Assembly (NCBI RefSeq): GCF_014267175.1
Contig: NZ_JACMTR010000002.1
Coordinates: forward strand, 6,043,129 to 6,107,128
Source: Pseudonocardia sp. C8
GTDB taxonomy: Bacteria > Actinomycetota > Actinomycetes > Mycobacteriales > Pseudonocardiaceae
Direction of reading: 5' to 3'
DNA: 64,000 nucleotides
The position numbers and the translations under genes are program-made. Below the pieces are notes generated by a model. The model was not told where the DNA came from and ran no database searches. It saw nothing but the letters and a program-made list of their open reading frames with translations. This document shows, in pieces, positions 1 to 64,000 of the stretch (positions are counted from its first letter, which is position 1; each line of letters starts with the position of its first letter).

Positions 1-1
1 G

Positions 2-73
2 CTGGACGACCCGGAGTTCGGCGGGTCGGACCTGCTGCTGGCCGTCGCCGCCGTCGAGGGGGAGGCGCGATGA
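2..73 (+). CDS. C-terminal tail of the first gene of a Wadjet-like operon (partial)
   Basis: An open frame enters from outside the window and ends at TGA 71-73, leaving 23 residues that finish LLLAVAAVEGEAR. The stop overlaps the ATG of the next gene (ATGA at 70-73), which implies translational coupling and membership of the same operon. By position it should be the JetA/MksF-like kleisin-type subunit of the SMC complex encoded downstream, but the visible tail is too short to assign by sequence. The identity is inferred from gene order only. Confidence 0.6.
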   Translation: MDDPEFGGSDLLLAVAAVEGEAR

Positions 74-873
74 GGACCGATGTCGAGACCGCCGCCCGGC
101 TCGTCGCCTTCGGGATGCGGCCCAAGGCGCTACCCGGCCGCGACCCCGACTACGCCGACCTGGTGCGCCGCTACCGCGAGGACGACGACTTCCGCGACAC
201 CGTGCAGCGGGTCGCGTCCGGGCTCGGTCTCGTCGTGCTCGCCGTCGACACCGCGCCGGGGATCGTGCTGGCCGCGACCGAGGGCTCGGTGTTCGAGATC
301 CGGATGGACTCCTACGCCCGACGCACGGCGCTGGCGAACCGGCAGGCCGACAAGGTGCTGCACGGGATCGCGCACCTCGCCGTCGCCGCCCTGGCCTACC
401 CGCGCCCCGACGACCTCGGCGACGACTCCTACGTCGGGCGCGTCTCGGTCGAGCTGGTGGACGGCGCCGTCCGGGAGGCGTGCCGGGTGCTGAACGAGCG
501 CGCCGCCGGGCCTCCCGACCCCGAGTCGGACGCGCCGCAGCTGGAGGAGGTCTGGCGGGTGTGGCTGCGCCGGCCGGAGGCGACCGCCACGAAGGACGGC
601 CGGGCCGGCGAGTCCACCACCCGCGGGATCGTCGGGAAGGCGCTGCGGTTCCTCGCCGACCAGGGCTTCCTGGTCCCGGTCGGCGCCGAGGGCGCCTACC
701 GGACGACACCGCGCTACCAGGTCCAGGTCCGGGAGCTGGCCGCCCAGCGGGCGTTCGACGAGCTGCTGTCGCTGAACGTGCTCCCCGCGGGCTCGGCGAC
801 TCCGTCGCTCGTGAGTGGATCGGAGGGTCTGGACGCACCGGACCACTCACGAGCCGGAGGCGACGATGTTTGA
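70..873 (+). CDS. JetB/MksE-like accessory subunit of a Wadjet-type SMC complex
   Basis: This 267-residue protein sits between the operon's first gene and the SMC-type ATPase, overlapping both (ATGA at the start, 8 bp at the end). No catalytic motif is visible. The C-terminal half (about residues 140-240) reads like winged-helix repeats: a charged linker with ATKDGRAGEST, then GKALRFLADQGFLVPVG and a short wing with YRTTPRYQVQVREL. That fits the small MukE/MksE/JetB proteins that bridge the kleisin and the SMC heads. The N-terminal part is a mixed alpha/beta region ending in a helical LANRQADKVLHGIAHLAV segment. The assignment rests on context plus the winged-helix look; it is divergent from the JetB proteins I can recall, so the Wadjet subtype is left open. 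The 3' end carries a perfect 12-bp inverted repeat just before the next gene's ribosome-binding site. Confidence 0.6.
   Translation: MRTDVETAARLVAFGMRPKALPGRDPDYADLVRRYREDDDFRDTVQRVASGLGLVVLAVDTAPGIVLAATEGSVFEIRMDSYARRTALANRQADKVLHGIAHLAVAALAYPRPDDLGDDSYVGRVSVELVDGAVREACRVLNERAAGPPDPESDAPQLEEVWRVWLRRPEATATKDGRAGESTTRGIVGKALRFLADQGFLVPVGAEGAYRTTPRYQVQVRELAAQRAFDELLSLNVLPAGSATPSLVSGSEGLDAPDHSRAGGDDV
807..854. repeat. 12-bp inverted repeat in front of the jetC-like start
   Basis: GCTCGTGAGTGG at 807-818 is the exact reverse complement of CCACTCACGAGC at 843-854, with a 24-nt loop. The second arm ends two bases before the GGAGG at 856-860 that serves the next gene. In RNA it would be a strong hairpin inside the last codons of the JetB-like gene, immediately 5' of the ribosome-binding site. 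The arms contain the CTCGTGAGTG core that recurs, imperfectly, elsewhere in this window. Confidence 0.7.
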
Positions 874-3800
874 GCTGACCCGCGCCCGCCTGTTCTCGGT
901 CGGCCCCACCGCGGCCCGCTACCAGGACGTCACGCTCGACCTGCGCGGTGTCGGCCGCCCGGTGAAGGTGGCCGTGCAGGAGGACCTGTTCGCGCCCGAC
1001 CAGCTCGACCGCGGCACCCCGCGGCGGCCGTCGCCGGCGTCGGTGCTGTTCCTGGAGAACGGCGGCGGCAAGTCCGTCCTGCTCAAGCTGATCTTCTCGG
1101 TGCTCCTGCCGGGCCGCCGCCAGGTCGTCGGGACGACCAGCACGACGGTGCTGGAGAACTTCGTGCTCGCCGAGGACGTGGCGCACGTCGTCTGCGAGTG
1201 GATGCACGTGGAGACGGGCCGGCTGCTGGTCACCGGCAAGGCCTCCGAGTGGCGCGGGCACGTCGCGTCGTCGGACCCGGAGAAGCTCGCCGACGCCTGG
1301 TACGCGTTCCGGCCGGGCCACGGGTTCGGGATGGACGACCTGCCGTTCACCCACGAGCGGCGGCGGGTGACGCTGGCGTCGTTCAAGGAGCGGGTGCACG
1401 CCGCGCACCGTGACCACCCCGAGGCCGAGCTGGCCTGGGAGACCGGGCACCGGGACTGGACGCGGCACCTCGTCGACGTCGGGCTGGACCCGGAGCTGTT
1501 CCGCTACCAGCGGGCCATGAACGCCGGCGAGGGCGAGGCGGCGGAGGCGTTCTCGTTCGCCAGCGACGAGGCGTTCGTCGACTTCCTGCTGCGTGCCGTG
1601 CTCGATCCGGAGGAGCCGCAGAACGTCGCCGAGCTCGTCGCCGGCTACGCCGACCGGCTGGCCCAGCGCGAGCAGCTCGAGACCGAGCGCGAGTTCGTCG
1701 ACGGCACGCTGTCCCGGCTCGAGCCGATGGTGGAGGCCGAGACGGCGGCCGCGGCCGCGCGGACCGCGGAGACCGAGGCCCGGGACGCGCTGCGCGCCAC
1801 CGCCGCGGCCGTCGCCGCGCGGCGGATCGCGGAACAGGCCCGCTCGCGGACGACCGCGGTGGACGCCGAGCAGGCGGTCGCGGCCGAGCAGGAGGCGACC
1901 CGGGCGGCGGAACGGTTGCAGGACACCGTCGGCGAGCTGAAACGGCGGACCGCGGTGCTGACCGTCGAGGCCGCCGAACGGGTCGCCGGGGCCGCCACCC
2001 GGGAGCGGGACGAGGCCGCCGCCCGCTCGACCGTGCGGGACGCCGCCGAGCCGGTGCTGGCCCACCGGGTCGCCGCCGCCGAGGCCGCCCGGCTGCGGGC
2101 CCGGGTCGACGAGGAGGAGCAGAAGGCCCGGCCCGCGCTCCAGGCCCGGCAGGACGCCGCCCGCGCGCTGTCCGCGGCGCTGCTGCGGACCGCCGCCGAG
2201 GCCGACGAGGCCGCCGACACCGCCGAACGGGCCCGCGCCGACGCCGAGGACCGCGCCGCGGCGGCCCACCGGGAGCAGGTCGAGCGCACCGCCGACGCCG
2301 CCCGCGCGGAGAGCGCGGCGGCCCAGGCCACCGAGTCGCTCGCGGATCTCGACCGGCGGGTCGCCGCCGCCGTCGCCGCCGGGCACCTGAAGGAGGGGTC
2401 CGGCCCGGCCGACGTCGACGACGAGGCCGTCGCCGCCGACCGGGACGCCGACGCGACCGCGACCGCGCTGGCCGACGCGGACCGCGCCGCCGCCACGATC
2501 CGCGACGAGCGCCGCGCCGCCGAGGCCCGCCGCACCGCGGCCCAGGACGCGGCCGCCACCGCCCGGGCCGCCGCCGCGAGCGCCGAGACCGCCCGGGCGG
2601 CAGCCGCGGCCGAGAGCGAGGAGCTCGCCGCGGAGCCGCGCCCGGCCGAGCTGCTCGGCGTGGAGACGATCCGGCCGGACGCCGACGCCGCGCTCGTCGT
2701 CGACACGCTCACCACCGCGATCCGCGGGGCCGAACGCGAGCGGACCGCGCTGCTCGGCGAGCAGAGCCGTGACGAGCGCGCCCTGCACGCGCTCGGCGAC
2801 GGCGGCCTGCTGCCCGACCCGCCGGAGATCGAGTCGGTGCTGCAGGTGCTCGAGAAGGCCGGGATCACCGCCTGGTCCGGGCGCCGCTACCTGGCGATGC
2901 TCCCGGCCCGGGACCGCGGGACCGTGCTGGAGCGGCTGCCGCACCTGGCGGGCGGCGTGCTGCTCAACGACCCCGCCGACGCGCCGCGCGCGCGCGAGGA
3001 GCTCGACGAGGCCCGGCTGCTGCCGGCCTGCCTGGTCGCGGTCGGGTCCACGGCGGCCCTGACCGCCGACGCCGGCGCCGCGCCGGGGATCGAGCTGGTC
3101 GTCCCGCCGAACCCGGCACTGCACGACGAGGACGCCGCCGAACGGGTCCGGGTCCGGCTGGTCGCCGAGACCGCGGACCGGGCTGCCCGGACCGCCGCGC
3201 TGGAGTCCACACTCGACGGCGACCGGCGGCTGCGGGACCGGTTCGCCGCCCTCCGGGACCGCCGTCCGACCCTGGACGAGCTGACCGACGCCGCGGCCGG
3301 GGCGGCCCGGGAGCGGGACGATGCGGTGCGCGCCCACGAGGCGAGCGTCGCCGAGGTCGCCGCGCTCGACGAGCGCGCCGACCGGCTCACCGCCGACCGG
3401 CCGGACCTCGAGCGGACCGCCGCCGAGGCCCGGCGGCGCGCCGAGGCACTCGCCGCGCTGCGCGAGGAACTGGCCCGCCGCACCGGCCTGGAGGAACGGC
3501 GGCGGACCGGTACCGCCGACGCCGCCCGCCTGCGGGAGGAGGCGGACGCCGCCGGTGCCGCCGCCGAGCGGGCCGGGCAGGAGGCGGCGGCCGCCCAGCG
3601 GACCCGGGACCGGCAGCACGCCATCGCCGTCACCGTGCGGGACGAGGCGGCCACGCTGCCCCTGGAGGAGGAACCCGACCCGGCGGAGGCCCCGGACACC
3701 CCGCTGCCGGAGCTGCGGGACGCCTTCCAGCGGGCCCGCGACGCCTACGCCTCGGCCGCCGTCGACACCGACCTGCGCGGGGCGCTGGAACGTGCCGAGG

Positions 3801-5368
3801 CCGACGCCGCCGCGAAACGGGTCCCGGTCGACGGCCTGCCGCGCTCGGTGGTGGAGGAGGCCACCGCGTTCCTGCACACCCCGGACGGCGCCGACGCCGC
3901 CAGCCGCCGCGCCGCCGCCGAGCAGGCCAGGACCGCCTACACCGAGGCCGAGCAGCGCCGGGCCGACGCAGCGACCGAGCTGGCCGTCGCCCGCCGCGAG
4001 CTCGACCGGTTCCCGGCCGGGGAACGTCCGATCGATCCGTACGACGCGCCCCGCGACGCCGAGCACGGCCGCGAGCTGGTGAGCACCGCGTCCGCGGACC
4101 TGGACGCGGCCGGTGCGGAGCGGGACCGCGCCCACCGGGCCCGGCAGGCCGCCGAGGAGACCCACCGCACCGCCACCGAGCTGGCCCGCGGGTTCGCCCG
4201 GCTCGTCGACGGTCTGGAGGAGACCCCGGAGCCGGGTGGGGTGCCGTTCCCCGGCGACGTCGACGACGCCGTCGCCGCGCTGAAGCAGCACCAGTCCCGG
4301 TTGCGTGACGCCGCGGCCGACCGCGGGCGGGCCGAGCGGAAGGTGCAGGCCGGGGTCGACGCGGTCGCCCGGTTCGCCCAGGACCCGCGGTTCGCGGCCC
4401 TCACCTCGCCGGTGCACCGGCACATCGGCGGGGTCGACCGCGCCGACATGCCGGGCCTGGCCCGGGAGTGGATCGAGGCGCTGCGGCCGCGGCTGCGCTC
4501 GCTCGACGACGACATCGGCAACATCGAGCGGCACCGCTCCGGGATCGTCACCCGGCTGTCCGGGATGGTCGGCGAGGCGTTGCGGACCGTGCGGCTCGCG
4601 CAGAAGCTGTCCCAGCTCCCCGACGGCCTCGGCGACTGGTCCGGCCAGCAGTTCCTGCGGATCCGGTTCGAGGAGCTGGAGGACGCGGCGCTGCGGCACG
4701 AGCTCGGCGTCGTCGTCGACCGGACGGCGGAGGCCGCCGCGTCCGGGAAGGGCCGGGACCGCCGGGACGGCATGTCGATGCTGCTGCGCGGGGTGCGGGC
4801 CGCGATGCCGAAGGGCGTCCGGGTGGAGATGCTCAAGCCCGACGCGGTCCTGCGCACCGAGCGGCTGCGCGTCTCGGCGATCAAGGACGTGTTCTCCGGC
4901 GGCCAGCAGCTGACCGCGGCGATCGTCCTGTACTGCACGATGGCGGCGCTGCGGGCACACCAGCGCGGGCACGGCCGCCGCGCGCACGCCGGCGTGCTGT
5001 TCCTGGACAACCCGATCGGCCGGGCCTCGGCGGGGTACCTGCTGGAGCTGCAGTTCGGGGTCGCGCAGGCGCTCGGGGTGCAGCTGGTCTACACCACGGG
5101 CCTGTTCGACGCCGGCGCGCTGTCCGGGTTCCCGCTGCTCATCCGGCTGCGCAACGACGCCGACCTGCGGGCGGGGCGGAAGTACCTCTCGGTCGACGAG
5201 CGGGTGACCCGCTCGGTCCCGGACCGCGCCGAGGAGGGGGGACGGATCACCGCGGCCCGGGTCTACCGGCGCCCGGACGCGGACGCGCGGGCGGATCCGG
5301 CGCGTTCCGCGGAACGCGCGGACGGCGACCGGGCGGGTGACGCGGAACGCGCGGGCGGGGGAGCGTGA
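866..5368 (+). CDS. JetC/MksB-like SMC-type ATPase
   Basis: This 1500-residue protein has the layout of an SMC/MukB/JetC ATPase: an N-terminal nucleotide-binding half, a very long Ala/Arg/Glu-rich coiled coil (about 260-1250, broken near 630-790 by a non-coiled hinge-like stretch), and a C-terminal ATPase half. Walker A is ENGGGKS at residues 64-70. The ABC signature is FSGGQQ from 1343. Walker B is GVLFLDNP at 1376-1383, so the usual catalytic Glu after the Walker B Asp is Asn (D1381-N1382). Start choice: ATG 866 follows GGAGG at 856-860 with ideal spacing; an in-frame upstream start would lie inside the previous gene. It overlaps jetB-like by 8 bp and the jetD-like gene by GTGA. In Wadjet systems this subunit loop-extrudes plasmid DNA, which is then cut. 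Function is inferred from architecture and operon. Confidence 0.8.
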   Translation: MFELTRARLFSVGPTAARYQDVTLDLRGVGRPVKVAVQEDLFAPDQLDRGTPRRPSPASVLFLENGGGKSVLLKLIFSVLLPGRRQVVGTTSTTVLENFVLAEDVAHVVCEWMHVETGRLLVTGKASEWRGHVASSDPEKLADAWYAFRPGHGFGMDDLPFTHERRRVTLASFKERVHAAHRDHPEAELAWETGHRDWTRHLVDVGLDPELFRYQRAMNAGEGEAAEAFSFASDEAFVDFLLRAVLDPEEPQNVAELVAGYADRLAQREQLETEREFVDGTLSRLEPMVEAETAAAAARTAETEARDALRATAAAVAARRIAEQARSRTTAVDAEQAVAAEQEATRAAERLQDTVGELKRRTAVLTVEAAERVAGAATRERDEAAARSTVRDAAEPVLAHRVAAAEAARLRARVDEEEQKARPALQARQDAARALSAALLRTAAEADEAADTAERARADAEDRAAAAHREQVERTADAARAESAAAQATESLADLDRRVAAAVAAGHLKEGSGPADVDDEAVAADRDADATATALADADRAAATIRDERRAAEARRTAAQDAAATARAAAASAETARAAAAAESEELAAEPRPAELLGVETIRPDADAALVVDTLTTAIRGAERERTALLGEQSRDERALHALGDGGLLPDPPEIESVLQVLEKAGITAWSGRRYLAMLPARDRGTVLERLPHLAGGVLLNDPADAPRAREELDEARLLPACLVAVGSTAALTADAGAAPGIELVVPPNPALHDEDAAERVRVRLVAETADRAARTAALESTLDGDRRLRDRFAALRDRRPTLDELTDAAAGAARERDDAVRAHEASVAEVAALDERADRLTADRPDLERTAAEARRRAEALAALREELARRTGLEERRRTGTADAARLREEADAAGAAAERAGQEAAAAQRTRDRQHAIAVTVRDEAATLPLEEEPDPAEAPDTPLPELRDAFQRARDAYASAAVDTDLRGALERAEADAAAKRVPVDGLPRSVVEEATAFLHTPDGADAASRRAAAEQARTAYTEAEQRRADAATELAVARRELDRFPAGERPIDPYDAPRDAEHGRELVSTASADLDAAGAERDRAHRARQAAEETHRTATELARGFARLVDGLEETPEPGGVPFPGDVDDAVAALKQHQSRLRDAAADRGRAERKVQAGVDAVARFAQDPRFAALTSPVHRHIGGVDRADMPGLAREWIEALRPRLRSLDDDIGNIERHRSGIVTRLSGMVGEALRTVRLAQKLSQLPDGLGDWSGQQFLRIRFEELEDAALRHELGVVVDRTAEAAASGKGRDRRDGMSMLLRGVRAAMPKGVRVEMLKPDAVLRTERLRVSAIKDVFSGGQQLTAAIVLYCTMAALRAHQRGHGRRAHAGVLFLDNPIGRASAGYLLELQFGVAQALGVQLVYTTGLFDAGALSGFPLLIRLRNDADLRAGRKYLSVDERVTRSVPDRAEEGGRITAARVYRRPDADARADPARSAERADGDRAGDAERAGGGA

Positions 5369-6348
5369 CCGCGCCCGGCGCCCGCGACCTGGCGGAACTC
5401 CTGCGCGCCACCGGCCGGACCCGGATCGACCGCGCCGGGCTGTGGCGCGCGTTCACCGAGGCGCTGCCGTCGGCCCAGGGATCGGTCGACGCCCGCCGGA
5501 TGCTCGCCGAGGCCGTCGCCGAGCTCGAGGCCGAGGGCGTGCTCGTCCCGTCGAAGGCCACCGACGACGGGACACCGCCGCTGCCCCGGTCGGTCCGGCT
5601 GACCCGGCCCGCCGCGGCGCCCGCGCGGCCCCGGGCCGTCGAGCCCTGGCATCCGGAGATGCGCGGCGCGGACGGCCTGCGGTCCCCGTCCGAGGTGGTG
5701 CGGCAGGTGAACCGGTGGCTGTTCGCCGGCGGGACGGGAGCCGAGGTGGTGCCGCTGCGGGAGCGGGCGCTGGAGATCACCGGTGACGAGAAGGCGTTCG
5801 ACGCGGGCCTGCCGGCCCCGCTGACCCTCGCGATCCTCCGCGCGGCCCGGGTGGCGTTGCCGCTGCACCGGGAACCGGTCGGTGACGGTCCGGTGCTGCT
5901 GGTGGTGGAGAACGCGGACACCGTCCACTCGCTGACCCGCGCGCTGCGCGCCGAACCGGGCCCGGTCGGCGCGGTGGCCTGGGGCGCGGGGAACGCGTTC
6001 ACGTCCTCGGTGCTGTCCCTGGTGGACGGTCCGCCGGCCGCGATCCGCTACTTCGGCGACCTCGACGCCGCCGGGCTGCGGATCCCGGCGCGGGCGTCGG
6101 CGCTGGCCGTCGCGGACGGGCTGCCGCCGGTGCGCCCGGCGACCGGCCTGTACCGGGAGCTGCTCGAGCACGGCCGCCCCGCACCGGCCCCGACGGCCGA
6201 CCACTCCGACGTGGACTGGCTCGACCCGGGGCTGCGCGGGCCGGTGCGGGAGCTGTTCGCCGCCGGGCACCGGCTCGCGCAGGAGGCCGTCGGGCGCCGG
6301 GTGCTCGCGGCGGACCGGGGCTGGCGTGCCGGGCTCGACCCCGCCTGA
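5365..6348 (+). CDS. JetD-like Toprim nuclease subunit of a Wadjet-type system
   Basis: A 327-residue protein starting with GTG 5365 that overlaps the ATPase stop (GTGA). The N-terminal 80 residues look like winged-helix DNA binding (LAELLRATGRTRIDRAGLWRAF). The C-terminal half has Toprim acidic motifs: LLVVEN with Glu182, and YFGDLDAAG with Asp232 and Asp234, which in JetD and topoisomerase VI-like proteins bind the metal ions for DNA cleavage. The G-D-L/I-D-x-x-G pattern is typical of JetD C-terminal domains. As last gene of the operon it would cut DNA trapped by the SMC complex. The three acidic residues are intact, so it should be active. Subtype is not resolved. Confidence 0.78.
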   Translation: MTAPGARDLAELLRATGRTRIDRAGLWRAFTEALPSAQGSVDARRMLAEAVAELEAEGVLVPSKATDDGTPPLPRSVRLTRPAAAPARPRAVEPWHPEMRGADGLRSPSEVVRQVNRWLFAGGTGAEVVPLRERALEITGDEKAFDAGLPAPLTLAILRAARVALPLHREPVGDGPVLLVVENADTVHSLTRALRAEPGPVGAVAWGAGNAFTSSVLSLVDGPPAAIRYFGDLDAAGLRIPARASALAVADGLPPVRPATGLYRELLEHGRPAPAPTADHSDVDWLDPGLRGPVRELFAAGHRLAQEAVGRRVLAADRGWRAGLDPA

Positions 6349-6397
6349 CACCGACGCGAGCCGGACGCCACGGTTCCCCGGCCACACGCGGCGGTCC

Positions 6398-6575
6398 GGC
6401 CGCACGCCGGTTGACCCGGCCGCACATCCGGTGGCCCGGCCGCGCATCCGGCGGCCCAGCCTCACACCCCTTGACCCGGCCGCACACCTGTTGTGTCGGG
6501 TGTGAGCCGCGGCAAGAGGGTGTGAGCCGCGGTAAGGGGGTGTGAGCTGCGGCGAAGAGGTGTGTGGCCGGCCGG
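6398..6575. repeat. Two head-to-head arrays of 20-bp tandem repeats
   Basis: Five units with an exact 20-bp period begin at 6398, 6418, 6438, 6458 and 6478 (typical unit GGCCGCACATCCGGTGGCCC). They are followed at 6499, 6519, 6539 and 6559 by units of the same 20-bp period in the opposite sense (GGTGTGAGCCGCGGCAAGAG and variants). The reverse complement of the right-hand unit resembles the left-hand unit around CTCACACCC. The array fills most of the 374-bp gap between the convergent jetD-like and PepSY genes and holds no convincing reading frame. It could fold as a large cruciform or RNA hairpin. Confidence 0.75.
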
Positions 6576-6663
6576 GCCGGGACGTGCGGCCCGTGGTGAC
6601 GGGACCGCGCACGCGTGGCGCGATCCCGCACGGATTGAGACGTGCGGCGGGACCAGGTTCCAC

Positions 6664-6717
6664 GTGCGGGGTACCCCGCACCGACCGGGGTCCCGGTTGC
6701 CCGTGCGGGGTACCCCG
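6664..6717. repeat. Palindrome GTGCGGGGTACCCCGCAC and a second partial copy
   Basis: An 18-bp perfect palindrome lies at 6664-6681. CGTGCGGGGTACCCC then recurs at 6702-6716, within which the 12-bp core CGGGGTACCCCG (6706-6717) is again palindromic. The pair ends 5 bp before the stop codon of the PepSY gene on the minus strand, so it could be a terminator for that gene or a protein-binding pair. Confidence 0.6.
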
Positions 6718-6722
6718 GGTGA

Positions 6723-7181
6723 TCAGTCGTCGTCGCGGTCATCCCGGGCGTCGTCGTCCCGGTCGTCCCGGGCGTCGTCCCGGTCGTCGCCGTCGGTGTC
6801 GTGGTCGAGAACCTCGCCGGTCGCGGCGTCGACGTCCACGTCGTGCTGGCCGGCGCCGTTGCGGACCTCGACCTCCCAGTGGTCGCGGTCGTCCCGGTCG
6901 TCGGGCTCACCCGCGTCGTCGCGGTCGTCGTCGGCCCGGTCGAACCCGGCCTCGGTGACCTGGCCGCCACCCACCCGCTCCAGGGCGATCCGCTCCGCGG
7001 CGGCCCGGTCGACGGCCGGCTGCGGGGCGCCGGGGGCCGGCCCGTCGTCGTCCGAGGACACGGCGGCGGGGAGGACGGCGGCGGCCGTCCCGCCGTCCGT
7101 GCCGAGGGCCAGCGCGGTGCCCCCGCCGACGAGGAGCAGGCCGGTGGCGGCGAGGGTCGTGACGGTGAGCCTGGAACGCAT
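6723..7181 (-). CDS. Exported PepSY-domain protein
   Basis: The 152-residue product starts with a signal peptide or anchor (MRSRLTVTTLAATGLLLVGGGTALA). A PepSY-type segment follows at about 55-125: AAAERIALERVGGGQVTEA, then WEVEVRNGAGQHDVDVDAATGEVLDHD, the usual strand pattern of the domain. The C-terminus is an extreme Asp/Arg repeat of the DDRDDARDD kind, presumably disordered and possibly cation-binding. PepSY genes next to OmpR/histidine-kinase pairs are common targets of those systems. The TTAGGG-type box upstream and its twin beside the regulator gene support this here. Function beyond an extracytoplasmic inhibitor or sensor role is unknown. Confidence 0.8.
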   Translation of the reverse strand: MRSRLTVTTLAATGLLLVGGGTALALGTDGGTAAAVLPAAVSSDDDGPAPGAPQPAVDRAAAERIALERVGGGQVTEAGFDRADDDRDDAGEPDDRDDRDHWEVEVRNGAGQHDVDVDAATGEVLDHDTDGDDRDDARDDRDDDARDDRDDD

Positions 7182-7277
7182 GGCGATCTTCCTCCGTGTC
7201 GTTTCTGCTGGTCCCGGGGTGGCCCCGGTGACAGGAACGACGATGCCGCCGCGGGCACCAAGGCCGCGCTGCGCGAT

Positions 7278-7296
7278 CCCTAAGGCGGCCTTAGGG
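7278..7296. promoter_or_regulatory. Candidate response-regulator operator upstream of the PepSY gene
   Basis: CCCTAAGG at 7278-7285 and CCTTAGGG at 7289-7296 form an inverted repeat around CGG. The CTTAGGGCTGC stretch here matches CTTAGGGCCGC at 9387-9397, next to the response-regulator gene. The site lies about 100 bp upstream of the PepSY start codon, where an activator would bind. Confidence 0.5.
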
Positions 7297-7340
7297 CTGC
7301 GGTGACCGTGCTCACCCGTGGCGGAGCCGGCGGTCCGTGA

Positions 7341-8618
7341 TCAGTCGGCGGGGGCGGCCAGCTCCAGCACGACCTGCAGGCCGCCGCCGGGCGGGCCGTG
7401 CAGGGTCAGCCGCCCGCCGCCGGCGTCGGCGGTCCGGCGGGCGATGTCGAGGCCCAGCCCGGTCGAGCCGCCGCCGCTGACCCCGCGCGAGGTCGGATCG
7501 GCGCCCGGCGGCAGCCCGGGCCCGTGGTCGGAGACGACGAGCCGCGCCCCGCCGCCGGGCCGCCCGGCCAGCTCGACGCCGAACGCGGTCCCGTCCGGCG
7601 TGTGCGCGAAGACGTTGCCGAGCAACGCGTCCACGCAGGCTTCGAGGTCGCCGCGGGCGCAGCCGACCGGCAGCGGGCCGTCGGCGAGGTCCAGGGTCAC
7701 GGCCCGGTCGGTGTCCTCGGCGAGCACCTGCCAGAACTCCACCCGCTCCCGGACGACGGCGGCGGCGTCGGCCGAGCGGGTCTCCCCGCCCCGGCGGCGG
7801 GCCTGCTCGATGGCACCGGTGACGGCGCGCTGCACGCCGTCCACCCCGGCCGAGATGCGGGCGGCCTCGTCGGGGTCGCGCAGCGTCTCGGCGTCCAGCC
7901 GGAGCGCGGTGAGCGGGGTGCGGACCCGGTGCGCCAGGTCGGCGACGTTCTCCCGCTCCTCGCGCAGCAGCTCCGAGATCCGCCCGGCGAGCCCGTTGAG
8001 CGCCCCGGCGACGACGCCCAGCTCGGCCGGCGCGTCCGGGTCCGCGCGGGCCGCGAGGTCGCCGCGGGCGAGCCGTTCCGACACCTGCGACAGGTCGGTG
8101 GTGGCATCGACCAGGGATCGGGCCAACCGGTCGGCGACCAGCAGGCCCCCGGCCAGCAGCACGACCGACAGGCCGGCCAGCAGCAGCCAGGACCGGGTGA
8201 CCCCGCGGGTCAGCTCGGCGTCCGGGACCAGTACCCGGATGACCCCGTTGCCGGCGGACGCGCCCTGCACGGCGAACACCATCTCCCGCCCGCCCGGGAC
8301 CTCGGTGGAGGCGCTCTGCCCGCGCAGTCCCAGCTCGACCAGCCGGCTGCGGGGTGCGGGGGCGCCGAGCACCGTCCCGTCGGCCAGGAGCACCGAGACG
8401 TGGGCGGGGGTGCGCTCGTCGACCAGCTCGACGGTGGGCGCCATCGTGGCCCGGTCGGCGGTGGCGACCACCGGGGTCAGCGTCTGGGCCTGCGCGGTCG
8501 CGGCGGACAGCGCGGTGTCCGCGGCGACCGTCCGGATCAGCGTGGCCAGCGGGATCGCGAAGGCGACCAGCACCAGCAGCACCGTGGCCGCGACCAGGAC
8601 CAGGATCCGGCGGCGCAT
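7341..8618 (-). CDS. Sensor histidine kinase (OmpR-partner type)
   Basis: A 425-residue membrane kinase: TM1 at about 5-26, a roughly 110-residue extracytoplasmic part, TM2 SWLLLAGLSVVLLAGGLL, a HAMP domain (RLARGDLAAR), and a HisKA box NVADLAHRVRTPLTAL with His230. The ATPase domain has an N-box with LLGNVFAHTPDGT and a G1 box VSDHGPGLPPG. The ATG at 8618 overlaps the response-regulator stop (ATGA), so the two are translationally coupled. Longer upstream frames would run into the regulator gene. Together with the regulator it probably controls the PepSY gene and possibly the small exported protein on the other side. The signal is unknown. Confidence 0.88.
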   Translation of the reverse strand: MRRRILVLVAATVLLVLVAFAIPLATLIRTVAADTALSAATAQAQTLTPVVATADRATMAPTVELVDERTPAHVSVLLADGTVLGAPAPRSRLVELGLRGQSASTEVPGGREMVFAVQGASAGNGVIRVLVPDAELTRGVTRSWLLLAGLSVVLLAGGLLVADRLARSLVDATTDLSQVSERLARGDLAARADPDAPAELGVVAGALNGLAGRISELLREERENVADLAHRVRTPLTALRLDAETLRDPDEAARISAGVDGVQRAVTGAIEQARRRGGETRSADAAAVVRERVEFWQVLAEDTDRAVTLDLADGPLPVGCARGDLEACVDALLGNVFAHTPDGTAFGVELAGRPGGGARLVVSDHGPGLPPGADPTSRGVSGGGSTGLGLDIARRTADAGGGRLTLHGPPGGGLQVVLELAAPAD

Positions 8619-9322
8619 CAGGTCCCGTCCGGACCGGCGGGCGTGGCCGGTGCGGAGAGCCGGACGCCGACGCCGCGCACCGAGTGCAGGTAGCGCGGCT
8701 GCTGGGCGGTCTCGCCGAGCTTGCGGCGCAGCCACGACAGGTGCACGTCGACGGTCTTGTCGGCGCCGCCGTAGGGCTGCTGCCAGACCTCGGTCACCAG
8801 CTCCCGCTTGCTGACGACCTGGTCGGCGCGGGCGGCGAGGTGGTGCAGCAGGTCGAACTCGCGCGGGGTCAGCTCCAGCTCGGCCCCGTCGAGCTGCGCG
8901 CGCCGCGACCGCGGATCCACCGACAGCCCCCCGACGACGACGGTCGGGTCGGGTGCGCCGTCCCCGAGCCGGCGCAGGACGGCGCGGATGCGGGCGTCGA
9001 GCTGGGCGGCGGCGAACGGCTTGACCAGGTAGTCGTCGGCGCCGGCGTCGAGCACCGCGACGATCTCGGCCTCGTCGTCGCGGGCGGTCGCGACGATCAC
9101 CGGCACGGTGCTGGCGCCGCGGAGCATCCGCAGCATCGTCGTGCCGTCCATGTCCGGCAGTCCCAGGTCGAGCACGACCAGGTCCGGGCGCTGCCCGACG
9201 GCTGCCTCGAGGCCGGCCATCGCGGTGGGGGCGGAGCCGACGGCGTGCCCCCGCTCACCGAGGCCGCGGATCAGCGCGCCGCGGATGGCGGGGTCGTCCT
9301 CGACGATCAGGATCTGGGCCAC
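8618..9322 (-). CDS. OmpR/PhoB-family response regulator
   Basis: The 234-residue product has a receiver domain (acidic pair ED at 8-9, phosphoacceptor Asp52 in VVLDLGLPD, Lys in DDYLVKPF) followed by a winged-helix DNA-binding domain (LTPREFDLLHHLA through VDVHLSWLRRKLG and RGVGVRL). Start choice: GTG 9322. The next upstream in-frame sequence has no well-placed ribosome-binding site, while TAGGTT on the minus strand at 9331-9336 could be a -10 element giving a leaderless mRNA starting at the GTG. The CTTAGGGCCGCGTTAA box at 9387-9402 in the divergent gap suggests autoregulation. Confidence 0.9.
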   Translation of the reverse strand: MAQILIVEDDPAIRGALIRGLGERGHAVGSAPTAMAGLEAAVGQRPDLVVLDLGLPDMDGTTMLRMLRGASTVPVIVATARDDEAEIVAVLDAGADDYLVKPFAAAQLDARIRAVLRRLGDGAPDPTVVVGGLSVDPRSRRAQLDGAELELTPREFDLLHHLAARADQVVSKRELVTEVWQQPYGGADKTVDVHLSWLRRKLGETAQQPRYLHSVRGVGVRLSAPATPAGPDGT

Positions 9323-9386
9323 GGGAGGACAACCTATCCGCTCCGGAGGTGGGAACCGGGTGCTCCTGGGTGCGGCTTGGGGCCGT

Positions 9387-9402
9387 CTTAGGGCCGCGTT
9401 AA
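9387..9402. promoter_or_regulatory. Candidate response-regulator box in the divergent gap
   Basis: CTTAGGGCCGCGTTAA contains TTAG and TTAA half-sites 11 bp apart, the spacing typical of OmpR/PhoB-family direct repeats. It repeats the CTTAGGGC core found upstream of the PepSY gene and lies between the regulator gene (minus) and the small exported-protein gene (plus). Confidence 0.5.
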
Positions 9403-9427
9403 CCCGCGCCCGGGGCATGCTGGGGGC

Positions 9428-9919
9428 GTGAACCGTCGGAGCACGCGCACCACCCGGACCGGGCTGGTCGCCGGTCTGTGGGTCGCCGCAGCGGCCGGTG
9501 CCCTGCTGCTGGGGCTGACCGCGGTCGGCCAGATCGGCAGCGGCCTGTCCGGCGGCGACCCGGTCCGGCCGCTGGCCGCGGAGGAGGTCGAGGCCGCGCT
9601 GGCCCGGCACGCCGCCGCCCAGCACCGGCAGCCCGCGCCGCAGCCGCCGGCCACGCAGCCGCCGGCCGCGCGTCCGGCGCCGCAGGCACAGGCCCGGGTG
9701 GTGCCGGCCGGGCCGGCCGGGACGGTCCTCGTCCGCTGCGAGGGCGGGACCCCCCGGGTGGTCTCGGTGAACCCGGCCCAGGGTTTCGAGCGGGAGGACG
9801 ACGAGGACGTCGCCGCCGGCCAGGTGGCGTTCGACGGCGACGACCTCGACGTGCGCGTGGCGCTGAGCTGCACGAACGGGGTCCCGGCGGGCCGGGTCAG
9901 CACCCTCGGCGAGGGCTGA
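9428..9919 (+). CDS. Small membrane-anchored or secreted protein of unknown function
   Basis: The 163-residue product starts with GTG 9428. A transmembrane anchor (about 13-33, GLVAGLWVAAAAGALLLGL) is followed by a Pro/Ala/Gln linker (about 68-92). A compact C-terminal domain (95-163) has two cysteines, in VLVRCEGG and ALSCTNG, that could form a disulfide, and an acidic REDDEDVA turn. I do not recognise the family. It is divergent from the response regulator and shares its upstream box, so it may belong to the same regulon as the PepSY protein. Confidence 0.65.
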   Translation: MNRRSTRTTRTGLVAGLWVAAAAGALLLGLTAVGQIGSGLSGGDPVRPLAAEEVEAALARHAAAQHRQPAPQPPATQPPAARPAPQAQARVVPAGPAGTVLVRCEGGTPRVVSVNPAQGFEREDDEDVAAGQVAFDGDDLDVRVALSCTNGVPAGRVSTLGEG

Positions 9920-9924
9920 GCCCG

Positions 9925-10992
9925 CTATCCGTGCCGGCTCAGCTCGTGGAAGAAGTCCTCGATCACCGTGAGCTCGCCGGCCCGGACGACCTCGTCGTAG
10001 ACGTACCGGCCGACGGCGAGGTCGAGCACGCCCAGCCCGAACGGCGAGAACACCACCGGCCGGTCGGTGGGCAGCGTGACGCGGCCGGCCATGACGTCGT
10101 CCAGCGTCCCGTCCAGGAAGTCCCGGTTCCCGGTCAGCTGCTCGACCAGGTGCGGTGAGGTGTCGGCCTTCAGGCAGTGGTCGACGTCGTCGACGACGTT
10201 CGCGCCCGCCAGCAGGATCTCCGGCGCGAGGTCGCGCAGCGACACGTTGAGCACCAGCGGGTTGTGCGCGAACCAGGCGGGATCGTGCAGGTACGGCCGG
10301 GCCGCGACGGTGGCGAGCACGACCAGGTCGCTGGACCGGATCAACGACTCGGCGTCGTCGTGCACGGTGATCCGCCCGGGCCCGCCGGAGCGTTCCAGGT
10401 AGCCGCGGAACCCCTGCGCGCTGGCGGCGGCCAGGTCGTGCACCCCGACCTCGTCGAACGTCCACCCGGTCCCGGCCAGGAACGTGTGGATGTAGCGGGC
10501 GATCAGCCCGGTGCCGATGAACCCGACCCGGGCCGGCCGGGCCCGGTCGCGGGAGAGCCGGTCCGCGGCCAGCGCCGCCGACGCGGCGGTGCGGGTCGCG
10601 CTGATGATCGAGCTCTCCAGCACGGCGAACGGGTAGCCGGTGGCGGGGTCGTTGAGGATCAGCACGGCGGATGCCCTGGGCAGCCCGGCCGCCACGTTGT
10701 CCGGGAAGCTGGAGATCCACTTCAGGCCGTCGGTCCTGGCCGGCCCGCCGATCGAGGCGGGCAGCGCGATGATCCGCGCGTTCGGCCGGTCCGGGAACCG
10801 CAGGAAGTACGACGGCGGGTTCACCGAGTCCCCGGCCCCGTGCAGCCGGTAGGTGGCCTCGACGAGGTCGACGACGTCGCGCTCGCGGCCCTGCAGCACC
10901 CGCCGGACCTGCCCGCCCGGGATCACCGCGAACGGCGGCGGGGCGAGCGCCGGCGTCGCCGGGGACGGTGCGGATTCCTGGACACCGGTCAT
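9925..10992 (-). CDS. sbnB: SbnB-like N-(2-amino-2-carboxyethyl)-L-glutamate dehydrogenase
   Basis: The 355-residue protein belongs to the ornithine cyclodeaminase/mu-crystallin fold. The NAD-binding motif is VGFIGTGLIARYIH (about residues 145-158). The GLKWISSFPDN and YPFAVLESSIISATRTAA stretches are typical of SbnB. In Dap synthesis SbnB oxidatively cleaves the SbnA product (ACEGA) to L-2,3-diaminopropionate and 2-oxoglutarate. It is the last gene of a four-gene minus-strand operon; its ATG at 10992 overlaps the dioxygenase stop (ATGA). The matching sbnA lies at the other end of the cluster on the opposite strand, so both Dap enzymes bracket the NRPS genes. Longer upstream frames are shadows of the neighbouring gene. 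Confidence 0.88.
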   Translation of the reverse strand: MTGVQESAPSPATPALAPPPFAVIPGGQVRRVLQGRERDVVDLVEATYRLHGAGDSVNPPSYFLRFPDRPNARIIALPASIGGPARTDGLKWISSFPDNVAAGLPRASAVLILNDPATGYPFAVLESSIISATRTAASAALAADRLSRDRARPARVGFIGTGLIARYIHTFLAGTGWTFDEVGVHDLAAASAQGFRGYLERSGGPGRITVHDDAESLIRSSDLVVLATVAARPYLHDPAWFAHNPLVLNVSLRDLAPEILLAGANVVDDVDHCLKADTSPHLVEQLTGNRDFLDGTLDDVMAGRVTLPTDRPVVFSPFGLGVLDLAVGRYVYDEVVRAGELTVIEDFFHELSRHG

Positions 10993-11966
10993 CGGAGGTC
11001 TCCTGCTCGCATCGGGTCGCCGAGGCCGACGAGGATCTCGCGCGGCCCGTCGTAGGGGTCCCGGCCGTGTGCGGTCCGGATGTTGTCGACCAGCAGCAGG
11101 TCCCCGGCCTGCCACGGCTCGCGCAGGGTGTGCTGCTCGTAGGTCCCGGTGAGCAGATCGACGACGTCGCGGTCGATCGGGTCCCCGTTGCCGAACCGGG
11201 TGGTGAACGGCAGCCCGTCCGCCCCGTAGACGTCGATCAGGTACTCGCGGACCTCCGGTTCCATGGTCCACTCGTTGAGGAACGCGATCTGGTTGAACCA
11301 GCAGCGGCGGCCGGTGACCGGATGCCGCACGACCGCGCGGCGGTGCTGCCGGGTCCACAGGCCCCCGTCGGGCTGCCAGGCGAACTCGATCGCGTTCGCC
11401 CGGCAGTAGGCCTCGACGCTGCCGCGGTCGTCGGTGCCGAACGAGTCCGCGACCGACGCCCCGATCTCGGCGTTGTAGCTGCGGACCAGCTGCCAGCCCT
11501 CCCGCTCGAACCGGTCCACCAGCCCCGGTGGCAGCGCCTCCAGCACGCCCGGCGAGTCGGCCACCCCGGTCGTGCCGCCGGAGGACGGCGCGACCAGGCA
11601 GGCGAACAGCATCAGGCCGGGGAACTCGTGGGCGTAGCTCAGCTCGTGGTGCATGCACATCTGCTGGGCGGCCGGCCAGGTCGAGGACGAGTAGATGCCG
11701 TCGGCGTAGACCGTGCGGGCGGCGAAGGCCTCCCGCTCGGCCATCAGCCCGTCGGCGAGCCCCCGGAAGACGCCTTCGACGTCGCCGGGGTTGGCCAGCC
11801 CGAAGCCGCGGACCAGCACGGCGCCGTGCTCGACGACCAGGTGGCGCAGCGCGGCCCGGAACTCGTCCCAGGCCATCCCGCGCACGGCGTCGGCCGGCAG
11901 GAGCGGCGGGCGGCCCGGGCGCAGCTCGACGTCGAGCCGGGCGGACGGGGCGGAAGGGGTGGACAT
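10989..11966 (-). CDS. SyrP/TauD-like Fe(II)/2-oxoglutarate dioxygenase
   Basis: A 325-residue TauD/TfdA-family oxygenase. The iron ligands are visible as HHELSYAHEFP (His-x-Glu type, about residue 110) and a distal His in NIRTAHGRDPY (about 300), with the usual Arg near the C-terminus for 2-oxoglutarate. Members in NRPS clusters (SyrP and asparagine oxygenase-like enzymes) hydroxylate the beta carbon of free or carrier-bound amino acids. It sits between the A-T-TE NRPS and sbnB with overlapping or very close junctions: 13 bp after the NRPS stop, with AAGGAG in the gap. A Dap-derived residue is the likely substrate; this is inferred from context. Confidence 0.82.
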   Translation of the reverse strand: MSTPSAPSARLDVELRPGRPPLLPADAVRGMAWDEFRAALRHLVVEHGAVLVRGFGLANPGDVEGVFRGLADGLMAEREAFAARTVYADGIYSSSTWPAAQQMCMHHELSYAHEFPGLMLFACLVAPSSGGTTGVADSPGVLEALPPGLVDRFEREGWQLVRSYNAEIGASVADSFGTDDRGSVEAYCRANAIEFAWQPDGGLWTRQHRRAVVRHPVTGRRCWFNQIAFLNEWTMEPEVREYLIDVYGADGLPFTTRFGNGDPIDRDVVDLLTGTYEQHTLREPWQAGDLLLVDNIRTAHGRDPYDGPREILVGLGDPMRAGDLR

Positions 11967-11979
11967 CGGTGTCTCCTTC

Positions 11980-14900
11980 TCAGGACGAGGTCGTGACGGC
12001 GACGGAGCTGGTCACGGCCCGCGCCGCCGCGGCGGGCCGGGTGCGCAGGAAGTGGTGGCCGCCGTCGGGGAGCTCGTGCAGCTCCACCCGGTCGGCCAGG
12101 GCCTGCCACCCGCGGTGGCGGACCCGGTAACCGGCGGTGCCGGGGTCGTCCGCGGCGACGACGACGGTCACCGGCGCGGCCAGCCGCACCTGCGGCGGGT
12201 CGTCGAGCAGGTCGGCGAGCAGCAGGTTCGCCGTCGCGTGGTCGTGCCGGAACGCGGCACCGACCCGGGCGGCCCGGGGCGCGTCCAGCCGGTCGAGCTC
12301 CGGGTGCCCGCCCTCGGCGCCGAGCCCGGCCGCGATCTCGGCGTCGTCCCGGCCGGTGAGCGCCGCGACGTCGTTGCGCCGGCTCTCGGGTGTCCGGGGC
12401 AGCTGCGCCGCCAGGAACACCCGCTCGACGGCGGTCCCGCGCTCCTCCAGCACCGCGGCCGTGCGCAGCGCGAACGCGCAGCCCGCGGAGTGCCCCCACA
12501 GCAGGACCCGGCCCGGGGCGAGCGCGGTGATCTCCTCGGCCACCTGCGCCACGACGTCGTCGAGCGGGGCGAACGGGCGCGGTTCGGCCGCGTCGAGCTC
12601 GTGGCCCGGCAGCTCCACCGCGTGCACGGCGAGCCCGCTTCCGCGCAGCTCCGCGGCCATCGGCCGGTAGGTGACCGCGTTGCCGCCCGCGTAGGGGAAG
12701 CACACCAGCAGGCCGGTGGCGGCCGGGTCGTCGAGCAGCGGGAGCAGCAGCCCGGCAGGCGGCTCCACCCGGCCGTCGACCACGGCGGCCAGGTCGGCGA
12801 GGACGGGGTGGCGGGTCACGTCGGCCAGCGACACCACCCGGTCCAGCCCGATCACCACCTTGACCGCGGACAGCGACGTGCCGCCCAGGTCGAAGAAGTG
12901 GTCCCGGCGGTCGATCCGCTCGACCGGCAGCTCGAGCACCCGGGCGAACACGGCCGCGATCCGCTGCTCGGTCGGGCCGGTCGGCGGCTCGTGCCCCTCG
13001 CCGGGGGCCGCGGGGCCGTCGCCGGCGAGCTCCGCGGCGAGCGCGGTCAGCGCCTTCGTGTCGATCTTGCTGTTGGCGGTGAGCGGGAGCGCGGCCCGGT
13101 GGTGGAACGCGGTGGGCACCATGTAGCCGGGCAGCGACGCCGCGAGCCGCTCGCGCAGCAGCGTGTCCTCGATCGGCTGCCCCGCGGCGTAGAACGCGAC
13201 CAGGTGCTTGCCGCCGTCGGCCCCCTCGGTGACGACGACCGCCGCGTCCCGCACGCCGGGCACCCGGGCGAGGGTGTTCTCGATCTCGCCGATCTCGATC
13301 CGGAAGCCGCGGATCTTGACCTGGGTGTCCCGGCGGCCGAGGAACTCCAGGGTGCCGTCGGGCAGCCAGCGGCCGTGGTCGCCGCTGCGGTACAGGCGCT
13401 GGTGCGGCCGGTACGGGTCGGTGGTGAACGCCTGCCGGGTGCGTTCGGGGTCCCCGATGTAGCCGCGCCCGACGCACACCCCGGAGCAGACGATCTCGCC
13501 CGGCGCGCCGAGCGGGACCGGGACCAGGTTCTCGTCGACGACCCGGACGGCGGTGTTGCGCACCGGGCGGCCCAGCGGGACCCGGCCGTGCGCGGGCAGC
13601 CGGTCCAGCACGGCGTGCGTGAAGTCGTCCGAGGTCTCGGTCAGGCCGTAGGCGTTGGCGAGCCGGACCCCGGGCCGGGCGGCGAACCAGCGCGCCGCCA
13701 GCTCGGCCTTCAGCGCCTCCCCGGTGGTCGACACCGTGTGCAGGTCCGGCAGCTCCCGCGGGTGCGCGTCCAGGGAGGACAGCACGACCTCCAGGTACGA
13801 CGGCACCACCTGGACGACGTTCACCCGGGCGTCGGCGAGCCGGTCGAGGTAGCGGGCGACGTCGAGGATGAGGTCCTGCTCGATCAGCACCGTGCGCCCG
13901 CCGACCAGCAGGGCGGCGACCAGCTGCCACAGCGAGATGTCGAAGCACTGCGGCGCGGTCTGCGCGACCGCCTGACCCTCGCCGATCCCCAGGTCCTCGA
14001 TCTTGGCGAAAAGGTGGTTGAGCATGCCCGCGTGCTCGCACATCGCGCCCTTGGGCACCCCGGTCGAGCCGGAGGTGAAGTACAGGTAGGCGAGCCGGTC
14101 CGGGCCGATCTCGACGCCGAGGTCGTCGGCGGGCAGCGCGTCGAGCTCCGGGGCGTCGACCAGCAAGGTCCCGGGGGCGCCGTCGCCGAGCGACTCGAGC
14201 GCGCGGTCCAGGTTCGCGGTGCTGGCCGGTTCGGTCAGGACGAGCCGGCACCCGGCGCGGGACAGCGTGGTCGCGATCCGCTCGGGCGGGAAGTGCGGCT
14301 CGATCGGCAGGTAGGCGCCGCCGGCCTTGAACACGGCCAGCACCGACGCCATCCAGTCCAGGTTCCGCTCGGTCACCACCGCGACCGGGTCCTCCGGGGC
14401 CAGCCCGCGGTCCAGCAGCGCGCGGCCCAGCCGGTTCGCCCGGGCGTTGAGCTCGCGGTAGGTCCACCGGGTGTCGCCGAGCTCGGCGGCGACCGCCTCC
14501 GGGTGCGCGGCCACCCGCTGCTCGAACAGCTCGTGGAACCGGAGGTCGGGCAGCTCCCGGTCGGGGCCGTCGAGGTCCTCCAGCTGGTGGTGCAGCTCCT
14601 CGGCGGACAGCAGGTGCCGCCGCCCGGGTGCCGCGTCCGGCTCGGCGGACACGGCGTCGAGCGCCGCCAGGTGGTAGCCCCCGATCCGGGCCGCGCACTC
14701 CGCGTCGATCACGTCGGTGCGGTACCGCAGCCGCAGCACCGGCGGGCCGGCGTCCCGGACGGCGCCCACGGTCAGCACGAGGTCGCCGGTGGGCTCGCCG
14801 CCGTCCCCGGCCGGGTCGAGCAGGGTCTCGAACGGGGTGTCGTCCGGGACCGTCGACGGCCGGGCCGCGGCCTCGAGGACGGCCCGCCAGGACGGGGCAC

Positions 14901-15483
14901 CGGTGTCGATCCGCCGGGGCACCGGCTCCGCGCCCGGCGCGGGCCGGTACCCGGTGACGACCTCCGGCTCCCCGGACAGCGCCGCGAGCACCCGGGCGTG
15001 CGCAGCCAGCAGCGCCGCCTCGGCGGGGACGCCGCCGGGCAGGCCGGCCGGGAACCCGGCGGGCAGCGGGACGTCGTGCACCGCGGTACCGGGGGCCGGG
15101 TCGGTGCTCCAGCGGGGGATCCGGGTCGCGGCGCCGGGCCGGGCCGCAGGAGCCGGGCTCGGCGGTGCGGGTGCCGCGGAGGGGTCCGGGTGCGGTGGGG
15201 CCGGCGGCGGGGTTCCAGCGGGCCGGTCCGGGCGCGGCGGCGTGCCCGCCGGTGCGGGCGGTGCGGAAAGTGCCGGGCCCGGTGCGGCCGGCATCGCGGG
15301 GCCGGACGGTGCGGGGGGCGTCGGGAGTGCGGGCCCCGGGGAGGCGGGCGGGGCCGGGAGCGCCGGGCCCGGCGAGGCGGGTGGCGTGGGGAGTGCCGGG
15401 CCGGTCGCGGGCGGGGCCGGCAGGGACGGGCCGGGCGAGGCGGACGATGCGGGCGGGGTCGGGAGTGCGGGCCGGTCGGTCAT
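11980..15483 (-). CDS. NRPS module: condensation remnant, adenylation, thiolation, thioesterase
   Basis: The 1167-residue protein opens with about 105 residues of Pro/Ala-rich repeats (PTPPASPGPALPAPP-like). Residues about 120-270 resemble the C-terminal half of a condensation domain without HHxxxDG. The adenylation domain (285-815) is intact: YFTSGSTGVPKG (A3), NAYGLTETS (A5), YRSGDHGRW (A7), the GRRDTQVKIRGFRIEIGEIE segment (A8) and catalytic Lys806 in NSKID (A10). By alignment to the GrsA pocket I read D-I-W-Q-S-T-A-D-D; two acidic residues at the end of the pocket would suit a cationic side chain such as Dap. The carrier has LGGTSLSAV with Ser870. The thioesterase has GHSAG with Ser999. 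Start: ATG 15483 follows GGAGAGG; ATG 15522, overlapping the upstream stop, is an alternative. Confidence 0.88.
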   Translation of the reverse strand: MTDRPALPTPPASSASPGPSLPAPPATGPALPTPPASPGPALPAPPASPGPALPTPPAPSGPAMPAAPGPALSAPPAPAGTPPRPDRPAGTPPPAPPHPDPSAAPAPPSPAPAARPGAATRIPRWSTDPAPGTAVHDVPLPAGFPAGLPGGVPAEAALLAAHARVLAALSGEPEVVTGYRPAPGAEPVPRRIDTGAPSWRAVLEAAARPSTVPDDTPFETLLDPAGDGGEPTGDLVLTVGAVRDAGPPVLRLRYRTDVIDAECAARIGGYHLAALDAVSAEPDAAPGRRHLLSAEELHHQLEDLDGPDRELPDLRFHELFEQRVAAHPEAVAAELGDTRWTYRELNARANRLGRALLDRGLAPEDPVAVVTERNLDWMASVLAVFKAGGAYLPIEPHFPPERIATTLSRAGCRLVLTEPASTANLDRALESLGDGAPGTLLVDAPELDALPADDLGVEIGPDRLAYLYFTSGSTGVPKGAMCEHAGMLNHLFAKIEDLGIGEGQAVAQTAPQCFDISLWQLVAALLVGGRTVLIEQDLILDVARYLDRLADARVNVVQVVPSYLEVVLSSLDAHPRELPDLHTVSTTGEALKAELAARWFAARPGVRLANAYGLTETSDDFTHAVLDRLPAHGRVPLGRPVRNTAVRVVDENLVPVPLGAPGEIVCSGVCVGRGYIGDPERTRQAFTTDPYRPHQRLYRSGDHGRWLPDGTLEFLGRRDTQVKIRGFRIEIGEIENTLARVPGVRDAAVVVTEGADGGKHLVAFYAAGQPIEDTLLRERLAASLPGYMVPTAFHHRAALPLTANSKIDTKALTALAAELAGDGPAAPGEGHEPPTGPTEQRIAAVFARVLELPVERIDRRDHFFDLGGTSLSAVKVVIGLDRVVSLADVTRHPVLADLAAVVDGRVEPPAGLLLPLLDDPAATGLLVCFPYAGGNAVTYRPMAAELRGSGLAVHAVELPGHELDAAEPRPFAPLDDVVAQVAEEITALAPGRVLLWGHSAGCAFALRTAAVLEERGTAVERVFLAAQLPRTPESRRNDVAALTGRDDAEIAAGLGAEGGHPELDRLDAPRAARVGAAFRHDHATANLLLADLLDDPPQVRLAAPVTVVVAADDPGTAGYRVRHRGWQALADRVELHELPDGGHHFLRTRPAAAARAVTSSVAVTTSS

Positions 15484-15521
15484 CGGGTGGTCCTCTCCGG
15501 ACGGGTGGGTCGGGGCGGCCA

Positions 15522-18500
15522 TCAGGCGGCCCGCTCGAACGGGGACGGTGCGGGCGGTGGCGGTGCCGCGGTGACGGCGGTGGGCGCGTACCGGTCCGAC
15601 CGGATCTCGCCCGCCGGGTTGCCGCCCCAGTGCGCCCAGGCCGGCACCTCTTCGCCCTTCATGAGGAAGGAGTCGGCGGCGAGCACCGATCCGTCACCGA
15701 CGTGCACGCCGTAATGCACGAACGCGGCCACCCCGAGGGTCACGCCCGGGCCGAGCACGGTCCGGTCGGACTTGAACGCGCCGTCCTCCTGCGAGTGGCA
15801 CTGGACGATGCTCCCGGCGTTGAGCGTGCAGCCGTCGCCGATGGCGGTGAAGGAACGTTCGGTGAGGAAGCAGCCGTCGTCGAACACCCGGCGGCCGATC
15901 CGCACCCCCAGCAGCCGCCACAGCACGCACTTGAACGGGGTGCCGTCGAAGGCCGGGAAGTACGACTCGGAGGGGACCTTCCAGGCCCGCTCGTGCCGCC
16001 AGAACGTGCGGTCGTAGATCGAGCACCCGTTCGGGGCGAGGGTCTGCAGGTGCTCGGTGGCCCGCTCGACGAGCACGAAGAAGACGACCGTGAAGAGCAG
16101 GATCGCGGCCGGCACCGGCAGGAACGCCCACACCCCGTAGGTCCGGGACAGGTCGAACGCCCCGGTGGTCAGCATCAGCACACCGGCCAGGTGCAGCCAG
16201 CGCACCAGCAGCCGGAGCACGATGCTGCCGGCATTGTGCACGTTCTTCGAGGCCAGCCGGCGGCGCAGCTCGGCGGGCGGCAGCTCCAGGCCGGTGTCGC
16301 GCTCCACCGAGCGGGGGATCTCGAAGCTGGGCGAGCCGAGCAGGCCGACGCCGGACCGGACCGGCCCGTCGATCGGGACCATCACCTTCGTCGCGAGCAG
16401 GCAGTTGTCCCCGGTGCGGCCCTGCGCCGGGTAGGCGATGTTGTTGCCGAGGAAGTTGTCCGCGCCGATCGACACCTGCGACACCCGGAACGCCGACGCC
16501 GAGTAGTCGGCGTTGAGCAGCGACAGCCCGTCGGCGACGACCGTGCCCCGGCCGGCCGAGCTCAGGTACGGCGACTCGTGCTGGACGGCCATCCCGAAGT
16601 TCGACCCGGTCTGCACCACCGGGGTGAGCCGGTACCCGATCCAGCGCAGGTAGCCGACGATGTAGGACGAGTCCCCGAACAGCTCGGTGAAGAACTTCCG
16701 GTTGGTCGACCCGGCGATCACCCGGTGCGCCCAGTGGTGCAGCCCGTAGAGCCGGTACACCCGGTCCGCCCGGACCAGCGGCTGCAGCAGCCGGGGCAGG
16801 GTTCCGACGGCGAGCAGGCCGGCCAGCGACCCACCGGCGAACAGCAGCGCCGACCCGACGAGCGCCTCGGCGTAGAACCCGAGGCTCGTGAACGCCGATG
16901 TGCTGGTGTCGATCAGCGCGCCGAACTGCGGGACGGCGTTCAGCAGCAGCATCGCCCCGACCAGGACCAGCGGCGTCGTCACCGCGATCGGGAACAGCAG
17001 CAGCACGACCGGGAACACGACCCGGCGCAGCCGCGCGACCGGGAGCTCCGGCACGGTGCGGTAGTCGGTGCCGGTCGGCTGGGCCGGCGAGCCGTGCCAG
17101 TGCGCCCCGGGCGGCACCGCCTGCCCGGCGTGCAACGACGACGTGTGCCCGAGCTGGGCGCCGTCGCCGATCGACGTGCCGATGTCCAGCACGGTCTTCT
17201 CCCCGACGAGCACCTGGCTGCCCAGGGTGACCGGCCCGATCTGGATGACGCCGTCGTAGGCGCGGTAACCGGACAGGAACGAGTCCTTCCGGATCACCGT
17301 GCCGTCGCCGATCGCGATGAGGTCGGTGCACACCGGCACGTGCTTCGACAGCACGGTGACGTCCCGGCCGACCCGCGCGCCCAGTGCCCGCAGGTAGAGC
17401 AGGTAGAGCGGGGTTCCGGCGAACAGCGCCAGCGGGTTGGACCGGACGAGCGTGCGGACGATCCAGAACCGCAGGTAGGCCATGCTCCAGACCCGGATCT
17501 GGGCCGGCCGCCAGCGGCCGACGAGCACCCACTTCGCGATGATCGGCAGCACGCACAGGACCAGCAGCGTCGCGCCGGAGAACCCGACCGACCGCAGGTA
17601 CAGCTCGAGCAACCCGCTGCCGGCCAGCACCCACTCCAGCCCGCGGTACATCACGAGCATCGGGAGCGCGGAGTAGAGCAGGAACGCGAGCGCCTGCAGG
17701 GCGCCGCACAGCGCGTGCCGCGGGGTGCCGACCGGCTCCGGCATCGGGACGGGGGCGGCCTCGGCCACCGCGCCGGGGCCGGCGGTACCGGCCGCGCCGG
17801 ACGGCGTCCCGGAGCCGGCCACGCCGAGCGCGGTCGCCAGCTCCCGGATCGTGCCGTACCGGTAGACGTCCTTGATCGACACCGGCGGGAGGTCCGGGCG
17901 CTTGCGCAGCGCCGCGCAGAACCGGGCCATCGTCATCGAGTCGGCGCCGAGGTCGTCGAAGAAGTGCTGGTCCGGGCCGGCCTCGACGCCGAGCACCGCG
18001 GACAGCGCCTCGAGCAGGCTCCGCTGTGCCGGGCTGGACCCGTCATCGGCGAGCGCGCCGGCCAGCTCCCGCACCGTCGGGTGGCGGTAGACGTCCTTCA
18101 TCGACACCGGCGGCAGGTCCGCACGCCCGCGCAGCTTCGCGCAGAACCGGGCCATCGTCATCGAGTCGGCGCCGAGGTCGTCGAAGAAGTGCTGGTCCGG
18201 ACCGGCGGGCGTGCCGAGGACGTCGGACAGCACCGCGGCCAGGGCCGCCGCCGGGCCGCTCGGGGCCGCCGCGGCGGGCGCTGCGCCGGCCGGGACGGTG
18301 CGACCCGGGGCCGTGGCCCCCGTGCCGCCCGGGACGGTGCCTCCGGTTCCGCCCGGGACGGCCGTGGGCGCCGGGACGACGGCGGGGAGCCGGGTGGTGA
18401 CCGCGGCGGCCGGCGGCGGGGCGAGCGCGGTGCCCGGCCCGTACCGGTCGTGCTCGCGGTCCCGCCCGTCGACCCGGCCCAGGTACTCGAGCTCGCCGTT

Positions 18501-19799
18501 CGCGTTCACCCGCCCCAGGTCACCGGTGCGGTAGATCCGCCCCGACGGGTTGCCGGGGATCCCCAGGAAGTCCCGGATGAACACCTGCTCGGTGAGGTCG
18601 TCGTGGTTGAGGTAGCCGCAGGCCAGCCCGATCCCGGCGATCCCGATCTCCCCGGCCCGGCCGTGCGGCAGCGCGCGGTACGGGTCGGACACGTCGAGGA
18701 CCACGGTGCTGTACGTCGGCAGCGGGATCCCGATCGTGACCGGCCCGACCTGCCGCACCTCCGACCAGGTGGCGGTCACGGTGGCCTCGGTGGGGCCGTA
18801 CACGTTGAGGAACCGCCGCCCCGGCCGGCACCAGCGCCGCAGCTGGTCCGGCCGGCCGTCCTTGCCGCAGACCAGCAGGAACCGCAGCCCGGGCAGGCCG
18901 GCCGGGTCGAGGGTGTCGAGCACCTCGGGCACCGTGCAGAGCGCCGTGACCCGGTGCGCGTTCACGAACTCGGCCAGCGCCGGGCCCAGCAGGCCGGGGC
19001 CGGGGGGCCGCGGCACGAGCGTGGCCCCGCTGACCCACGGGACCCAGATCTCCTCGACCGCGAAGTCGAACGCCAGCGCCATGCCCTGGTAGACGCGGTC
19101 CTCGGGCCGGATCCGGTAGGTCTCGGCGGCGACCTTGACGAAGTTGCAGATGCTCGGGTGGTCGATCGCGACGCCCTCGGGGCGCCCGGACACCGACGCG
19201 TAGCTGATGTAGGCCAGCGGGTTGTCCCCGGCACCCCGCTCGGCGTCGATCAACCGGCGCCCGTCCAGCTCGTCGACCAGCGGCGCGACCGCGTCGAGGT
19301 GCACCAGCTCGGCGCCGGTCGCGGTGAGCAGGTCGATCTGCTCCACCCGGCGGGCCAGGTGCGACAGGGACAGCACGGTGCGCGCCCTGGCGTCCTCCAC
19401 GATGTACACCAGCCGCCCGGTGGGGGAGGTGACGTCCAGCGCGACGTAGGTGGCACCGATCTTGAGGACGGCCAGCATCGCGACGTACGCGTGCGCCGGG
19501 ACGTCGATGAGCAGCGCCACCCGGTCCCCGGGGCGCACCCCGCGCAGCCGCAGGTACCGGGCCAGGCGGTTGGCGCGGGTGTCGAGCTCGTCGTAGGTGA
19601 GGGAGAGCTCGGGGGAGTCGACGGCCAGCCGGTCGGTGCGGCCGTAGCGGCGGATCCAGTCGCACCGCTGCTCGAACAGGTGGTCCAGCCGCTCGTCGCG
19701 GCGGACCCGGCGGCCCTGGGGCTGGTCCCGGTCGACCAGCACCAGGTCGGAGACGGGCACCGCGGTGTCCGGCGTCGAGGATCCGGAACGCAGCGGCAC
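15522..19799 (-). CDS. Pls/PosA-type membrane NRPS with degenerate adenylation domain and tandem carriers
   Basis: The 1425-residue protein resembles epsilon-poly-lysine synthetase (Pls)/PosA-family NRPS. A truncated adenylation domain spans about 25-440. A5 (NVYGPTEAT) and A7 (YRTGDLGR) are normal, but A3 reads YASVSGRPEG instead of the SGTTG-x-PKG loop, and the sequence leaves the family at LGRVDGRD. The A8 motif, C-terminal subdomain and A10 lysine are therefore absent. Two carrier domains follow (FFDDLGADSMTMARF, Ser546 and Ser621), almost identical. From about 695 come membrane segments alternating with three hexapeptide beta-helix domains (about 803-900, 1066-1166, 1293-1400), matching the NRPS terminal domain of Pls proteins, where they condense monomers. 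Start GTG 19799 has GGAGGAGG 5 nt upstream. It heads the operon and overlaps the next NRPS frame. Confidence 0.85.
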   Translation of the reverse strand: MPLRSGSSTPDTAVPVSDLVLVDRDQPQGRRVRRDERLDHLFEQRCDWIRRYGRTDRLAVDSPELSLTYDELDTRANRLARYLRLRGVRPGDRVALLIDVPAHAYVAMLAVLKIGATYVALDVTSPTGRLVYIVEDARARTVLSLSHLARRVEQIDLLTATGAELVHLDAVAPLVDELDGRRLIDAERGAGDNPLAYISYASVSGRPEGVAIDHPSICNFVKVAAETYRIRPEDRVYQGMALAFDFAVEEIWVPWVSGATLVPRPPGPGLLGPALAEFVNAHRVTALCTVPEVLDTLDPAGLPGLRFLLVCGKDGRPDQLRRWCRPGRRFLNVYGPTEATVTATWSEVRQVGPVTIGIPLPTYSTVVLDVSDPYRALPHGRAGEIGIAGIGLACGYLNHDDLTEQVFIRDFLGIPGNPSGRIYRTGDLGRVNANGELEYLGRVDGRDREHDRYGPGTALAPPPAAAVTTRLPAVVPAPTAVPGGTGGTVPGGTGATAPGRTVPAGAAPAAAAPSGPAAALAAVLSDVLGTPAGPDQHFFDDLGADSMTMARFCAKLRGRADLPPVSMKDVYRHPTVRELAGALADDGSSPAQRSLLEALSAVLGVEAGPDQHFFDDLGADSMTMARFCAALRKRPDLPPVSIKDVYRYGTIRELATALGVAGSGTPSGAAGTAGPGAVAEAAPVPMPEPVGTPRHALCGALQALAFLLYSALPMLVMYRGLEWVLAGSGLLELYLRSVGFSGATLLVLCVLPIIAKWVLVGRWRPAQIRVWSMAYLRFWIVRTLVRSNPLALFAGTPLYLLYLRALGARVGRDVTVLSKHVPVCTDLIAIGDGTVIRKDSFLSGYRAYDGVIQIGPVTLGSQVLVGEKTVLDIGTSIGDGAQLGHTSSLHAGQAVPPGAHWHGSPAQPTGTDYRTVPELPVARLRRVVFPVVLLLFPIAVTTPLVLVGAMLLLNAVPQFGALIDTSTSAFTSLGFYAEALVGSALLFAGGSLAGLLAVGTLPRLLQPLVRADRVYRLYGLHHWAHRVIAGSTNRKFFTELFGDSSYIVGYLRWIGYRLTPVVQTGSNFGMAVQHESPYLSSAGRGTVVADGLSLLNADYSASAFRVSQVSIGADNFLGNNIAYPAQGRTGDNCLLATKVMVPIDGPVRSGVGLLGSPSFEIPRSVERDTGLELPPAELRRRLASKNVHNAGSIVLRLLVRWLHLAGVLMLTTGAFDLSRTYGVWAFLPVPAAILLFTVVFFVLVERATEHLQTLAPNGCSIYDRTFWRHERAWKVPSESYFPAFDGTPFKCVLWRLLGVRIGRRVFDDGCFLTERSFTAIGDGCTLNAGSIVQCHSQEDGAFKSDRTVLGPGVTLGVAAFVHYGVHVGDGSVLAADSFLMKGEEVPAWAHWGGNPAGEIRSDRYAPTAVTAAPPPPAPSPFERAA
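17926..18206. repeat. 225-bp tandem duplication of the carrier-domain coding unit
   Basis: The segment at 17926-17981 and the one at 18151-18206 are identical over 56 bp except for one base, and the similarity continues at lower level across the whole 225-bp (75-codon) unit. Both encode the carrier core around FFDDLGADSMTMARFCA. This indicates a recent in-frame duplication, or gene conversion keeping the active-site helix identical. Confidence 0.8.
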
Positions 19800-20161
19800 C
19801 TGGCCTCCTCCGGAGCACGGACGGGCGCCGACCGGCCCCTCCCCGCCGTCGGCGCAGGTGGGAAGGCTGGCACCGGCCGGCGGGGTGGTCAACGCCCGCG
19901 CGGCCCCGGCGGGGGTGGAATAGCCAGTTCTGACGACGGGCAGGCCGGGGACGGTCGGTGCGGGCATGGGACGAGCATCCGCTGCGGACGGCCGGCCGGG
20001 AAGCCGTGCGGGCCCCCCGCGGGCCGGTGCCGGCACCCGGGGGCTGTCCCTACTCCGGAACGGGGGCGGCCACCGCGGAACCGGGTGTGCACACGATCGA
20101 GCCGGAGGCCGCCGGGGACGACCGTTGTCCTCAGTCGCACCGAGCGAAAGAGGCGGTCCCA
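19800..20161. other. Divergent promoter region of the Dap/NRPS cluster
   Basis: This 362-bp gap separates the minus-strand NRPS operon from sbnA. It must hold both promoters, but I see no convincing -35/-10 pair, no iron box of the DtxR/IdeR type and no strong dyad. Ribosome-binding sites are clear at both ends: GGAGGAGG before GTG 19799 and AAAGAGG before ATG 20162. Confidence 0.5.
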
Positions 20162-21139
20162 ATGTCGATCATCACCGGTCCCCAGCAGTTCAACCAGGAC
20201 GACCTGTACGTCGACCTCCGCGCGACCGTCGGCCACGAGCTGTACCTCAAGTGCGAGGGCTTCAACTTCGCAGGCTCGGTCAAGCTGAAGGCCGCCACGG
20301 CGATGGTCGAGGCCGCCGAGCGGGACGGGATCCTGCGGCCGGGTTCGTTCCTGGTCGAGTCGTCGTCCGGCAACCTCGGCGTCGCGCTCAGCATGATCGC
20401 CGCCAACCGCGGCTACCGGTTCGTGTGCGTCACCGACTCCCGCTGCAACCTGGCGACCCGCCGGCTGATGGAGTCCTTCGGCGCCGAGGTGCACGTGATC
20501 ACCGAGCCGGACCCCGAGGGCGGCCTGCTCGGCGCCCGCAAGAACCACGTCCGCGAGCTGTGCGCCTCCGACGAGCGCTTCGTCTGGCTGAACCAGTACG
20601 AGAACCCGAACGCCTGGAAGGCGCACTACGCCACCACCGGGCCGGCGATCGCCCGCGAGTTCCCGCAGGTCGACGTGATCTTCGTGGGCGCCGGCACCTG
20701 CGGCACGCTGATGGGCATCGCCCGGTACTTCCGGGAGACGAACCCGGACGTCCGCATCGTGGCCGTCGACAGCGTCGGCTCGGTGACCTTCGGCGGTCCC
20801 GCGTCCCGCCGGATGATCCCCGGCCTGGGCAGCGGCGAGCGCCCGCCGCAGCTCGACGAGTCCTACGTCGACGACGTCGTCCTGGTCGAGGAGGCCGACA
20901 CCGTCCGGACCTGCCACCAGCTGGCCCGCACCGGCTTCCTGTTCGGCGGCTCCACCGGCACCGTCGTCAGCGGCGCGACCGCCTGGCTGGCCGAGCACGG
21001 CACGCCCGGCATGACCTGCGTCGCGCTGGCCCCCGACTTCGGCGAGCGCTACATGGACACCATCTACCAGCAGCACTGGGTCGAGGACCTCTACGGCGAC
21101 GACGTCCTCGCCGGCGAGCCGGTCCTGGCCGCAGCGTGA
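20162..21139 (+). CDS. sbnA: SbnA-like PLP enzyme, first step of L-2,3-diaminopropionate synthesis
   Basis: The 325-residue protein is of the cysteine-synthase fold. The PLP lysine is Lys41 in FAGSVKLKAA. The substrate loop is ESSSGNLGVALSM, and the phosphate-binding loop is GAGTCGTLMG. SbnA enzymes join O-phospho-L-serine and L-glutamate to N-(1-amino-1-carboxyl-2-ethyl)-glutamate, which SbnB then cleaves to Dap. Start: ATG 20162 with AAAGAGG 8 nt upstream; a longer frame exists but lacks a ribosome-binding site. It is transcribed away from the NRPS operon that carries sbnB. Its 3' end overlaps the convergent kinase gene by 49 bp. The presence of both enzymes beside NRPS genes makes Dap the predicted building block. 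Confidence 0.9.
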   Translation: MSIITGPQQFNQDDLYVDLRATVGHELYLKCEGFNFAGSVKLKAATAMVEAAERDGILRPGSFLVESSSGNLGVALSMIAANRGYRFVCVTDSRCNLATRRLMESFGAEVHVITEPDPEGGLLGARKNHVRELCASDERFVWLNQYENPNAWKAHYATTGPAIAREFPQVDVIFVGAGTCGTLMGIARYFRETNPDVRIVAVDSVGSVTFGGPASRRMIPGLGSGERPPQLDESYVDDVVLVEEADTVRTCHQLARTGFLFGGSTGTVVSGATAWLAEHGTPGMTCVALAPDFGERYMDTIYQQHWVEDLYGDDVLAGEPVLAAA

Positions 21140-23760
21140 TCCGTCCCGGCGCCGGTGCGTCCGGTCCGGCCGGCGAGCAGCCGCTCGCAGGTCCGGACCA
21201 GCACCGGCGCCGCGTCGCGCACGGCGCGGGTCGCCGCCGGGTGCGCGGCCAGGTGCCGCCACCGCGCCAGCTCGTGCTCGGCGGCCCGGCACACGTCCTC
21301 GGGACCGGCGTCCTCGGGCAGCCCGAGCCGGGCCCGCGGCCCGGACCCGTGCCGGCCGAGCAGCCGCTCGGCGGCCTCCCGCAGGTCACCCGGCAGTGCC
21401 GCCCCCGCCGCCCCCGAACGTCCCAGTGACTCGGCGAGCTCGAACTCGACGAGCTCGTGCGCCTCGGCCCGCAGGCGCTCGGCGCGGTAGCGGAGCCGCT
21501 CGGCCGCCCGCGGCACCGGCCGGGCCACCCGCAGGACCTCGTCGAGGGTCCCCAGCGCCGACCGGGCCGCGCGCAGCCCGTCGCTCTCGGCGCCGGGCGG
21601 GATCCGGTCGAGCCACGCGGCGGCGGCGGCGAGCGCGGCCGCGTGCGCGGTGCCGGCGTAGGCCTCGGCGCCGTCCCGGAGCAGCCGGCGGACCTGGCCG
21701 CGGACCCCGGCCGGTCCCGGCTCCGCCTCCGGCGCGGGCGGGGCGGGCTCGGCCGGCTCCCAGCCGGCGGGCAGCGGGAGCGACCACAGCACGGTTGTCC
21801 CGGCTCCGGGCGCGGAGCGGACCGCGACCGTCCCGCCGACGGCCACCAACCGCACGGTGAGGTTCCGCAGCCCGCGCCCCCGGGTCGCGGGCGTGCCCGG
21901 GCCCGGGTCGGGGTCGAAGCCGGGGCCCTCGTCGCGGACCGCCATCCGCAGCGTCCCGTCCTGCTCGCTGATGCGGACCGTCACCGGCGCGCCGCCGGCG
22001 TGCTTGCGGGCGTTGTTGACGGCCTCCAGGCAGCAGAAGTACGCGGTGTCCGCGATCTCGTCCGGGTAGCGCCGGTCGGCCGGGACACCGTCGTGCTCGA
22101 TCGTCACCGGCGGGTCGGACCCGGACAGGGTGTCGCGCAGCACCGCGACGAGGCCCTGCCCGGCCAGCACCGCCGACGAGACCCCGCCGACCGTGTCGCC
22201 CAGCACCGACTCGGTCACGTCGACCTGCTCGAGCAGCCCGTCGAGGCGGGCCCGGGCCTGCTCCCGTTCCCCGGCGGAGACCAGGTGCTCCACCAGGCCG
22301 AGGCTGAGCCCGAGGGTGACGAGGTGGTGCTGGGCGCCGTCGTGCAGGTCCCGCTCGATCCGGCGCCGCTCGGCGTCCATCCGGGCGACGGCGTCCCGCC
22401 GGGCCGCCGCGATCCGCTCCCCGTGGGCCAGCGCCGCCCGCAGCTGGCGTTCCAGCTCGATGGCCGAGCGGTTCGCGTGCAGCACCACGCCGAGCCCGGC
22501 GGCGATGTCCGGCAGCAGGGTGCGCCACTCGCCCAGCAGCCCCTCCGCGGCCTCGCGGTCGACGGCGAGCTCGCCGAGCTCCTCGTCGCCCTGCCGGACC
22601 GCGACCCGCACCAGCGCGGCGCCGTCCACCGGTGCGGCCCGCTCCGCCGGCCAGGCGTACGTGCGGTCCCGCAACCCGGGCCGGTACACGGTCAGCCGGC
22701 AGACGCTCGCGCCCAGCGCCCGGCCGACCCCCTCGGCCACCCGGGCGAGGTCGGGCCCCTCCGCCGTCGAAGCCCGGGACAGCGCGGTGACCCCCGCCAG
22801 CACGCTGTACGGGGACGGCCGCGCGCCGTACAGCAGGCGGTCCACCCCCCGCTCCACCCGCAGGTACAGCGGGAGGAACCCGGCGGCCACCGGGAGCCCG
22901 GCCACGGCGGACGCCGCCACCGGCCCCATCCCGGCGGCGGTCAGCAGCGCGTGCAGGGCGCAGACGGCGCCACCGGCGAGGGCCGCCACCAGCGTCACCG
23001 CCAGCCCGCGGCCGAACAGCCGCTCGGCCGCCTGCGCCCGGGGCCCGGTGCCGGCGGTGACCAGCGCCGCCGCGGCGACGGCGATCCAGGCCGCCCGGGC
23101 GAACCAGAACGGCAGCGCGATCGGGGGCCCGGCCGGGTCGCCGAGCGTCAGGCCGGGAATGCCGAGGGCGACGAGCAGGACCGTGATCAGCGCCAGCACG
23201 GTCGCGATCACCACGGTCGCCGCCAGCGCGCAGAGCAGCAGCCGGATCCGCGCCCGCGGCCCGCCGGTGACGCCGCCCCGCAGCCGCGACCACAGCGCGA
23301 CCAGCCCGGCCCCCGGCAGCAGGAACCCGGCGGACAGGACGGCGCCGGCCGCCGTCCCGGCCACGGCGGTGGCGGCCACCCCGGCCACGACGGCCGCGGC
23401 CCCCGCCGCCGCGGCCACCCGGCCGGCCCCGCCCCACCGGCCCGGTCCGGGGGCCGGGAACAGCACCAGCCCGCCGGCGGCGGTCGCGCACGCCACGGCG
23501 ACCAGCCCGAGCCGCAGCACCGTCCCGGCTCCGAAGCCGGTCGCCGCGTCCAGGGCCGCGGCCGCCGCCCCGGCCTGCAGGTGGAACGCGCCGGCCGCGG
23601 CCGCCGACGCGACCGCCAGCAGCCGCAGCGAGCGGCCACCGGCCTGCCACAGCACGACGGCGAGCACCAGGCCCAGCCCGCTGCAGGCGTGGTCGAGCAC
23701 CGCCTGCAGCATCGGCTCGGGCGGCGGCCCGGGTGGCGGCACGGCCTGCGCCCCGGTCAC
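21091..23760 (-). CDS. Large multi-pass sensor histidine kinase (NarL/LiaS type)
   Basis: An 889-residue protein. The first ~300 residues hold about nine hydrophobic segments. A GAF-like region follows (about 320-440), then a HisKA_3 dimerisation box ERRRIERDLHDGAQHHLV with His473 and a HATPase domain with CLEAVNNARKHAGG (N-box) and DEGPGFDP (G1). The ~200-residue Ala/Arg/Glu-rich C-terminal extension after the kinase domain is unusual. GTG 23760 overlaps the stop of the upstream sensor-like gene (GTGA). It is the only one of three sensors in this cluster with a full kinase core, so it is the probable phosphodonor for the LuxR-type regulator. The gene tail overlaps sbnA. Confidence 0.82.
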   Translation of the reverse strand: MTGAQAVPPPGPPPEPMLQAVLDHACSGLGLVLAVVLWQAGGRSLRLLAVASAAAAGAFHLQAGAAAAALDAATGFGAGTVLRLGLVAVACATAAGGLVLFPAPGPGRWGGAGRVAAAAGAAAVVAGVAATAVAGTAAGAVLSAGFLLPGAGLVALWSRLRGGVTGGPRARIRLLLCALAATVVIATVLALITVLLVALGIPGLTLGDPAGPPIALPFWFARAAWIAVAAAALVTAGTGPRAQAAERLFGRGLAVTLVAALAGGAVCALHALLTAAGMGPVAASAVAGLPVAAGFLPLYLRVERGVDRLLYGARPSPYSVLAGVTALSRASTAEGPDLARVAEGVGRALGASVCRLTVYRPGLRDRTYAWPAERAAPVDGAALVRVAVRQGDEELGELAVDREAAEGLLGEWRTLLPDIAAGLGVVLHANRSAIELERQLRAALAHGERIAAARRDAVARMDAERRRIERDLHDGAQHHLVTLGLSLGLVEHLVSAGEREQARARLDGLLEQVDVTESVLGDTVGGVSSAVLAGQGLVAVLRDTLSGSDPPVTIEHDGVPADRRYPDEIADTAYFCCLEAVNNARKHAGGAPVTVRISEQDGTLRMAVRDEGPGFDPDPGPGTPATRGRGLRNLTVRLVAVGGTVAVRSAPGAGTTVLWSLPLPAGWEPAEPAPPAPEAEPGPAGVRGQVRRLLRDGAEAYAGTAHAAALAAAAAWLDRIPPGAESDGLRAARSALGTLDEVLRVARPVPRAAERLRYRAERLRAEAHELVEFELAESLGRSGAAGAALPGDLREAAERLLGRHGSGPRARLGLPEDAGPEDVCRAAEHELARWRHLAAHPAATRAVRDAAPVLVRTCERLLAGRTGRTGAGTDHAAARTGSPARTSSP

Positions 23761-25094
23761 GGTCCCACCCTCCCGGCCGTCACCGGCTCGACCAGCGGCT
23801 CGAGCCGTTCCGGGAGCCAGCCGTCCACCGCGACCGGGCCGGTGCCGGTGCCGGTGAGCTCGACGATGCCGCCGAGGGCGTCCAGCCGTTCGGCGTCGAT
23901 CGCGAGCGCTTCCCGCAGCGCCCCGGCGTCGGCGCCGGGATCGGGGTCCTCGACCCGGACCGACAGCCGGCCCGCACCGTGCGCCAGCCGCACCAGCAGC
24001 TCCGGGCCCTCGGCCCGGGCCGCGAGGTGCTGCAGCGCCGACGCGGCCAGGTAGTAGACCCCCGACTCGATCTCCCAGTCGAGGCGCCGGTCCACGGCCG
24101 GCTCCAGCCGCACCGGCCGGGGGAGGTCGGCGATCAGCTCCTCCAGCGCGGCAGCCGGACCCTGGTCGCGCAGCACCGACGGGTAGACCCCGCGGGCGAT
24201 CGCACGGAACCGCTCCAGCAGCTCCTCCAGGCCGGCCCGGGTCCGGGCCAGGCCGGCCCGGACCTCGCCGGGCGGCGCCCCGGCGGCCAGCTCGTCGCGG
24301 GCACCCCGCAGCCCGTCCCGCAGGGCGACCAGGCGGCCCGCGGTGGCGTGCGAGAGCTCCCCGACCAGCCGGCGACGCTCGACGTCGCGGGCCCGGCCGA
24401 GCCGCTCGCGGGACCGCTGCAGCTCGTCGGCCAGCTCGTCGGCCCGGCGGACGCGCCGCTCCAGCTCGATCCCGTGCTGCACCTCGCGCAGCAACGCGCC
24501 GGCCCCGTTCGCGAGGTCCTGCAGGAGCCTGCGGTCGTCCGCGGTCACCGCGGCGCCGCCCATGCCGATCGCGAGCGCGGCCCGCAGCTGGTCCCCGTCG
24601 AGCACCGGCACGACGTGGTCGGTGTCCGGCCGGGCGAGCAGCACCGCCAGGCCCGGCACGGAGAGCTCCCCGGCGCCGTCGGTGCCGCCGGTGTCACCGG
24701 GCGGGTGGACGGCGGCCGCGACCAGCCGGTCCTCGACGGCCAACCACACCACGGCCCGCGCCGCCCCGGTGCCCTCGGCGACGACCTCGGCCAGCCCCGG
24801 CAGGGCGGCCGGCAGGCTCCCGGCCCGGATCCGGGCGCCGGCCCGGGCGAGCACCGAGTACGGCGTGCCGGCGCGGTGCGGGTCCAGCCGCCGGGCCCAC
24901 CGGTCGAGCCGGGGCAGGGCGGCGACCGTGCCCAGCGCGCCCACGGCGGCGGCCGCGAACGGCAGCAGGACCGCGACCGGGCCCGCCCACCCGCCGGCGA
25001 CCCCGACGAGCAGCACGAACACGGCGAGCACGCCGGCCGCGACGGCCAGCGGGCGGACGATCCGCGCAGCCAGTGCCCGACCCATCTCCACCAC
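23757..25094 (-). CDS. Sensor-like protein with degenerate kinase core
   Basis: About 442-445 residues: two or three N-terminal membrane segments (VLAVFVLLVGVAGG), a GAF-like domain (about 95-205), then a HisKA_3-like helix. Where the complete kinase downstream has RDLHDGAQ, this protein has GELSHATA, with Ser at the expected His position and a His one residue later. The N-box EAxNNAxKHA is replaced by SALQHLAARAEG. Both changes argue against autophosphorylation, so it may act as a partner or decoy that dimerises with the kinase encoded next (GTGA overlap). Start is ambiguous between GTG 25094 and ATG 25085. Confidence 0.7.
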   Translation of the reverse strand: MVEMGRALAARIVRPLAVAAGVLAVFVLLVGVAGGWAGPVAVLLPFAAAAVGALGTVAALPRLDRWARRLDPHRAGTPYSVLARAGARIRAGSLPAALPGLAEVVAEGTGAARAVVWLAVEDRLVAAAVHPPGDTGGTDGAGELSVPGLAVLLARPDTDHVVPVLDGDQLRAALAIGMGGAAVTADDRRLLQDLANGAGALLREVQHGIELERRVRRADELADELQRSRERLGRARDVERRRLVGELSHATAGRLVALRDGLRGARDELAAGAPPGEVRAGLARTRAGLEELLERFRAIARGVYPSVLRDQGPAAALEELIADLPRPVRLEPAVDRRLDWEIESGVYYLAASALQHLAARAEGPELLVRLAHGAGRLSVRVEDPDPGADAGALREALAIDAERLDALGGIVELTGTGTGPVAVDGWLPERLEPLVEPVTAGRVGP

Positions 25095-25144
25095 CCGCTC
25101 CCGGATCCGAGCAGCGCAACGCTAGCGCCACCGCCCGGCCCGGG

Positions 25145-25807
25145 TCAGCCGCCGTCCTGCGAGCGGAGGTAGGTCAGCACCGCCAGCACCCGCCGGTGCT
25201 GCTCACCGGCCTCGGCGGTCAGCCCGAGCTTGCCGAAGATGTTCGCGATGTGCTTCTCGACGGCCTTGGGCGTCACGTAGAGCTGGGCGGCGATCCCGGT
25301 GTTCGACCGGCCCTCCGCCATCAGCCGCAGCACGTCGAGCTCCCGCTCGGTGAGCCCGCGCAGCGCGTCCCGCCGGTCCCCGCGCGGCCGCTCGACCAGC
25401 CGCTTGGCCAGCACCGGCTCGATCACGATCTCGCCGTCCCGGATCCGGTCGAGGGTGTCGGTGAGGACCTCGACGCTGCCCACCTTCTCCTTGAGCCGGT
25501 AGCCGATCGCGTCGGTGCCGATGGCGAGGATCCGCATCAGGTAGTGCGACTCGGCGTAGTGCGACAGGAACAGCAGGCCCATCTGCGGGTGGAGCGCGCG
25601 CAGCCGTTCGGCGGTGACCAGCCCGCCGTCCGGCTCCGGCGGCATCCGGATGTCGAGGATCGCGACGTCGGCGCGTTCCCGGGTCAGGATCGCGACCAGC
25701 TCGTCCCCGCCGGCCGCGCAGCCGACGACCTCGTGCCCGGCCGCCCGCAACAGCATCAGCAGGCCTTCCCGGAACAGCGCGCCGTCCTCGGCCAGGGCTA
25801 CCCGCAC
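25145..25807 (-). CDS. NarL/LuxR-family response regulator
   Basis: The 220-residue product has a receiver domain (acidic AED at 6-8, phosphoacceptor Asp52 in VAILDIRMPP, Lys in YRLKEKV). A GerE/LuxR helix-turn-helix follows at the C-terminus (LTERELDVLRLMAEGRSN, then VTPKAVEKHIANIFGKLGL). Start GTG 25807 has GAGG 5 nt upstream and overlaps the stop of the preceding sensor-like gene by 10 bp, indicating coupling. It is encoded amid three sensor-like genes on the same strand and is their evident output. Targets are unknown; the neighbouring Dap/NRPS cluster is one possibility by proximity only. Confidence 0.88.
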   Translation of the reverse strand: MRVALAEDGALFREGLLMLLRAAGHEVVGCAAGGDELVAILTRERADVAILDIRMPPEPDGGLVTAERLRALHPQMGLLFLSHYAESHYLMRILAIGTDAIGYRLKEKVGSVEVLTDTLDRIRDGEIVIEPVLAKRLVERPRGDRRDALRGLTERELDVLRLMAEGRSNTGIAAQLYVTPKAVEKHIANIFGKLGLTAEAGEQHRRVLAVLTYLRSQDGG

Positions 25808-26415
25808 GGGAACCTCGCAGTGATCGTCGTCGTGTCCGGTGTGCTGCCCGCGGTGACCACGACCGACCCGCCGAGCGGCCCGGCGCCGTCCCGGAAGTGG
25901 CTCGCGTGCGCCACGTCGGCGCCGTCCATCCGGAGCAGCAGGTCGCCGCGGTCCCGGCGGGCGGTCAGCGTGATCCGCCCGGCCGGGCGGCCCAGCCCGG
26001 CGACCACGGCGAAGTAGGCGGCGCCCTCGGCCGCCGGACCGAACCGCTCGTCCGGGACGTCGATCGTGGCGGGGACGCCGCGGCGGCCGGTCTCCTCGCG
26101 CAGCGCCGGCCCCAGCCCGGCCTCGTCGAGCAGGGGCGGGTAGAGCTCGGCGGCGATCCCGCGCAGCTCCTGGAGCACGGCGTGCAGCTCGTCCTGGACG
26201 TCGTCGACGGCCTCGTGCAGCTCGGCGTCGTCGTCGGGGAGCCGGCACCGGACGAGGCCGAGCCGCAGCGCGAGGGCCGAGATGCGCAGCGCGGCACCGT
26301 CGTGCAACCTGCGCTCCAGCGCCCGCCGGTGCGACCACTGCGGCCAGCCGGCGGCGCGGCCGTCCGGTGACGGGGGGACCGCGTCCGCGCCCCGCCACAC
26401 CGGATCGACCGTCAT
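25798..26415 (-). CDS. Compact cytoplasmic sensor-like protein with truncated ATPase domain
   Basis: A 205-residue soluble protein with a recognisable HisKA_3 box (ERRLHDGAALRISALALRLG) but an ATPase domain that is shortened and eroded. The region that should hold the N-box reads AAYFAVVAGLGRPAG without Asn, and the G1 motif is MDGADVA rather than DxGxG. It has no sensor or membrane part. It is the first gene of the signalling cluster and is coupled to the response regulator by a 10-bp overlap. Possible roles are a phosphatase or phosphotransfer partner for the regulator; this is inference. Confidence 0.65.
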   Translation of the reverse strand: MTVDPVWRGADAVPPSPDGRAAGWPQWSHRRALERRLHDGAALRISALALRLGLVRCRLPDDDAELHEAVDDVQDELHAVLQELRGIAAELYPPLLDEAGLGPALREETGRRGVPATIDVPDERFGPAAEGAAYFAVVAGLGRPAGRITLTARRDRGDLLLRMDGADVAHASHFRDGAGPLGGSVVVTAGSTPDTTTITARFPCG

Positions 26416-26531
26416 CGGTCGATCGTGCCGCCCTCGCGCGGGTGGAGGAAGCGTGCGGGCCCCACCCGGACGTAGGGACAGCCCCCTTGTGCGCAGGAAA
26501 AAGTCGTGGCATGAGCGTGTAACACCGCGGC

Positions 26532-26537
26532 TACTGT
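26532..26537 (+). promoter_or_regulatory. Likely -10 element of the Hsp70-propeller gene
   Basis: TACTGT fits the actinobacterial TAnnnT consensus and stands about 40 bp before the GTG at 26578. That would leave a roughly 35-nt leader carrying the GGAGG ribosome-binding site. No good -35 hexamer is visible. Confidence 0.4.
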
Positions 26538-26577
26538 GGCGAGGGTCACGACATCACCGAGATGTGGAGGTGGGTCG

Positions 26578-29463
26578 GTGGCCTACAGCCTGGGCGTCGA
26601 TCTGGGCACGACCTTCGTCGCCGCCGCGGTCGCGCACGCCTCGCAGGTCGAGATGTTCACCCTCGGGGACCGGAGCGTCGTGTCCCCGGCGGCCGTGTAC
26701 GCCCGCGAGGACGGCGAGCTGGTCACCGGCGACGCCGCGGTCCGGCGGGCCGTGAGCAATCCCGACCGGGTGTGCCGGGAGTTCAAGCGGCGTCTCGGCG
26801 ACCCCACGCCGGTGATCCTCAGCGGGTCGGCGTACCCGGTCTCGATGCTGCTCGGGGCCGTGCTGCGCGACGTCGTCGCCCGGGTGACCGACACCGAGGG
26901 GGAGCCCCCGGAGCGCCTCGTGCTCACCCATCCCGCGAACTGGGGCCCGTACCGGCGCGAGCTGTTCGACGAGGTGCCGGAGGCCGCCGGGCTCACCGAC
27001 GGGCGCATCGCGGTGCAGCGCGCGGTCACCGAACCCGAGGCGGCGGCCGCGCACTACGCGGCGTCGCGCCGGCTCGGCGAGGGCGACACGGTCGCCGTGT
27101 ACGACCTCGGCGGCGGGACGTTCGACGCGACCGTGCTGCGCAAGCAGGCCGACGGCATCGAGATCCTCGGCACCCCGGAGGGCATCGAGCGGCTCGGCGG
27201 CGTGGACTTCGACGAGGCGATCCTGTCCTACGTCAACTACCAGGCCGGTGGTGCCCTGACCGAGCTCGATCTGGGCGACCTGCAGACCTCGGTGGCGATG
27301 GCCCGGCTCCGCCAGGACTGCGTGCTGGCCAAGGAGGCCCTCTCGATCGACACCGAGACGACGATCCCGGTGTTCCTGCCACAGCGGCACTTCGACGTCC
27401 GGCTCACCCTGACCGAGTTCGAGAACATGATCCGCGCCCAGATCGAGTCGACGATCGGGGCGCTCACCCGCACCCTGCAGTCGGCCCGGGTCACGCCGGA
27501 CGACCTCAGCGCGGTGCTGCTGGTCGGCGGCTCCTCGCGGATCCCGCTGGTCGCCCGGATGCTCTCCGAAGAGCTGGGGCGTCCGATCGTGGTCGACACC
27601 CACCCCAAGTACGCGGTCGCACTCGGCGCCGCCGAGCTGGCCCGCGGCGAGGCGGGCACGGCCCCGGCAGCGGCCGGGGCACCGGCCACGAACGGCCACG
27701 CCGCCGGGACGGGCCTGCCGCGGCCCGCCGAGCCGGCTCCCGCCGCGGGCGGTCTGCCCCGGCCGCCCGGGAAGGCTCCCGCCGCGGGTGTCCTGCCCCG
27801 GCCGCCGGGGACGGCCGAGCCCGCGGCCGCGGCCGGTGCGCTGCCGCGCCCCGGTGGAGCGGCCGGTGCCGGTGGGCTGCCCCGCCCGCCCGCCTCGGCC
27901 GGGCCCCCACGCCCGCCCGCCGCGGTGGGCGCCGGGTCCGCCGTGCCGGACGGCGGGGGCGCCGACCCGGAGGCCACCCGCGCGCTCGCCGCGCACGGAC
28001 CGGCGGCGAGCGCCGCACCGCCCGGCACCGACGCACCGCCGGGCTCCGCCACGTCGTCCCGGGGGGCCGGGTCGTCCGGCGGTCCCGGGCCGGGCATGCC
28101 GGCCTGGGCCGCGCCCGGGGCCGCCGGATCCGGGACGTCCGGGCCGGCGGCGCCGGGGTCCGGGGCGCCCGGCCGTCCGTCGTGGGCGGCCGGTCCCGCG
28201 AACGCGGGCCGGGGCGGTACGGGGACCGCGGAGCCTCCGGCCGCACCCGGAGGAACCGGGGGACCCGGCGGGGCCGGGAACGCTCCTCCGCCGGGTGGCA
28301 TCGGCGCCGGCACCCCGCCGCCGTCACCGGACGGCGGCCGTCGCAGCCGGAGCCGGCTGCTGGCCGTCGCGGTCGTCGCGGTGCTCGCCCTCGCGGCGGG
28401 CGCGGTCTACCTCGGCACCGGCGGCTACGGCCTGCTCCTCGGAGACAGCAGTGCCCAGACCGGCCAGCCCGAACAGCCGGGCGGCTCGGGCAGCTCGGAG
28501 GAGTCGGGCGGGTCCCCCGAGGCGCCCCCGACGGAGCAGGAGATCGCCGTCGCGGTCCCGATCCCGACCCTCGGGGAGGTCATCCCGGCCGGGCCGACGT
28601 CGGGCTTCGCCGCTGTGTCCCCGAACGGCCGGCTCGTGTACGTGGCCAACCGGGCGGCGGGCGTCGTCACCGTGATCGACACCTCGGTCAACAAGATCAC
28701 CGCCACGATCGCGGTCCCGGCCGGCCCGCCCCAGTACGTGGCGTTCGCCCCGGACGGCAGGCACGTCTACGTCAGCGTCTTCAACGAGGCGCGGACGATC
28801 GCCGCGGTCGCGGTCCTCGACACCACCACGAACTCGGTGGTCGCGACGGTGCCGGTGCAGACCCGGCCGTTCGCGCTCGCCGTCACCCCCGACGGGTCCA
28901 AGGTCTACGTGCCCAACCACGACTCCGGCACCGTCTCGGTGATCGACACGTCGACGAACCAGGTGACCAGCGAGATCCGGGTGGCGCCCAACCCGCACTG
29001 GGTCGCGATGTCCCCGGACGGCTCCCGATTCTACACCGCGAACCACGAGTCGAACCTGATCACCGTGCTGGACACGGCGAACGACCAGGTCGTCGCGCAG
29101 ATCCCGGTCCAGAAGAGCCCGCACAGCGTCGCGGTCAACCCGTCCCGCCCGCTGGTCGCCAACGTCAACTACGACGCCGCGTCGGTGTCGTTCAGCGACA
29201 CCGGCACGAACGAGGTCGTCGCCACGGTGCCGGTCGGGCGGAACCCGCAGGCCATCGCCTGGTCGCCGGACGGCCGGTTCGTCTACACCGCGAACGTCAC
29301 CGACAACACCGTCTCGGTGATCAGCGCCGACACCTTCGCCGTCACGGCGACGCTGCCCGTGGGCAACGGCCCGACCAGCGTCGCGGTGCTGCCGAACGGC
29401 GAGCAGGCCTACGTCACCAACCTCAAGGACGGGACCCTGACGATGCTCGACATCGCGGGCTGA
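26578..29463 (+). CDS. Hsp70-like ATPase fused to a transmembrane segment and YVTN beta-propeller
   Basis: A 961-residue fusion. Residues 1-370 are an Hsp70/DnaK-type nucleotide-binding domain: GVDLGTTFVAAAV (phosphate 1), VYDLGGGTFDATV (phosphate 2) and VLLVGGSSRIPLV (adenosine). The Hsp70 substrate-binding domain is absent. Residues about 375-590 are a Pro/Gly/Ala linker with repeated LPRP motifs. A single TM helix lies at about 595-617, and from about 650 to the end there are YVTN-type repeats (GRLVYVANRAAGVVTVIDT and similar), about seven blades, predicted outside the cell. Start GTG 26578 has GGAGG 7 nt upstream. Such actinobacterial fusions may couple cytoplasmic ATPase state to an external ligand-binding propeller; the function is not established. 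Confidence 0.85.
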   Translation: MAYSLGVDLGTTFVAAAVAHASQVEMFTLGDRSVVSPAAVYAREDGELVTGDAAVRRAVSNPDRVCREFKRRLGDPTPVILSGSAYPVSMLLGAVLRDVVARVTDTEGEPPERLVLTHPANWGPYRRELFDEVPEAAGLTDGRIAVQRAVTEPEAAAAHYAASRRLGEGDTVAVYDLGGGTFDATVLRKQADGIEILGTPEGIERLGGVDFDEAILSYVNYQAGGALTELDLGDLQTSVAMARLRQDCVLAKEALSIDTETTIPVFLPQRHFDVRLTLTEFENMIRAQIESTIGALTRTLQSARVTPDDLSAVLLVGGSSRIPLVARMLSEELGRPIVVDTHPKYAVALGAAELARGEAGTAPAAAGAPATNGHAAGTGLPRPAEPAPAAGGLPRPPGKAPAAGVLPRPPGTAEPAAAAGALPRPGGAAGAGGLPRPPASAGPPRPPAAVGAGSAVPDGGGADPEATRALAAHGPAASAAPPGTDAPPGSATSSRGAGSSGGPGPGMPAWAAPGAAGSGTSGPAAPGSGAPGRPSWAAGPANAGRGGTGTAEPPAAPGGTGGPGGAGNAPPPGGIGAGTPPPSPDGGRRSRSRLLAVAVVAVLALAAGAVYLGTGGYGLLLGDSSAQTGQPEQPGGSGSSEESGGSPEAPPTEQEIAVAVPIPTLGEVIPAGPTSGFAAVSPNGRLVYVANRAAGVVTVIDTSVNKITATIAVPAGPPQYVAFAPDGRHVYVSVFNEARTIAAVAVLDTTTNSVVATVPVQTRPFALAVTPDGSKVYVPNHDSGTVSVIDTSTNQVTSEIRVAPNPHWVAMSPDGSRFYTANHESNLITVLDTANDQVVAQIPVQKSPHSVAVNPSRPLVANVNYDAASVSFSDTGTNEVVATVPVGRNPQAIAWSPDGRFVYTANVTDNTVSVISADTFAVTATLPVGNGPTSVAVLPNGEQAYVTNLKDGTLTMLDIAG

Positions 29464-29477
29464 GCGGGACGTCAGCC
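29458..29477. terminator. Convergent hairpin spanning both stop codons
   Basis: GGCTGA at 29458-29463 pairs with TCAGCC at 29472-29477 around an 8-nt loop. It contains the TGA of the Hsp70-like gene and the complementary TCA of moaD, and could act as a weak two-way terminator. There is no T-tract. Confidence 0.4.
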
Positions 29478-29753
29478 GCCGGCGAAGGGGGGCAGCACGT
29501 CGAGGGTGCGGGCCCCGCCGAGCGCGGCGGCGCGGTCCCGCACCGCCACCTCGTCGAGCAGGAAGCTGCAGCGCTCCAGCACGCGGCCCAGCTCGGTGCC
29601 GTGCGCGTCGCGGACCGCGGCGACCGCGTCGGCGACGGACGCGCCGTCCGGGAGCTCGACGGTCTCCTCGGGGGTGCCGGCGGCGGCCTTGGCGGCGGCG
29701 AAGTAGCGCACGGTCAGCGTGCGGGTGGTGACGGTGGTCGGCACGGGGTTCAT
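29472..29753 (-). CDS. moaD: Molybdopterin synthase small subunit (MoaD/ThiS fold)
   Basis: A 93-residue ubiquitin-like protein (TLTVRYFAAAKAAAG at the start, SFLLDEVAVRD in the middle) ending in PPFAGG. The C-terminal Gly-Gly is thiocarboxylated and donates sulfur in molybdopterin synthesis. ATG 29753 overlaps the moaA stop (ATGA), so moaA-moaD form an operon. The longer upstream frame is a shadow of moaA. The MoaE partner is not in this window. Confidence 0.9.
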   Translation of the reverse strand: MNPVPTTVTTRTLTVRYFAAAKAAAGTPEETVELPDGASVADAVAAVRDAHGTELGRVLERCSFLLDEVAVRDRAAALGGARTLDVLPPFAGG

Positions 29754-30838
29754 CCTCCGATTGCGCTCATGGGGCGCGCGGGCTGCAGGAATCCGGGGTC
29801 GTCGATGCCGTGGCCTGCCTTCTTGCCCCACATGGCGGCGCGCCAGGTGTCGGCGATCTCCGCGTCGGTGGCGCCGCCGCGCAGCATCGCCCGCAGGTCG
29901 GTCTCGCCGGTGGCGAACAGGCAGGTGCGGACCTGGCCGTCGGCGGTGAGGCGGGTGCGGTCGCAGGAGCCGCAGAACGGGCGGGTCACCGAGGCGATCA
30001 CGCCCACGACCTCCGGCCCGGCTGTGCCGATGTTCGTTCCGTCAAGCCTTCTCTCGACCAGGAACTTCTCCGCCGGCGCGCCGCCCCGGTCCTCGTCGGA
30101 CTCCGTGAGCACGAACCGCTCCTCGAGCCGCTCCAGGATCTCCCCGGCGGTGATCATCTCGCTGCGGCGCCACCCGTGCTGGGCGTCCAGCGGCATCTGC
30201 TCGATGAACCGCAGCTGGTAGCCGTGCTCCAGGGCGAACTCGAGCAGGTCCGGGGCCTCGTCGTCGTTCACGCCGCGCAGGAGGACCGTGTTGATCTTCA
30301 CCGGGCGCAGGCCCGCGGCGTGCGCGGCGGCGAGCCCGTCGAGGACGTCCTGCAGCCGGTCCCGTCGGGTGATCTCGGCGAACCGCTCCGCGCGCAGGGT
30401 GTCCATCGACACGTTGAGCCGGTTCACCCCGGCCGCCGCGAGCGCGTCGGCGCGCCGCGCCAGCCCGATGCCGTTCGTGGTGAGCGAGATGTCCGGGCGC
30501 GGTTCCAGGGCCGCGGCCGCGGACAGCACGTTCTCCAGGCCCTTGCGCAGCAGCGGCTCGCCGCCGGTGAACCGCAGCTCGGAGATGCCGAACTCGCGCA
30601 CCGCGAGCGCGATGAGCCGGTTCAGCTCGGCGTCGGTGAGCTGCTCGTCGCGTGGCATCCAGTCCAGGCCCTCGGCGGGCATGCAGTAGGTGCAGCGCAG
30701 GTTGCAGCGGTCGGTCAGCGAGATCCGCAGGTCCGTCGCCACGCGGCCGAACCCGTCGACGAGGCGTGTGTCGTCGGGCCGGCCCGGGGCCCGCGAGGGC
30801 GCGCCGCGCAGGGTCGGCAGGCCGAGCTCGGTGGTCAT
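29750..30838 (-). CDS. moaA: GTP 3',8-cyclase MoaA (radical SAM)
   Basis: The 362-residue enzyme converts GTP to 3',8-cH2GTP, the first step of molybdenum cofactor synthesis. The SAM-binding cluster motif is CNLRCTYC at about 50-57, with GGEPLLRKG nearby. The second 4Fe-4S site is formed by CGSCDRTRLTADGQVRTC. The C-terminus is the required Gly-Gly (SAIGG). ATG 30838 is preferred, as an upstream in-frame ATG would add 31 unrelated residues. It faces the molybdate-regulator gene across a 237-bp gap, consistent with a molybdenum locus. Confidence 0.95.
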   Translation of the reverse strand: MTTELGLPTLRGAPSRAPGRPDDTRLVDGFGRVATDLRISLTDRCNLRCTYCMPAEGLDWMPRDEQLTDAELNRLIALAVREFGISELRFTGGEPLLRKGLENVLSAAAALEPRPDISLTTNGIGLARRADALAAAGVNRLNVSMDTLRAERFAEITRRDRLQDVLDGLAAAHAAGLRPVKINTVLLRGVNDDEAPDLLEFALEHGYQLRFIEQMPLDAQHGWRRSEMITAGEILERLEERFVLTESDEDRGGAPAEKFLVERRLDGTNIGTAGPEVVGVIASVTRPFCGSCDRTRLTADGQVRTCLFATGETDLRAMLRGGATDAEIADTWRAAMWGKKAGHGIDDPGFLQPARPMSAIGG

Positions 30839-30948
30839 GCTCGCGAGGCTAACCGCGTCCCGCGTGCCCGGCCAGGACGGATTTTCCCAGCTCAGAGGCA
30901 TGATCCGCAGGCGCGGTCGCGGTCGGGGCATCCGTGCGCAGATGCGGA

Positions 30949-30969
30949 ACTAGTCACTCTGTTACTAGT
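30949..30969. promoter_or_regulatory. ACTAGT pair in the moaA/regulator gap
   Basis: ACTAGT at 30949-30954 recurs at 30964-30969, with TAGTCA facing TTACTA across a 5-bp centre. It lies between the divergent moaA and molybdate-type regulator genes and is a possible operator for either. It does not match the ModE consensus I recall. Confidence 0.35.
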
Positions 30970-31062
30970 CCGATGACGCGATCGCCCGGGTCGCACGGCG
31001 GGGTACGGGGTGCCGCCGGGATCTGCGTGGCAGCCACCGTGGCACTGCCGCAGGCGCGAACC

Positions 31063-31068
31063 TAGTAT
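31063..31068 (+). promoter_or_regulatory. -10 element for a leaderless regulator transcript
   Basis: TAGTAT (TAnnnT) ends 7 nt before the GTG at 31076, which would put the transcription start at or next to the start codon. No ribosome-binding site precedes the GTG, as expected for a leaderless mRNA. Confidence 0.5.
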
Positions 31069-31075
31069 CCAGGTC

Positions 31076-31480
31076 GTGCCGCACTTCAGGATCTCCGAGG
31101 CCGCGCGACTGCTCGGCGTCAGCGACGACACCGTCCGCCGGTGGGTGGACGCGGGGACGCTGCCGGTGCGGGCCGACGCGTCGAACCGCAAGGTCATCGA
31201 CGGGGCCGCGCTCGCCGAGTTCGCCCGCGAGCACGCGTCCGCGCCGCCGGACCCCTCCGGCGTGCAGCGGTCGGCCCGGAACCGGATGGTCGGGCTGGTC
31301 ACCTCGGTCGTCACCGACACCGTGATGGCCCAGGTCGAGATGCAGTGCGGGCCGCACCGCGTGGTCTCGCTGATGAGCAGCGAGGCCGTGCGCGACCTCG
31401 GCCTGGAACCCGGCGCGCTCGCGGTGGCGGTGATCAAGTCGACGAACGTCGTGGTGGAGACCCCGGGCGGCCATCTGTGA
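31076..31480 (+). CDS. Molybdate-type regulator: helix-turn-helix plus Mop/TOBE domain
   Basis: A 134-residue protein. The N-terminus is an excisionase/MerR-like helix-turn-helix ([21 protein letters not shown]) with a short wing. Residues about 67-134 form a Mop/TOBE-type oxyanion-binding domain ([20 protein letters not shown], then [13 protein letters not shown]). Proteins of this build bind molybdate or tungstate and regulate molybdate uptake. GTG 31076 starts exactly at the conserved region and follows a -10 box, suggesting a leaderless transcript. The stop overlaps the modB start (GTGA), so regulator and permease are cotranscribed. It may sense molybdate imported by the same operon. Confidence 0.85.
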
Positions 31481-32334
31481 CGAGCCCGGCGCCCGCGCGA
31501 CCGGCCGGCCGGGACGGCGCCGCCGACCGGCACGGCACCGCCGTCGGCCTGCCCGCCTGGATGTGGGTCCCGGCCGGGATCGGCTTCCTGGTGATCGCGC
31601 TGCCGGTGGCCGGCCTGCTGTGGGAGGCCGACTGGGCGGCCATGCCCCGCCTGCTGACCAGCGACGCGGCGCTCGCGGCGCTGCGGCTGTCGCTGCTCAC
31701 GGCGGCGGTCTCCACCGTGCTGTGCCTGCTGTTCGGCGGCCCGCTCGCGGTCGTGCTCGCCCGGGGCCGGATCGACCGGCTGCCGCGGCTGCTGCGCGCC
31801 GTCCGCTCGGTCGTGCTGCTGCCGCTCGTGCTGCCCCCGGTCGTCGGGGGCCTGGCCCTGCTGTTCCTGCTCGGGGCGAACGGGCTCGCCGGGCAGGGCC
31901 TCGACGCCGCGTTCGGGATCTTCGTCCCGTTCACCACGGCCGCCGTGGTGCTGGCCCAGACGTTCGTCGCGATGCCGTTCCTGGTCGTCTCCCTGGAGGG
32001 GGCGCTGCGGACGGCGGGGGAGCGCTACGAGGCGACCGCGGCCACGCTGGGCGCCTCGCCGGGCCTGGCGTTCCGCCGGGTGACGCTGCCGCTCGTGCTG
32101 CCGGGGCTGGCGTCCGGGCTGGTGCTGGCGTTCGCCCGGTGCATGGGCGAGTTCGGCGCGACGATCGCGTTCGCCGGCAGCCTGGAGGGCACCACCCGGA
32201 CCCTGCCGCTGCTGGTGTACCTGCAGGGCGAGACCGACGTCGCCGGCGCCGTCGCGCTGTCGCTGCTGCTCGTCGTGGTGTCGCTGGTCGTGATCGTGGT
32301 CGGGCGGCCGCGCGGCGTGGACGGCCGCGGATGA
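31477..32334 (+). CDS. modB: Molybdate ABC transporter permease ModB
   Basis: The 285-residue product has six predicted membrane helices. The binding-protein-dependent permease signature is [21 protein letters not shown] (the EAA loop that contacts the ATPase). [15 protein letters not shown] is characteristic of ModB/CysT permeases. GTG 31477 overlaps the regulator stop and the gene overlaps modC (ATGA). The operon goes straight from regulator to permease; no periplasmic molybdate-binding gene (modA) lies here or elsewhere in the window. Confidence 0.9.
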
Positions 32335-33422
32335 CCGGCGTCGAGCTCGCCGCGCGCCTCGACCGGGACGGGTTCGCACTCGATCTGGAGCTGTCCGTCG
32401 CGCAGGGCGAGGTCGTCGCCGTCCTCGGGCCGAACGGGGCCGGGAAGTCGACGCTGCTCGGGATCCTGTCCGGCCTGCTCCGTCCGGACTCCGGGCGCGT
32501 CCGGGTCGGCGGGCGCACCCTCCTCGACACCGCGGACGGCACGTTCGTGCCCGCCCACCGGCGCGGTGTCGGGCTGCTCGCCCAGGAACCGCTGCTGTTC
32601 CCGCACCTGTCCGCGCTGGCCAACGTGGCGTTCGGCCCGCGGGCGCACGGCGTGCCGCGGGCCGCGGCCGAGGAGCGCGCCCGCGGTCTGCTCGGCGACG
32701 TCGGCGTCGCCGGGCTCGCCGGGCGCCGGCCGGCACAGCTCTCCGGCGGGCAGCAGCAGCGGGTCGCCCTGGCCCGGGCCCTCGCCCCGCAGCCCGGGCT
32801 GCTGCTGCTCGACGAGCCGCTCGCCGCGCTGGACGTCGACGCCGCCCCCGCCATGCGCAGCCTGCTCCGCCGGGTGATCGCGGACGCGAAGCAGACCGCG
32901 CTGCTGGTCACCCACGACGCGCTGGACGCGCTCGTGCTCGCCGACCGGGTGGTCGTGCTCGACCGCGGCCGGATCGTCGAGCACGGCCCCGCCCGGGAGG
33001 TGCTGGCCCGGCCGCGCAGCGCGTTCTCGGCCCGGATCGCCGGCCTCGACCTCGTCCCCGGCTCCGCGGACGCCACCGGGCTGCGCACCGCGGACGGCGT
33101 CGGCCTGCACGGGCACGCGGTCGAGGTCGCCGACGGTGAGCCGGCGGTGGCGGTGTTCCCGCCGTCGGCGGTCTCGGTGCACGCGGCCCGCCCGCAGGGC
33201 AGCCCCCGGAACGTGTTCCGCGTCCGGGTGGCGGCGCTGGAGCCGCGCGGTGACACCGTCCGGGTGCGGGCCGCGGCCCCCGGGGACGGTCCGGGGTGGG
33301 TCGACGGGCTCGCCGCCGACGTGACCCCCGCGGCCGTCGCCGACCTGGCCCTGGAACCCGGGCACGAGGTGTGGTTCGCGGTGAAGGCGACCGAGGTCGC
33401 GATCCACGGCCGTCACACCTGA
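32331..33422 (+). CDS. modC: Molybdate ABC transporter ATP-binding protein ModC
   Basis: A 363-residue ABC ATPase: Walker [11 protein letters not shown]-loop [12 protein letters not shown], signature [15 protein letters not shown], Walker [13 protein letters not shown], and His-loop VTHDALDA. The C-terminal ~110 residues are a TOBE/Mop-like regulatory domain ([19 protein letters not shown], ending [12 protein letters not shown]), as in ModC, where it senses intracellular molybdate. It overlaps modB by ATGA, forming a regulator-modB-modC operon. Confidence 0.92.
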
Positions 33423-33504
33423 TCCCAACGCACCGTCACCCACTCCGGTCACAGGCATCACCCGAGCCACCATCGTGTCTCTCGCCCCATCCGTCACGGC
33501 CGCA

Positions 33505-33510
33505 TACCGT
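33505..33510 (+). promoter_or_regulatory. -10 element for a leaderless protease transcript
   Basis: TACCGT (TAnnnT) stands 8 nt before GTG 33519, which has no ribosome-binding site. The same hexamer occurs at the same type of position in front of the phospholipase D gene at 34730. Confidence 0.4.
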
Positions 33511-33518
33511 CGCGTTCC

Positions 33519-34700
33519 GTGAACCTCCTCCGTTCCCGCGCCGCCGTGGCGGTCACCGTCGGTGCACTTGCCCTGACGCTCGGTGCTCCCCTTGCGCCCA
33601 CCGCCGCCGCGGCCGGGTCGGCTCCGGGAGCGCCGACCGGCTACCTGGTCCACACGGCGACGGCCGACCAGACCCGGGCCGCCGCCGAGGCGGTGGGCGC
33701 CCGGCCGACGGTCACCTTCAACAGCGTCGTGCACGGGTTCGCCGCCGAGCTCGACCCGGCCCAGGCCGCGAAGCTGCGGGAACGGCCCGGCGTCGTCGGG
33801 GTCGAGGAGGACCGGACCATCACCCGGCTCGATCCCGGTGCCGTGCACCAGGACGCTCCGGCAGGCCGGGCCGAGCAGGCCCCCGGGAACTGGGGCCTCG
33901 ACCGGATCGACCAGCCCGACCTGCCGCTGGACGGGCAGTACCGGCACCGTGCGAACGGGGCCGGCGTCGACGTGTACGTGCTGGACACCGGGGTGGACGC
34001 GGGCCACCCCCAGTTCGGCGGCCGGGCCCAGCTGGTGGCCAACACCATCGACCAGCGCAACGAGGACTGCGACGGCCACGGCACCGTCGTCGCCGGGATC
34101 GCCGCGGCGCGGGACTACGGCGTCGCGCCCGGGGCGAACGTCCGCGCGGTCAAGGTGCTGGACTGCCACGGGACCGGCACCCTGTCCTCGCTGATGGCCG
34201 GGATCGACTGGGTGGTGCAGCACAAGCGGGGCCCGTCGGCCGCGGTCATGTCCTGGAGCTACGGGAACTCGCCGATGCTGCGCCAGGCCGTCCAGCGGAT
34301 GATCGACGGGGGTGTCTTCGCGGCGTCCTCGGCCGGCAACACCGGCGGTGACGACTGCGCCGCGCTGCCCCGGGCGATCCCGGACGTGCTGGTGGTCGCG
34401 AACTCCACGATCGAGGACCGGCGGGCGTCGAACTCCTCGACCGGGCCCTGCGTGTCGCTCTACGCCCCCGGCTCCCGGATCGTGGCCCCGGTGCCGGGCG
34501 GGGGCACGGCGTCCTACAGCGGCACGTCGATGGCGGCGCCGTTCGCGGCGGGGGTCGCGGCGCTCTACAAGCAGGCCCGCGGCGACCAGCCGTCGCGCAC
34601 GGTGAAGCAGTGGATCGTCGACCGCGCCGTCACCGGCAAGGTCGGCGGCGGATCCACCGGCGGCACGGCGAACCGGCTGCTGCAGACCGGCGGGCTGTGA
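33519..34700 (+). CDS. Secreted subtilisin-family serine protease (S8)
   Basis: A 393-residue preproenzyme: signal peptide (about 1-32, ending PTAAAA), inhibitor-I9-type propeptide (about 40-103, [19 protein letters not shown] through [11 protein letters not shown]), then the S8 catalytic domain. The triad is visible as Asp in [12 protein letters not shown], His in [12 protein letters not shown] and Ser in [13 protein letters not shown], with the oxyanion Asn in [10 protein letters not shown]. The domain has the proteinase K-like form. Gene start GTG 33519 is likely leaderless. It stands alone between modC and a phospholipase D gene. Confidence 0.92.
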
Positions 34701-34729
34701 GCCCCGGGTCCGGCCGCTACCGTCCGGCC

Positions 34730-36355
34730 ATGCCCGGACGATCACTGGACGACCTCGCCTCCCGGTATCTCGTCCCCGGCAGCCCGGACTGTCCCACCTT
34801 CACCGAGGACACCGAGTGGCACCCGATCATCGACGGCGTCGGCTACTTCGCGGAGCTGCGTGCGCTGTTCGACCGGGCCGGGCCGGGCGACTCGGTCCTG
34901 ATCACCGGGCTGAACCTCGAACCCGGCATGGACCTCACCGGCGCCGGGCCCGGAGACGACGGCTACGAGCCGCTCGCCGACCGGCTCGCCCGGCTCGTGG
35001 ACGCCGGCGTGGACGTCCGGGTGCTGCTGACGGCGGCACTGTTCTCCGGCTCGGTGCCGGGCGTGGCGATCGGGCCGTTCCGGGCCAACGCGTTCGCCGC
35101 CCTCGAGCTGCGGCGCCGCCCCGTGCTGCGCGGGCGGGTGCTGCTGGACTGGTCCGGGCCCGGGATCGGCTGCCACCACCAGAAGATCGTGCTCGCCCAC
35201 GTGGGAAGGGACCTGACCGCGTTCGTCGGCGGCCTGGACCTGTCGGCCGACCGGTACGACGCCGAGCCGCACGACCGGCTCTCGATCGGCGACGAGCGGT
35301 GGGGCTGGCACGACGGCGCCGTCCGGCTCCGCGGACCCGCGGCCGCCCGGGTGTGGGAGGTCTACCGGGCCCGCTGGATCGAGGCCGCGACCCTGCCGCC
35401 CCGCCGCTTCATGGTGACGCCCGTGCACTGGGTGGAGATGAACCCCGAGCCGTTCCCGCACACCCTCCCGCCCGCGCCGCCGGCCCCGCCGCGGCCCGCG
35501 CCCGGCACCGCGGTGCAGGTCCTGCGGTCGTTCCGGCCCTGGAAGATCGACCACTTCGGGATGCTGTACCGGCGGCACTGGGACGTGCTGCCGCGGCACG
35601 GCGTCCACGAGGTCTTCCACACGCTCGCCACCGCGATCCGCGCCGCGCGGCACTACGTCTACCTGGAGGACCAGTACTTCTACGAGGTCCCCGGCGGGCG
35701 CCGCCGGTACCGCCTCTACGGCCTGCTCCGCGATGCCGCCGCCCGCGGCGTGAAGATCGTGCTCGTGTGCTCGGGCCGGAAGGACCCGGCCGAGGCCGGG
35801 GTCAACAAGTTCCGGCGCCGGGTCACCGGCGACGTCCAGCGCGGGGTGATCGACCAGCTGGAGCCGGCCAACCGTGGCAACGTGATCATGCACCGGATCG
35901 AGGACCTCACGGTGCACACCAAGCTGATGCTGGTCGACGACGTGTTCGCCGCCGTCGGGTCGGCCAACTTCTTCTCCCGCTCCATGCGCGGCACCGACAG
36001 CGAGCTGAACACCGCGCTCGTGACCACCGGCGACCAGGTCCGCGACCTGCGGGTACGGCTCTGGGCCGAGCACCTGCGCACCGCCGTGACCGACGAGCTG
36101 CGGCCGCACCTCGAGGACCTGGACCTGGCGCTGGGGATGTGGCGGCCGGAGTGGCTCCCGCCGGACGCGCCGGCCGGGACGTGGCGGATGGCCGGCTACC
36201 CGGCCGGCTTCGACCCGGCCGAGCGCGTGCTCGTGCCGGTCGGGCCGTGGCCGGAGCCGGCACCGAAACCGCTGCGGCGGGCCGCGCGGGGTGCGGCGCG
36301 GGGTGCGGCCCGGGTCGCGGAGTCCGGCGCGCGCGCCGCGCGCGCGCTCTCGTGA
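34730..36355 (+). CDS. Phospholipase D-family phosphodiesterase
   Basis: A 541-residue protein with two PLD catalytic repeats. The second is canonical: VHTKLMLVDD with His396, Lys398 and Asp403, followed by GSANFFSRS. The first reads CHHQKIVLAH, with His150 and Lys152 present but His157 where the motif normally has Asp, followed by FVGGLDLSADRYD. The extreme C-terminus is Ala/Arg-rich (RRAARGAARGAARVAESG). No signal peptide is seen. ATG 34730 follows TACCGT (34719-34724), a likely -10 for a leaderless message. It could be a cardiolipin synthase-like transferase or a phospholipase. Confidence 0.85.
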   Translation: MPGRSLDDLASRYLVPGSPDCPTFTEDTEWHPIIDGVGYFAELRALFDRAGPGDSVLITGLNLEPGMDLTGAGPGDDGYEPLADRLARLVDAGVDVRVLLTAALFSGSVPGVAIGPFRANAFAALELRRRPVLRGRVLLDWSGPGIGCHHQKIVLAHVGRDLTAFVGGLDLSADRYDAEPHDRLSIGDERWGWHDGAVRLRGPAAARVWEVYRARWIEAATLPPRRFMVTPVHWVEMNPEPFPHTLPPAPPAPPRPAPGTAVQVLRSFRPWKIDHFGMLYRRHWDVLPRHGVHEVFHTLATAIRAARHYVYLEDQYFYEVPGGRRRYRLYGLLRDAAARGVKIVLVCSGRKDPAEAGVNKFRRRVTGDVQRGVIDQLEPANRGNVIMHRIEDLTVHTKLMLVDDVFAAVGSANFFSRSMRGTDSELNTALVTTGDQVRDLRVRLWAEHLRTAVTDELRPHLEDLDLALGMWRPEWLPPDAPAGTWRMAGYPAGFDPAERVLVPVGPWPEPAPKPLRRAARGAARGAARVAESGARAARALS

Positions 36356-36374
36356 CCGGCGGCTGACTCGATTT

Positions 36375-36408
36375 CGGACATCCCGCGCGGTGGGACGTGG
36401 GTCACCCT
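36375..36408 (+). promoter_or_regulatory. Shared regulatory box of the ketone-degradation genes (hydrolase copy)
   Basis: CGGACA at 36375 and GGGACG at 36392 are half-sites 17 bp apart, the second continuing as GGGACGTGGGTCACCCT (36392-36408). The same layout, GGGACA at 39464 and GGGACAGCGGTCACCCT at 39481-39497, lies before the monooxygenase gene. The box ends 36 nt before the hydrolase start, against 37 nt for the monooxygenase. Probable target of the AcoR-like regulator encoded between them. Confidence 0.55.
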
Positions 36409-36444
36409 CGTCGCCGACACGAGCCCGGCGACGAGGAGCACGAC

Positions 36445-37512
36445 GTGACTGCGATCGACAACCCGTACTACTCCCACGAGTTCCACGGCGACTACGACCT
36501 GGTGAACATCGGGCGGCTCGACCTGGAGGACGGCGGTGTGATCCCCGAGTGCCACCTCGCCGTCGCCACGTTCGGCACGCCGTCCCCCGACAGGGACAAC
36601 GCGATCCTGGTGACGACGTGGTACTCGGGAACCCACCAGATCTGGCGCGACGCCTACATCGGCCCCGGGCACGCCCTGGACCCGGAGACGTACTTCATCG
36701 TCGTGGTCGACCAGATCGGCAGCGGACTGTCGACGTCACCGCACAACGCGTCCGGTGGCAACGCCGGCATCGCGATGTCGCGCTTCCCGCACGTGCGCAT
36801 CGGCGACGACGTCGTGGCCCAGGAGCGGCTGCTGCGCGAGCACTTCGGCATCGACACGTTGGAGCTCGTGGTCGGCGGCTCGATGGGCGCCCAGCAGACC
36901 TACGAGTGGATGGTCCGGTTCCCGGACAAGGTCAGGCGGGCCGCCCCGATCGCCGGTACCGCACGGAACACGCCGCACGACTTCCTGTTCACGAAGGCCC
37001 TGAACGAGGCGATCACGTCCGACCCGGGCTTCAAGGACGGCGAGTACGCCTCGAACGCCGACGTGGTCGACGGGCTCAGGCGCCACGCCGGCATCTGGGC
37101 GGTGATGGGGTTCTCGACGGAGTTCTGGAAGCAGGAGGCCTGGCGGGCACTGGAGTTCGAGAGCAAGGAGGCCTTCCTGGAGGGTTTCCTGGAGCCGTAC
37201 TTCACCGCGATGGACCCGAACGACCTGCTGTGCATGGCGTGGAAGTGGCAGCGCGGCGACGTCAGCCGGCACACCGGCGGCTCGCTGGAGGAGGCACTCG
37301 GCCGCGTCACCGCGAAGACCTACGTCATGCCGATCGACGAGGACATGTTCTTCCCGGTCCGGGACTGTGAGGCCGAGCAGAAGCTCGTCCCCGGCAGCGA
37401 GCTGCGGGTGGTGAAGGACATGCTCGGCCACCTCGGGCTGTTCTCCGTGAACCCGGACTACCTGCCGCAGGTCGACCGGCATCTCCGCGAGCTCCTCGGC
37501 ACCGAGGTATGA
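36445..37512 (+). CDS. MetX-like alpha/beta-hydrolase (ester hydrolase or acyltransferase)
   Basis: A 355-residue protein of the homoserine O-acetyltransferase/alpha-beta-hydrolase superfamily. The nucleophile Ser146 lies in VVGGSMGAQQTYEW. Candidate acids Asp298/Asp300 are in MPIDEDMFFP, and His329 is in MLGHLGLF. Start: GTG 36445 with GAGGAG 6 nt upstream. It shares a promoter box with the Baeyer-Villiger monooxygenase, so the likely role is hydrolysis of the ester (or lactone) that enzyme makes, rather than methionine synthesis. A perfect 17-bp hairpin terminator follows, so it is transcribed alone. Confidence 0.72.
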   Translation: MTAIDNPYYSHEFHGDYDLVNIGRLDLEDGGVIPECHLAVATFGTPSPDRDNAILVTTWYSGTHQIWRDAYIGPGHALDPETYFIVVVDQIGSGLSTSPHNASGGNAGIAMSRFPHVRIGDDVVAQERLLREHFGIDTLELVVGGSMGAQQTYEWMVRFPDKVRRAAPIAGTARNTPHDFLFTKALNEAITSDPGFKDGEYASNADVVDGLRRHAGIWAVMGFSTEFWKQEAWRALEFESKEAFLEGFLEPYFTAMDPNDLLCMAWKWQRGDVSRHTGGSLEEALGRVTAKTYVMPIDEDMFFPVRDCEAEQKLVPGSELRVVKDMLGHLGLFSVNPDYLPQVDRHLRELLGTEV

Positions 37513-37515
37513 GCC

Positions 37516-37559
37516 CCGGCGGCGCGGCGGCGGGGTCGAGTACGCCGCCGCGCCGCCGG
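37516..37559 (+). terminator. Strong hairpin terminator after the hydrolase gene
   Basis: Perfect 17-bp arms (37516-37532 and 37543-37559, CCGGCGGCGCGGCGGCG and its complement) enclose a 10-nt loop, starting 4 nt after the stop codon. No T-tract follows, as is common in actinobacteria. Confidence 0.75.
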
Positions 37560-37576
37560 TCCCACGTCGCCCGGAT

Positions 37577-37595
37577 GTGTCCGGTCCTGGGACAC
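37577..37595. promoter_or_regulatory. Candidate operator upstream of the AcoR-like gene
   Basis: GTGTCC (37577-37582) and GGACAC (37590-37595) are inverted around a 7-nt centre, and TTGACA at 37604-37609 lies just downstream as a possible -35. The GGGACAC half-site matches those before the monooxygenase gene, suggesting autoregulation. Confidence 0.45.
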
Positions 37596-37650
37596 CCGGG
37601 CGCTTGACATCCGCCCACACTGTGGTGGGTCCACAAGGAGGTGTCGCGGC

Positions 37651-39444
37651 GTGAACGGACGTCCTTCCGACCGGCGACTGGTGCTGTCCTCGGCCCGGGT
37701 GGAGCTCCTCGAGCGCGGTACCCGGCCCGAGCTGCACGGGGTCCCCGACGTCGTCGCGGCGTCGTGGAAGCGATGCGTCTCGCACGGCGTGGAACCGGAC
37801 TCCCTCCACAGCGGGTACTCGCCGGAGTTCGACGTCGCGTCCCGCCTGGCGCACAGCGCCGAGCCGGTCGTCGAGCAGCTCGCGGCCCAGATCATGGACG
37901 TGCCGGCCTGCGTCGCCCTCACCGACGACAAGGCGCGCATCCTGCGCCGCATCGACGGCGACCCCTGGATCGCGCGCCTGCTCGACCGCGTCTACTTCGC
38001 GCAGGGCTTCGGTTACGCGGAGGACTCGGTCGGCACCAACGGTGTCGGGACCGTGTTCGAGTCCGGGAGGTCCGTGCAGATCGTCGGGGAGGAGCACTTC
38101 GTCTCCTCGCTGCACGCCTTCGCCTGCGCCGGCGCGCCGGTGCGCGACCCGTTCACCGGGCGGATCGAAGGCGTGCTGGACATCAGCTGCCTGTCCGACC
38201 ACTCGACCCCGATCTTCCACTCCCTGGTCCGGGCGGCCGCCGCACAGATCGAGCACAACCTGCTGCTCGACCGCGACGCCGAGCAGCAGGCCCTGTTCGA
38301 CCGCTACAGCCGGACGGAGTCCCGCACCCGGAAGGCCGTGCTCGCCGTCGGCCGGCGCACGGTCCTGTCGAACCGGGCGATGAAGTCACTGGTCGCCCCG
38401 CAGGACCACGCGGCACTCGAGGAACACCTCCGCTTCACGATGGACCGGCACGACCACGTCGACGACCGCATCGACCTGCCCTCCGGGATCCGGGTCCGGA
38501 TGCGCGGGGAGCGGGTCCTCGCCGGCTCGTCCGTCGCCGGGATGGTCGCCCGGATCGTGCTACTCCGCGAGGTCGACGCCGATCCCGTGCCCTCCCGCAC
38601 GATCGCGCCGCCGGACCGTCCGGGCCCGGCGTCGGGAGGCCGGGAGACCGCGTCACCGACGATGCGGGCCGCGGAACGGACGGTGGCCGCGGCGTTCGGC
38701 GGCCGCGCACCGGTGCTGGTCCTCGGCGAGCCCGGTACCGGCCGGACCCGGCTGCTGCGGGACCGGTTCCGGGCCCTGCACCCCGGCGCCGAGGTCGTGG
38801 TGCTGGACCGGACGGAGGTCGAGCTCTCGCCGGCCGCGGCCGCCGCCCGCATCCGGGACGGCTCCACCACCGGACCACGGCTGTGCGTATTGCGCGATCT
38901 CGACGCACTCCCGGCCGAGGTGGCCCGCGCGCTCGCCGGGGAGCTCCAGGCCGGATGCGGTGCGGCCGCACTCGCCGCGACCGCCGCGGACGGGTTGCGG
39001 GCGGCCGTGGCGGGTGACGGGCTGCTACGGATCTTCCGGCACTCGGTCACGGTCCCGCCGCTGCGCCATCGCACCGGTGACCTCCCCGACCTGGTGCACG
39101 ACGTGCTGGCGGAACTCGCCCCGCGGCGGGAGGTCCGGGTCTCGGCCGAGGCGTTGCGGATGCTCGAGCGGTACCGCTGGCCCGGCAACATCGCGCAGCT
39201 GGCCGACGTGCTCCGCAGCGCCCTGCGCAGGCGACCGGTCGGGGACATCGAGGTCGACGACCTGCCGACGACGTGCCAGAGCACGCCGCGGTCGTCGTTG
39301 CGGCGGGTCGACGAGATCGAGCGCGATGCGATCATCGCGGCGCTGCGCGAGCACGAGGGCAACCGCAAGGCCGCCGCCTCCGCGTTGGGTGTCGCCCGCT
39401 CCACCCTGTACCGGAAGATCCACCTGTACGGGATCACGGTGTAG
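37651..39444 (+). CDS. AcoR-like transcriptional regulator with GAF, degenerate AAA+ and Fis-type HTH
   Basis: The 597-residue product has an N-terminal GAF-type sensor region (about 60-215, with FAQGFGYAEDSVGTNGVGT typical of AcoR-type activators), a middle AAA+-like region and a C-terminal Fis helix-turn-helix (REHEGNRKAAASALGVARS). The AAA+ part has no GAFTGA loop and its P-loop is GEPGTGRTRLL, with Arg in place of the Walker Lys. It should therefore not activate sigma-54 and probably works with ordinary sigma factors. Start GTG 37651 follows AAGGAGG. It lies between the hydrolase and monooxygenase genes, which share half-sites with its own promoter. Confidence 0.82.
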   Translation: MNGRPSDRRLVLSSARVELLERGTRPELHGVPDVVAASWKRCVSHGVEPDSLHSGYSPEFDVASRLAHSAEPVVEQLAAQIMDVPACVALTDDKARILRRIDGDPWIARLLDRVYFAQGFGYAEDSVGTNGVGTVFESGRSVQIVGEEHFVSSLHAFACAGAPVRDPFTGRIEGVLDISCLSDHSTPIFHSLVRAAAAQIEHNLLLDRDAEQQALFDRYSRTESRTRKAVLAVGRRTVLSNRAMKSLVAPQDHAALEEHLRFTMDRHDHVDDRIDLPSGIRVRMRGERVLAGSSVAGMVARIVLLREVDADPVPSRTIAPPDRPGPASGGRETASPTMRAAERTVAAAFGGRAPVLVLGEPGTGRTRLLRDRFRALHPGAEVVVLDRTEVELSPAAAAARIRDGSTTGPRLCVLRDLDALPAEVARALAGELQAGCGAAALAATAADGLRAAVAGDGLLRIFRHSVTVPPLRHRTGDLPDLVHDVLAELAPRREVRVSAEALRMLERYRWPGNIAQLADVLRSALRRRPVGDIEVDDLPTTCQSTPRSSLRRVDEIERDAIIAALREHEGNRKAAASALGVARSTLYRKIHLYGITV

Positions 39445-39463
39445 CGCTGCCCGGTCCGATGAT

Positions 39464-39497
39464 GGGACACCGGAACGGCCGGGACAGCGGTCACCCT
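39464..39497 (+). promoter_or_regulatory. Shared regulatory box of the ketone-degradation genes (monooxygenase copy)
   Basis: GGGACA repeats at 39464 and 39481 (17-bp spacing), the second forming GGGACAGCGGTCACCCT. This is 14 of 17 identical to the box before the hydrolase gene and lies at an almost identical distance from the start codon. Confidence 0.55.
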
Positions 39498-39534
39498 TCC
39501 TGCGTCAAGCACGACACGGGAGAGGGTGACGACG

Positions 39535-41175
39535 ATGACGTCGACCAGCGACACCGCGGAACGACCCGGCGGGCCGAAGCCCGTCGAGGTCGACGCAGTG
39601 GTCCTCGGGGCCGGGGTGGCCGGGCTCTACCAGCTGCACCAGCTGCGGGAGCAGGGCCTGAACGTGCGGGCCTTCGAAGCCGGCTCCGATGTCGGCGGGA
39701 CCTGGTACTGGAACAGGTACCCGGGGGCCCGCTTCGACTCCGAGGGCTACATCTACCAGTACCTGTTCGACGAGCAGCTCTACAAGGACTGGAGCTGGAG
39801 CGAGAAGTTCCCCGGTCAGCCCGAGATCGAGCGGTGGCTGCACTACGTCACCGACCGGCTCGACCTGCGCAAGGACATCACCTTCGGCACCCGGATCACC
39901 AGCGCGCATTTCGACGAGGACCGCAACCGCTGGGACATCCGCACCGATCGTGGTGACGTGGTCGACGCGCAGTTCTTCGTCACCTGTGGCGGCATGCTGT
40001 CGGCGCCGGTCACCGACCAGTTCGAGGGCCAGGAGTCGTTCACCGGCCGGTTGGTCTACACGTCGTCGTACCCGAAGGAGGGCGTCGACGTGCGGGGCCG
40101 GCGGGTGGGGGTGGTCGGCATCGGCGCGACCGGGATCCAGGTCGTCCAGACCATCGCGCCGGACGTCGGGCACCTCACCGTGTTCGCGCGCACGCCCCAG
40201 TACGTGCTGCCGATGAAGAACCCGAGTTACGGTCCGGACGAACACGCCTGGTACAAGTCGCGCTACGCGCGGCTGCGGCAGACGATCCCGCACACCTTCA
40301 CCGGGTTCGAGTACGACTTCGAGCACTCCTGGTACGACCTGACCGCCGAGCAGCGGCGGGCGGTCCTCGAGGAGACCTACGCCGACGGTTCGCTGAAGCT
40401 CTGGCTGGCCGGTTTCGCGGAGATGTTCTTCTACGAGGACGTGTCCGAGGAGGTCTCGGAGTTCGTGCGCGAGAAGATGCGCGCGCGGCTGAAGGACCCG
40501 GAGCTGATCGAGACCCTGGTCCCGACCGACTACGGGTTCGGCACCCATCGGGTCCCGCTGGAACGCGGCTACCTCGAGGTCTACCACCAGGACAACGTGG
40601 ATCTGGTGAACTGCCGGGAGAACCCGATCGCGCGGATCCGGCCGGAGGGTGTCGAGCTGGCCGACGGCACGGTGGTCGAGCTCGACGTGATCATCCTGGC
40701 GACCGGGTTCGACGCCGGCACCGGTGCGCTGAGCCGGATCGACATCCGTGGGCGCGACGGTCGGTCGCTGGCCGAGGAATGGGGCCGGGACATCCGCACG
40801 ACGATGGGTCTGGCGAAGCACGGCTACCCGAACCTGCTCACCACCGCGACCCCGATGGCCCCGTCCGCGGCGCTGTGCAACATGACCACCTGTCTCCAGC
40901 AGCAGACCGAGTGGATCACACGTGCCGTCGCCGAGGTCCGGGCGCGGGGCAAGTCGGTGATCGAGCCGACCGAGCACGGCGAGGAGGAATGGGTCAGCCA
41001 CCACGAGGAGACGGCGCAGGCGACGCTCGTGCCCAAGACCCACTCCTGGTACATGGGGTCGAACGTGCCGGGTAAGCCCCGGCGGATGCTCTCCTACATC
41101 GGTGGTGTGGGCACCTACCGGCAGAAGTGCGAGGAGGAGGCGGCCGCGGGCTATCCCAAGTTCGCCATCTCCTGA
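39535..41175 (+). CDS. Flavin-dependent Baeyer-Villiger-type monooxygenase
   Basis: The 546-residue product has FAD-binding GAGVAG (residues 25-30) followed by FEAGSDVGGTWYWNRYPGAR, the hallmark of type I BVMOs, and NADPH-binding GIGATG (195-200). The BVMO fingerprint FxGxxxHxxxW reads FTGRLVYTSSYP here (169-180): Phe and Gly are kept, but His is Tyr175 and Trp is Tyr179. The C-terminus (SWYMGSNVPGKPRR through GGVGTYR) is typical of cyclohexanone/acetone-type BVMOs. Start: ATG 39535 with GGGAGAGG upstream; GTG 39526 is less well spaced. Predicted to insert oxygen into a ketone, giving an ester or lactone for the neighbouring hydrolase. A hairpin terminator follows. Confidence 0.88.
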   Translation: MTSTSDTAERPGGPKPVEVDAVVLGAGVAGLYQLHQLREQGLNVRAFEAGSDVGGTWYWNRYPGARFDSEGYIYQYLFDEQLYKDWSWSEKFPGQPEIERWLHYVTDRLDLRKDITFGTRITSAHFDEDRNRWDIRTDRGDVVDAQFFVTCGGMLSAPVTDQFEGQESFTGRLVYTSSYPKEGVDVRGRRVGVVGIGATGIQVVQTIAPDVGHLTVFARTPQYVLPMKNPSYGPDEHAWYKSRYARLRQTIPHTFTGFEYDFEHSWYDLTAEQRRAVLEETYADGSLKLWLAGFAEMFFYEDVSEEVSEFVREKMRARLKDPELIETLVPTDYGFGTHRVPLERGYLEVYHQDNVDLVNCRENPIARIRPEGVELADGTVVELDVIILATGFDAGTGALSRIDIRGRDGRSLAEEWGRDIRTTMGLAKHGYPNLLTTATPMAPSAALCNMTTCLQQQTEWITRAVAEVRARGKSVIEPTEHGEEEWVSHHEETAQATLVPKTHSWYMGSNVPGKPRRMLSYIGGVGTYRQKCEEEAAAGYPKFAIS

Positions 41176-41186
41176 TCGTCCTCCGC

Positions 41187-41219
41187 GGGGCGGGCCGGGT
41201 CGGTTTCCCGGCCCGCCCC
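41187..41219 (+). terminator. Hairpin terminator after the monooxygenase gene
   Basis: Perfect 13-bp arms (GGGGCGGGCCGGG at 41187-41199 and its complement at 41207-41219) enclose a 7-nt loop, 11 nt after the stop codon. Confidence 0.75.
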
Positions 41220-41245
41220 CACTTCCGTGGAGGGTGTTGGCACCT

Positions 41246-41258
41246 CCCTGCCGCAGGG
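41246..41258. promoter_or_regulatory. Small dyad upstream of the acyl-CoA ligase gene
   Basis: CCCTGC (41246-41251) and GCAGGG (41253-41258) form a perfect 6-bp dyad about 70 bp before the ligase start. GGGACG overlaps its right end and may be a further single half-site of the AcoR-like regulon. Role uncertain. Confidence 0.3.
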
Positions 41259-41325
41259 ACGAGGATGTGGGCTCGATCGCACCGAGCATGACCGTGAGCC
41301 GAGCACCGTCGAGGAGAACAACGTC

Positions 41326-42996
41326 GTGACCTCCACCGCCGCCGGAACCCCCGCCGTCCCCTCGTACGCCTCCGGGACATCGGACACCCCGCTGCTCGGT
41401 GACACGATCGGCGACAACTTCGACCGCACCGCCGCCGCCCACGCCGGGAACGACGCGCTGGTCGAGGTCCCGACCGGCCGCCGCTGGACCTACGCGCAGC
41501 TCCGCGAGGCCGTCGACACCCTGGCCTGCGGCCTGCTCGACGCCGGTGTCACCACCGGTGACCGCCTCGGCATCTGGGCCCCGAACATGGCCGAGTGGAC
41601 GCTGGTCCAGTTCGCCACCGCGAAGCTCGGCGTCGTCCTGGTCAACATCAACCCGGCCTACCGGACGCACGAGCTGGAGTTCGTGCTCAAGCAGGCCGGG
41701 ATCTCGACGCTGGTCTCGGCCTCGGCGTTCAAGACCTCGAACTACGAGCAGATGATCGGCGAGGTGCGGCCGAACTGCCCGGACCTGCAGCGCGTCGTCA
41801 TCATCGGCTCGGCCGAGTGGGACGCGCTGGCCGCCGGCGGGCGCTCCCCGGACCGGGACCGGCTCGCCGAGATCCAGGCATCGCTCACCGCCGACGACCC
41901 GATCAACATCCAGTACACGTCCGGGACCACCGGGTTCCCGAAGGGCGCGACCCTGTCGCACCACAACATCCTCAACAACGGGTACTACGTCGGCGCCCTC
42001 TGCGGCTACACCGAGGCCGACCGGGTGTGCATCCCGGTGCCCTTCTACCACTGCTTCGGCATGGTCATGGGCAACCTGGGCTGCACCACGCACGGCTCGA
42101 CCATGGTCATCCCGGCGCAGGGCTTCGACCCGAAGGCGACCCTGCGGGCCGTCGAGCAGGAGCGCTGCACCTCGCTCTACGGCGTGCCCACGATGTTCAT
42201 CGCCGAGCTCAACGACCCGGACTTCGAGTCGTTCGACGTCTCCAGCCTGCGCACCGGGATCATGGCCGGCTCGCCGTGCCCGGTCGAGGTGATGAAGCAG
42301 GTCGTCGAGCGGATGGGGATGGGGGAGGTGACCATCTGCTACGGCATGACCGAGACGTCGCCGGTGTCCACCCAGACCCGCGTCGACGACTCGCTGGACC
42401 GCCGGGTCTCCACGGTGGGCCGGGTGCACCCGCACCTCGAGATCAAGATCGTCGACCCGGAGACGGGCCGGACGGTGCCGCGGGGCACCCCGGGCGAGTT
42501 CTGCACCCGCGGGTACTCGGTGATGCTGGGCTACTGGGACCAGCCGGAGAAGACCGCAGAGGTGATCGACCGGGCCCGCTGGATGCACACCGGCGACCTC
42601 GCCGTCATGGACGACGAGGGCTACGTCAACATCACCGGGCGGATCAAGGACATGGTGATCCGCGGCGGCGAGAACGTGTACCCGCGCGAGATCGAGGAGT
42701 TCCTCTACACCCATCCCGACGTGCTCGACGCCCAGGTGATCGGGGTCCCGGACGAGCGATACGGCGAGGAGCTCTGCGCCTGGGTGATCCTGCGCGAGGG
42801 CGCCGAGGAGCTGACGGCCGAGTCGCTGCGGGAGTTCGCCACCGGCAAGCTCGCGCACTACAAGATCCCGCGGTACGTGCTGGTCGTCGACGAGTTCCCG
42901 ATGACGGTCACCGGCAAGGTCCGCAAGGTCGAGATGCGGGAGAAGTCGGTCGACCTGCTCGACCTCGGTGAGGTCGCCCGCACCCGCAACGCCTGA
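41326..42996 (+). CDS. Acyl-CoA synthetase (AMP-forming, fatty-acid ligase type)
   Basis: A 556-residue ANL-superfamily enzyme with a P-loop [18 protein letters not shown], the ATP/acyl motif [30 protein letters not shown], and the C-terminal lysine in [10 protein letters not shown]. All catalytic elements are intact. Start: GTG 41326 with GAGGAG 9 nt upstream. It follows the BVMO and MetX-like hydrolase genes and fits as the step that activates the carboxylic acid released by ester cleavage for beta-oxidation. Substrate chain length cannot be read from sequence. Confidence 0.88.
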
Positions 42997-43001
42997 TCGG
43001 T

Positions 43002-43023
43002 CGCCGATCGTTCCGGATCGGCG
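43002..43023 (+). terminator. Hairpin terminator after the acyl-CoA ligase gene
   Basis: CGCCGATC at 43002-43009 and GATCGGCG at 43016-43023 are perfect 8-bp arms around a 6-nt loop, just after the stop codon. Confidence 0.6.
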
Positions 43024-43047
43024 GTGCGCGGGACGGCGGTCCGGGTC

Positions 43048-43053
43048 TAGGCT
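43048..43053 (+). promoter_or_regulatory. Likely -10 element of the cold-shock gene
   Basis: TAGGCT (TAnnnT) lies 75 bp before the GTG at 43128. This would give a roughly 65-70 nt 5' leader, plausible for a cold-shock mRNA. Confidence 0.4.
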
Positions 43054-43127
43054 GGTGTCGGCGCGCCCGGGTGGTTCCGGCCATCGGGCGCGTTTGTCGT
43101 GCAGCAACGCAGGAATCGAGGAGCACG

Positions 43128-43514
43128 GTGCCCACCGGCAGGGTGAAGTGGTACGACGCGGAGAAGGGCTTCGGCTTCCTCTCCCAGGACGGCGGCGAGG
43201 ACGTCTACGTGCGCAAGGCGGCGCTGCCGTCCGGCGTGGAGGCGCTCAAGTCCGGCCAGCGCGTCGAGTTCGGCATGGCGGAGGGCCGGCGCGGCCCGCA
43301 GGCGCTGTCCGTCCGTGTGATCGAGAAGCAGGCGTCGGCGGTGGAGAACACCCGGCGGCCCGCGGACGAGCTGCACGGCCTGATCGAGGACATGATGCGG
43401 CTGCTGGACAACAAGATCCAGCCGGCGCTGCGGCACGGCCGTTATCCGGACCGCAAGACCTGCAAGCTGGCGGCCGAGGTCGTCCGCGCGGTCGCCCGGG
43501 ACCTCGACGGCTGA
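43128..43514 (+). CDS. Cold-shock domain protein with C-terminal helical extension
   Basis: A 128-residue protein. Residues 1-67 are a cold-shock domain with RNP1 KGFGFLSQ and RNP2-like DVYVRKAAL, which bind single-stranded RNA/DNA. The remaining ~60 residues form a helical tail ([21 protein letters not shown]) that distinguishes this actinobacterial subfamily from the ~67-residue CspA type. Start: GTG 43128 with GAGGAG upstream. Its stop is 13 bp from the convergent lipoprotein gene. Confidence 0.92.
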
Positions 43515-43527
43515 GGTTCCCGGGTGC

Positions 43528-44028
43528 TCAGGGCTGCTGCCGCCCGACCAGCACCCAGGTGGCCCGGACCGGGAACTCCATCCGCAGCGAGGCCGGGTCG
43601 ATCGCGGGGGCCGGCCCGAACAGCTGCACCTGCGCGGTGACCAGCCGGTCGGTCGCCGACGGCAGGGTCAGGGTGAGCTCGGTGCGGGAGCCCGGGGTGG
43701 CGATCTCGCTGCGCTGCTGGATCGGCTCCGGGGAGCCGGGGCGGGTGTAGGCGTAGGCGACCTGCCACGGCCCGGACGACACCTCCTCGGGCACGGTGAT
43801 CCGGATCGGGGTGCCCGGCGCCACGTCCGCGGTGACCCGCGCGTTCGGGTCGTCGGTGCAGTTCTCCATCCGGTTGTCGCAGAACTGCGTCGGGGCGGCG
43901 GTCAGTGCGGTCCCGGCGACGTCGAAGGTGACGGTGGGCGGCGCACCACCGCAGCCGGCGAGCAGGACGGCGGCCACGGCGAGCAGCCCGGCGAGCGCGC
44001 GGGCGGACCGTCGGGGGCGGAAGGTCAC
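43528..44028 (-). CDS. DUF2771-like lipoprotein
   Basis: The 166-residue product has a lipoprotein signal: charged start, hydrophobic ALAGLLAVAAVLL, then lipobox LAGC with the lipidated Cys near residue 26. The mature part is a beta-rich domain with a Cys pair (FCDNRMENC) and VPEEVSSGPWQVAYAY, resembling the actinobacterial DUF2771 family usually found beside this cold-shock gene. GTG 44028 fits the signal sequence; longer frames add unrelated residues. It is anchored on the outer face of the membrane; its function is unknown. Confidence 0.75.
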   Translation of the reverse strand: MTFRPRRSARALAGLLAVAAVLLAGCGGAPPTVTFDVAGTALTAAPTQFCDNRMENCTDDPNARVTADVAPGTPIRITVPEEVSSGPWQVAYAYTRPGSPEPIQQRSEIATPGSRTELTLTLPSATDRLVTAQVQLFGPAPAIDPASLRMEFPVRATWVLVGRQQP

Positions 44029-44167
44029 GCGGCCAGCGTACGGACCACCGCCGCCTGCGCCCTTACCTGCACCAGCGAGCCGCGCCCGCCGTCCGCGCCA
44101 CCCCTGCCCGGCTAGCCGTCGCCGCCGGCGACTGTTCGCGATGCCCCGCCCGGCCGTGACGCTCACG

Positions 44168-44211
44168 GAACCCGGGAACGCTCACCGGATCGCGTGAGCG
44201 TCCCCGGGTTC
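44168..44211. repeat. Long hairpin with 18-bp arms between lipoprotein and MFS genes
   Basis: GAACCCGGGAACGCTCAC (44168-44185) and GTGAGCGTCCCCGGGTTC (44194-44211) pair with one mismatch around an 8-nt loop. It lies 78 bp beyond the stop codon of the minus-strand MFS gene and could terminate it. It also resembles the other GCTCAC/GTGAGC palindromes in this window. Confidence 0.7.
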
Positions 44212-44288
44212 GGCGAGCGTTCCGGGCGCTGTCCCCGAGTGGCCCGGTCGTCCACGGGCGGCGCGATTCGCCGGTGCGAGGCGGCCGG

Positions 44289-45908
44289 TCAGCGCAGCGC
44301 GGTCGCCCGGGCCTGCGGGGCCGGCCGGCCGCCGAGGCCGGGCACCAGCGTCCCGCCGCGCCGCAGCATCACGGCCTGCGCCCCGAGCACCGCGACCACG
44401 CAGGCGACGATCACGAAGCCGGTCCGGAAGGTGTCGTGCGGGGCCAGCACCCCGATCGCGCCGCCCAGCACCCAGGCCAGCTGCAGCACCGTCTCCGACC
44501 GCCCGAACGCCGACGCGCGGGCGTGCTCGGGCAGGTCCTGCTGGATCACCGCGTCCAGGCAGACCTTCGCCAGCGCGCTCGCCGTCGACGCCACCAGCGC
44601 CGCGACGACGGCCGCCGGCACCCCCGGCAGCACCGCGGCCCCGGCGGCGGCCAGCAGCGCGGCCGCCGCGGCACCCAGCACGACCGGCTCCACCCGGCCG
44701 AACCGGCGCCGCGACCCGACCGCGTTGCCGAGGAACAGGCCCGCCCCGGCCGCCGCACCGACCAGGCCGATCACGAACAGCTGGCCGGCCGGGTCACCGC
44801 CCGGGGCCTGCTCGGTCCCGCCCTTCACCACGAACGCCACGAACAGGGTCAGGAACCCGGTCAGCACCCGGACCGACCCGGTACCCCACAGCGCGACCAG
44901 CACGGCCCGTGTCGCAGGGGTCCGCGACCGCAGCGACCCCGGCCGGGCGGCCGGGACCGCCGCCGGCACCTCGCCCGCGGTCGACTCGACCCACCGCGGG
45001 ATGCGCACGCAGAGCACGGCGCCGGCCAGGCCGAGCGCCGCCGTCCACCACAGCGCGCCGGGCGACCCGAACGCCCACGCGGCGCCCGCGGCGACCGCAC
45101 CGGCCACGCCGCCGGCGGCCATCCCGAACGTCGTCAGCCGGGAGTTCGTCGTCGCCAGCGTGATCGACGCCGGCAGCACCCGCGGTGTGATCGCCGCCTT
45201 GAGCACCAGGAACGACTTGCTCAACACCATGATCCCCAGCGCCGCCGGGTACAGCACCCAGGTGTCGAGGTGGAACACCAGCAGCACGGCGAGCCCGCCG
45301 CGGCCCGCGCAGGACAGCGCCATCGCGATCCGCCTGCCGCGCTGCAACCGGTCCAGCGCCGGGCCGATCACCGGGGCGACCAGCGCGAACGGTGCGACCG
45401 TGATCGCCAGGTAGAGCGCGACGTTGGCCTTCGACTCCGCGGTCGCGGCCGCGAAGAACAGCGTGTTCGCCAGCGCGACGGCCACCGCGGCGTCGAGCGC
45501 GTAGGTGAGCATCGTGGCGTAGGTGAGCGCGGTCAGCCCGGAGCGGTCCGCCCCGTCGGCCGTCGCGGCGCGCCGGAACAGGCCCACCGCCCGGCCGGAC
45601 AGCTCCCGGGTGCGGTGCGCCGCGACGCGGGTGACGGTCAGCTTCCGCGGGCCCGGGCGTGGTGCCTCCTCGGGTCGGGTGTCCCCGTCGTGCGCTCCCG
45701 GGGCCCCGTGCGGTGGCGCTCCGTGCGGTGCGGTCCTGTGCGGTGCCGTCCCGTGCTGTGCCGTCCCGTGCGGTGCGACGCCGGGTCCGGACGGCGCGCC
45801 CCGGCCGGGTCCGGACGGCGCGGCCCGGCCCGGCCCGGACGGCGCCGCCCGGGACGAGGGGCCGGCGCCCGGGCGGGAACGGCGGCGCCGGAACGGGTTC
45901 GGAGACAC
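44289..45908 (-). CDS. Major facilitator superfamily transporter with low-complexity N-terminus
   Basis: The 539-residue product has 12 hydrophobic helices from about residue 125 and the MFS-like loop GPALDRLQRGRRI. The first ~75 residues are an unusual cytoplasmic tail of short repeats (APSGPGRAAPSGPGRG, then HGTAPHRTAPHGAP), encoded by imperfect DNA repeats at 45700-45850. No ligand-specific motif is recognised. Start GTG 45908 has no clear ribosome-binding site, so a downstream start that omits the repetitive tail is possible. Confidence 0.75.
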   Translation of the reverse strand: MSPNPFRRRRSRPGAGPSSRAAPSGPGRAAPSGPGRGAPSGPGVAPHGTAQHGTAPHRTAPHGAPPHGAPGAHDGDTRPEEAPRPGPRKLTVTRVAAHRTRELSGRAVGLFRRAATADGADRSGLTALTYATMLTYALDAAVAVALANTLFFAAATAESKANVALYLAITVAPFALVAPVIGPALDRLQRGRRIAMALSCAGRGGLAVLLVFHLDTWVLYPAALGIMVLSKSFLVLKAAITPRVLPASITLATTNSRLTTFGMAAGGVAGAVAAGAAWAFGSPGALWWTAALGLAGAVLCVRIPRWVESTAGEVPAAVPAARPGSLRSRTPATRAVLVALWGTGSVRVLTGFLTLFVAFVVKGGTEQAPGGDPAGQLFVIGLVGAAAGAGLFLGNAVGSRRRFGRVEPVVLGAAAAALLAAAGAAVLPGVPAAVVAALVASTASALAKVCLDAVIQQDLPEHARASAFGRSETVLQLAWVLGGAIGVLAPHDTFRTGFVIVACVVAVLGAQAVMLRRGGTLVPGLGGRPAPQARATALR

Positions 45909-46246
45909 GCTCCCATTGTGCCGAGGGGGACCGACATCGGTGCCGCGTCGGCGGCGGCCGGGCGCGTCGTCACCCGCGCGGCGGAGCGGCTACGCACGTG
46001 GTGGCACCGGGCGTTCCCGAGAGGCGGCCCGGTCCCCCTGCCTTCGCCCGGACGCGGCCCCGACAGCGGAACCGTCGACGCCCGGTGACCGGCCCGCCCC
46101 GCGCCGCACGGCCCGCACCGCACGGCCCGCGCCACCGCGCGGCCCGCACCGCCCGCCTCGCCCCGCGCCGCTCGCCCCGCGCCGCACGGCCCGCGCTGCA
46201 CCACCCGCGCCGCACCAGACGCTCCGCCTCGGTGAGGTGTGGTCCC

Positions 46247-46281
46247 CTCCGACCTCGCTGACCAGGTCAGCGAACTCGGAG
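46247..46281. repeat. 35-nt hairpin upstream of the 62-bp repeat array
   Basis: CTCCGACCTCGCTGACC and GGTCAGCGAACTCGGAG pair over 17 positions with two internal mismatches around a single central base (a 3-nt loop in RNA). It lies in the gene-free region between the MFS and glutaminyl-cyclotransferase genes. The preceding 46082-46240 is GC-rich simple sequence built from GCGCCGCACGGCCCGC variants. Confidence 0.65.
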
Positions 46282-46339
46282 GAGAGCGAGTTCGGAGGAC
46301 GAGGGAATCGGCCGAACCGGGCGCCGATGTACCGGCCTC

Positions 46340-46855
46340 ACACACGTGCGGCACCGAGTCGATCAGCACGGTGTGCGCATGGCGAGGGCCGCAACGTGCG
46401 TCCGAGATGCCCGGCGCGAGTCGATCTGCACGGTTGCGCCGTCGGTGGGGCGGTTTCGTGCGTGTCGAGGGTCCTGGTGGTGTCGATCAGCGCGTTGCCG
46501 CCGTTGGTGGGGCGGGATCGTGCGTCTCGAGGGCGCCACCGGTGTCGATCAGCGCGTTCGTGCCGTCTGCGGGGCGATATCGTGCGTCTCGAGGGTTCGG
46601 GCGGTGTCGATCAGCGCGTTGCCGCCGCTGGTGGGGCGGGATTGTGCGTCTCGAGGGCGCCGCCGGTCTCGATCAGCGCGTTCGTGCCGTCTGCGGGGCG
46701 GGAATGTGCGTGTCGAGGGTTCCGGCGGTGTCGATCAGCGCGTTCGCGCCGTCTGCAGGGCGGTTTCGTGCGTCTCGAGCCCCCGCGCTCGGTGTCGATC
46801 AGCGCGATCCCGCCCTCGCCGGGGTGGGTGCGTGCCTCCCGGTCCCTGTCGGTCC
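46340..46855. repeat. Array of eight 62-bp tandem repeats in a 968-bp gene-free region
   Basis: The marker GTCGATCAGC (or a one-base variant) recurs at 46358, 46420, 46482, 46544, 46606, 46668, 46730 and 46794, an exact 62-bp period except 64 bp at the last step. Between markers each unit contains GCCGTCTGCGGGGCGG-like sequence and then GTGCGTCTCGAGGG with its CTCGAG palindrome. The period is not a multiple of three, so no protein repeat can explain it. I see no credible gene in 45909-46876. The array lies downstream of the glutaminyl-cyclotransferase gene and upstream of the MFS gene, both on the minus strand. Confidence 0.85.
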
Positions 46856-46876
46856 CGGAGTGTGCGGACGCCGGGA

Positions 46877-47680
46877 TCAGCGGCGGACGGGATCACCCAT
46901 CCGTACCCGGTAGGCGGCCGGCCAGAGCTTCCCGGTCAGTACGAACTCGTCCCCGGACACGTGCGCGATCCCGTTCAGTACGTCGGCACCCGCCCGCCGG
47001 GCCGGGTCGAGCAGCCCGGCGGCGTCCACGACGAGATCCACCACCCCGGTCGCCAGGTCGATCCGGACGATCCGGTCGGTCTGCCACACGTTCGCCCACA
47101 CCCGGTCGCCGACGCACTCCAGCTCGTTCAGCCTGGGCAGCGGGTCGCCGTCCAGGGTGACCGCGACCGACCCGGTCTCCGCGAGGTCCCGGGGGTCGTG
47201 GAAGCGCAGCCGATCGGTGCCATCGGAGCGCACGACGCGCGCGCCGTCGTCCCGGCACAGGCCCCAGCCCTCGCCGGCGACCGGGACCTCGCGGCGCGGC
47301 CGCAGCGTCGCCCGGTCCCACTCGATCGCGACGCCGTCGCGCCAGGTCAGCTGCCAGATCCGGTCCCCGGCGACGGTGATCCCCTCCCCGAAGTACGACG
47401 GCGGCAGCGGCGCGGCCGCCCGGACCGCCCCGGTGGCCGGGTCCAGGGCCCGGATCTGGGACTCGCCGACCCGGCCGGTGCCCTCGTACAGCGTGCCGTC
47501 GTGCAGCTCCAGTCCCTGGGTGAACGCCGACGGGTCGTGCGGCAGCTCCTGGAGCACCTCCGGCCGGATCACCGGGACGTCACCGGGAGCCGGTGCCGTC
47601 ACCCCGCACGCACCCGGTGCGACGAGCAGCAGGAGCAAGGCAGCGGCGGGACGGCGCAGGACGGCGGGCAGGGCGGGCAC
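46877..47680 (-). CDS. Glutaminyl-peptide cyclotransferase (beta-propeller type), lipoprotein
   Basis: A 267-residue product. The N-terminus is a signal with lipobox-like VAPGAC (Cys25), so the protein is probably tethered outside the membrane. The rest is the five-bladed plant-type glutaminyl cyclase fold: HDPSAFTQGLELHDGTLYEGTG, LPPSYFGEGITV, ELECVGDRVWANVWQTD and VLNGIAH are hallmark stretches. It forms N-terminal pyroglutamate on exported proteins. GTG 47680 is the start that matches the signal peptide. It is divergent from the DUF3027 gene. Confidence 0.88.
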   Translation of the reverse strand: MPALPAVLRRPAAALLLLLVAPGACGVTAPAPGDVPVIRPEVLQELPHDPSAFTQGLELHDGTLYEGTGRVGESQIRALDPATGAVRAAAPLPPSYFGEGITVAGDRIWQLTWRDGVAIEWDRATLRPRREVPVAGEGWGLCRDDGARVVRSDGTDRLRFHDPRDLAETGSVAVTLDGDPLPRLNELECVGDRVWANVWQTDRIVRIDLATGVVDLVVDAAGLLDPARRAGADVLNGIAHVSGDEFVLTGKLWPAAYRVRMGDPVRR

Positions 47681-47719
47681 CGGCCCAGGATGCCGCGCGC
47701 CGGGTGGCACACTGGTGAG

Positions 47720-48514
47720 GTGACACCTGGTGAGGAGATGCAGGTCGAGCCCCGCCCGGCACCGGCCCACCTGTTCGATGCCGTCGACGTCGCGCGGTCC
47801 GCCGCCGTCGAGGAGGCGGCCGACGAGCTCGGCGAGTCCGCCGCCGCCGGCACCGTCGGTGCTCACCTCGGTGCGGCCGCCGAGGACGACGGCTCGGTCA
47901 CCCACTCGTTCGCCGCCGAGCTGGCCGGCTACCACGGCTGGCGCTGGGCGGTCACGGTCGCCAGCGCGGGTGAGGGCGAGCCGGTCACCGTGTCCGAGTC
48001 GGTGCTGCTGCCCGGTGACACCGCGCTCGTCGCCCCCGCCTGGGTGCCGTGGGACCAGCGGGTCCGGCCCGACGACCTCAGGCCCGGCGACCTGCTCCCG
48101 ACGGCCCCCGACGACCCCCGCCTCGTCCCCGGCTACGCCGACTCCGGCGACCCGGCCGTGGACGAGCTGGCCCGCGAGGCCGGGCTCGGCCGGGAGCGCG
48201 TGCTGTCGTTCGAGGGCCGGGCGGCCGCCGCCGAGCGGTGGCAGTACGGCGATCACGGCCCGTCCGCGGACCTGGCCCGCGCCGCGCCGGCACCGTGCGG
48301 GACCTGCGGGTTCCTGGTGCCGCTCGCGGGCGCGCTGCAGGGCGCGTTCGGGGTCTGCGCCAACGCGTCCTCCCCGGCCGACGGTCACGTGGTCGCGGTC
48401 GGGTTCGGGTGCGGCGCGCACTCCTCGGTCGCCGAGCCGTCCGGCTCCCCGGTCTACGTCTCCGCCCTCGTCTACGACGACGGCGTGGACCTCGAGCCGG
48501 TCGGTCAGCGCTGA
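47720..48514 (+). CDS. DUF3027-family protein
   Basis: A 264-residue actinobacterial protein. GYHGWRWAVTVA, VSESVLLPG and APAWVPWDQRVRPDDLRPGDLLPT are the hallmark segments of DUF3027. Two Cys (APCGTCGFLVPLAG) and later CANA/GCGAH could bind a metal. No known function. Start GTG 47720 (ATG 47738 is an alternative). The stop TGA is part of CTGA with the likely CTG start of the next gene. The gene neighbourhood with mshA and a sacsin-like ATPase is a recurring actinobacterial arrangement as far as I recall. Confidence 0.8.
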   Translation: MTPGEEMQVEPRPAPAHLFDAVDVARSAAVEEAADELGESAAAGTVGAHLGAAAEDDGSVTHSFAAELAGYHGWRWAVTVASAGEGEPVTVSESVLLPGDTALVAPAWVPWDQRVRPDDLRPGDLLPTAPDDPRLVPGYADSGDPAVDELAREAGLGRERVLSFEGRAAAAERWQYGDHGPSADLARAAPAPCGTCGFLVPLAGALQGAFGVCANASSPADGHVVAVGFGCGAHSSVAEPSGSPVYVSALVYDDGVDLEPVGQR

Positions 48515-51390
48515 AGGACCCGTTCGGCACCGCGGCGCTGCGGGAGGGGGTCCTCGCGGCGTGGTCGTCGTCCCCGACCCGGTTCCGCGAGGACGTCAAC
48601 ACCGAGGACGACCTGCGCACGGGCGGGTACGCCGGCACCTGGGTGGTCGAGCTGCTGCAGAACGCCGCCGACGCGGCCGTCGCCGGCGGCGTGCCCGGGC
48701 AGGTGCGCGCGACCGTCGACGGCGGTGAGCTGCGGATCGCGAACACCGGGGCCCCGCTGGACGCCGCCGGGGTCGCCGCGCTGACCGCGCTGCGGGCCTC
48801 CGCGAAGCGCGACGCGGCCGGGGCGACCGGCCGGTTCGGGGTCGGGTTCGCCGCCGTCCCCGCCGTCTGCTCGGAGCCCCGGCTGGTGACGGCGTCCGGC
48901 GGGGTGGCGTTCTCGGCGTCCCGGACGGCGTCGGCGGTGGCGGAGCTGGGCGGTGCGGCGGCCGCGGAGCTGGCGCGGGACCCGCGGGTGCCGGTGCTGC
49001 GGCTGGTCTGGCCCGCCGACGAGGAACCGCCGCCGGACGGGTACGCCACCGAGGTCCGGCTGCGCCCGGACACCGACGACCCGCACGCCCTGCTCGACGA
49101 GCTCGCCCGCAGCTGCCCCGACCTGCTGCTCGCGCTGCCTGCGCTGGAGCGGGTCGCGGCCGGGACCCACGTGGTCACCCGCGCCGACCTCGGCGACGGG
49201 CGGGTGCGGATCGGCGACCGCGAGTTCCTGGTGGTCGGCGAGGCCGGGGTGCGCTGGGCCCTGCCGTACGACGACGGCCGCCCCGCCCCGTTCGGCGCCG
49301 ACGCCGGCGAGGTGCTGCACGCCCCGACCCGCAGCGCGGAGCAGCTGTCGCTGCCGGCCCGGCTGTTCGCGCCGTTCCCGCTGGACCCGGACCGGCGGCG
49401 GATCCGCGCCGACGACCCCGCCACCGCGGAGCTCGTCGACCGGGCCGCTCAGGCGTACGCGGCGCTGGTCCGGGCGGTCACGCCGGAGCACCGCACGGCG
49501 CTCGTGCCCGAGCCGGCGTTCCCGCGGTCCCCGCTCGACGGTCGCCTGCGCGAGGCGATCGCCGCCGAGCTCGCCCGCACGCCCTGGCTGCCCGCCGCCC
49601 GAGCCGCCTCCGAGCCCGCGCCGGCGCCGGACGGCGCCCCACGAGCGGACCGTTCGCTCCGACGAGGGCTCCGCTCGTGGAACGGCCTCGGTGACTCCGC
49701 CCCCGACACCGACGACCTCGCCCCGGAGCGCGCCGAGTGGCTCGACCTCGGTGACACCGGCGCGGCGACCGCGGGGCTCCCGGAGCTCCTGGCCGCCGCC
49801 GACCCGGCATTCGGGCGGCTCGTCGCGTCCGGCACCGTCCCACCGGCGGGCCTGGGGGTCGACCGCCTCGGGCCGGCCGGCCTCGCCGAGCGGCTCACCG
49901 GCGTCGACGCCGATCCGGCCTGGTGGCAGAGGGTCTACGCGGCGCTGGCCCCGGCCGTCGACACCGTCCCGGGGCTCGCCGCCGAGCTGGGGGCGCTGCC
50001 CGTCCCGCTCGCCGACGGGCGCCTGGTCCCCGGCCCGGCGGCGGTGCTGATCGCCGAGGACGCCGCCCCGGCGGTCCCGGAGCTGCGGGTCGCGCACCCG
50101 GATGCCGTCCACCCGCTGCTGCGCCGGCTGGGGGCGTCCGACGCCGACCGGGAGACGCTGCTCGCCGCCCCCGCGCTGCAGGAGGCCGTCGCCCGCTCCG
50201 TCGACGACGCCGAGGCCGGGCTGGACACCGAGCCGCTCGCGCGGGCGGTGCTGGCGCTGCTCGACACCCCGTCCGCGGAGCGCGACGACCGGTTCGGCGC
50301 GCTGGCCCTCACCGACGACGAGGGCAACCCGGCCCGGGCCGACGAGCTCGTCCTGCCCGACGCCGCCGTCCGCGACCTGCTCGACCCGGACGCCCCGGTC
50401 GGGGTCCTCGGCGGCGAGTGGCTCGACGCCGGTGAGGACGCCCTGGTCGCCGCCGGCGTGCTGGACGGCTTCGCGGTCGTCCCGTTCGACCCCGCGGTGC
50501 TCCACGACGCCGACGCCTACGACGCCGGCGAGGACGAGGGCCCGGCGGTGCGCGACCTCGACCTCGTCGACGACGACCGGTGGCCGCAGGCGCTGGCCCT
50601 GCTCGCGGCCGGCCGGGAGACCCGCGCGGCGATGCTGACCGGGTACACCGCGTGGTGGCTGGCGCGCAACGTCCGGATCGGCGGCCGGCTGCCGTCGACG
50701 TACCGGCTGGCCTCGGCGTCGTCGCTGGCCGGGCTGTACGACCCGGTCCCGGAGCTCGACGGGGTCGACGAAGCGGTGCTCGCCGCGATCGGCGTCCGCG
50801 CCGGCGTCGTCGTCACCGAACCGGACGAGGCCGTCGAGCTCCTCGACCGGCTCGCCGACCCGGACCGACCGGTCACCGGCGCGGTCGCGGACGCGGCCCA
50901 CACCGCGCTCGCCGCGGCGTACACCGGGGGTGTGTTCCACCTCGACGACCTCGACCCGCCCGCCCGGGTCCGCACGCTGACCGGCGCGGTCGCGGCGGCG
51001 GACCGCGCCGTCGTGCTGGACGCGCCGTGGGTGCTGCCCGCGCTCGGCGACACCGCCGCCGTCCCCGGTGGGGACGACCCCGACGCGCTGGCCGAGCTGC
51101 TCGACCTCCCACTGGCGTCGGAACGGGTGACCGGCACCGTCCGCGGCGCGGGCGAGCCGGTCGCGTGGAGCGCCCTGCCGGAGGTCGTGCTGGCCTGCCG
51201 GGCGCTGGGCACCGAGCCGCCGGAGGGCGAGCTGCGGGTGCACGCCGAGCTGGTCGTCGACCTCGACGGCGGCGGCGCGGTGACCGTCCCGGCCTGGCCG
51301 GACACGTCCGGTGTCTGGCATGCCGCGGACCCGGTGCGGGCGCTGGTGGCCGCAGCCGCCGCGGGACGGCGTGCCAGGATGATCCCGTGA
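48511..51390 (+). CDS. Sacsin N-terminal ATPase-like (GHKL) protein
   Basis: About 959 residues. The N-terminal ~200 residues are a Bergerat/GHKL ATPase fold of the sacsin/Hsp90 type: [12 protein letters not shown] (N-box) and [13 protein letters not shown] (glycine-rich lid). The remaining ~700 residues are Asp/Ala/Leu-rich with no recognised domain. The conserved N-terminus starts right at [16 protein letters not shown], and the only codon placed before it is CTG 48511, overlapping the DUF3027 stop (CTGA). GTG 48409 is the alternative and would overlap DUF3027 by 106 bp. The stop overlaps mshA (GTGA). An 11-bp inverted repeat inside codes for a linker near residue 380. Function is unknown; it may be a chaperone-like ATPase. 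Confidence 0.78.
49639..49680. repeat. Inverted repeat embedded in the sacsin-like gene
   Basis: CCACGAGCGGA (49639-49649) is the exact reverse complement of TCCGCTCGTGG (49670-49680), 20-nt loop. It encodes a basic linker ([13 protein letters not shown]) unlike the acidic surroundings, so it looks like a small palindromic insertion tolerated in frame. Confidence 0.6.
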
Positions 51391-52667
51391 CATCCGACGG
51401 CTCGATCGCGTTGCCGCGCCGGGTCGCGGTGCTCTCCGTGCACACGTCCCCGACCGAGCAGCCCGGCACCGGCGACGCCGGCGGCATGAACGTCTACGTC
51501 GCCCAGACCGCGATCCGGATGGCCCGCCGCGGCGTCGAGGTCGAGATCTTCACGCGGGCCACGTCGTCCGAGCAGCCGCCGTCGGTGGAGCTCGCACCGG
51601 GAGCGACCGTGCGGTTCGTGGCGGCCGGCCCGTTCGAGGGCCTCGGCAAGGACGACCTGCCCAGCCAGCTGTGCGCGTTCACCGCGGGCGTGCTGCGGGC
51701 CGAGGCGCGCCACGACCCCGGCTGGTACGACGTCGTCCACTCGCACTACTGGCTGTCCGGGCAGGTGGGGTGGCTGGCCCGGGACCGCTGGGGGGTGCCG
51801 CTGGTGCACACCGCCCACACCCTGGCCAAGGTCAAGAACGCCGCGCTCGCCGCGGGCGACACCCCGGAGCCGCGGGTGCGGGTGATCGGCGAGGACCAGG
51901 TCGTCGCGGAGTCCGACCGGCTCGTCGCGAACACCGAGACCGAGTCGAAGGAGCTCATCGAGCTCTACGACGCCGACCCGCGCCGCACCGTCACGATCCC
52001 GCCCGGCGTCGACACCGACCGGTTCCGCCCCGGTGACCGGGCCGCCGCCCGGGCCGCGCTGGGCCTGCCGCCGGACGCCGTCGTGCTCACCTTCGTCGGC
52101 CGGATCCAGCGGCTCAAGGCACCGGACGTGCTGCTGCGCGCCGCCGCCGAGCTGCTCGCCCGGACGCCGTCGCTGGCCGACCGGCTGGTCGTGCTCGTCG
52201 CCGGCGGGCCGTCCGGCTCGGGGCTGGCGGAACCGACGTCGCTGCAGGAGCTGGCCGCCGAGCTCGGGATCACCGGCGTCGTCCGGTTCCTCCCGCCGCG
52301 CGGCGGGGACGAGCTGGTGACGGTGTACCGGGCGTCCGACGTCGTCGCCGTCCCCAGCCACAACGAGTCGTTCGGGCTGGTCGCGCTGGAGGCGCAGGCC
52401 TGCGGGACGCCGGTCGTCGCGACCCGGGTGGGCGGGCTGCCGGTCGCCGTCGCCGAGGGCCGCTCCGGGCTGCTGGTCACCGGCCACGACGTCTCCGACT
52501 GGGCGGACGCCCTCGGCGAGTTGGCACTCGACCCGGCCCGCCGCGAGCGGATGTCCGGTGTCGCCGCGGAGCACGCGCACCGCTTCTCCTGGGAGCGCAC
52601 CACCGACGCGCTCCTGGGCGCCTACGACGAGGCCCGGGCCGAGTTCCGCACCCGGGCACGGAGGTGA
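51387..52667 (+). CDS. mshA: D-inositol-3-phosphate glycosyltransferase MshA (mycothiol synthesis)
   Basis: A 426-residue GT-B glycosyltransferase family 4 enzyme that joins GlcNAc from UDP-GlcNAc to inositol 3-phosphate, the first step of mycothiol. Characteristic stretches are [20 protein letters not shown] at the N-terminus, [31 protein letters not shown] and [14 protein letters not shown]. The donor-site motif is [21 protein letters not shown] 51387 overlaps the preceding stop (GTGA). The YbjN gene follows at once, the usual actinobacterial order. Confidence 0.95.
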
Positions 52668-52669
52668 CG

Positions 52670-53149
52670 ATGCCGGATCTCGACGAGGTGATCGGCGCCG
52701 CGCTGCGCGACGCCGACGTCGACCACACCCACCGCGGGCCCGGCCAGTGGCTGGTGACGCTGCCGGGGGAGGCCCGGCTGCAGACCCAGACCTGGCTGCT
52801 GGTCCGCGAGCAGACCCTGGCAGTGCAGGCGTTCGTGTGCCGCAGGCCCGACGAGAACCACGAGGGCGTCTACCGGTTCATGCTGCTGCGCAACGCCAAG
52901 CTGTACGGCGTGCACTACTGCCTGGACCAGGTCGGCGACATCCACCTGATCGGCCGGGTGCCGGTGCACGCGGTCACCGGCGACGAGGTCGACCGTCTCC
53001 TCGGGCAGGTCCTCGAGGCCGCCGACGGCGACTTCAACACGTTCCTCGAGCTGGGGTTCGCGTCCTCGATCCGCCGCGAGTACGCCTGGCGGACCGCGCA
53101 CGGCGAGTCGACCGCGAACCTGAAGGCGTTCGAGCACCTCCTCTCCTGA
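52670..53149 (+). CDS. YbjN-domain protein downstream of mshA
   Basis: A 159-residue actinobacterial YbjN/type III chaperone-fold protein. LQTQTWLLVREQTLAVQAFVC, VYRFMLLRNAKLYGVHYCLD and DIHLIGRVPVHAVTGDEVD follow the family pattern. Start ATG 52670 has GGAGG 5 nt upstream; GTG 52664 is less well placed. It is 2 bp after mshA, so cotranscribed. Its biochemical role is unknown. Confidence 0.85.
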   Translation: MPDLDEVIGAALRDADVDHTHRGPGQWLVTLPGEARLQTQTWLLVREQTLAVQAFVCRRPDENHEGVYRFMLLRNAKLYGVHYCLDQVGDIHLIGRVPVHAVTGDEVDRLLGQVLEAADGDFNTFLELGFASSIRREYAWRTAHGESTANLKAFEHLLS

Positions 53150-53201
53150 CCCGCGAGTAACTTTTCGTGACGCGTGGGGCCGCAACGGTTCCCGATGGGC
53201 C

Positions 53202-53207
53202 TAGCAT
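53202..53207 (+). promoter_or_regulatory. Likely -10 element of the 4CL-like ligase gene
   Basis: TAGCAT (TAnnnT) lies 38 bp before the TTG start at 53246, leaving a leader that carries GAAGGAG at 53231-53237. Confidence 0.35.
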
Positions 53208-53245
53208 GGCGCCGACCCGATGGACCTCGCGAAGGAGCGAAAGCC

Positions 53246-54823
53246 TTGTCGATGCGCAGCCCGTACCCGGACGTCGACATCCCCGATGTCTCGCTGACCG
53301 AGTTCCTGTTCGCCGACGGGTTCGGTGACCGCGCGGACGCGCCGGCCTTCATCGACGGGACGACCGGCGACCAGCTGACGTACACCGAGTTCCACGGCCT
53401 CGTCGAGAAGATCGCCGGCGGGCTGGCCGCACGCGGCATCGGCAAGGGCGACGTCGTCGCGTTGTTCGCGCCGAACCTGCCCCAGTGGGCGGCGCTGTTC
53501 CACGGCATCCTGCGGGCCAACGGCATCGTGACCAGCGCGAACTCGATGTACACCGCGGGGGAGCTGGCCCACCAGCTGCGCGACTCCGGCGCCAAGGTGC
53601 TGATCACCGTGTCGCCGTTCCTCGACCGCGCGGTGCCCGGCGCCAAGGAGGCGGGGTTGTCCGAGGACGTCGTCCTCACGATCGACCCGGCCGAGGGCCA
53701 CGACTCGCTGGCCGACCTCGTGTCGTCCGGTGCACCGGTCCCGGAGCTGACGACGACCGCGGACGACACGGCCGTGCTGCCCTACTCCTCCGGCACCACC
53801 GGGCTGGCCAAGGGCGTCGTGCTCACCCACCGCAACCTGGTCGCCAACCTCTGCCAGCTCGTACCGCTGGGGGACGTCACCAGCGACACCAAGATCATGG
53901 CGTTCCTGCCGTTCTTCCACATCTACGGCATGACCGTGATGATGAACCAGGGCCTGCACCGGCGGGCGACGGTCGTGACCATGCCGAAGTTCGACCTCGA
54001 GCAGTTCCTGTCGATCACCCAGAAGCACGCCGTCGACCGGCTCTACATCGCCCCGCCGGTCGCGGTGGCGCTGGCCAAGCACCCGATCGTCGACCAGTAC
54101 GACCTGTCCTGCATCAAGGTCATCTTCTCCGGGGCGGCCCCGCTCGACGGCGAGCTCGGCCGCGCCGTCGCCAAGCGGCTCGACTGCACCGTGCTGCAGG
54201 GCTACGGCATGACCGAGCTGTCCCCGGTCAGCCATGCCATGCCGGACGACCGCGGCGACCTCGACCTCAACTCGTCCGGCTTCGCGATCCCGAACGTCGA
54301 GTGCAAGCTCGTCGACCCCGCCACCGGCGAGGAGGTCGGTCCCGGAGAGCGCGGCGAGCTGTGGGTGAAGGGCCCGAACGTCATGGTCGGGTACCTCAAC
54401 AACCCCGAGGCGACGGCGGCCACCAAGGACGCCGACGGGTTCCTGCACACCGGTGACATCGCCGTCGTCGACGCCGAGGGCGTGTACTCGATCGTCGACC
54501 GGGTCAAGGAGCTGATCAAGTACAAGGGCTACCAGGTGCCACCGGCCGAGCTGGAGGCGCTGCTGCTCACCCACGACAAGATCGCCGACGCGGCGGTCAT
54601 CGGGGTGAACGACGCCGAGGGCGAGGAGGTCCCGAAGGCCTTCGTCGTCCGGCAGCCCTCGGCCACCGACCTCACCGAGGACGAGGTCATGGCCTTCGTC
54701 GCGGAGCGGGTGGCACCGCACAAGAAGGTGCGGGTGGTCGAGTTCATCGAGCAGATCCCGAAGTCGGCCTCCGGGAAGATCCTGCGCAAGGACCTGCGGG
54801 CCCGGGAGGCGGCGAGCGCCTGA
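53246..54823 (+). CDS. Acyl-CoA ligase (4-coumarate:CoA ligase-like)
   Basis: A 525-residue ANL-superfamily ligase. P-loop: LPYSSGTTGLAKGVVLTH. Substrate/ATP motif: LQGYGMTELSPVSHAM. Hinge: YSIVDRVKELIKYKGYQVPP, typical of the 4CL/CHC-ligase group. Catalytic Lys in IPKSASGKILRKDL. Start: TTG 53246 has GAAGGAG with 8-nt spacing, better than ATG 53252 (14 nt). The actual substrate (aromatic or aliphatic acid) cannot be told. It ends 66 bp from the convergent DUF4396 gene with a palindromic terminator between. Confidence 0.88.
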   Translation: MSMRSPYPDVDIPDVSLTEFLFADGFGDRADAPAFIDGTTGDQLTYTEFHGLVEKIAGGLAARGIGKGDVVALFAPNLPQWAALFHGILRANGIVTSANSMYTAGELAHQLRDSGAKVLITVSPFLDRAVPGAKEAGLSEDVVLTIDPAEGHDSLADLVSSGAPVPELTTTADDTAVLPYSSGTTGLAKGVVLTHRNLVANLCQLVPLGDVTSDTKIMAFLPFFHIYGMTVMMNQGLHRRATVVTMPKFDLEQFLSITQKHAVDRLYIAPPVAVALAKHPIVDQYDLSCIKVIFSGAAPLDGELGRAVAKRLDCTVLQGYGMTELSPVSHAMPDDRGDLDLNSSGFAIPNVECKLVDPATGEEVGPGERGELWVKGPNVMVGYLNNPEATAATKDADGFLHTGDIAVVDAEGVYSIVDRVKELIKYKGYQVPPAELEALLLTHDKIADAAVIGVNDAEGEEVPKAFVVRQPSATDLTEDEVMAFVAERVAPHKKVRVVEFIEQIPKSASGKILRKDLRAREAASA

Positions 54824-54867
54824 CCTCTCGAGCCGGCCGGGACGGCGTCGTGACCTGCGGATTCGCG

Positions 54868-54883
54868 GGGACGGCGCCGTCCC
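54868..54883. terminator. Palindromic bidirectional terminator
   Basis: GGGACGGCGCCGTCCC is a perfect 16-bp palindrome in the 66-bp gap between the convergent ligase and DUF4396 genes. Confidence 0.5.
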
Positions 54884-54889
54884 GTCGGA

Positions 54890-55378
54890 TCAGTGGTGGT
54901 AGGCGTGGACGACGGCGTGCCCCCGCCCCCGGCTGATCATCCACCGGTTGAGCGGTGTGGTCAGCAGGAACGCCACCAGCAACGAGAACGCGAGTGCCGC
55001 CCAGAACAGGACGCTCGCCAGTCCCGCGTCCATGGCGCCCGGCACGACCACCATGATCGTGTTGTCGATGATCTCCATGACGGCGATCGACACCGTGTCG
55101 GCGGCCAGGGCGACCTTGAGGGCCGCGCGGAACCCGATCCCGGCCCGCAGGACCCCGCGCATGGTCAGCGCGTAGCCGAACACGAACGCCAGGGCCACGG
55201 CGAGCGCAATGGTGGCGACGTCGTGCAGGCCGAGTGCCGTCCCGATGACCATGCCGAGCACCTCGCCGATCGCGCAGCCGGTGAGGCAGTGCAGCGTGGC
55301 CTGGGCCGCCGTCGACCAGGACACCGAGGACCAACCACTGGGGGTCGTGTGCGTCGGGCCGTGCCGGTGATAGGTCAT
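54890..55378 (-). CDS. DUF4396 membrane protein
   Basis: A 162-residue protein with a His-rich N-terminus (MTYHRHGPTH) and four membrane helices: ATLHCLTGCAIGEVLGMVIG, TIALAVALAFVFGYAL, the DTVSIAVMEIIDNTIMVVV segment, and VLFWAALAFSLLVAFLL. It ends in another His cluster (GHAVVHAYHH). HCLTGCAxGE and MEIIDN are DUF4396 hallmarks. A CsoR-like operator overlaps its promoter, and the conserved Cys/His residues fit a role with copper or another soft metal. Transport is inferred, not shown. Confidence 0.82.
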   Translation of the reverse strand: MTYHRHGPTHTTPSGWSSVSWSTAAQATLHCLTGCAIGEVLGMVIGTALGLHDVATIALAVALAFVFGYALTMRGVLRAGIGFRAALKVALAADTVSIAVMEIIDNTIMVVVPGAMDAGLASVLFWAALAFSLLVAFLLTTPLNRWMISRGRGHAVVHAYHH

Positions 55379-55415
55379 CGTGGTCTCCAGACGGAAGGCG
55401 TGTGCGAGCCCTGCA

Positions 55416-55440
55416 TTTATACCCCTACCCCCTAGGGGTA
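55416..55440 (-). promoter_or_regulatory. Promoter of the DUF4396 gene with CsoR-like metal operator
   Basis: TACCCC-CTA-GGGGTA at 55426-55440 is a near-perfect dyad of the kind bound by CsoR/RcnR-family metal repressors (TACCCC half-sites). On the minus strand it runs directly into TATAAA at 55416-55421, a good -10 element, so a bound repressor would block transcription of the DUF4396 gene. No csoR gene is in this window. Confidence 0.65.
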
Positions 55441-55659
55441 GCAAGTGGGTCGACGGCAGACCGGTGCGGCGCAGCGGCGGAGCGCTCGCCCGTGCCGGCG
55501 GGCAGGAGGCCGTCGCGATGCCGTCCGCGCCGAGCCGATGGTCACGCGGGTGCGTCCTGGCTGCAACCGGCGCGGACCAGGAGCCGAGCGGGCACGCCTC
55601 CACCGGCCGGCCGCGCCGGGCCCTGACCACCTGGATGAAGCACAGCATGCAGTCGATCG

Positions 55660-55714
55660 GTAACGCTGGGGAGTCGTTACGCGACGATACGGGCAAGACC
55701 CGAACAACTCGGGT
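55660..55714. repeat. Two small dyads upstream of the STAS gene
   Basis: GTAACG (55660-55665) is inverted as CGTTAC (55675-55680). ACCCGA (55698-55703) is inverted as TCGGGT (55709-55714). They lie in the otherwise gene-free 55441-55840 stretch between the DUF4396 and STAS genes, upstream of the putative stress promoter. Nothing else is recognised in that stretch. Confidence 0.4.
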
Positions 55715-55718
55715 AGCC

Positions 55719-55744
55719 GGTTTCGCGCGCTCGTGGTGAGGTAT
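55719..55744 (+). promoter_or_regulatory. SigB/SigF-like promoter of the STAS gene
   Basis: GGTTT (55719-55723), a 16-bp spacer and GGTAT (55740-55744) resemble the actinobacterial general-stress promoter pattern (G-TTT, N14-16, GGGTA). It is about 97 bp upstream of the STAS gene, a protein class that often acts in such sigma networks. Confidence 0.4.
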
Positions 55745-55840
55745 GTCCCAGGTGCTTCCGTGTTGGGTGAAAACGCCGCTCAACGTCCCCCTTCCCGTCG
55801 GTCACCAAGCGGTGTTCGCCGGCCTGACACAGGAGAGCCG

Positions 55841-56251
55841 ATGAGCGTGTCGTCCATCGGGCCCGGCAGCGGCCCGTCCACCTCCGGGATCGCCCAGCTG
55901 GCGATCGAGAGCCCCGCGCCGGGCGTCCGGATGATCCACGTTCAGGGCGTGCTGGGATCGGGCAGCGGCGCCCGCCTGCTGCGGCTGATCGACTCGCAGC
56001 TCACGATGACCCGCAGCGGGCACCACCGGATCCACGCCGTCATCGTCGAGGTGTCCGGCCTGACGGCACTCGAACGGGGAGGCCCGCAGGCCCTCCAGCA
56101 CGCCCGGTACGCCTGCACGCGCAACGGGATCCACTTCCTCGTCGCCGGCCATCCGGTCGGGCTGGCGACCGCGCCGGTGTCCGTCCGGGCGCAGCTCGGG
56201 CAGCTGCGGCTGTTCCCCACCGTCGAGGCCGCACTGGCCGCCGTCACCTGA
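55841..56251 (+). CDS. STAS-domain protein lacking the phosphoacceptor serine
   Basis: A 136-residue protein with the anti-sigma-factor-antagonist (STAS) fold: VRMIHVQGVLGSGSGARLLRLIDSQL, then VIVEVSGLTALERGG, and GIHFLVAGHPVGL. In SpoIIAA-type antagonists the helix start carries D-S-x-G; here the equivalent is LERGG, so the phosphorylated Ser is missing and the protein may be constitutively active or serve another role. ATG 55841 has AGGAGA 4-5 nt upstream. A stress-type promoter lies upstream. No anti-sigma kinase gene is adjacent. Confidence 0.72.
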   Translation: MSVSSIGPGSGPSTSGIAQLAIESPAPGVRMIHVQGVLGSGSGARLLRLIDSQLTMTRSGHHRIHAVIVEVSGLTALERGGPQALQHARYACTRNGIHFLVAGHPVGLATAPVSVRAQLGQLRLFPTVEAALAAVT

Positions 56252-56260
56252 GAACGGGTC

Positions 56261-56569
56261 TCAGCCGTTCCCGCCGGCGATCTCCCGGAGCGCGGCGACG
56301 TGCGTGCCGACCTGCTGCCGGCCCTCTGGCGTGAGCCGGACCCAGGTCCGGCGGGCAGCGCCCGTCGGCGCCCGGTGGGAGGAGACGACACCCGCGTCCG
56401 ACAGCGCCTTGAGCTGCTTGGACAGCGCCGAGTCCGACAGGCCGACCCGGTCGCGCACGAAGCCGAACTCGACCTCGCCCGCCGCGAGCAGGGTGGCGGC
56501 GATGCGCAACCGGGTGGGGTCGAGCAGCAGGGGGACGAGCCGCGTGTCGGCGCCGGACGGCTCAGGCAT
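56261..56569 (-). CDS. Winged-helix (ArsR/MarR-like) transcriptional regulator
   Basis: A 102-residue DNA-binding protein of the winged-helix family with ArsR/MarR features: LDPTRLRIAATLLAAGEVEFGFVRDRVGLSDSALSKQLKAL is the helix-turn-helix, GVVSSHRAPTGAARRTWVRLTPEG the wing. No metal-binding Cys cluster is seen. ATG 56569 lies within the end of a short upstream frame (ATGCCTGA), suggesting coupled translation of both. ACTTGCCT direct repeats upstream are a candidate autoregulatory operator. Confidence 0.82.
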   Translation of the reverse strand: MPEPSGADTRLVPLLLDPTRLRIAATLLAAGEVEFGFVRDRVGLSDSALSKQLKALSDAGVVSSHRAPTGAARRTWVRLTPEGRQQVGTHVAALREIAGGNG

Positions 56570-56678
56570 CCCGGCCCGCCCGCGGCAGCGTCCGGTCCGC
56601 CGCCTCGTCCACGGCGCGCCGGGCCGCGGTGACCTCGGCGACCGCGTCGGCCGCCTCGCTCCGGGTCGGTCCGTCCAC
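56562..56678 (-). CDS. Small helical protein (38 aa) coupled to the winged-helix regulator
   Basis: A 38-codon frame from GTG 56678 (GTG 56681 also possible) to TGA 56562-56564, with GGAGG at 56685-56689 in good position. The product starts VDGPTRSEAADAVAEV and is an Ala/Arg/Glu-rich amphipathic helix. Its stop overlaps the regulator's first codons. It is too short for most gene finders; codon bias and the strong ribosome-binding site support it, but it could merely be a translated leader feeding the regulator. Confidence 0.5.
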   Translation of the reverse strand: MDGPTRSEAADAVAEVTAARRAVDEAADRTLPRAGRDA

Positions 56679-56698
56679 CACACACCTCCATGCTCGGC

Positions 56699-56735
56699 AG
56701 GCAAGTGGAGCACAGAACTTTCCTGTTAGGCAAGT
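56699..56735. promoter_or_regulatory. Direct repeats AGGCAAGT upstream of the regulator operon
   Basis: AGGCAAGT occurs at 56699-56706 and 56728-56735 (ACTTGCCT on the coding strand of the operon), 29 bp apart, between the regulator operon and the cutA stop. Candidate operator for autoregulation by the winged-helix protein. Confidence 0.4.
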
Positions 56736-56740
56736 AGTTG

Positions 56741-57058
56741 TCAGCGGGTCTCGCCGGCCACCCAGGACAGGTATCCGGCGCTGCCGCCGGTGATGGGCGT
56801 CGCGATGATCTCCGGCTCGTCGTAGGAGTGCCGCTCGGCCAGATGGGCGGTCAGCTTGTCGACGCGGTCAGCGGCGGTCTTGATCTCGACCCGCCACTCC
56901 TGCTCGGTCTGTACCGCACCGTCCCAGCGGAACACGCTGGTGATCGGCCCGAGCACCTGCGCGCAGGCGCCGAGCCGGGCCTCGACCGCGCCGGCGGCCA
57001 GCTCCCGCGCGGCGGCCTCGCTGTCGGTGGTCGTGAGGACGACGACGTGCTCGTTCAT
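56741..57058 (-). CDS. cutA: Divalent-cation tolerance protein CutA
   Basis: A 105-residue protein of the PII-like CutA1 trimer family: VVVLTTTDSEAAARELAAGAVEARLGACAQV at the start, VFRWDGAVQTEQEWRVEIKT in the middle and HSYDEPEIIATPI near the end are the standard conserved blocks. GACAAT on the minus strand (57066-57071) ends 7 nt before the ATG, so the message may be leaderless. The true physiological role of bacterial CutA remains unclear. Confidence 0.93.
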   Translation of the reverse strand: MNEHVVVLTTTDSEAAARELAAGAVEARLGACAQVLGPITSVFRWDGAVQTEQEWRVEIKTAADRVDKLTAHLAERHSYDEPEIIATPITGGSAGYLSWVAGETR

Positions 57059-57107
57059 GCCCGGAATTGTCGGGGGCCGGCCGTACCGTCCCGGTATGGC
57101 GACGACC

Positions 57108-58067
57108 TCAGGCCTGCCCGGCGAGCGCGGCGACGTCGTCGGCGCAGCCCCAGGACAGGGTGATCCCGGAGCCGCCGTGGCCGTAGTCGTGGATCACGCG
57201 CGGGCGCCCGGCGGTCGCCGGCTCCGCCTCGAGCCGGACCTCGGGTCGGGCCGGGCGCAGCCCGGCGACGTGTTCGAGCACCTCGGCCCCGCGCAGCGCC
57301 GGCGCGATGTCCAGGCAGCGCCGCACGATCGCGGCGCCGACCGCCGGATCCGGGTTCGTGTCCCAGGCCCCCTCGTCGAGGGTGCCGCCGAGGATGCAGT
57401 CGTGCACCCGGGGGTGCACGTACGCGCGGCCGCCGGGGTGGTCCTCGTCGCGCACCGACAGCGTCAGCCCCGGGTTGGTCACGCGGACGATCTGGCCGCG
57501 CACCGGCGTCACCGACAGGTCGCCGACCAGCGTGCGCGCGCCCAGCCCGGCACAGTTGACGACGAGATCGGCCCCCTCCCCGGCCGCGGCCAGGGACGCG
57601 ATGTGCTTGTGCTCCAGGGTGATCCCACGCCGCTGCGCCTCCGCGGCCAGCCAGGGCAGGTACACCGGCATCTCCACCAGCGGCACCGCGAACCGCAGGC
57701 CGTACGGGTAGCCGGGCGGCAGCTCGTCCGGGCGGGCCGGGCGGATCTCGCCGACGGCGTCGGCCCACCACTGCGGCCCCGGCTCGGTCCGGTGCAGGGC
57801 CAGCGACTCGCGCATGACGACACCCGGCACGCCGGCCCGGGCCTGCGCGGCCAGGGTGTCGTACGTGCGGCGCCCCCAGTCGAGCACCTTGTCCCGGGGC
57901 CCGGCGCGGGTCGGGAACCAGACGGCGGCCGCCAGGTGCGACGTCGACGCCTCCACCGGCCCGTCGGTCAGCACCCGCACCGACCAGCCCCGCTCCTGCA
58001 GCCGGACCGCGCAGCTCAGACCCGCGATCCCGGCACCGACCACGACGGCCCGGCGATCGTCACCCAT
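57108..58067 (-). CDS. FAD-dependent D-amino-acid oxidase-type enzyme
   Basis: The 319-residue product has N-terminal FAD-binding VVVGAGIAGLSCAVRL, then STSHLAAAVWFPTRAGP. The D-amino-acid oxidase signature VIHDYGHGGSGITLSWG is near the C-terminus. It oxidises D-amino acids (or glycine in ThiO relatives) to imino acids plus H2O2. ATG 58067 lies 11 bp after the stop of the TenA-family gene, so both are cotranscribed. The pairing with TenA leaves open a link to thiamine salvage, but the sequence looks more like D-amino-acid oxidase than ThiO. Confidence 0.85.
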   Translation of the reverse strand: MGDDRRAVVVGAGIAGLSCAVRLQERGWSVRVLTDGPVEASTSHLAAAVWFPTRAGPRDKVLDWGRRTYDTLAAQARAGVPGVVMRESLALHRTEPGPQWWADAVGEIRPARPDELPPGYPYGLRFAVPLVEMPVYLPWLAAEAQRRGITLEHKHIASLAAAGEGADLVVNCAGLGARTLVGDLSVTPVRGQIVRVTNPGLTLSVRDEDHPGGRAYVHPRVHDCILGGTLDEGAWDTNPDPAVGAAIVRRCLDIAPALRGAEVLEHVAGLRPARPEVRLEAEPATAGRPRVIHDYGHGGSGITLSWGCADDVAALAGQA

Positions 58068-58078
58068 GCCCCCGGGCC

Positions 58079-58711
58079 TCAGCCGTCGTAGGCGGCGTCG
58101 AAGAAGGCCAGTTCCAGGTCCACGGCGCGGGTGAACATCGCCGTCACCTGGTCACGCCGGGTCGGGGCGAGGTCGCCGGCGACCCGGTCCAGCTCGGCAC
58201 GCAGGAACGCCACCCACTCCTCGAACTCGATCCCGCGGTGCAGCTCGATCCACTCGCGACAGACCCGGTCGTCCGGGGTGGACGCGCCCGGCCGGGTCGC
58301 CCAGTCCAGGTAGAGCCACTCGGCGACGACCAGCACGGCCAGCGCCTCGGCGTACCCGGCGTCGCGGGCGGCGTCCATCAGCTCGATGAACCCGGTGGTC
58401 GGCGCGGCCCGCTCCGGCTCGGGGGTCCCGCCGAGCGCGGCCAGCGACCGCTCGAAGTAGTCGTTCTCCGGCCCGGCGACCAGCCCGAGCTGCCGCGCCA
58501 GCCGCACCCGGGCCGCCGGCCGGTCGGCGTTCGCGACGGCGGACCCGAGCAGCGCGACGAACGAGTCGACGAACTGGAAGTCCTGCTCGAGGTAGCGGCG
58601 CAGCACGGCGCGGTCCACCGTCCCGGCCCACAGCTCGTCGACGAAGCGGTGCCCGACCGCCGCGTCCCACGTCGTCGTGCTCGACTCCCGCAACTCCCCG
58701 CTGAACGACAT
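58079..58711 (-). CDS. TenA/PqqC-family protein
   Basis: A 210-residue all-helical TenA fold protein: RFVDELWAGTVDRAVLRRYLEQDFQFVDSFVALLGSA opens the fold; LVVAEWLYLDWA and GIEFEEWVAFLRAELDRV are conserved helices with the acidic residues of the active site. The Cys of classical TenA_C thiaminases is not evident, so it is closer to the TenA_E group, which hydrolyses thiamine breakdown products. A -10 TAGCCT (minus strand, 58719-58724) ends 7 nt before the ATG: probably leaderless. Confidence 0.82.
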   Translation of the reverse strand: MSFSGELRESSTTTWDAAVGHRFVDELWAGTVDRAVLRRYLEQDFQFVDSFVALLGSAVANADRPAARVRLARQLGLVAGPENDYFERSLAALGGTPEPERAAPTTGFIELMDAARDAGYAEALAVLVVAEWLYLDWATRPGASTPDDRVCREWIELHRGIEFEEWVAFLRAELDRVAGDLAPTRRDQVTAMFTRAVDLELAFFDAAYDG

Positions 58712-58718
58712 GGCGCAC

Positions 58719-58724
58719 AGGCTA
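58719..58724 (-). promoter_or_regulatory. -10 element for a leaderless TenA-family transcript
   Basis: TAGCCT (TAnnnT) on the minus strand ends 7 nt before ATG 58711, with no ribosome-binding site between them. It lies in the divergent gap shared with the GntR regulator gene. Confidence 0.45.
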
Positions 58725-58823
58725 GGTGTGTGATCCGGAGAGGTCGGTGACGAGGTCGGGCGTGGTCGGCCCGGTCCCGCTGCCTACGGTGGACCCGGCA
58801 CGGACGACGGAGGGGCGCGGGCG

Positions 58824-59588
58824 ATGGGTGGGCGGACGCTGGTGCGCGGCGAGGGGACGCCGCTGTGGCAGCAGCTGCTGGCCGACCTGCGCCGCCGCCT
58901 CGAGGCCGGCGAGTTCGACCGGGCGCTCCCGGGCGAGTTCGCGCTCGCCGCCGAGTACTCGGTCAGCCGGTACACCGTGCGCGAGGCGCTGCGCCGCATG
59001 CGCGAGGACGGCGCCGTGGTCGCCAGCCGCGGCCGGGTCGCCCGTCCGACCGTGCGCTCGGAGATCGAGCAGCCCCTCGACGAGCCGTACTCGCTCTACG
59101 TGGCCGTCGAGGCGGCCGGGCGGACCCAGCGCAGCGTCGTGCGGACCTTCGAGGTCCGGGCCGACGGCGTGATCGCCGCCAGGATGGGGCTGGAGGAGTC
59201 CACCCCGCTCGTCCACCTGGAACGGCTGCGCCTCGCCGACGCCGAACCGCTCGCCGTCGACCGGGTGTGGCTGCCGGAGGACCTCGCCGCGCCGCTGCTC
59301 GACGTCGACTTCTCCCACACCGGTCTGTACCCGGAGTACCGGCGGCGCTGCGGCATCCGGGTCGACGGCGGGAACGAGAACATCCGCGCGGTCGTCCCCG
59401 GCCGTGGGGAGCAGGAACTGCTCGGCATCGGCGACGGCGTCGCGGCGCTGGCGATCGAACGGCTCGGGCTGTCCGGCGGCCGCCCCGTCGAGTGGCGGCA
59501 CACGCTGGTGCGCGGCGACCGGTTCTCGGTCACCGCCCGGTTCTCCGCGCGGACCGGGTACCGGGTCGACCTCTCGGAACCGTCCTGA
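58824..59588 (+). CDS. GntR/HutC-family transcriptional regulator with UTRA domain
   Basis: A 254-residue regulator: winged helix-turn-helix (PLWQQLLADLRRRLEAGEF, then LAAEYSVSRYTVREALRRMREDGAVV) and a UTRA ligand-binding domain (about 85-250, VHLERLRLADAEPLAVDRVWLP). It is divergent from the TenA-D-amino-acid-oxidase operon and could repress it; the effector is unknown. ATG 58824 follows a TACGGT -10-like hexamer and a GGAGGGG stretch. Confidence 0.85.
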   Translation: MGGRTLVRGEGTPLWQQLLADLRRRLEAGEFDRALPGEFALAAEYSVSRYTVREALRRMREDGAVVASRGRVARPTVRSEIEQPLDEPYSLYVAVEAAGRTQRSVVRTFEVRADGVIAARMGLEESTPLVHLERLRLADAEPLAVDRVWLPEDLAAPLLDVDFSHTGLYPEYRRRCGIRVDGGNENIRAVVPGRGEQELLGIGDGVAALAIERLGLSGGRPVEWRHTLVRGDRFSVTARFSARTGYRVDLSEPS

Positions 59589-59598
59589 CCGGGGTGGC

Positions 59599-60105
59599 TC
59601 AGCCCGGGACGGAGACGCCGACACCGCCGGGGGTGTCGGCGCCGTAGCGGGCGATCTCGGCCGGCAGGTCGAGCGGGTCGGTCCGCATCCCGGTGTCCGC
59701 GCCGAGCAGCGCGGCCGGGACCAGCCAGCACACCTCGAACTCCAGGCCGTCCGGGTCGTGGGCGTAGAGCGCCTTGGTGGAGCCGTGGTCGGAGGCGCCG
59801 ACGAGCGCGCCGGCGTCCTGCAGGGCACCGCGGATCCGGTCGAGCTCGCCGAGCGTGTCGACCTCCCAGGCCAGGTGGTAGAGCCCGACGGTCGCCCGGC
59901 CGGCCTGCGAGGCACCCGCGCGGTCGCCGATCCCGAACAGCGCGAGGTCGTGGTCGTTCGACGAACCGGGCGCCTGCAGGAACGCGCCCCGGCCGCCGGG
60001 GATCTCGGCGACGGTCCGGAAGCCGAGGACCTCGGCGTAGAAGTCGACGCTGCGGGCGACGTCGCGGACGTAGAGGACCGCGTGGTTGAGCCGCTGGACC
60101 GGCAT
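59599..60105 (-). CDS. VOC-family (glyoxalase/extradiol-type) metalloprotein
   Basis: A 168-residue vicinal-oxygen-chelate fold protein: RLNHAVLYVRDVARSVDFYAEVLGF is the first module with a metal His, VGLYHLAWEVDTLGELD carries the second His, and DPDGLEFEVCWLVP the metal Glu. It could be a catechol 2,3-dioxygenase-like or glyoxalase-like enzyme. ATG 60105 has GAGGAG 5 nt upstream (GTG 60111 is an alternative). A perfect dyad upstream suggests control by a MarR-type repressor. Confidence 0.85.
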   Translation of the reverse strand: MPVQRLNHAVLYVRDVARSVDFYAEVLGFRTVAEIPGGRGAFLQAPGSSNDHDLALFGIGDRAGASQAGRATVGLYHLAWEVDTLGELDRIRGALQDAGALVGASDHGSTKALYAHDPDGLEFEVCWLVPAALLGADTGMRTDPLDLPAEIARYGADTPGGVGVSVPG

Positions 60106-60120
60106 GATCACTCCTCAAGA

Positions 60121-60136
60121 AGTTGAACGCTCAACT
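60121..60136. promoter_or_regulatory. AGTTGA-ACGC-TCAACT operator upstream of the VOC gene
   Basis: The 16-bp dyad has perfect 6-bp arms and 4-bp centre, 16 bp before the VOC start codon and overlapping the probable promoter. TTGA/TCAA dyads of this size are typical MarR-family sites. No MarR gene is adjacent. Confidence 0.55.
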
Positions 60137-60150
60137 CTGAGGGTACGCGC

Positions 60151-60591
60151 TCACCGCGTGACCAGCCAGGTGAGGACGACGGCCGAGCGCGTGTGGTCGA
60201 CCCCGCCCGCCCGCCGCAGCCGCTCCAGGGCGTCCTCCAGCGAGCGGACGTCCCGCGAGCGCAGCAGGACCAGGGCGTCGGCCTCGCCGGTGACCGTCCC
60301 GGCGGTCACGACCTCGGGGATCGCGGACAGCATCCGCTGCAGCTCGGCGGGCGCGACCGTGCCGCGGCAGAACAGCTCGACGTAGGCCTCGACGCCCGGC
60401 TCCGGCGCGGCGTCCGGGCTCACCTGCACGGTGAACCCGGTGATCACGCCCCGGGCGGTGAGGCGGTCCACCCGGCGGCGCACGGCCGAGGCCGACAGCC
60501 CGACGCGCTCGCCGAGCTCGGCCCAGCCGGCCCGCCCGTCCACCCGCAGCAGGTCCAGCAGGCGCCGGTCGGTCGCGTCGATCCCGTCCAC
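60151..60591 (-). CDS. Lrp/AsnC-family transcriptional regulator
   Basis: A 146-residue regulator with N-terminal helix-turn-helix (IDATDRRLLDLLRVDGRAGWAELGERVGLSASAVRRRVDRL) and C-terminal RAM ligand-binding domain (VEAYVELFCRG, EVVTAGTVTGEADALVLLRSRDV). GTG 60591 fits the family start. It is divergent from the dimethylargininase-ornithine aminotransferase operon, and Lrp relatives often govern arginine/ornithine catabolism in this arrangement; the amino acid sensed is probably arginine or ornithine. Confidence 0.85.
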   Translation of the reverse strand: MDGIDATDRRLLDLLRVDGRAGWAELGERVGLSASAVRRRVDRLTARGVITGFTVQVSPDAAPEPGVEAYVELFCRGTVAPAELQRMLSAIPEVVTAGTVTGEADALVLLRSRDVRSLEDALERLRRAGGVDHTRSAVVLTWLVTR

Positions 60592-60691
60592 GGCGCCGGA
60601 TGCTAGAACCGTGCGTGTCACCGGTCGAGTGCGCGCGGATCGTGCGCGAGATTCCGGGAAACGCACGGGCCGGGCGCGCCACCATGAGCGC

Positions 60692-61555
60692 ATGACACGC
60701 ACACTCGTGAGTGGTTCGACGGGCCATGACCCTGCCACGTACTCACGGGCACCGCAGGTGCTCATGTGCCGCCCCACGCACTTCACGGTCCGCTACCGCA
60801 TCAACCCGTGGATGTGGCCCGAGCAGCGCACCGACACCCCGCTCGCGCTGCGCCAGTGGGAGAATCTGTACGCCGCCTACCGCGACCTCGGGTTCGACGT
60901 CCGGCTGATCGACCCGCTCCCCGGACTGCCGGACATGGTCTACGCCGCCAACGGTGGGACCGTCGTCGACGGCGTCGCCCTCACCGCGCGCTTCCGCTAC
61001 GTGCAGCGGGCCGCCGAGGGGCCCGCCTACGCCGCGTGGTTCCGGCGCGCCGGGTTCGACGTCCACGAGGCGGAGGCGGTCAACGAGGGCGAGGGCGACC
61101 TGCTGCTCGTCGGCGACACGATCTACGCGGGCACCGGCTTCCGCACCGACCCGCACGCGCACGCCGAGGCGGAGCGGGTGCTCGGCCGTGAGGTCGTGTC
61201 GCTGCGGCTCGTCGACCCGCGCTACTACCACCTGGACACCGCGTTCGCCGTCCTCGACCCGGCAGGCGGGCCGGGCTCGGTGGCCTACCTGCCGGCCGCG
61301 TTCGACGACGCCTCCCAGGAGATCCTGCGGTTCCGCTTCCCGGACGCCGTGATCGTCTCCGAGCACGACGCGGCCGTGCTCGGCCTCAACTGCTTCTCCG
61401 ACGGCCACACGGTCGTCCACGCGCCGCAGGCCGAGAAGTTCGCCGCGGACCTCGCCGAGCGCGGCTACGGCACGGTCGCGGTGGACACCTCCGAGCTCCG
61501 CCGCGGCGGCGGCGGGATCAAGTGCTGCACCCTCGAGCTGCGGGAGACGCCGTGA
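60692..61555 (+). CDS. Dimethylargininase/arginine deiminase-fold amidinohydrolase
   Basis: A 287-residue pentein-fold enzyme: [19 protein letters not shown] at the start, [32 protein letters not shown], catalytic His in [10 protein letters not shown] and catalytic Cys in [10 protein letters not shown] near the C-terminus. Dimethylargininases release citrulline from methylated arginine; relatives act on arginine or peptidyl substrates. ATG 60692 starts the conserved region. It overlaps the ornithine aminotransferase gene (GTGA), so the pair probably channels arginine-type substrates toward glutamate semialdehyde. Confidence 0.87.
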
Positions 61556-62778
61556 CCGCCACCACCGCCCCGTCCGGCACGGCCGGCCTGATCGGCCTGT
61601 CCGACGCCCACGGCGTCGCCAACTATGCGCCGCTGCCGGTCGTGCTGTCCCACGGCGAGGGCGCCTGGGTGACCGACGTCGAGGGCCGGCGCTACCTCGA
61701 CGCCCTCGCCGGCTACTCCGCGCTGAACTTCGGCCACCGCCACCCCGCGCTGGTCGCCGCCGCGCGCCGCCAGCTGGACCGGCTGACGCTCACCGCGCGG
61801 GCGTTCCACAACGACCGGTTGCCGGCGTTCCAGCGCGACCTCGCCGAGCTCACCGGCACCGAGGCCGTCCTGCCGATGAACACCGGTGCCGAGGCCGTCG
61901 AGTCCGCGATCAAGGTCGCCCGGGCCTGGGGCTACCGGGTCCGCGGGGTCCGGCCCGGCGCGGCCCGGATCGTCGTCGCCGGCGGGAACTTCCACGGCCG
62001 GACGACGACCGTCGTGTCGTTCTCCGACGACCCGGTCGCCCGCGACGACTTCGGGCCGTTCACCCCCGGCTTCGACCGCGTCCCGTTCGGCGACGCCGCC
62101 GCGCTGGCGGCCGCGCTCACCGACGACACGGTCGCCGTTCTGGTCGAGCCGGTCCAGGGCGAGGCCGGGGTGATCGTCCCGCCGCCCGGCTGGCTCGCCG
62201 AGGTCCGCCGGATCACCGCCGACCGCGGCGTCCTGCTGATCTGCGACGAGATCCAGTCCGGGCTCGGGCGGGCCGGGGCCACGCTGTGCAGCGAGCTGTC
62301 CGGCGTCCGGGCCGACCTCTACACCCTCGGCAAGGCGCTCGGCGGCGGGATCCTGCCGGTCAGCGCCGTCGCCGGGCGGAGGGACGTGCTCGGGGTGCTG
62401 CGCCCGGGCGAGCACGGGTCCACGTTCGGCGGGAACCCGCTCGCCGCGGCCGTCGGCTCCGCGGTGTGCGAGCTGCTCGCCACCGGGGCGTTCCAGGCGG
62501 CCGCCCGCGACCTCGGCGGGTACCTCGGGGAGCGGCTGCGGGCACTGCCCGGGCTCACCGCCGTCCGCGGGGTCGGCCTCTGGTTCGGCGTCGACCTCGA
62601 CCCGGGCATCGGCACCGGCCGCGAGGTGTGCGTGGAGCTCGCCCGGCGCGGGGTGCTCGCCAAGGAGACGCACGGTGCGACCGTGCGGCTCTCGCCGCCG
62701 CTGGTCGTCACCCGCGAGGAGATCGACGTGCTGGCGGACACGTTCGCCGCGGTGCTCCGGGACCTTTCCCGCGGGTAG
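61552..62778 (+). CDS. rocD: Ornithine aminotransferase
   Basis: A 408-residue class III PLP aminotransferase. Hallmarks of ornithine aminotransferase are [49 protein letters not shown] and [13 protein letters not shown]. The PLP-pocket Asp is in [10 protein letters not shown], and the Schiff-base lysine in [15 protein letters not shown]. It transfers the delta-amino group of ornithine to 2-oxoglutarate. GTG 61552 overlaps the upstream stop (GTGA). The Lrp-type regulator divergent from the operon is the likely controller. Confidence 0.92.
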
Positions 62779-62795
62779 GTGGCAGGCTGTGGCGC

Positions 62796-63530
62796 ATGCC
62801 GACCCTCGTACTGCTGCGCCACGGTCAGAGCGACTGGAACGCGAAGAACCTGTTCACCGGCTGGGTGGACGTCCCCCTGTCCGAGCTGGGGGAGCAGGAG
62901 GCCCGTCGCGGCGGCGAGCTGCTGGGCGAGTCGGGTATCGCGCCCGACATCGTCCACACCTCGCTGCTGCGCCGCGCCATCTCGACCGCGAACATCGCGC
63001 TCGACGCGGCCGACCGGCACTGGATCCCGGTCAAGCGCGACTGGCGGCTCAACGAGCGCCACTACGGGGCCCTGCAGGGCAAGGACAAGAAGCAGACCCT
63101 GGAGACCTACGGCGAGGAGCAGTTCATGCTCTGGCGCCGCTCCTACGACACCCCGCCCCCGCCCATCGAGAAGGGCAGCGAGTTCTCCCAGGACGCCGAC
63201 CCGCGCTACGCCGGGGTCGACGCGCCGCTGACCGAGTGCCTCGCCGACGTCGTCGCACGGTTCCTGCCGTACTGGGACGAGGCGATCGTGCCGGACCTGC
63301 GGGACGGGCGGACGGTGCTGCTGGCCGCACACGGCAACTCGCTGCGTGCCCTGGTCAAGTACCTCGACGGGATCTCCGACGCCGACATCGCCGGGCTCAA
63401 CATCCCGACCGGCATCCCGCTCGTCTACGACCTGGACGACGACCTGAAGCCGACCACCCCGGGCGGGCGCTACCTCGACCCGACGGCGGCCGAGGAGGCC
63501 ATCGCCGGGGTCGCGAACCAGGGCCGCTGA
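62796..63530 (+). CDS. gpmA: 2,3-bisphosphoglycerate-dependent phosphoglycerate mutase
   Basis: A 244-residue glycolytic enzyme. The phosphohistidine motif is [12 protein letters not shown] (His9-10 region). Other family blocks are [46 protein letters not shown] and [16 protein letters not shown] with the second catalytic His. ATG 62796 begins the conserved N-terminus. Followed by senX3 as in many actinobacteria. Confidence 0.96.
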
Positions 63531-63556
63531 GCCCCGCCCGCCCCGCCACCCGATCG

Positions 63557-63605
63557 CACTCATGGCCCTTTAGTCCCGTGCCACAGGACTTAAGCGCCAT
63601 GAGTG
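63557..63605. repeat. Long interrupted palindrome downstream of gpmA
   Basis: CACTCATGGC (63557-63566) is the exact complement of GCCATGAGTG (63596-63605). The inner bases continue the stem (AGTCC with GGACT), giving about 20-bp arms with two mismatches and a 9-nt loop. It could terminate gpmA. Its CACTCA/TGAGTG core resembles the palindromes at 807-854 and 44168-44211. Confidence 0.7.
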
Positions 63606-63634
63606 GCAGCCGGGGCGGGGATGCGAGGGGCGGG

Positions 63635-63720
63635 TGTGCGAGAGGGCGGCGGGCGTGGGTTGATGAGGGGGTGGCGGGCGCGGTTTGCGAGAGGGGCACG
63701 AGCGACGGTTTGCGAGAGGG
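63635..63720. repeat. Short direct repeats in the gpmA-senX3 gap
   Basis: CGGTTTGCGAGAGGG occurs at 63681-63695 and 63706-63720 (25-bp period), and TGTGCGAGAGGG at 63635-63646 lies about two periods earlier. They precede the regulator-type boxes of senX3; the 307-bp gap holds no gene. Confidence 0.6.
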
Positions 63721-63725
63721 TGCGC

Positions 63726-63753
63726 GTGAACCCGCGGTGAACGAGCGCCGAAC
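63726..63753 (+). promoter_or_regulatory. PhoP/RegX3-like direct repeats upstream of senX3
   Basis: GTGAAC at 63726-63731 and 63737-63742 are 11 bp apart, and a weaker CCGAAC follows at 63748-63753, again 11 bp on. Three 11-bp units with GTGAAC/GTTCAC cores are the form of PHO boxes bound by PhoP/RegX3-type regulators. Their place in front of senX3 suggests phosphate-linked autoregulation. Confidence 0.55.
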
Positions 63754-63825
63754 TCTGTCGCGCGTACGGGTCGCGGGCGTCACCATCCGGGGTCCGGCGC
63801 TGGCCAGGGGGCACCCCCGCTTGCC

Positions 63826-63831
63826 TACTAT
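63826..63831 (+). promoter_or_regulatory. -10 element for a leaderless senX3 transcript
   Basis: TACTAT (TAnnnT) ends 6 nt before GTG 63838 with no ribosome-binding site between, as expected for a leaderless mRNA. Confidence 0.5.
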
Positions 63832-63837
63832 GCGGCC

Positions 63838-64000
63838 GTGACCACGCTCGCGTGGCTGATCGCGGCCGTTGCACTCGGCCTGGGCCTGCTGGCCGGGGCC
63901 GCGCTGGCGCGACGGCCGTCGCCCGGCCGTCCCGCCCCCGGCGCCGGCCCCACCGACCGCCCGGTGGACCACGGGCCCACCCTGGCGGACCTGCTGCACC
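63838..64000 (+). CDS. senX3: Start of SenX3-like phosphate-sensing histidine kinase (partial)
   Basis: The frame opens at GTG 63838 and runs off the window after 54 codons. It encodes a single N-terminal membrane helix (TLAWLIAAVALGLGLLAGAA), a Pro-rich linker and then TLADLLH, which is how SenX3 proteins lead into their PAS domain. Position directly after gpmA is the conserved gpm-senX3-regX3 order of actinobacteria. The kinase core is outside the window, so the call depends on context and the N-terminal layout. Confidence 0.75.
   Translation, partial: MTTLAWLIAAVALGLGLLAGAALARRPSPGRPAPGAGPTDRPVDHGPTLADLLH

Follow-up and report, generated by a model that had tools for sequence, protein, structure and literature searches.

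Cationic poly-amino acids, a family used as food preservatives and antimicrobials, are known as the products of single self-contained enzymes. A locus of Pseudonocardia sp. C8 raises the question of which protein activates the monomer when a membrane polymerase of this type is encoded next to a separate protein with adenylation, carrier and thioesterase domains (A-T-TE), an oxygenase, and genes for the synthesis of 2,3-diaminopropionate (Dap). Searches of the open-access literature gave no description of such a split five-gene cluster. We analysed the window, i.e., the whole stretch of 64,000 nucleotides, and confirmed all five genes proposed in the initial annotation, with small corrections of their coordinates. 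Four of them lie on the minus strand. The sbnB homologue (9925..10992) starts at ATG 10992, overlapping the stop of the oxygenase gene (10989..11966) by 4 nt; an open reading frame start at 11658 was considered for sbnB and is unlikely. The oxygenase gene is separated by 13 nt from the gene of the A-T-TE protein (11980..15522), which shares a 1-nt overlap (TGATG) with the gene of the polymerase (15522..19760). The latter most likely starts at GTG 19760, inside a reading frame open to 20162. If so, a divergent intergenic region (19761..20161) separates it from the sbnA homologue (20162..21139, plus strand, ATG 20162).

The attribution of Dap synthesis to this locus is supported at the level of protein families. 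Both SbnA, for the first step (TIGR03945, 393.5 bits for a cut-off of 350.0), and SbnB, for the second (TIGR03944, 415.4 bits for 326.9), score above the NCBI equivalog cut-offs, and by family membership the pair would supply L-Dap. The membrane protein is likewise of the announced Pls/PosA type. Its terminal domain (15612..17708, minus strand, residues 819-1517) matches TIGR02353 with 689.9 bits (cut-off 423.1), and Kyte-Doolittle hydropathy reveals three paired hydrophobic stretches in the C-terminal part (near residues 817-884, 1042-1123 and 1313-1372), i.e., putative transmembrane pairs dividing three soluble segments; the same threshold also flags residues 215-245, within the adenylation core. 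Two features had been overlooked in this protein. First, it has two tandem carrier domains in cis (17733..18248, minus strand; two PF00550 stretches, each with a DDLGADSM motif). Second, its adenylation domain is truncated and broken (18480..19700, minus strand): motifs A3 and A10 are lost, the P-loop reads ASVSGRPEG, and the C-terminal subdomain is missing together with the catalytic lysine, while motifs A5 and A7 and the D-F-E pocket are retained. By its sequence, the protein has no complete cis adenylation domain with which to both activate and polymerise Dap, and the domain that is left looks dead.

The A-T-TE protein has what the membrane protein is missing. Pfam identifies AMP-binding, AMP-binding_C, PP-binding and Thioesterase domains; it finds no condensation domain and matches nothing at the N terminus, where PDB matches beginning inside condensation domains (Txo1, Txo2) suggest the remnant of a partial condensation lobe. 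The adenylation domain (13018..14547, minus strand) is intact, with A3 (TSGSTGVPKG), the A10 lysine, and the pocket code DIWQSTADDK. Its best pocket-segment match is a solved Dap-type adenylation domain, 9n1u/9n1v, the title of which names a methyl-2,3-diaminopropanoate complex. These traits point to an enzyme of Dap/Dab type, in line with what had been proposed, where Dab is 2,4-diaminobutyrate, from which the code alone does not separate Dap. Literature searches with this and similar codes returned only papers that seem unrelated by title.

The initial annotation proposed searching for clusters with the same five genes. For this search we used the oxygenase as bait and took the best 80 of its 246 relatives, to which we added 59 Pseudonocardia stretches (L152-L210), the window, and a second locus from the window's own genome. 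One of these 140 stretches (L210) had no oxygenase above 50% identity and 10 were duplicates, leaving 129 distinct loci; 24 of them fell short of 5.5 kb on one side, so that 105 had full context. Within 17 kb of the oxygenase (counts are minima for stretches that are cut short, e.g., L014), these 105 loci encode a Pls-type protein in every case, an A-T protein in 94, SbnA in 92 and SbnB in 92. All four companions are present in 87, hence their grouping is not due to chance. For eight of the 11 loci with no A-T protein within this distance, there is one elsewhere in the genome (L187, L193, L200, L202, L203, L207, L208 and the second locus of the window's genome). The others are L044, L065 and L204 (genome G008); the genome-wide search covered the last, which has an oxygenase and a polymerase with a broken adenylation domain, and in which no partner A-T protein (scored for the 24 best candidates per genome) and no SbnB were found.

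Is the broken adenylation domain peculiar to the window? From 130 membrane proteins in loci with the TauD-type oxygenase we removed 10 duplicates, and from the remaining 120 four with incomplete Pls domains. Among these 116 full-length proteins, none has an intact adenylation domain: 29 have a broken one and 87 have none detected, five of the latter starting less than 1.6 kb from the edge of their stretch. When L171, whose Pls domain is incomplete, is counted with the adenylation-bearing proteins, the A10 lysine is present in 0/30 and the P-loop is intact in 0/27 of those where its position is visible. Their partners present the opposite picture. After removal of nine duplicates or partial cores from 114 A-T proteins, all 105 adenylation domains have intact A3 and A10 lysine, with very similar codes (DIWQSTADDK in 95, DIWQSTTDDK in seven and DIWQCTTDDK in three). 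In L171 the A-T-TE protein and the oxygenase appear fused in one frame of 1437 residues; the thioesterase end is out of frame at the junction, most likely the result of a frameshift. For comparison, we used 21 Pls-type controls outside such loci (20 hand-picked among the matches listed, and L011). Nineteen have an in-frame adenylation domain, and all 19 are intact; of the other two, L231 has its core in another frame and L240 has none. The oxygenase, SbnA, SbnB and the thioesterase were found in none of the 21 control stretches. Since L240 has neither an adenylation domain nor an oxygenase in its 8-kb stretch, the loss of the domain is not confined to oxygenase loci.

A broken or absent adenylation domain in the membrane protein, an intact one in its partner, and intact ones in the controls are best explained together by a split cationic poly-amino-acid synthetase with adenylation in trans, which we regard as the probable, though not assured, nature of the cluster. 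In line with this, the broken domain reads DFECLCVVT, one residue off intact relatives (DFECLSVVTK in L226, L227 and L238), and keeps the F and E that PMC10522769 ascribes to poly-Dap/poly-Dab synthetases, and the pocket segment of the partner is nearest to that of a Dap-type domain. The A-T-TE protein had been described as a module additional to a Pls system. The contrast with single-enzyme systems stands, but the protein is better read as the activating partner than as an extra, because the membrane protein is devoid of parts required for adenylation. Judging from these broken or unseen domains, the A-T-TE protein would adenylate Dap and transfer it in trans onto the tandem carriers of the polymerase. 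The membrane domain, as expected from its family, would join the Dap units iteratively, and the oxygenase, since it is accompanied by the membrane protein in every full-context locus, may oxidise carrier-bound Dap or the growing chain. Against this reading stand genome G008, where no partner A-T protein turned up among the candidates scored, the loci with no A-T protein within 17 kb, and the control L240.

Several known systems come close to this arrangement. In streptothricin biosynthesis (ORF5/ORF18/ORF19), a separate protein also supplies the adenylation for an oligomer of a diamino acid, which in that case is beta-lysine. Sulfazecin biosynthesis (SulG/SulH/SulM/SulO) similarly combines SbnA/SbnB-like Dap synthesis, a terminal A-T-TE module loading Dap, and an Fe/2OG oxygenase, but it yields a beta-lactam peptide and is not known to involve a Pls-type polymerase. 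A close polymerase is PDAPs of Streptomyces albulus PD-1, which is one protein with an active adenylation domain whose Dap genes are not adjacent (PMC4668381). It shares with our cluster Dap from SbnA/SbnB-type enzymes, a carrier, and a membrane domain of Pls type comprising three soluble segments. Our cluster differs by separate adenylation by an A-T-TE protein, two carriers, a broken adenylation domain, an oxygenase and a compact layout. Pls and PosA, the synthetases of epsilon-poly-lysine and delta-poly-ornithine, also activate their own monomers (PMC10522769), whereas the window protein has no catalytically complete domain to do so.

The strongest alternative is a small product of defined size: the A-T(-TE) protein and the oxygenase would make an oxidised Dap unit or a short conjugate, which the membrane protein would cap, transfer or export. 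The presence of a Dap-type adenylation domain, SbnA/SbnB, an Fe/2OG oxygenase and a thioesterase in one cluster speaks for such a pathway, with sulfazecin as the nearest logic. We nevertheless find it unlikely. Pfam finds no condensation domain, and what accompanies the oxygenase most consistently is a Pls-type polymerase domain (105/105). Moreover, the thioesterase is present in 49 of the 105 partner proteins and missing in 56, none of the latter running up to the boundary of its stretch; even among close relatives of the window locus, the partner has it in L153 and is devoid of it in L012 and L013. 

The thioesterase is hence dispensable, and release by this domain, as first proposed, is not supported as a general step. 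In the split synthetase that we favour, it would most likely edit misloaded carriers or aid release.

The same split polymerase might use Dab or another small amino acid. The partner code is close to that of an adenylation domain of PvdL, which we take to be Dab-specific (DIWELTADD by alignment, nine positions covered). This reading is improbable in view of SbnA and SbnB, each encoded in 92 of the 105 full-context loci, and of the nearest solved pocket, titled as a diaminopropanoate complex.

About as improbable is an ordinary poly-Dap synthetase, in which the Pls-type protein activates Dap itself, as in S. albulus, and the A-T-TE protein is accessory. A known enzyme does make poly-Dap in this way (PMC4668381), and the window protein has the same overall domain order and a D-F-E pocket. 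Purifying selection on the core (dN/dS of 0.13-0.15 relative to three near relatives) might also seem to favour a working enzyme. Yet, the window protein has a broken P-loop and no C-terminal subdomain, none of the 30 adenylation-bearing relatives in oxygenase loci is intact, and 87 of 116 have no visible domain at all.

In the split synthetase, the selection on a dead domain suggests a non-catalytic role, and in the window's clade, where selection maintains it, the domain is probably a non-catalytic binding or docking module. A point against the main reading is that conservation of the broken core is similar to that of intact cores and that its A5 and A7 motifs persist, so that some activity may be left in it. 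More speculatively, and with rather low confidence, the core could be a working pseudo-enzyme part (a pocket for acceptor Dap or the chain end, or a dock for the A-T protein) in a cluster making a new class of oxidised poly-Dap, with all activation in trans. The tree built in this analysis omits L237 and includes, among the adenylation-less loci, every third named one and those of Pseudonocardia.

Decay of the cluster into a non-functional state, suggested by the broken domain and, in some relatives, by the frameshift of L171 and by an A-T gene split into two parts that lie about 12 kb from each other (G043), is very improbable, because all five window genes are open, the complete set of five is found again and again (87 of 105 loci), and dN/dS relative to the three near relatives is 0.13-0.44 for the adenylation domains, the Pls domain, the oxygenase, SbnA and SbnB, exceeding this range only in the linker, the C-lobe and the carrier domains.

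If a split version with activation in trans is indeed widespread, the membrane polymerase would be able to function independently of its adenylation domain; other monomers could then be supplied to it, and elongation of the chain could be examined separately from adenylation. The loci also offer a natural series of adenylation domains, from intact to broken to lost, and a conserved pseudo-adenylation domain. The oxygenase may bring a new chemical group to this polymer family. It is a TauD-type Fe(II)/2-oxoglutarate enzyme (PF02668, score 146 for a cut-off of 27), whose HxE...H...R site (H106, E108, H300 and R309) aligns with 1y0z and is conserved in an alignment of 40. Structure searches returned many enzymes of the TauD fold, including the isonitrile-forming Rv0097 and ScoE. 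The match that stands out is 1y0z, which has no function in its title, and since the others lie within about 2 Z units of one another we assign no reaction to the oxygenase. SyrP-type beta-hydroxylation of Dap is a possibility; on free Dap, hydroxylation at C-beta would give an unstable carbinolamine and is chemically doubtful. One relative of the oxygenase (P0009) is named "putative SyrP-like protein" in its source. Within its lineages the cluster is far from rare: relatives of the oxygenase occur in 42 of 62 Pseudonocardia genomes and, among the best 80 of 246 relatives, in many Streptomyces.

The five-gene cluster proposed in the initial annotation was borne out, with corrected gene starts. 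The genome measures 6.24 Mb, and the contig with the cluster 6.1 Mb. Four of the genes are on the minus strand: sbnB (9925-10992), the TauD-type oxygenase (10989-11966), the A-T-TE gene (11980-15522) and the Pls-type gene (15522-19760, in a frame open to 20162). The fifth, sbnA (20162-21139), is on the plus strand. The four minus-strand neighbours overlap or sit 13 nt apart. The closest named relatives of the oxygenase come from Pseudonocardia (86-90% identity), which places the host in that genus. A small plus-strand ORF adjoins sbnB (163 aa, 9428-9919); it had no match in Pfam or NCBIfam, and has relatives in 3 of the 81 clustered sources described below.

The Pls-type protein of these loci appears to have lost the means to load itself. 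Its adenylation (A) domain went undetected in most of the 81 sources (the best 80 of 246 relatives, plus the window). Among 116 full-length membrane proteins from loci carrying the oxygenase (de-duplicated, with Pseudonocardia loci added), the domain was broken in 29 and not detected in 87, although 5 of the latter start within 1.6 kb of the stretch edge and an A domain could lie outside view. With L171, whose Pls domain is incomplete, 30 proteins bear the domain: none has the A10 lysine, and the P-loop is intact in none of the 27 showing that position. The controls were 20 chosen Pseudonocardia Pls-type loci away from TauD genes and one from the window's own genome (L011). Their A domain was in frame in 19 of 21, with P-loop and A10 lysine intact in all 19; no TauD, SbnA, SbnB or thioesterase was seen in any of the 21 stretches. 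In control L231 the A core sits in a different frame; L240 (G029:C1:2200500-2208500) encodes a T-Pls protein lacking the A domain, with no TauD within that stretch. Two Pseudonocardia genomes (G004 and G061) each had at least 15 matches to the Pls/PosA domain (E <= 0.001).

The separate A-T protein, which probably loads the membrane protein in trans, was intact in 105 of 105 de-duplicated cases from oxygenase loci. Its pocket code, assigned from aligned motifs with GrsA numbering as the reference, was DIWQSTADDK in 95, DIWQSTTDDK in seven and DIWQCTTDDK in three. The pocket segment of the A-T-TE best matched PDB entries 9n1u/9n1v (E 2.3e-21); the incomplete title of 9n1v names an A3 adenylation domain and a methyl-2,3-diaminopropanoate inhibitor. 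The second-best match was PvdL, in a Dab-activating domain (DIWELTADD, nine positions covered). The W and the DD pair are common to both pockets. The predicted substrate, either Dap or Dab, is thus well supported, and Dap is favoured since sbnA and sbnB are in the cluster. Streptothricin and sulfazecin offer precedents for parts of the proposed logic. We found no description of a split, trans-loaded synthetase with an oxygenase in the open-access literature, which our search covered; a single self-loading enzyme making poly-Dap is already known (PMC4668381).

Where did the broken domain come from? The window's version retains the code DFECLCVVT, close to the DFECLSVVTK of intact controls L226, L227 and L238, and has the F at position 2 and the conserved Glu at position 3 that the PosA paper gives, the F for poly-Dap/poly-Dab synthetases (PMC10522769). 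Its ancestor was thus most likely a self-loading enzyme of that type. Elsewhere in the family, the pocket of the broken core has been eroded (GGECLSAVA and DSESLAVVS in other clades). A membrane-domain tree of 94 rows, built by a quick method and with long branches that meet, unites L226, L227, L238, L240 and the TauD-associated proteins in a 78-row clade. Broken and absent states are intermixed, the broken label requiring at least seven changes on the starred branches, and so complete loss looks to have happened repeatedly.

Nei-Gojobori counts have biased synonymous sites in these GC-rich genomes, and dN/dS is therefore usable only as a comparison. Between the window and three near relatives it was 0.13-0.15 for the broken A core, against 0.18-0.28 for the intact partner A domain, 0.18-0.22 for the oxygenase and 0.40-0.44 for the Pls domain; with two farther relatives, 0.32 against 0.35-0.37 for the partner. 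The core was the lowest of the measured regions in all five comparisons. For the A core, eight broken-A pairs spanned 0.13-0.36 and seven intact pairs 0.13-0.32; its value was higher than that of the Pls domain in three of the intact pairs and, among the broken-A pairs, in L170-L172 and L200-L203. These comparisons indicate that selection maintains the broken core, at least in the window's clade.

Of 129 distinct oxygenase loci, 105 had at least 5.5 kb on either side. Within 17 kb of the oxygenase, which as bait leaves membrane proteins lacking it out of the counts, a Pls-type protein occurred in 105/105, A-T in 94, SbnA and SbnB in 92 each, and all four in 87; the membrane protein is the oxygenase's tightest companion. 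Six oxygenase-bearing Pseudonocardia genomes had no A-T match among the best 24 candidates per genome. A contig end cuts the oxygenase locus in three (G004, G045, G053), and G055 is 72% complete with a partial oxygenase. In G043 the A-T gene is split in two by about 12 kb of other sequence (L198 and L199; G043:C44, 45774 to 57792). G008 has only the oxygenase plus a polymerase with a broken A domain; either the partner is not strictly required, or this copy is idle. The same pair occurs in another species on a contig of similar size (L203, G026:C2, 281,542 bases; L204, G008:C2, 289,155 bases), perhaps a plasmid; the two polymerases have one 1113-residue stretch in common without a difference. 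In four loci (L044, L051, L059, L065) the oxygenase and a T-Pls protein are followed by an acyl-CoA ligase (in L044, TIGR03098, exosortase-associated, 762 bits) and a carrier protein; no A-T or sbnA/sbnB was seen there, apart from an apparent A-T remnant of 196 residues in L051. In 8 of 81 sources the cluster contains or adjoins a PALP enzyme similar to threonine synthase (L038 12096-13259, which scores 235 bits against a cut-off of 303, and seven more loci).

Searching genome contigs with the window oxygenase, the best 80 of 246 relatives came from Streptomyces, Pseudonocardia, Amycolatopsis, Kutzneria, Kibdelosporangium, Actinomadura, Actinoplanes, Geodermatophilus and a few metagenome bins. 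Five gene families recur across these loci and the window (80, 74, 74, 72 and 67 of 81 sources), the sixth in only 20. In an even draw of Actinomycetota the oxygenase (E <= 1e-90) was found in 12/396 genomes, the window's own counted, and 3/246 genera. Within Pseudonocardia it occurs in 42/62 genomes (E <= 1e-60), the A-T domain in 36 (E <= 1e-150, best 24 candidates per genome scored) and SbnB in 39 (E <= 1e-100); among the matches listed, every genome with A-T or SbnB has the oxygenase.

The window's genome also holds a second locus, at 3.51 Mb (G000:C2 about 3511509-3516014; L009 14510-19001, continuing 13 bases into L010), with no sbnB or A-T adjoining. There sbnA, an oxygenase 56% identical to the window's and an A-less T-Pls protein are direct neighbours. 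At 3.07 Mb, L011 encodes a complete self-loading Pls-type enzyme with the code DFECLGTVTK.
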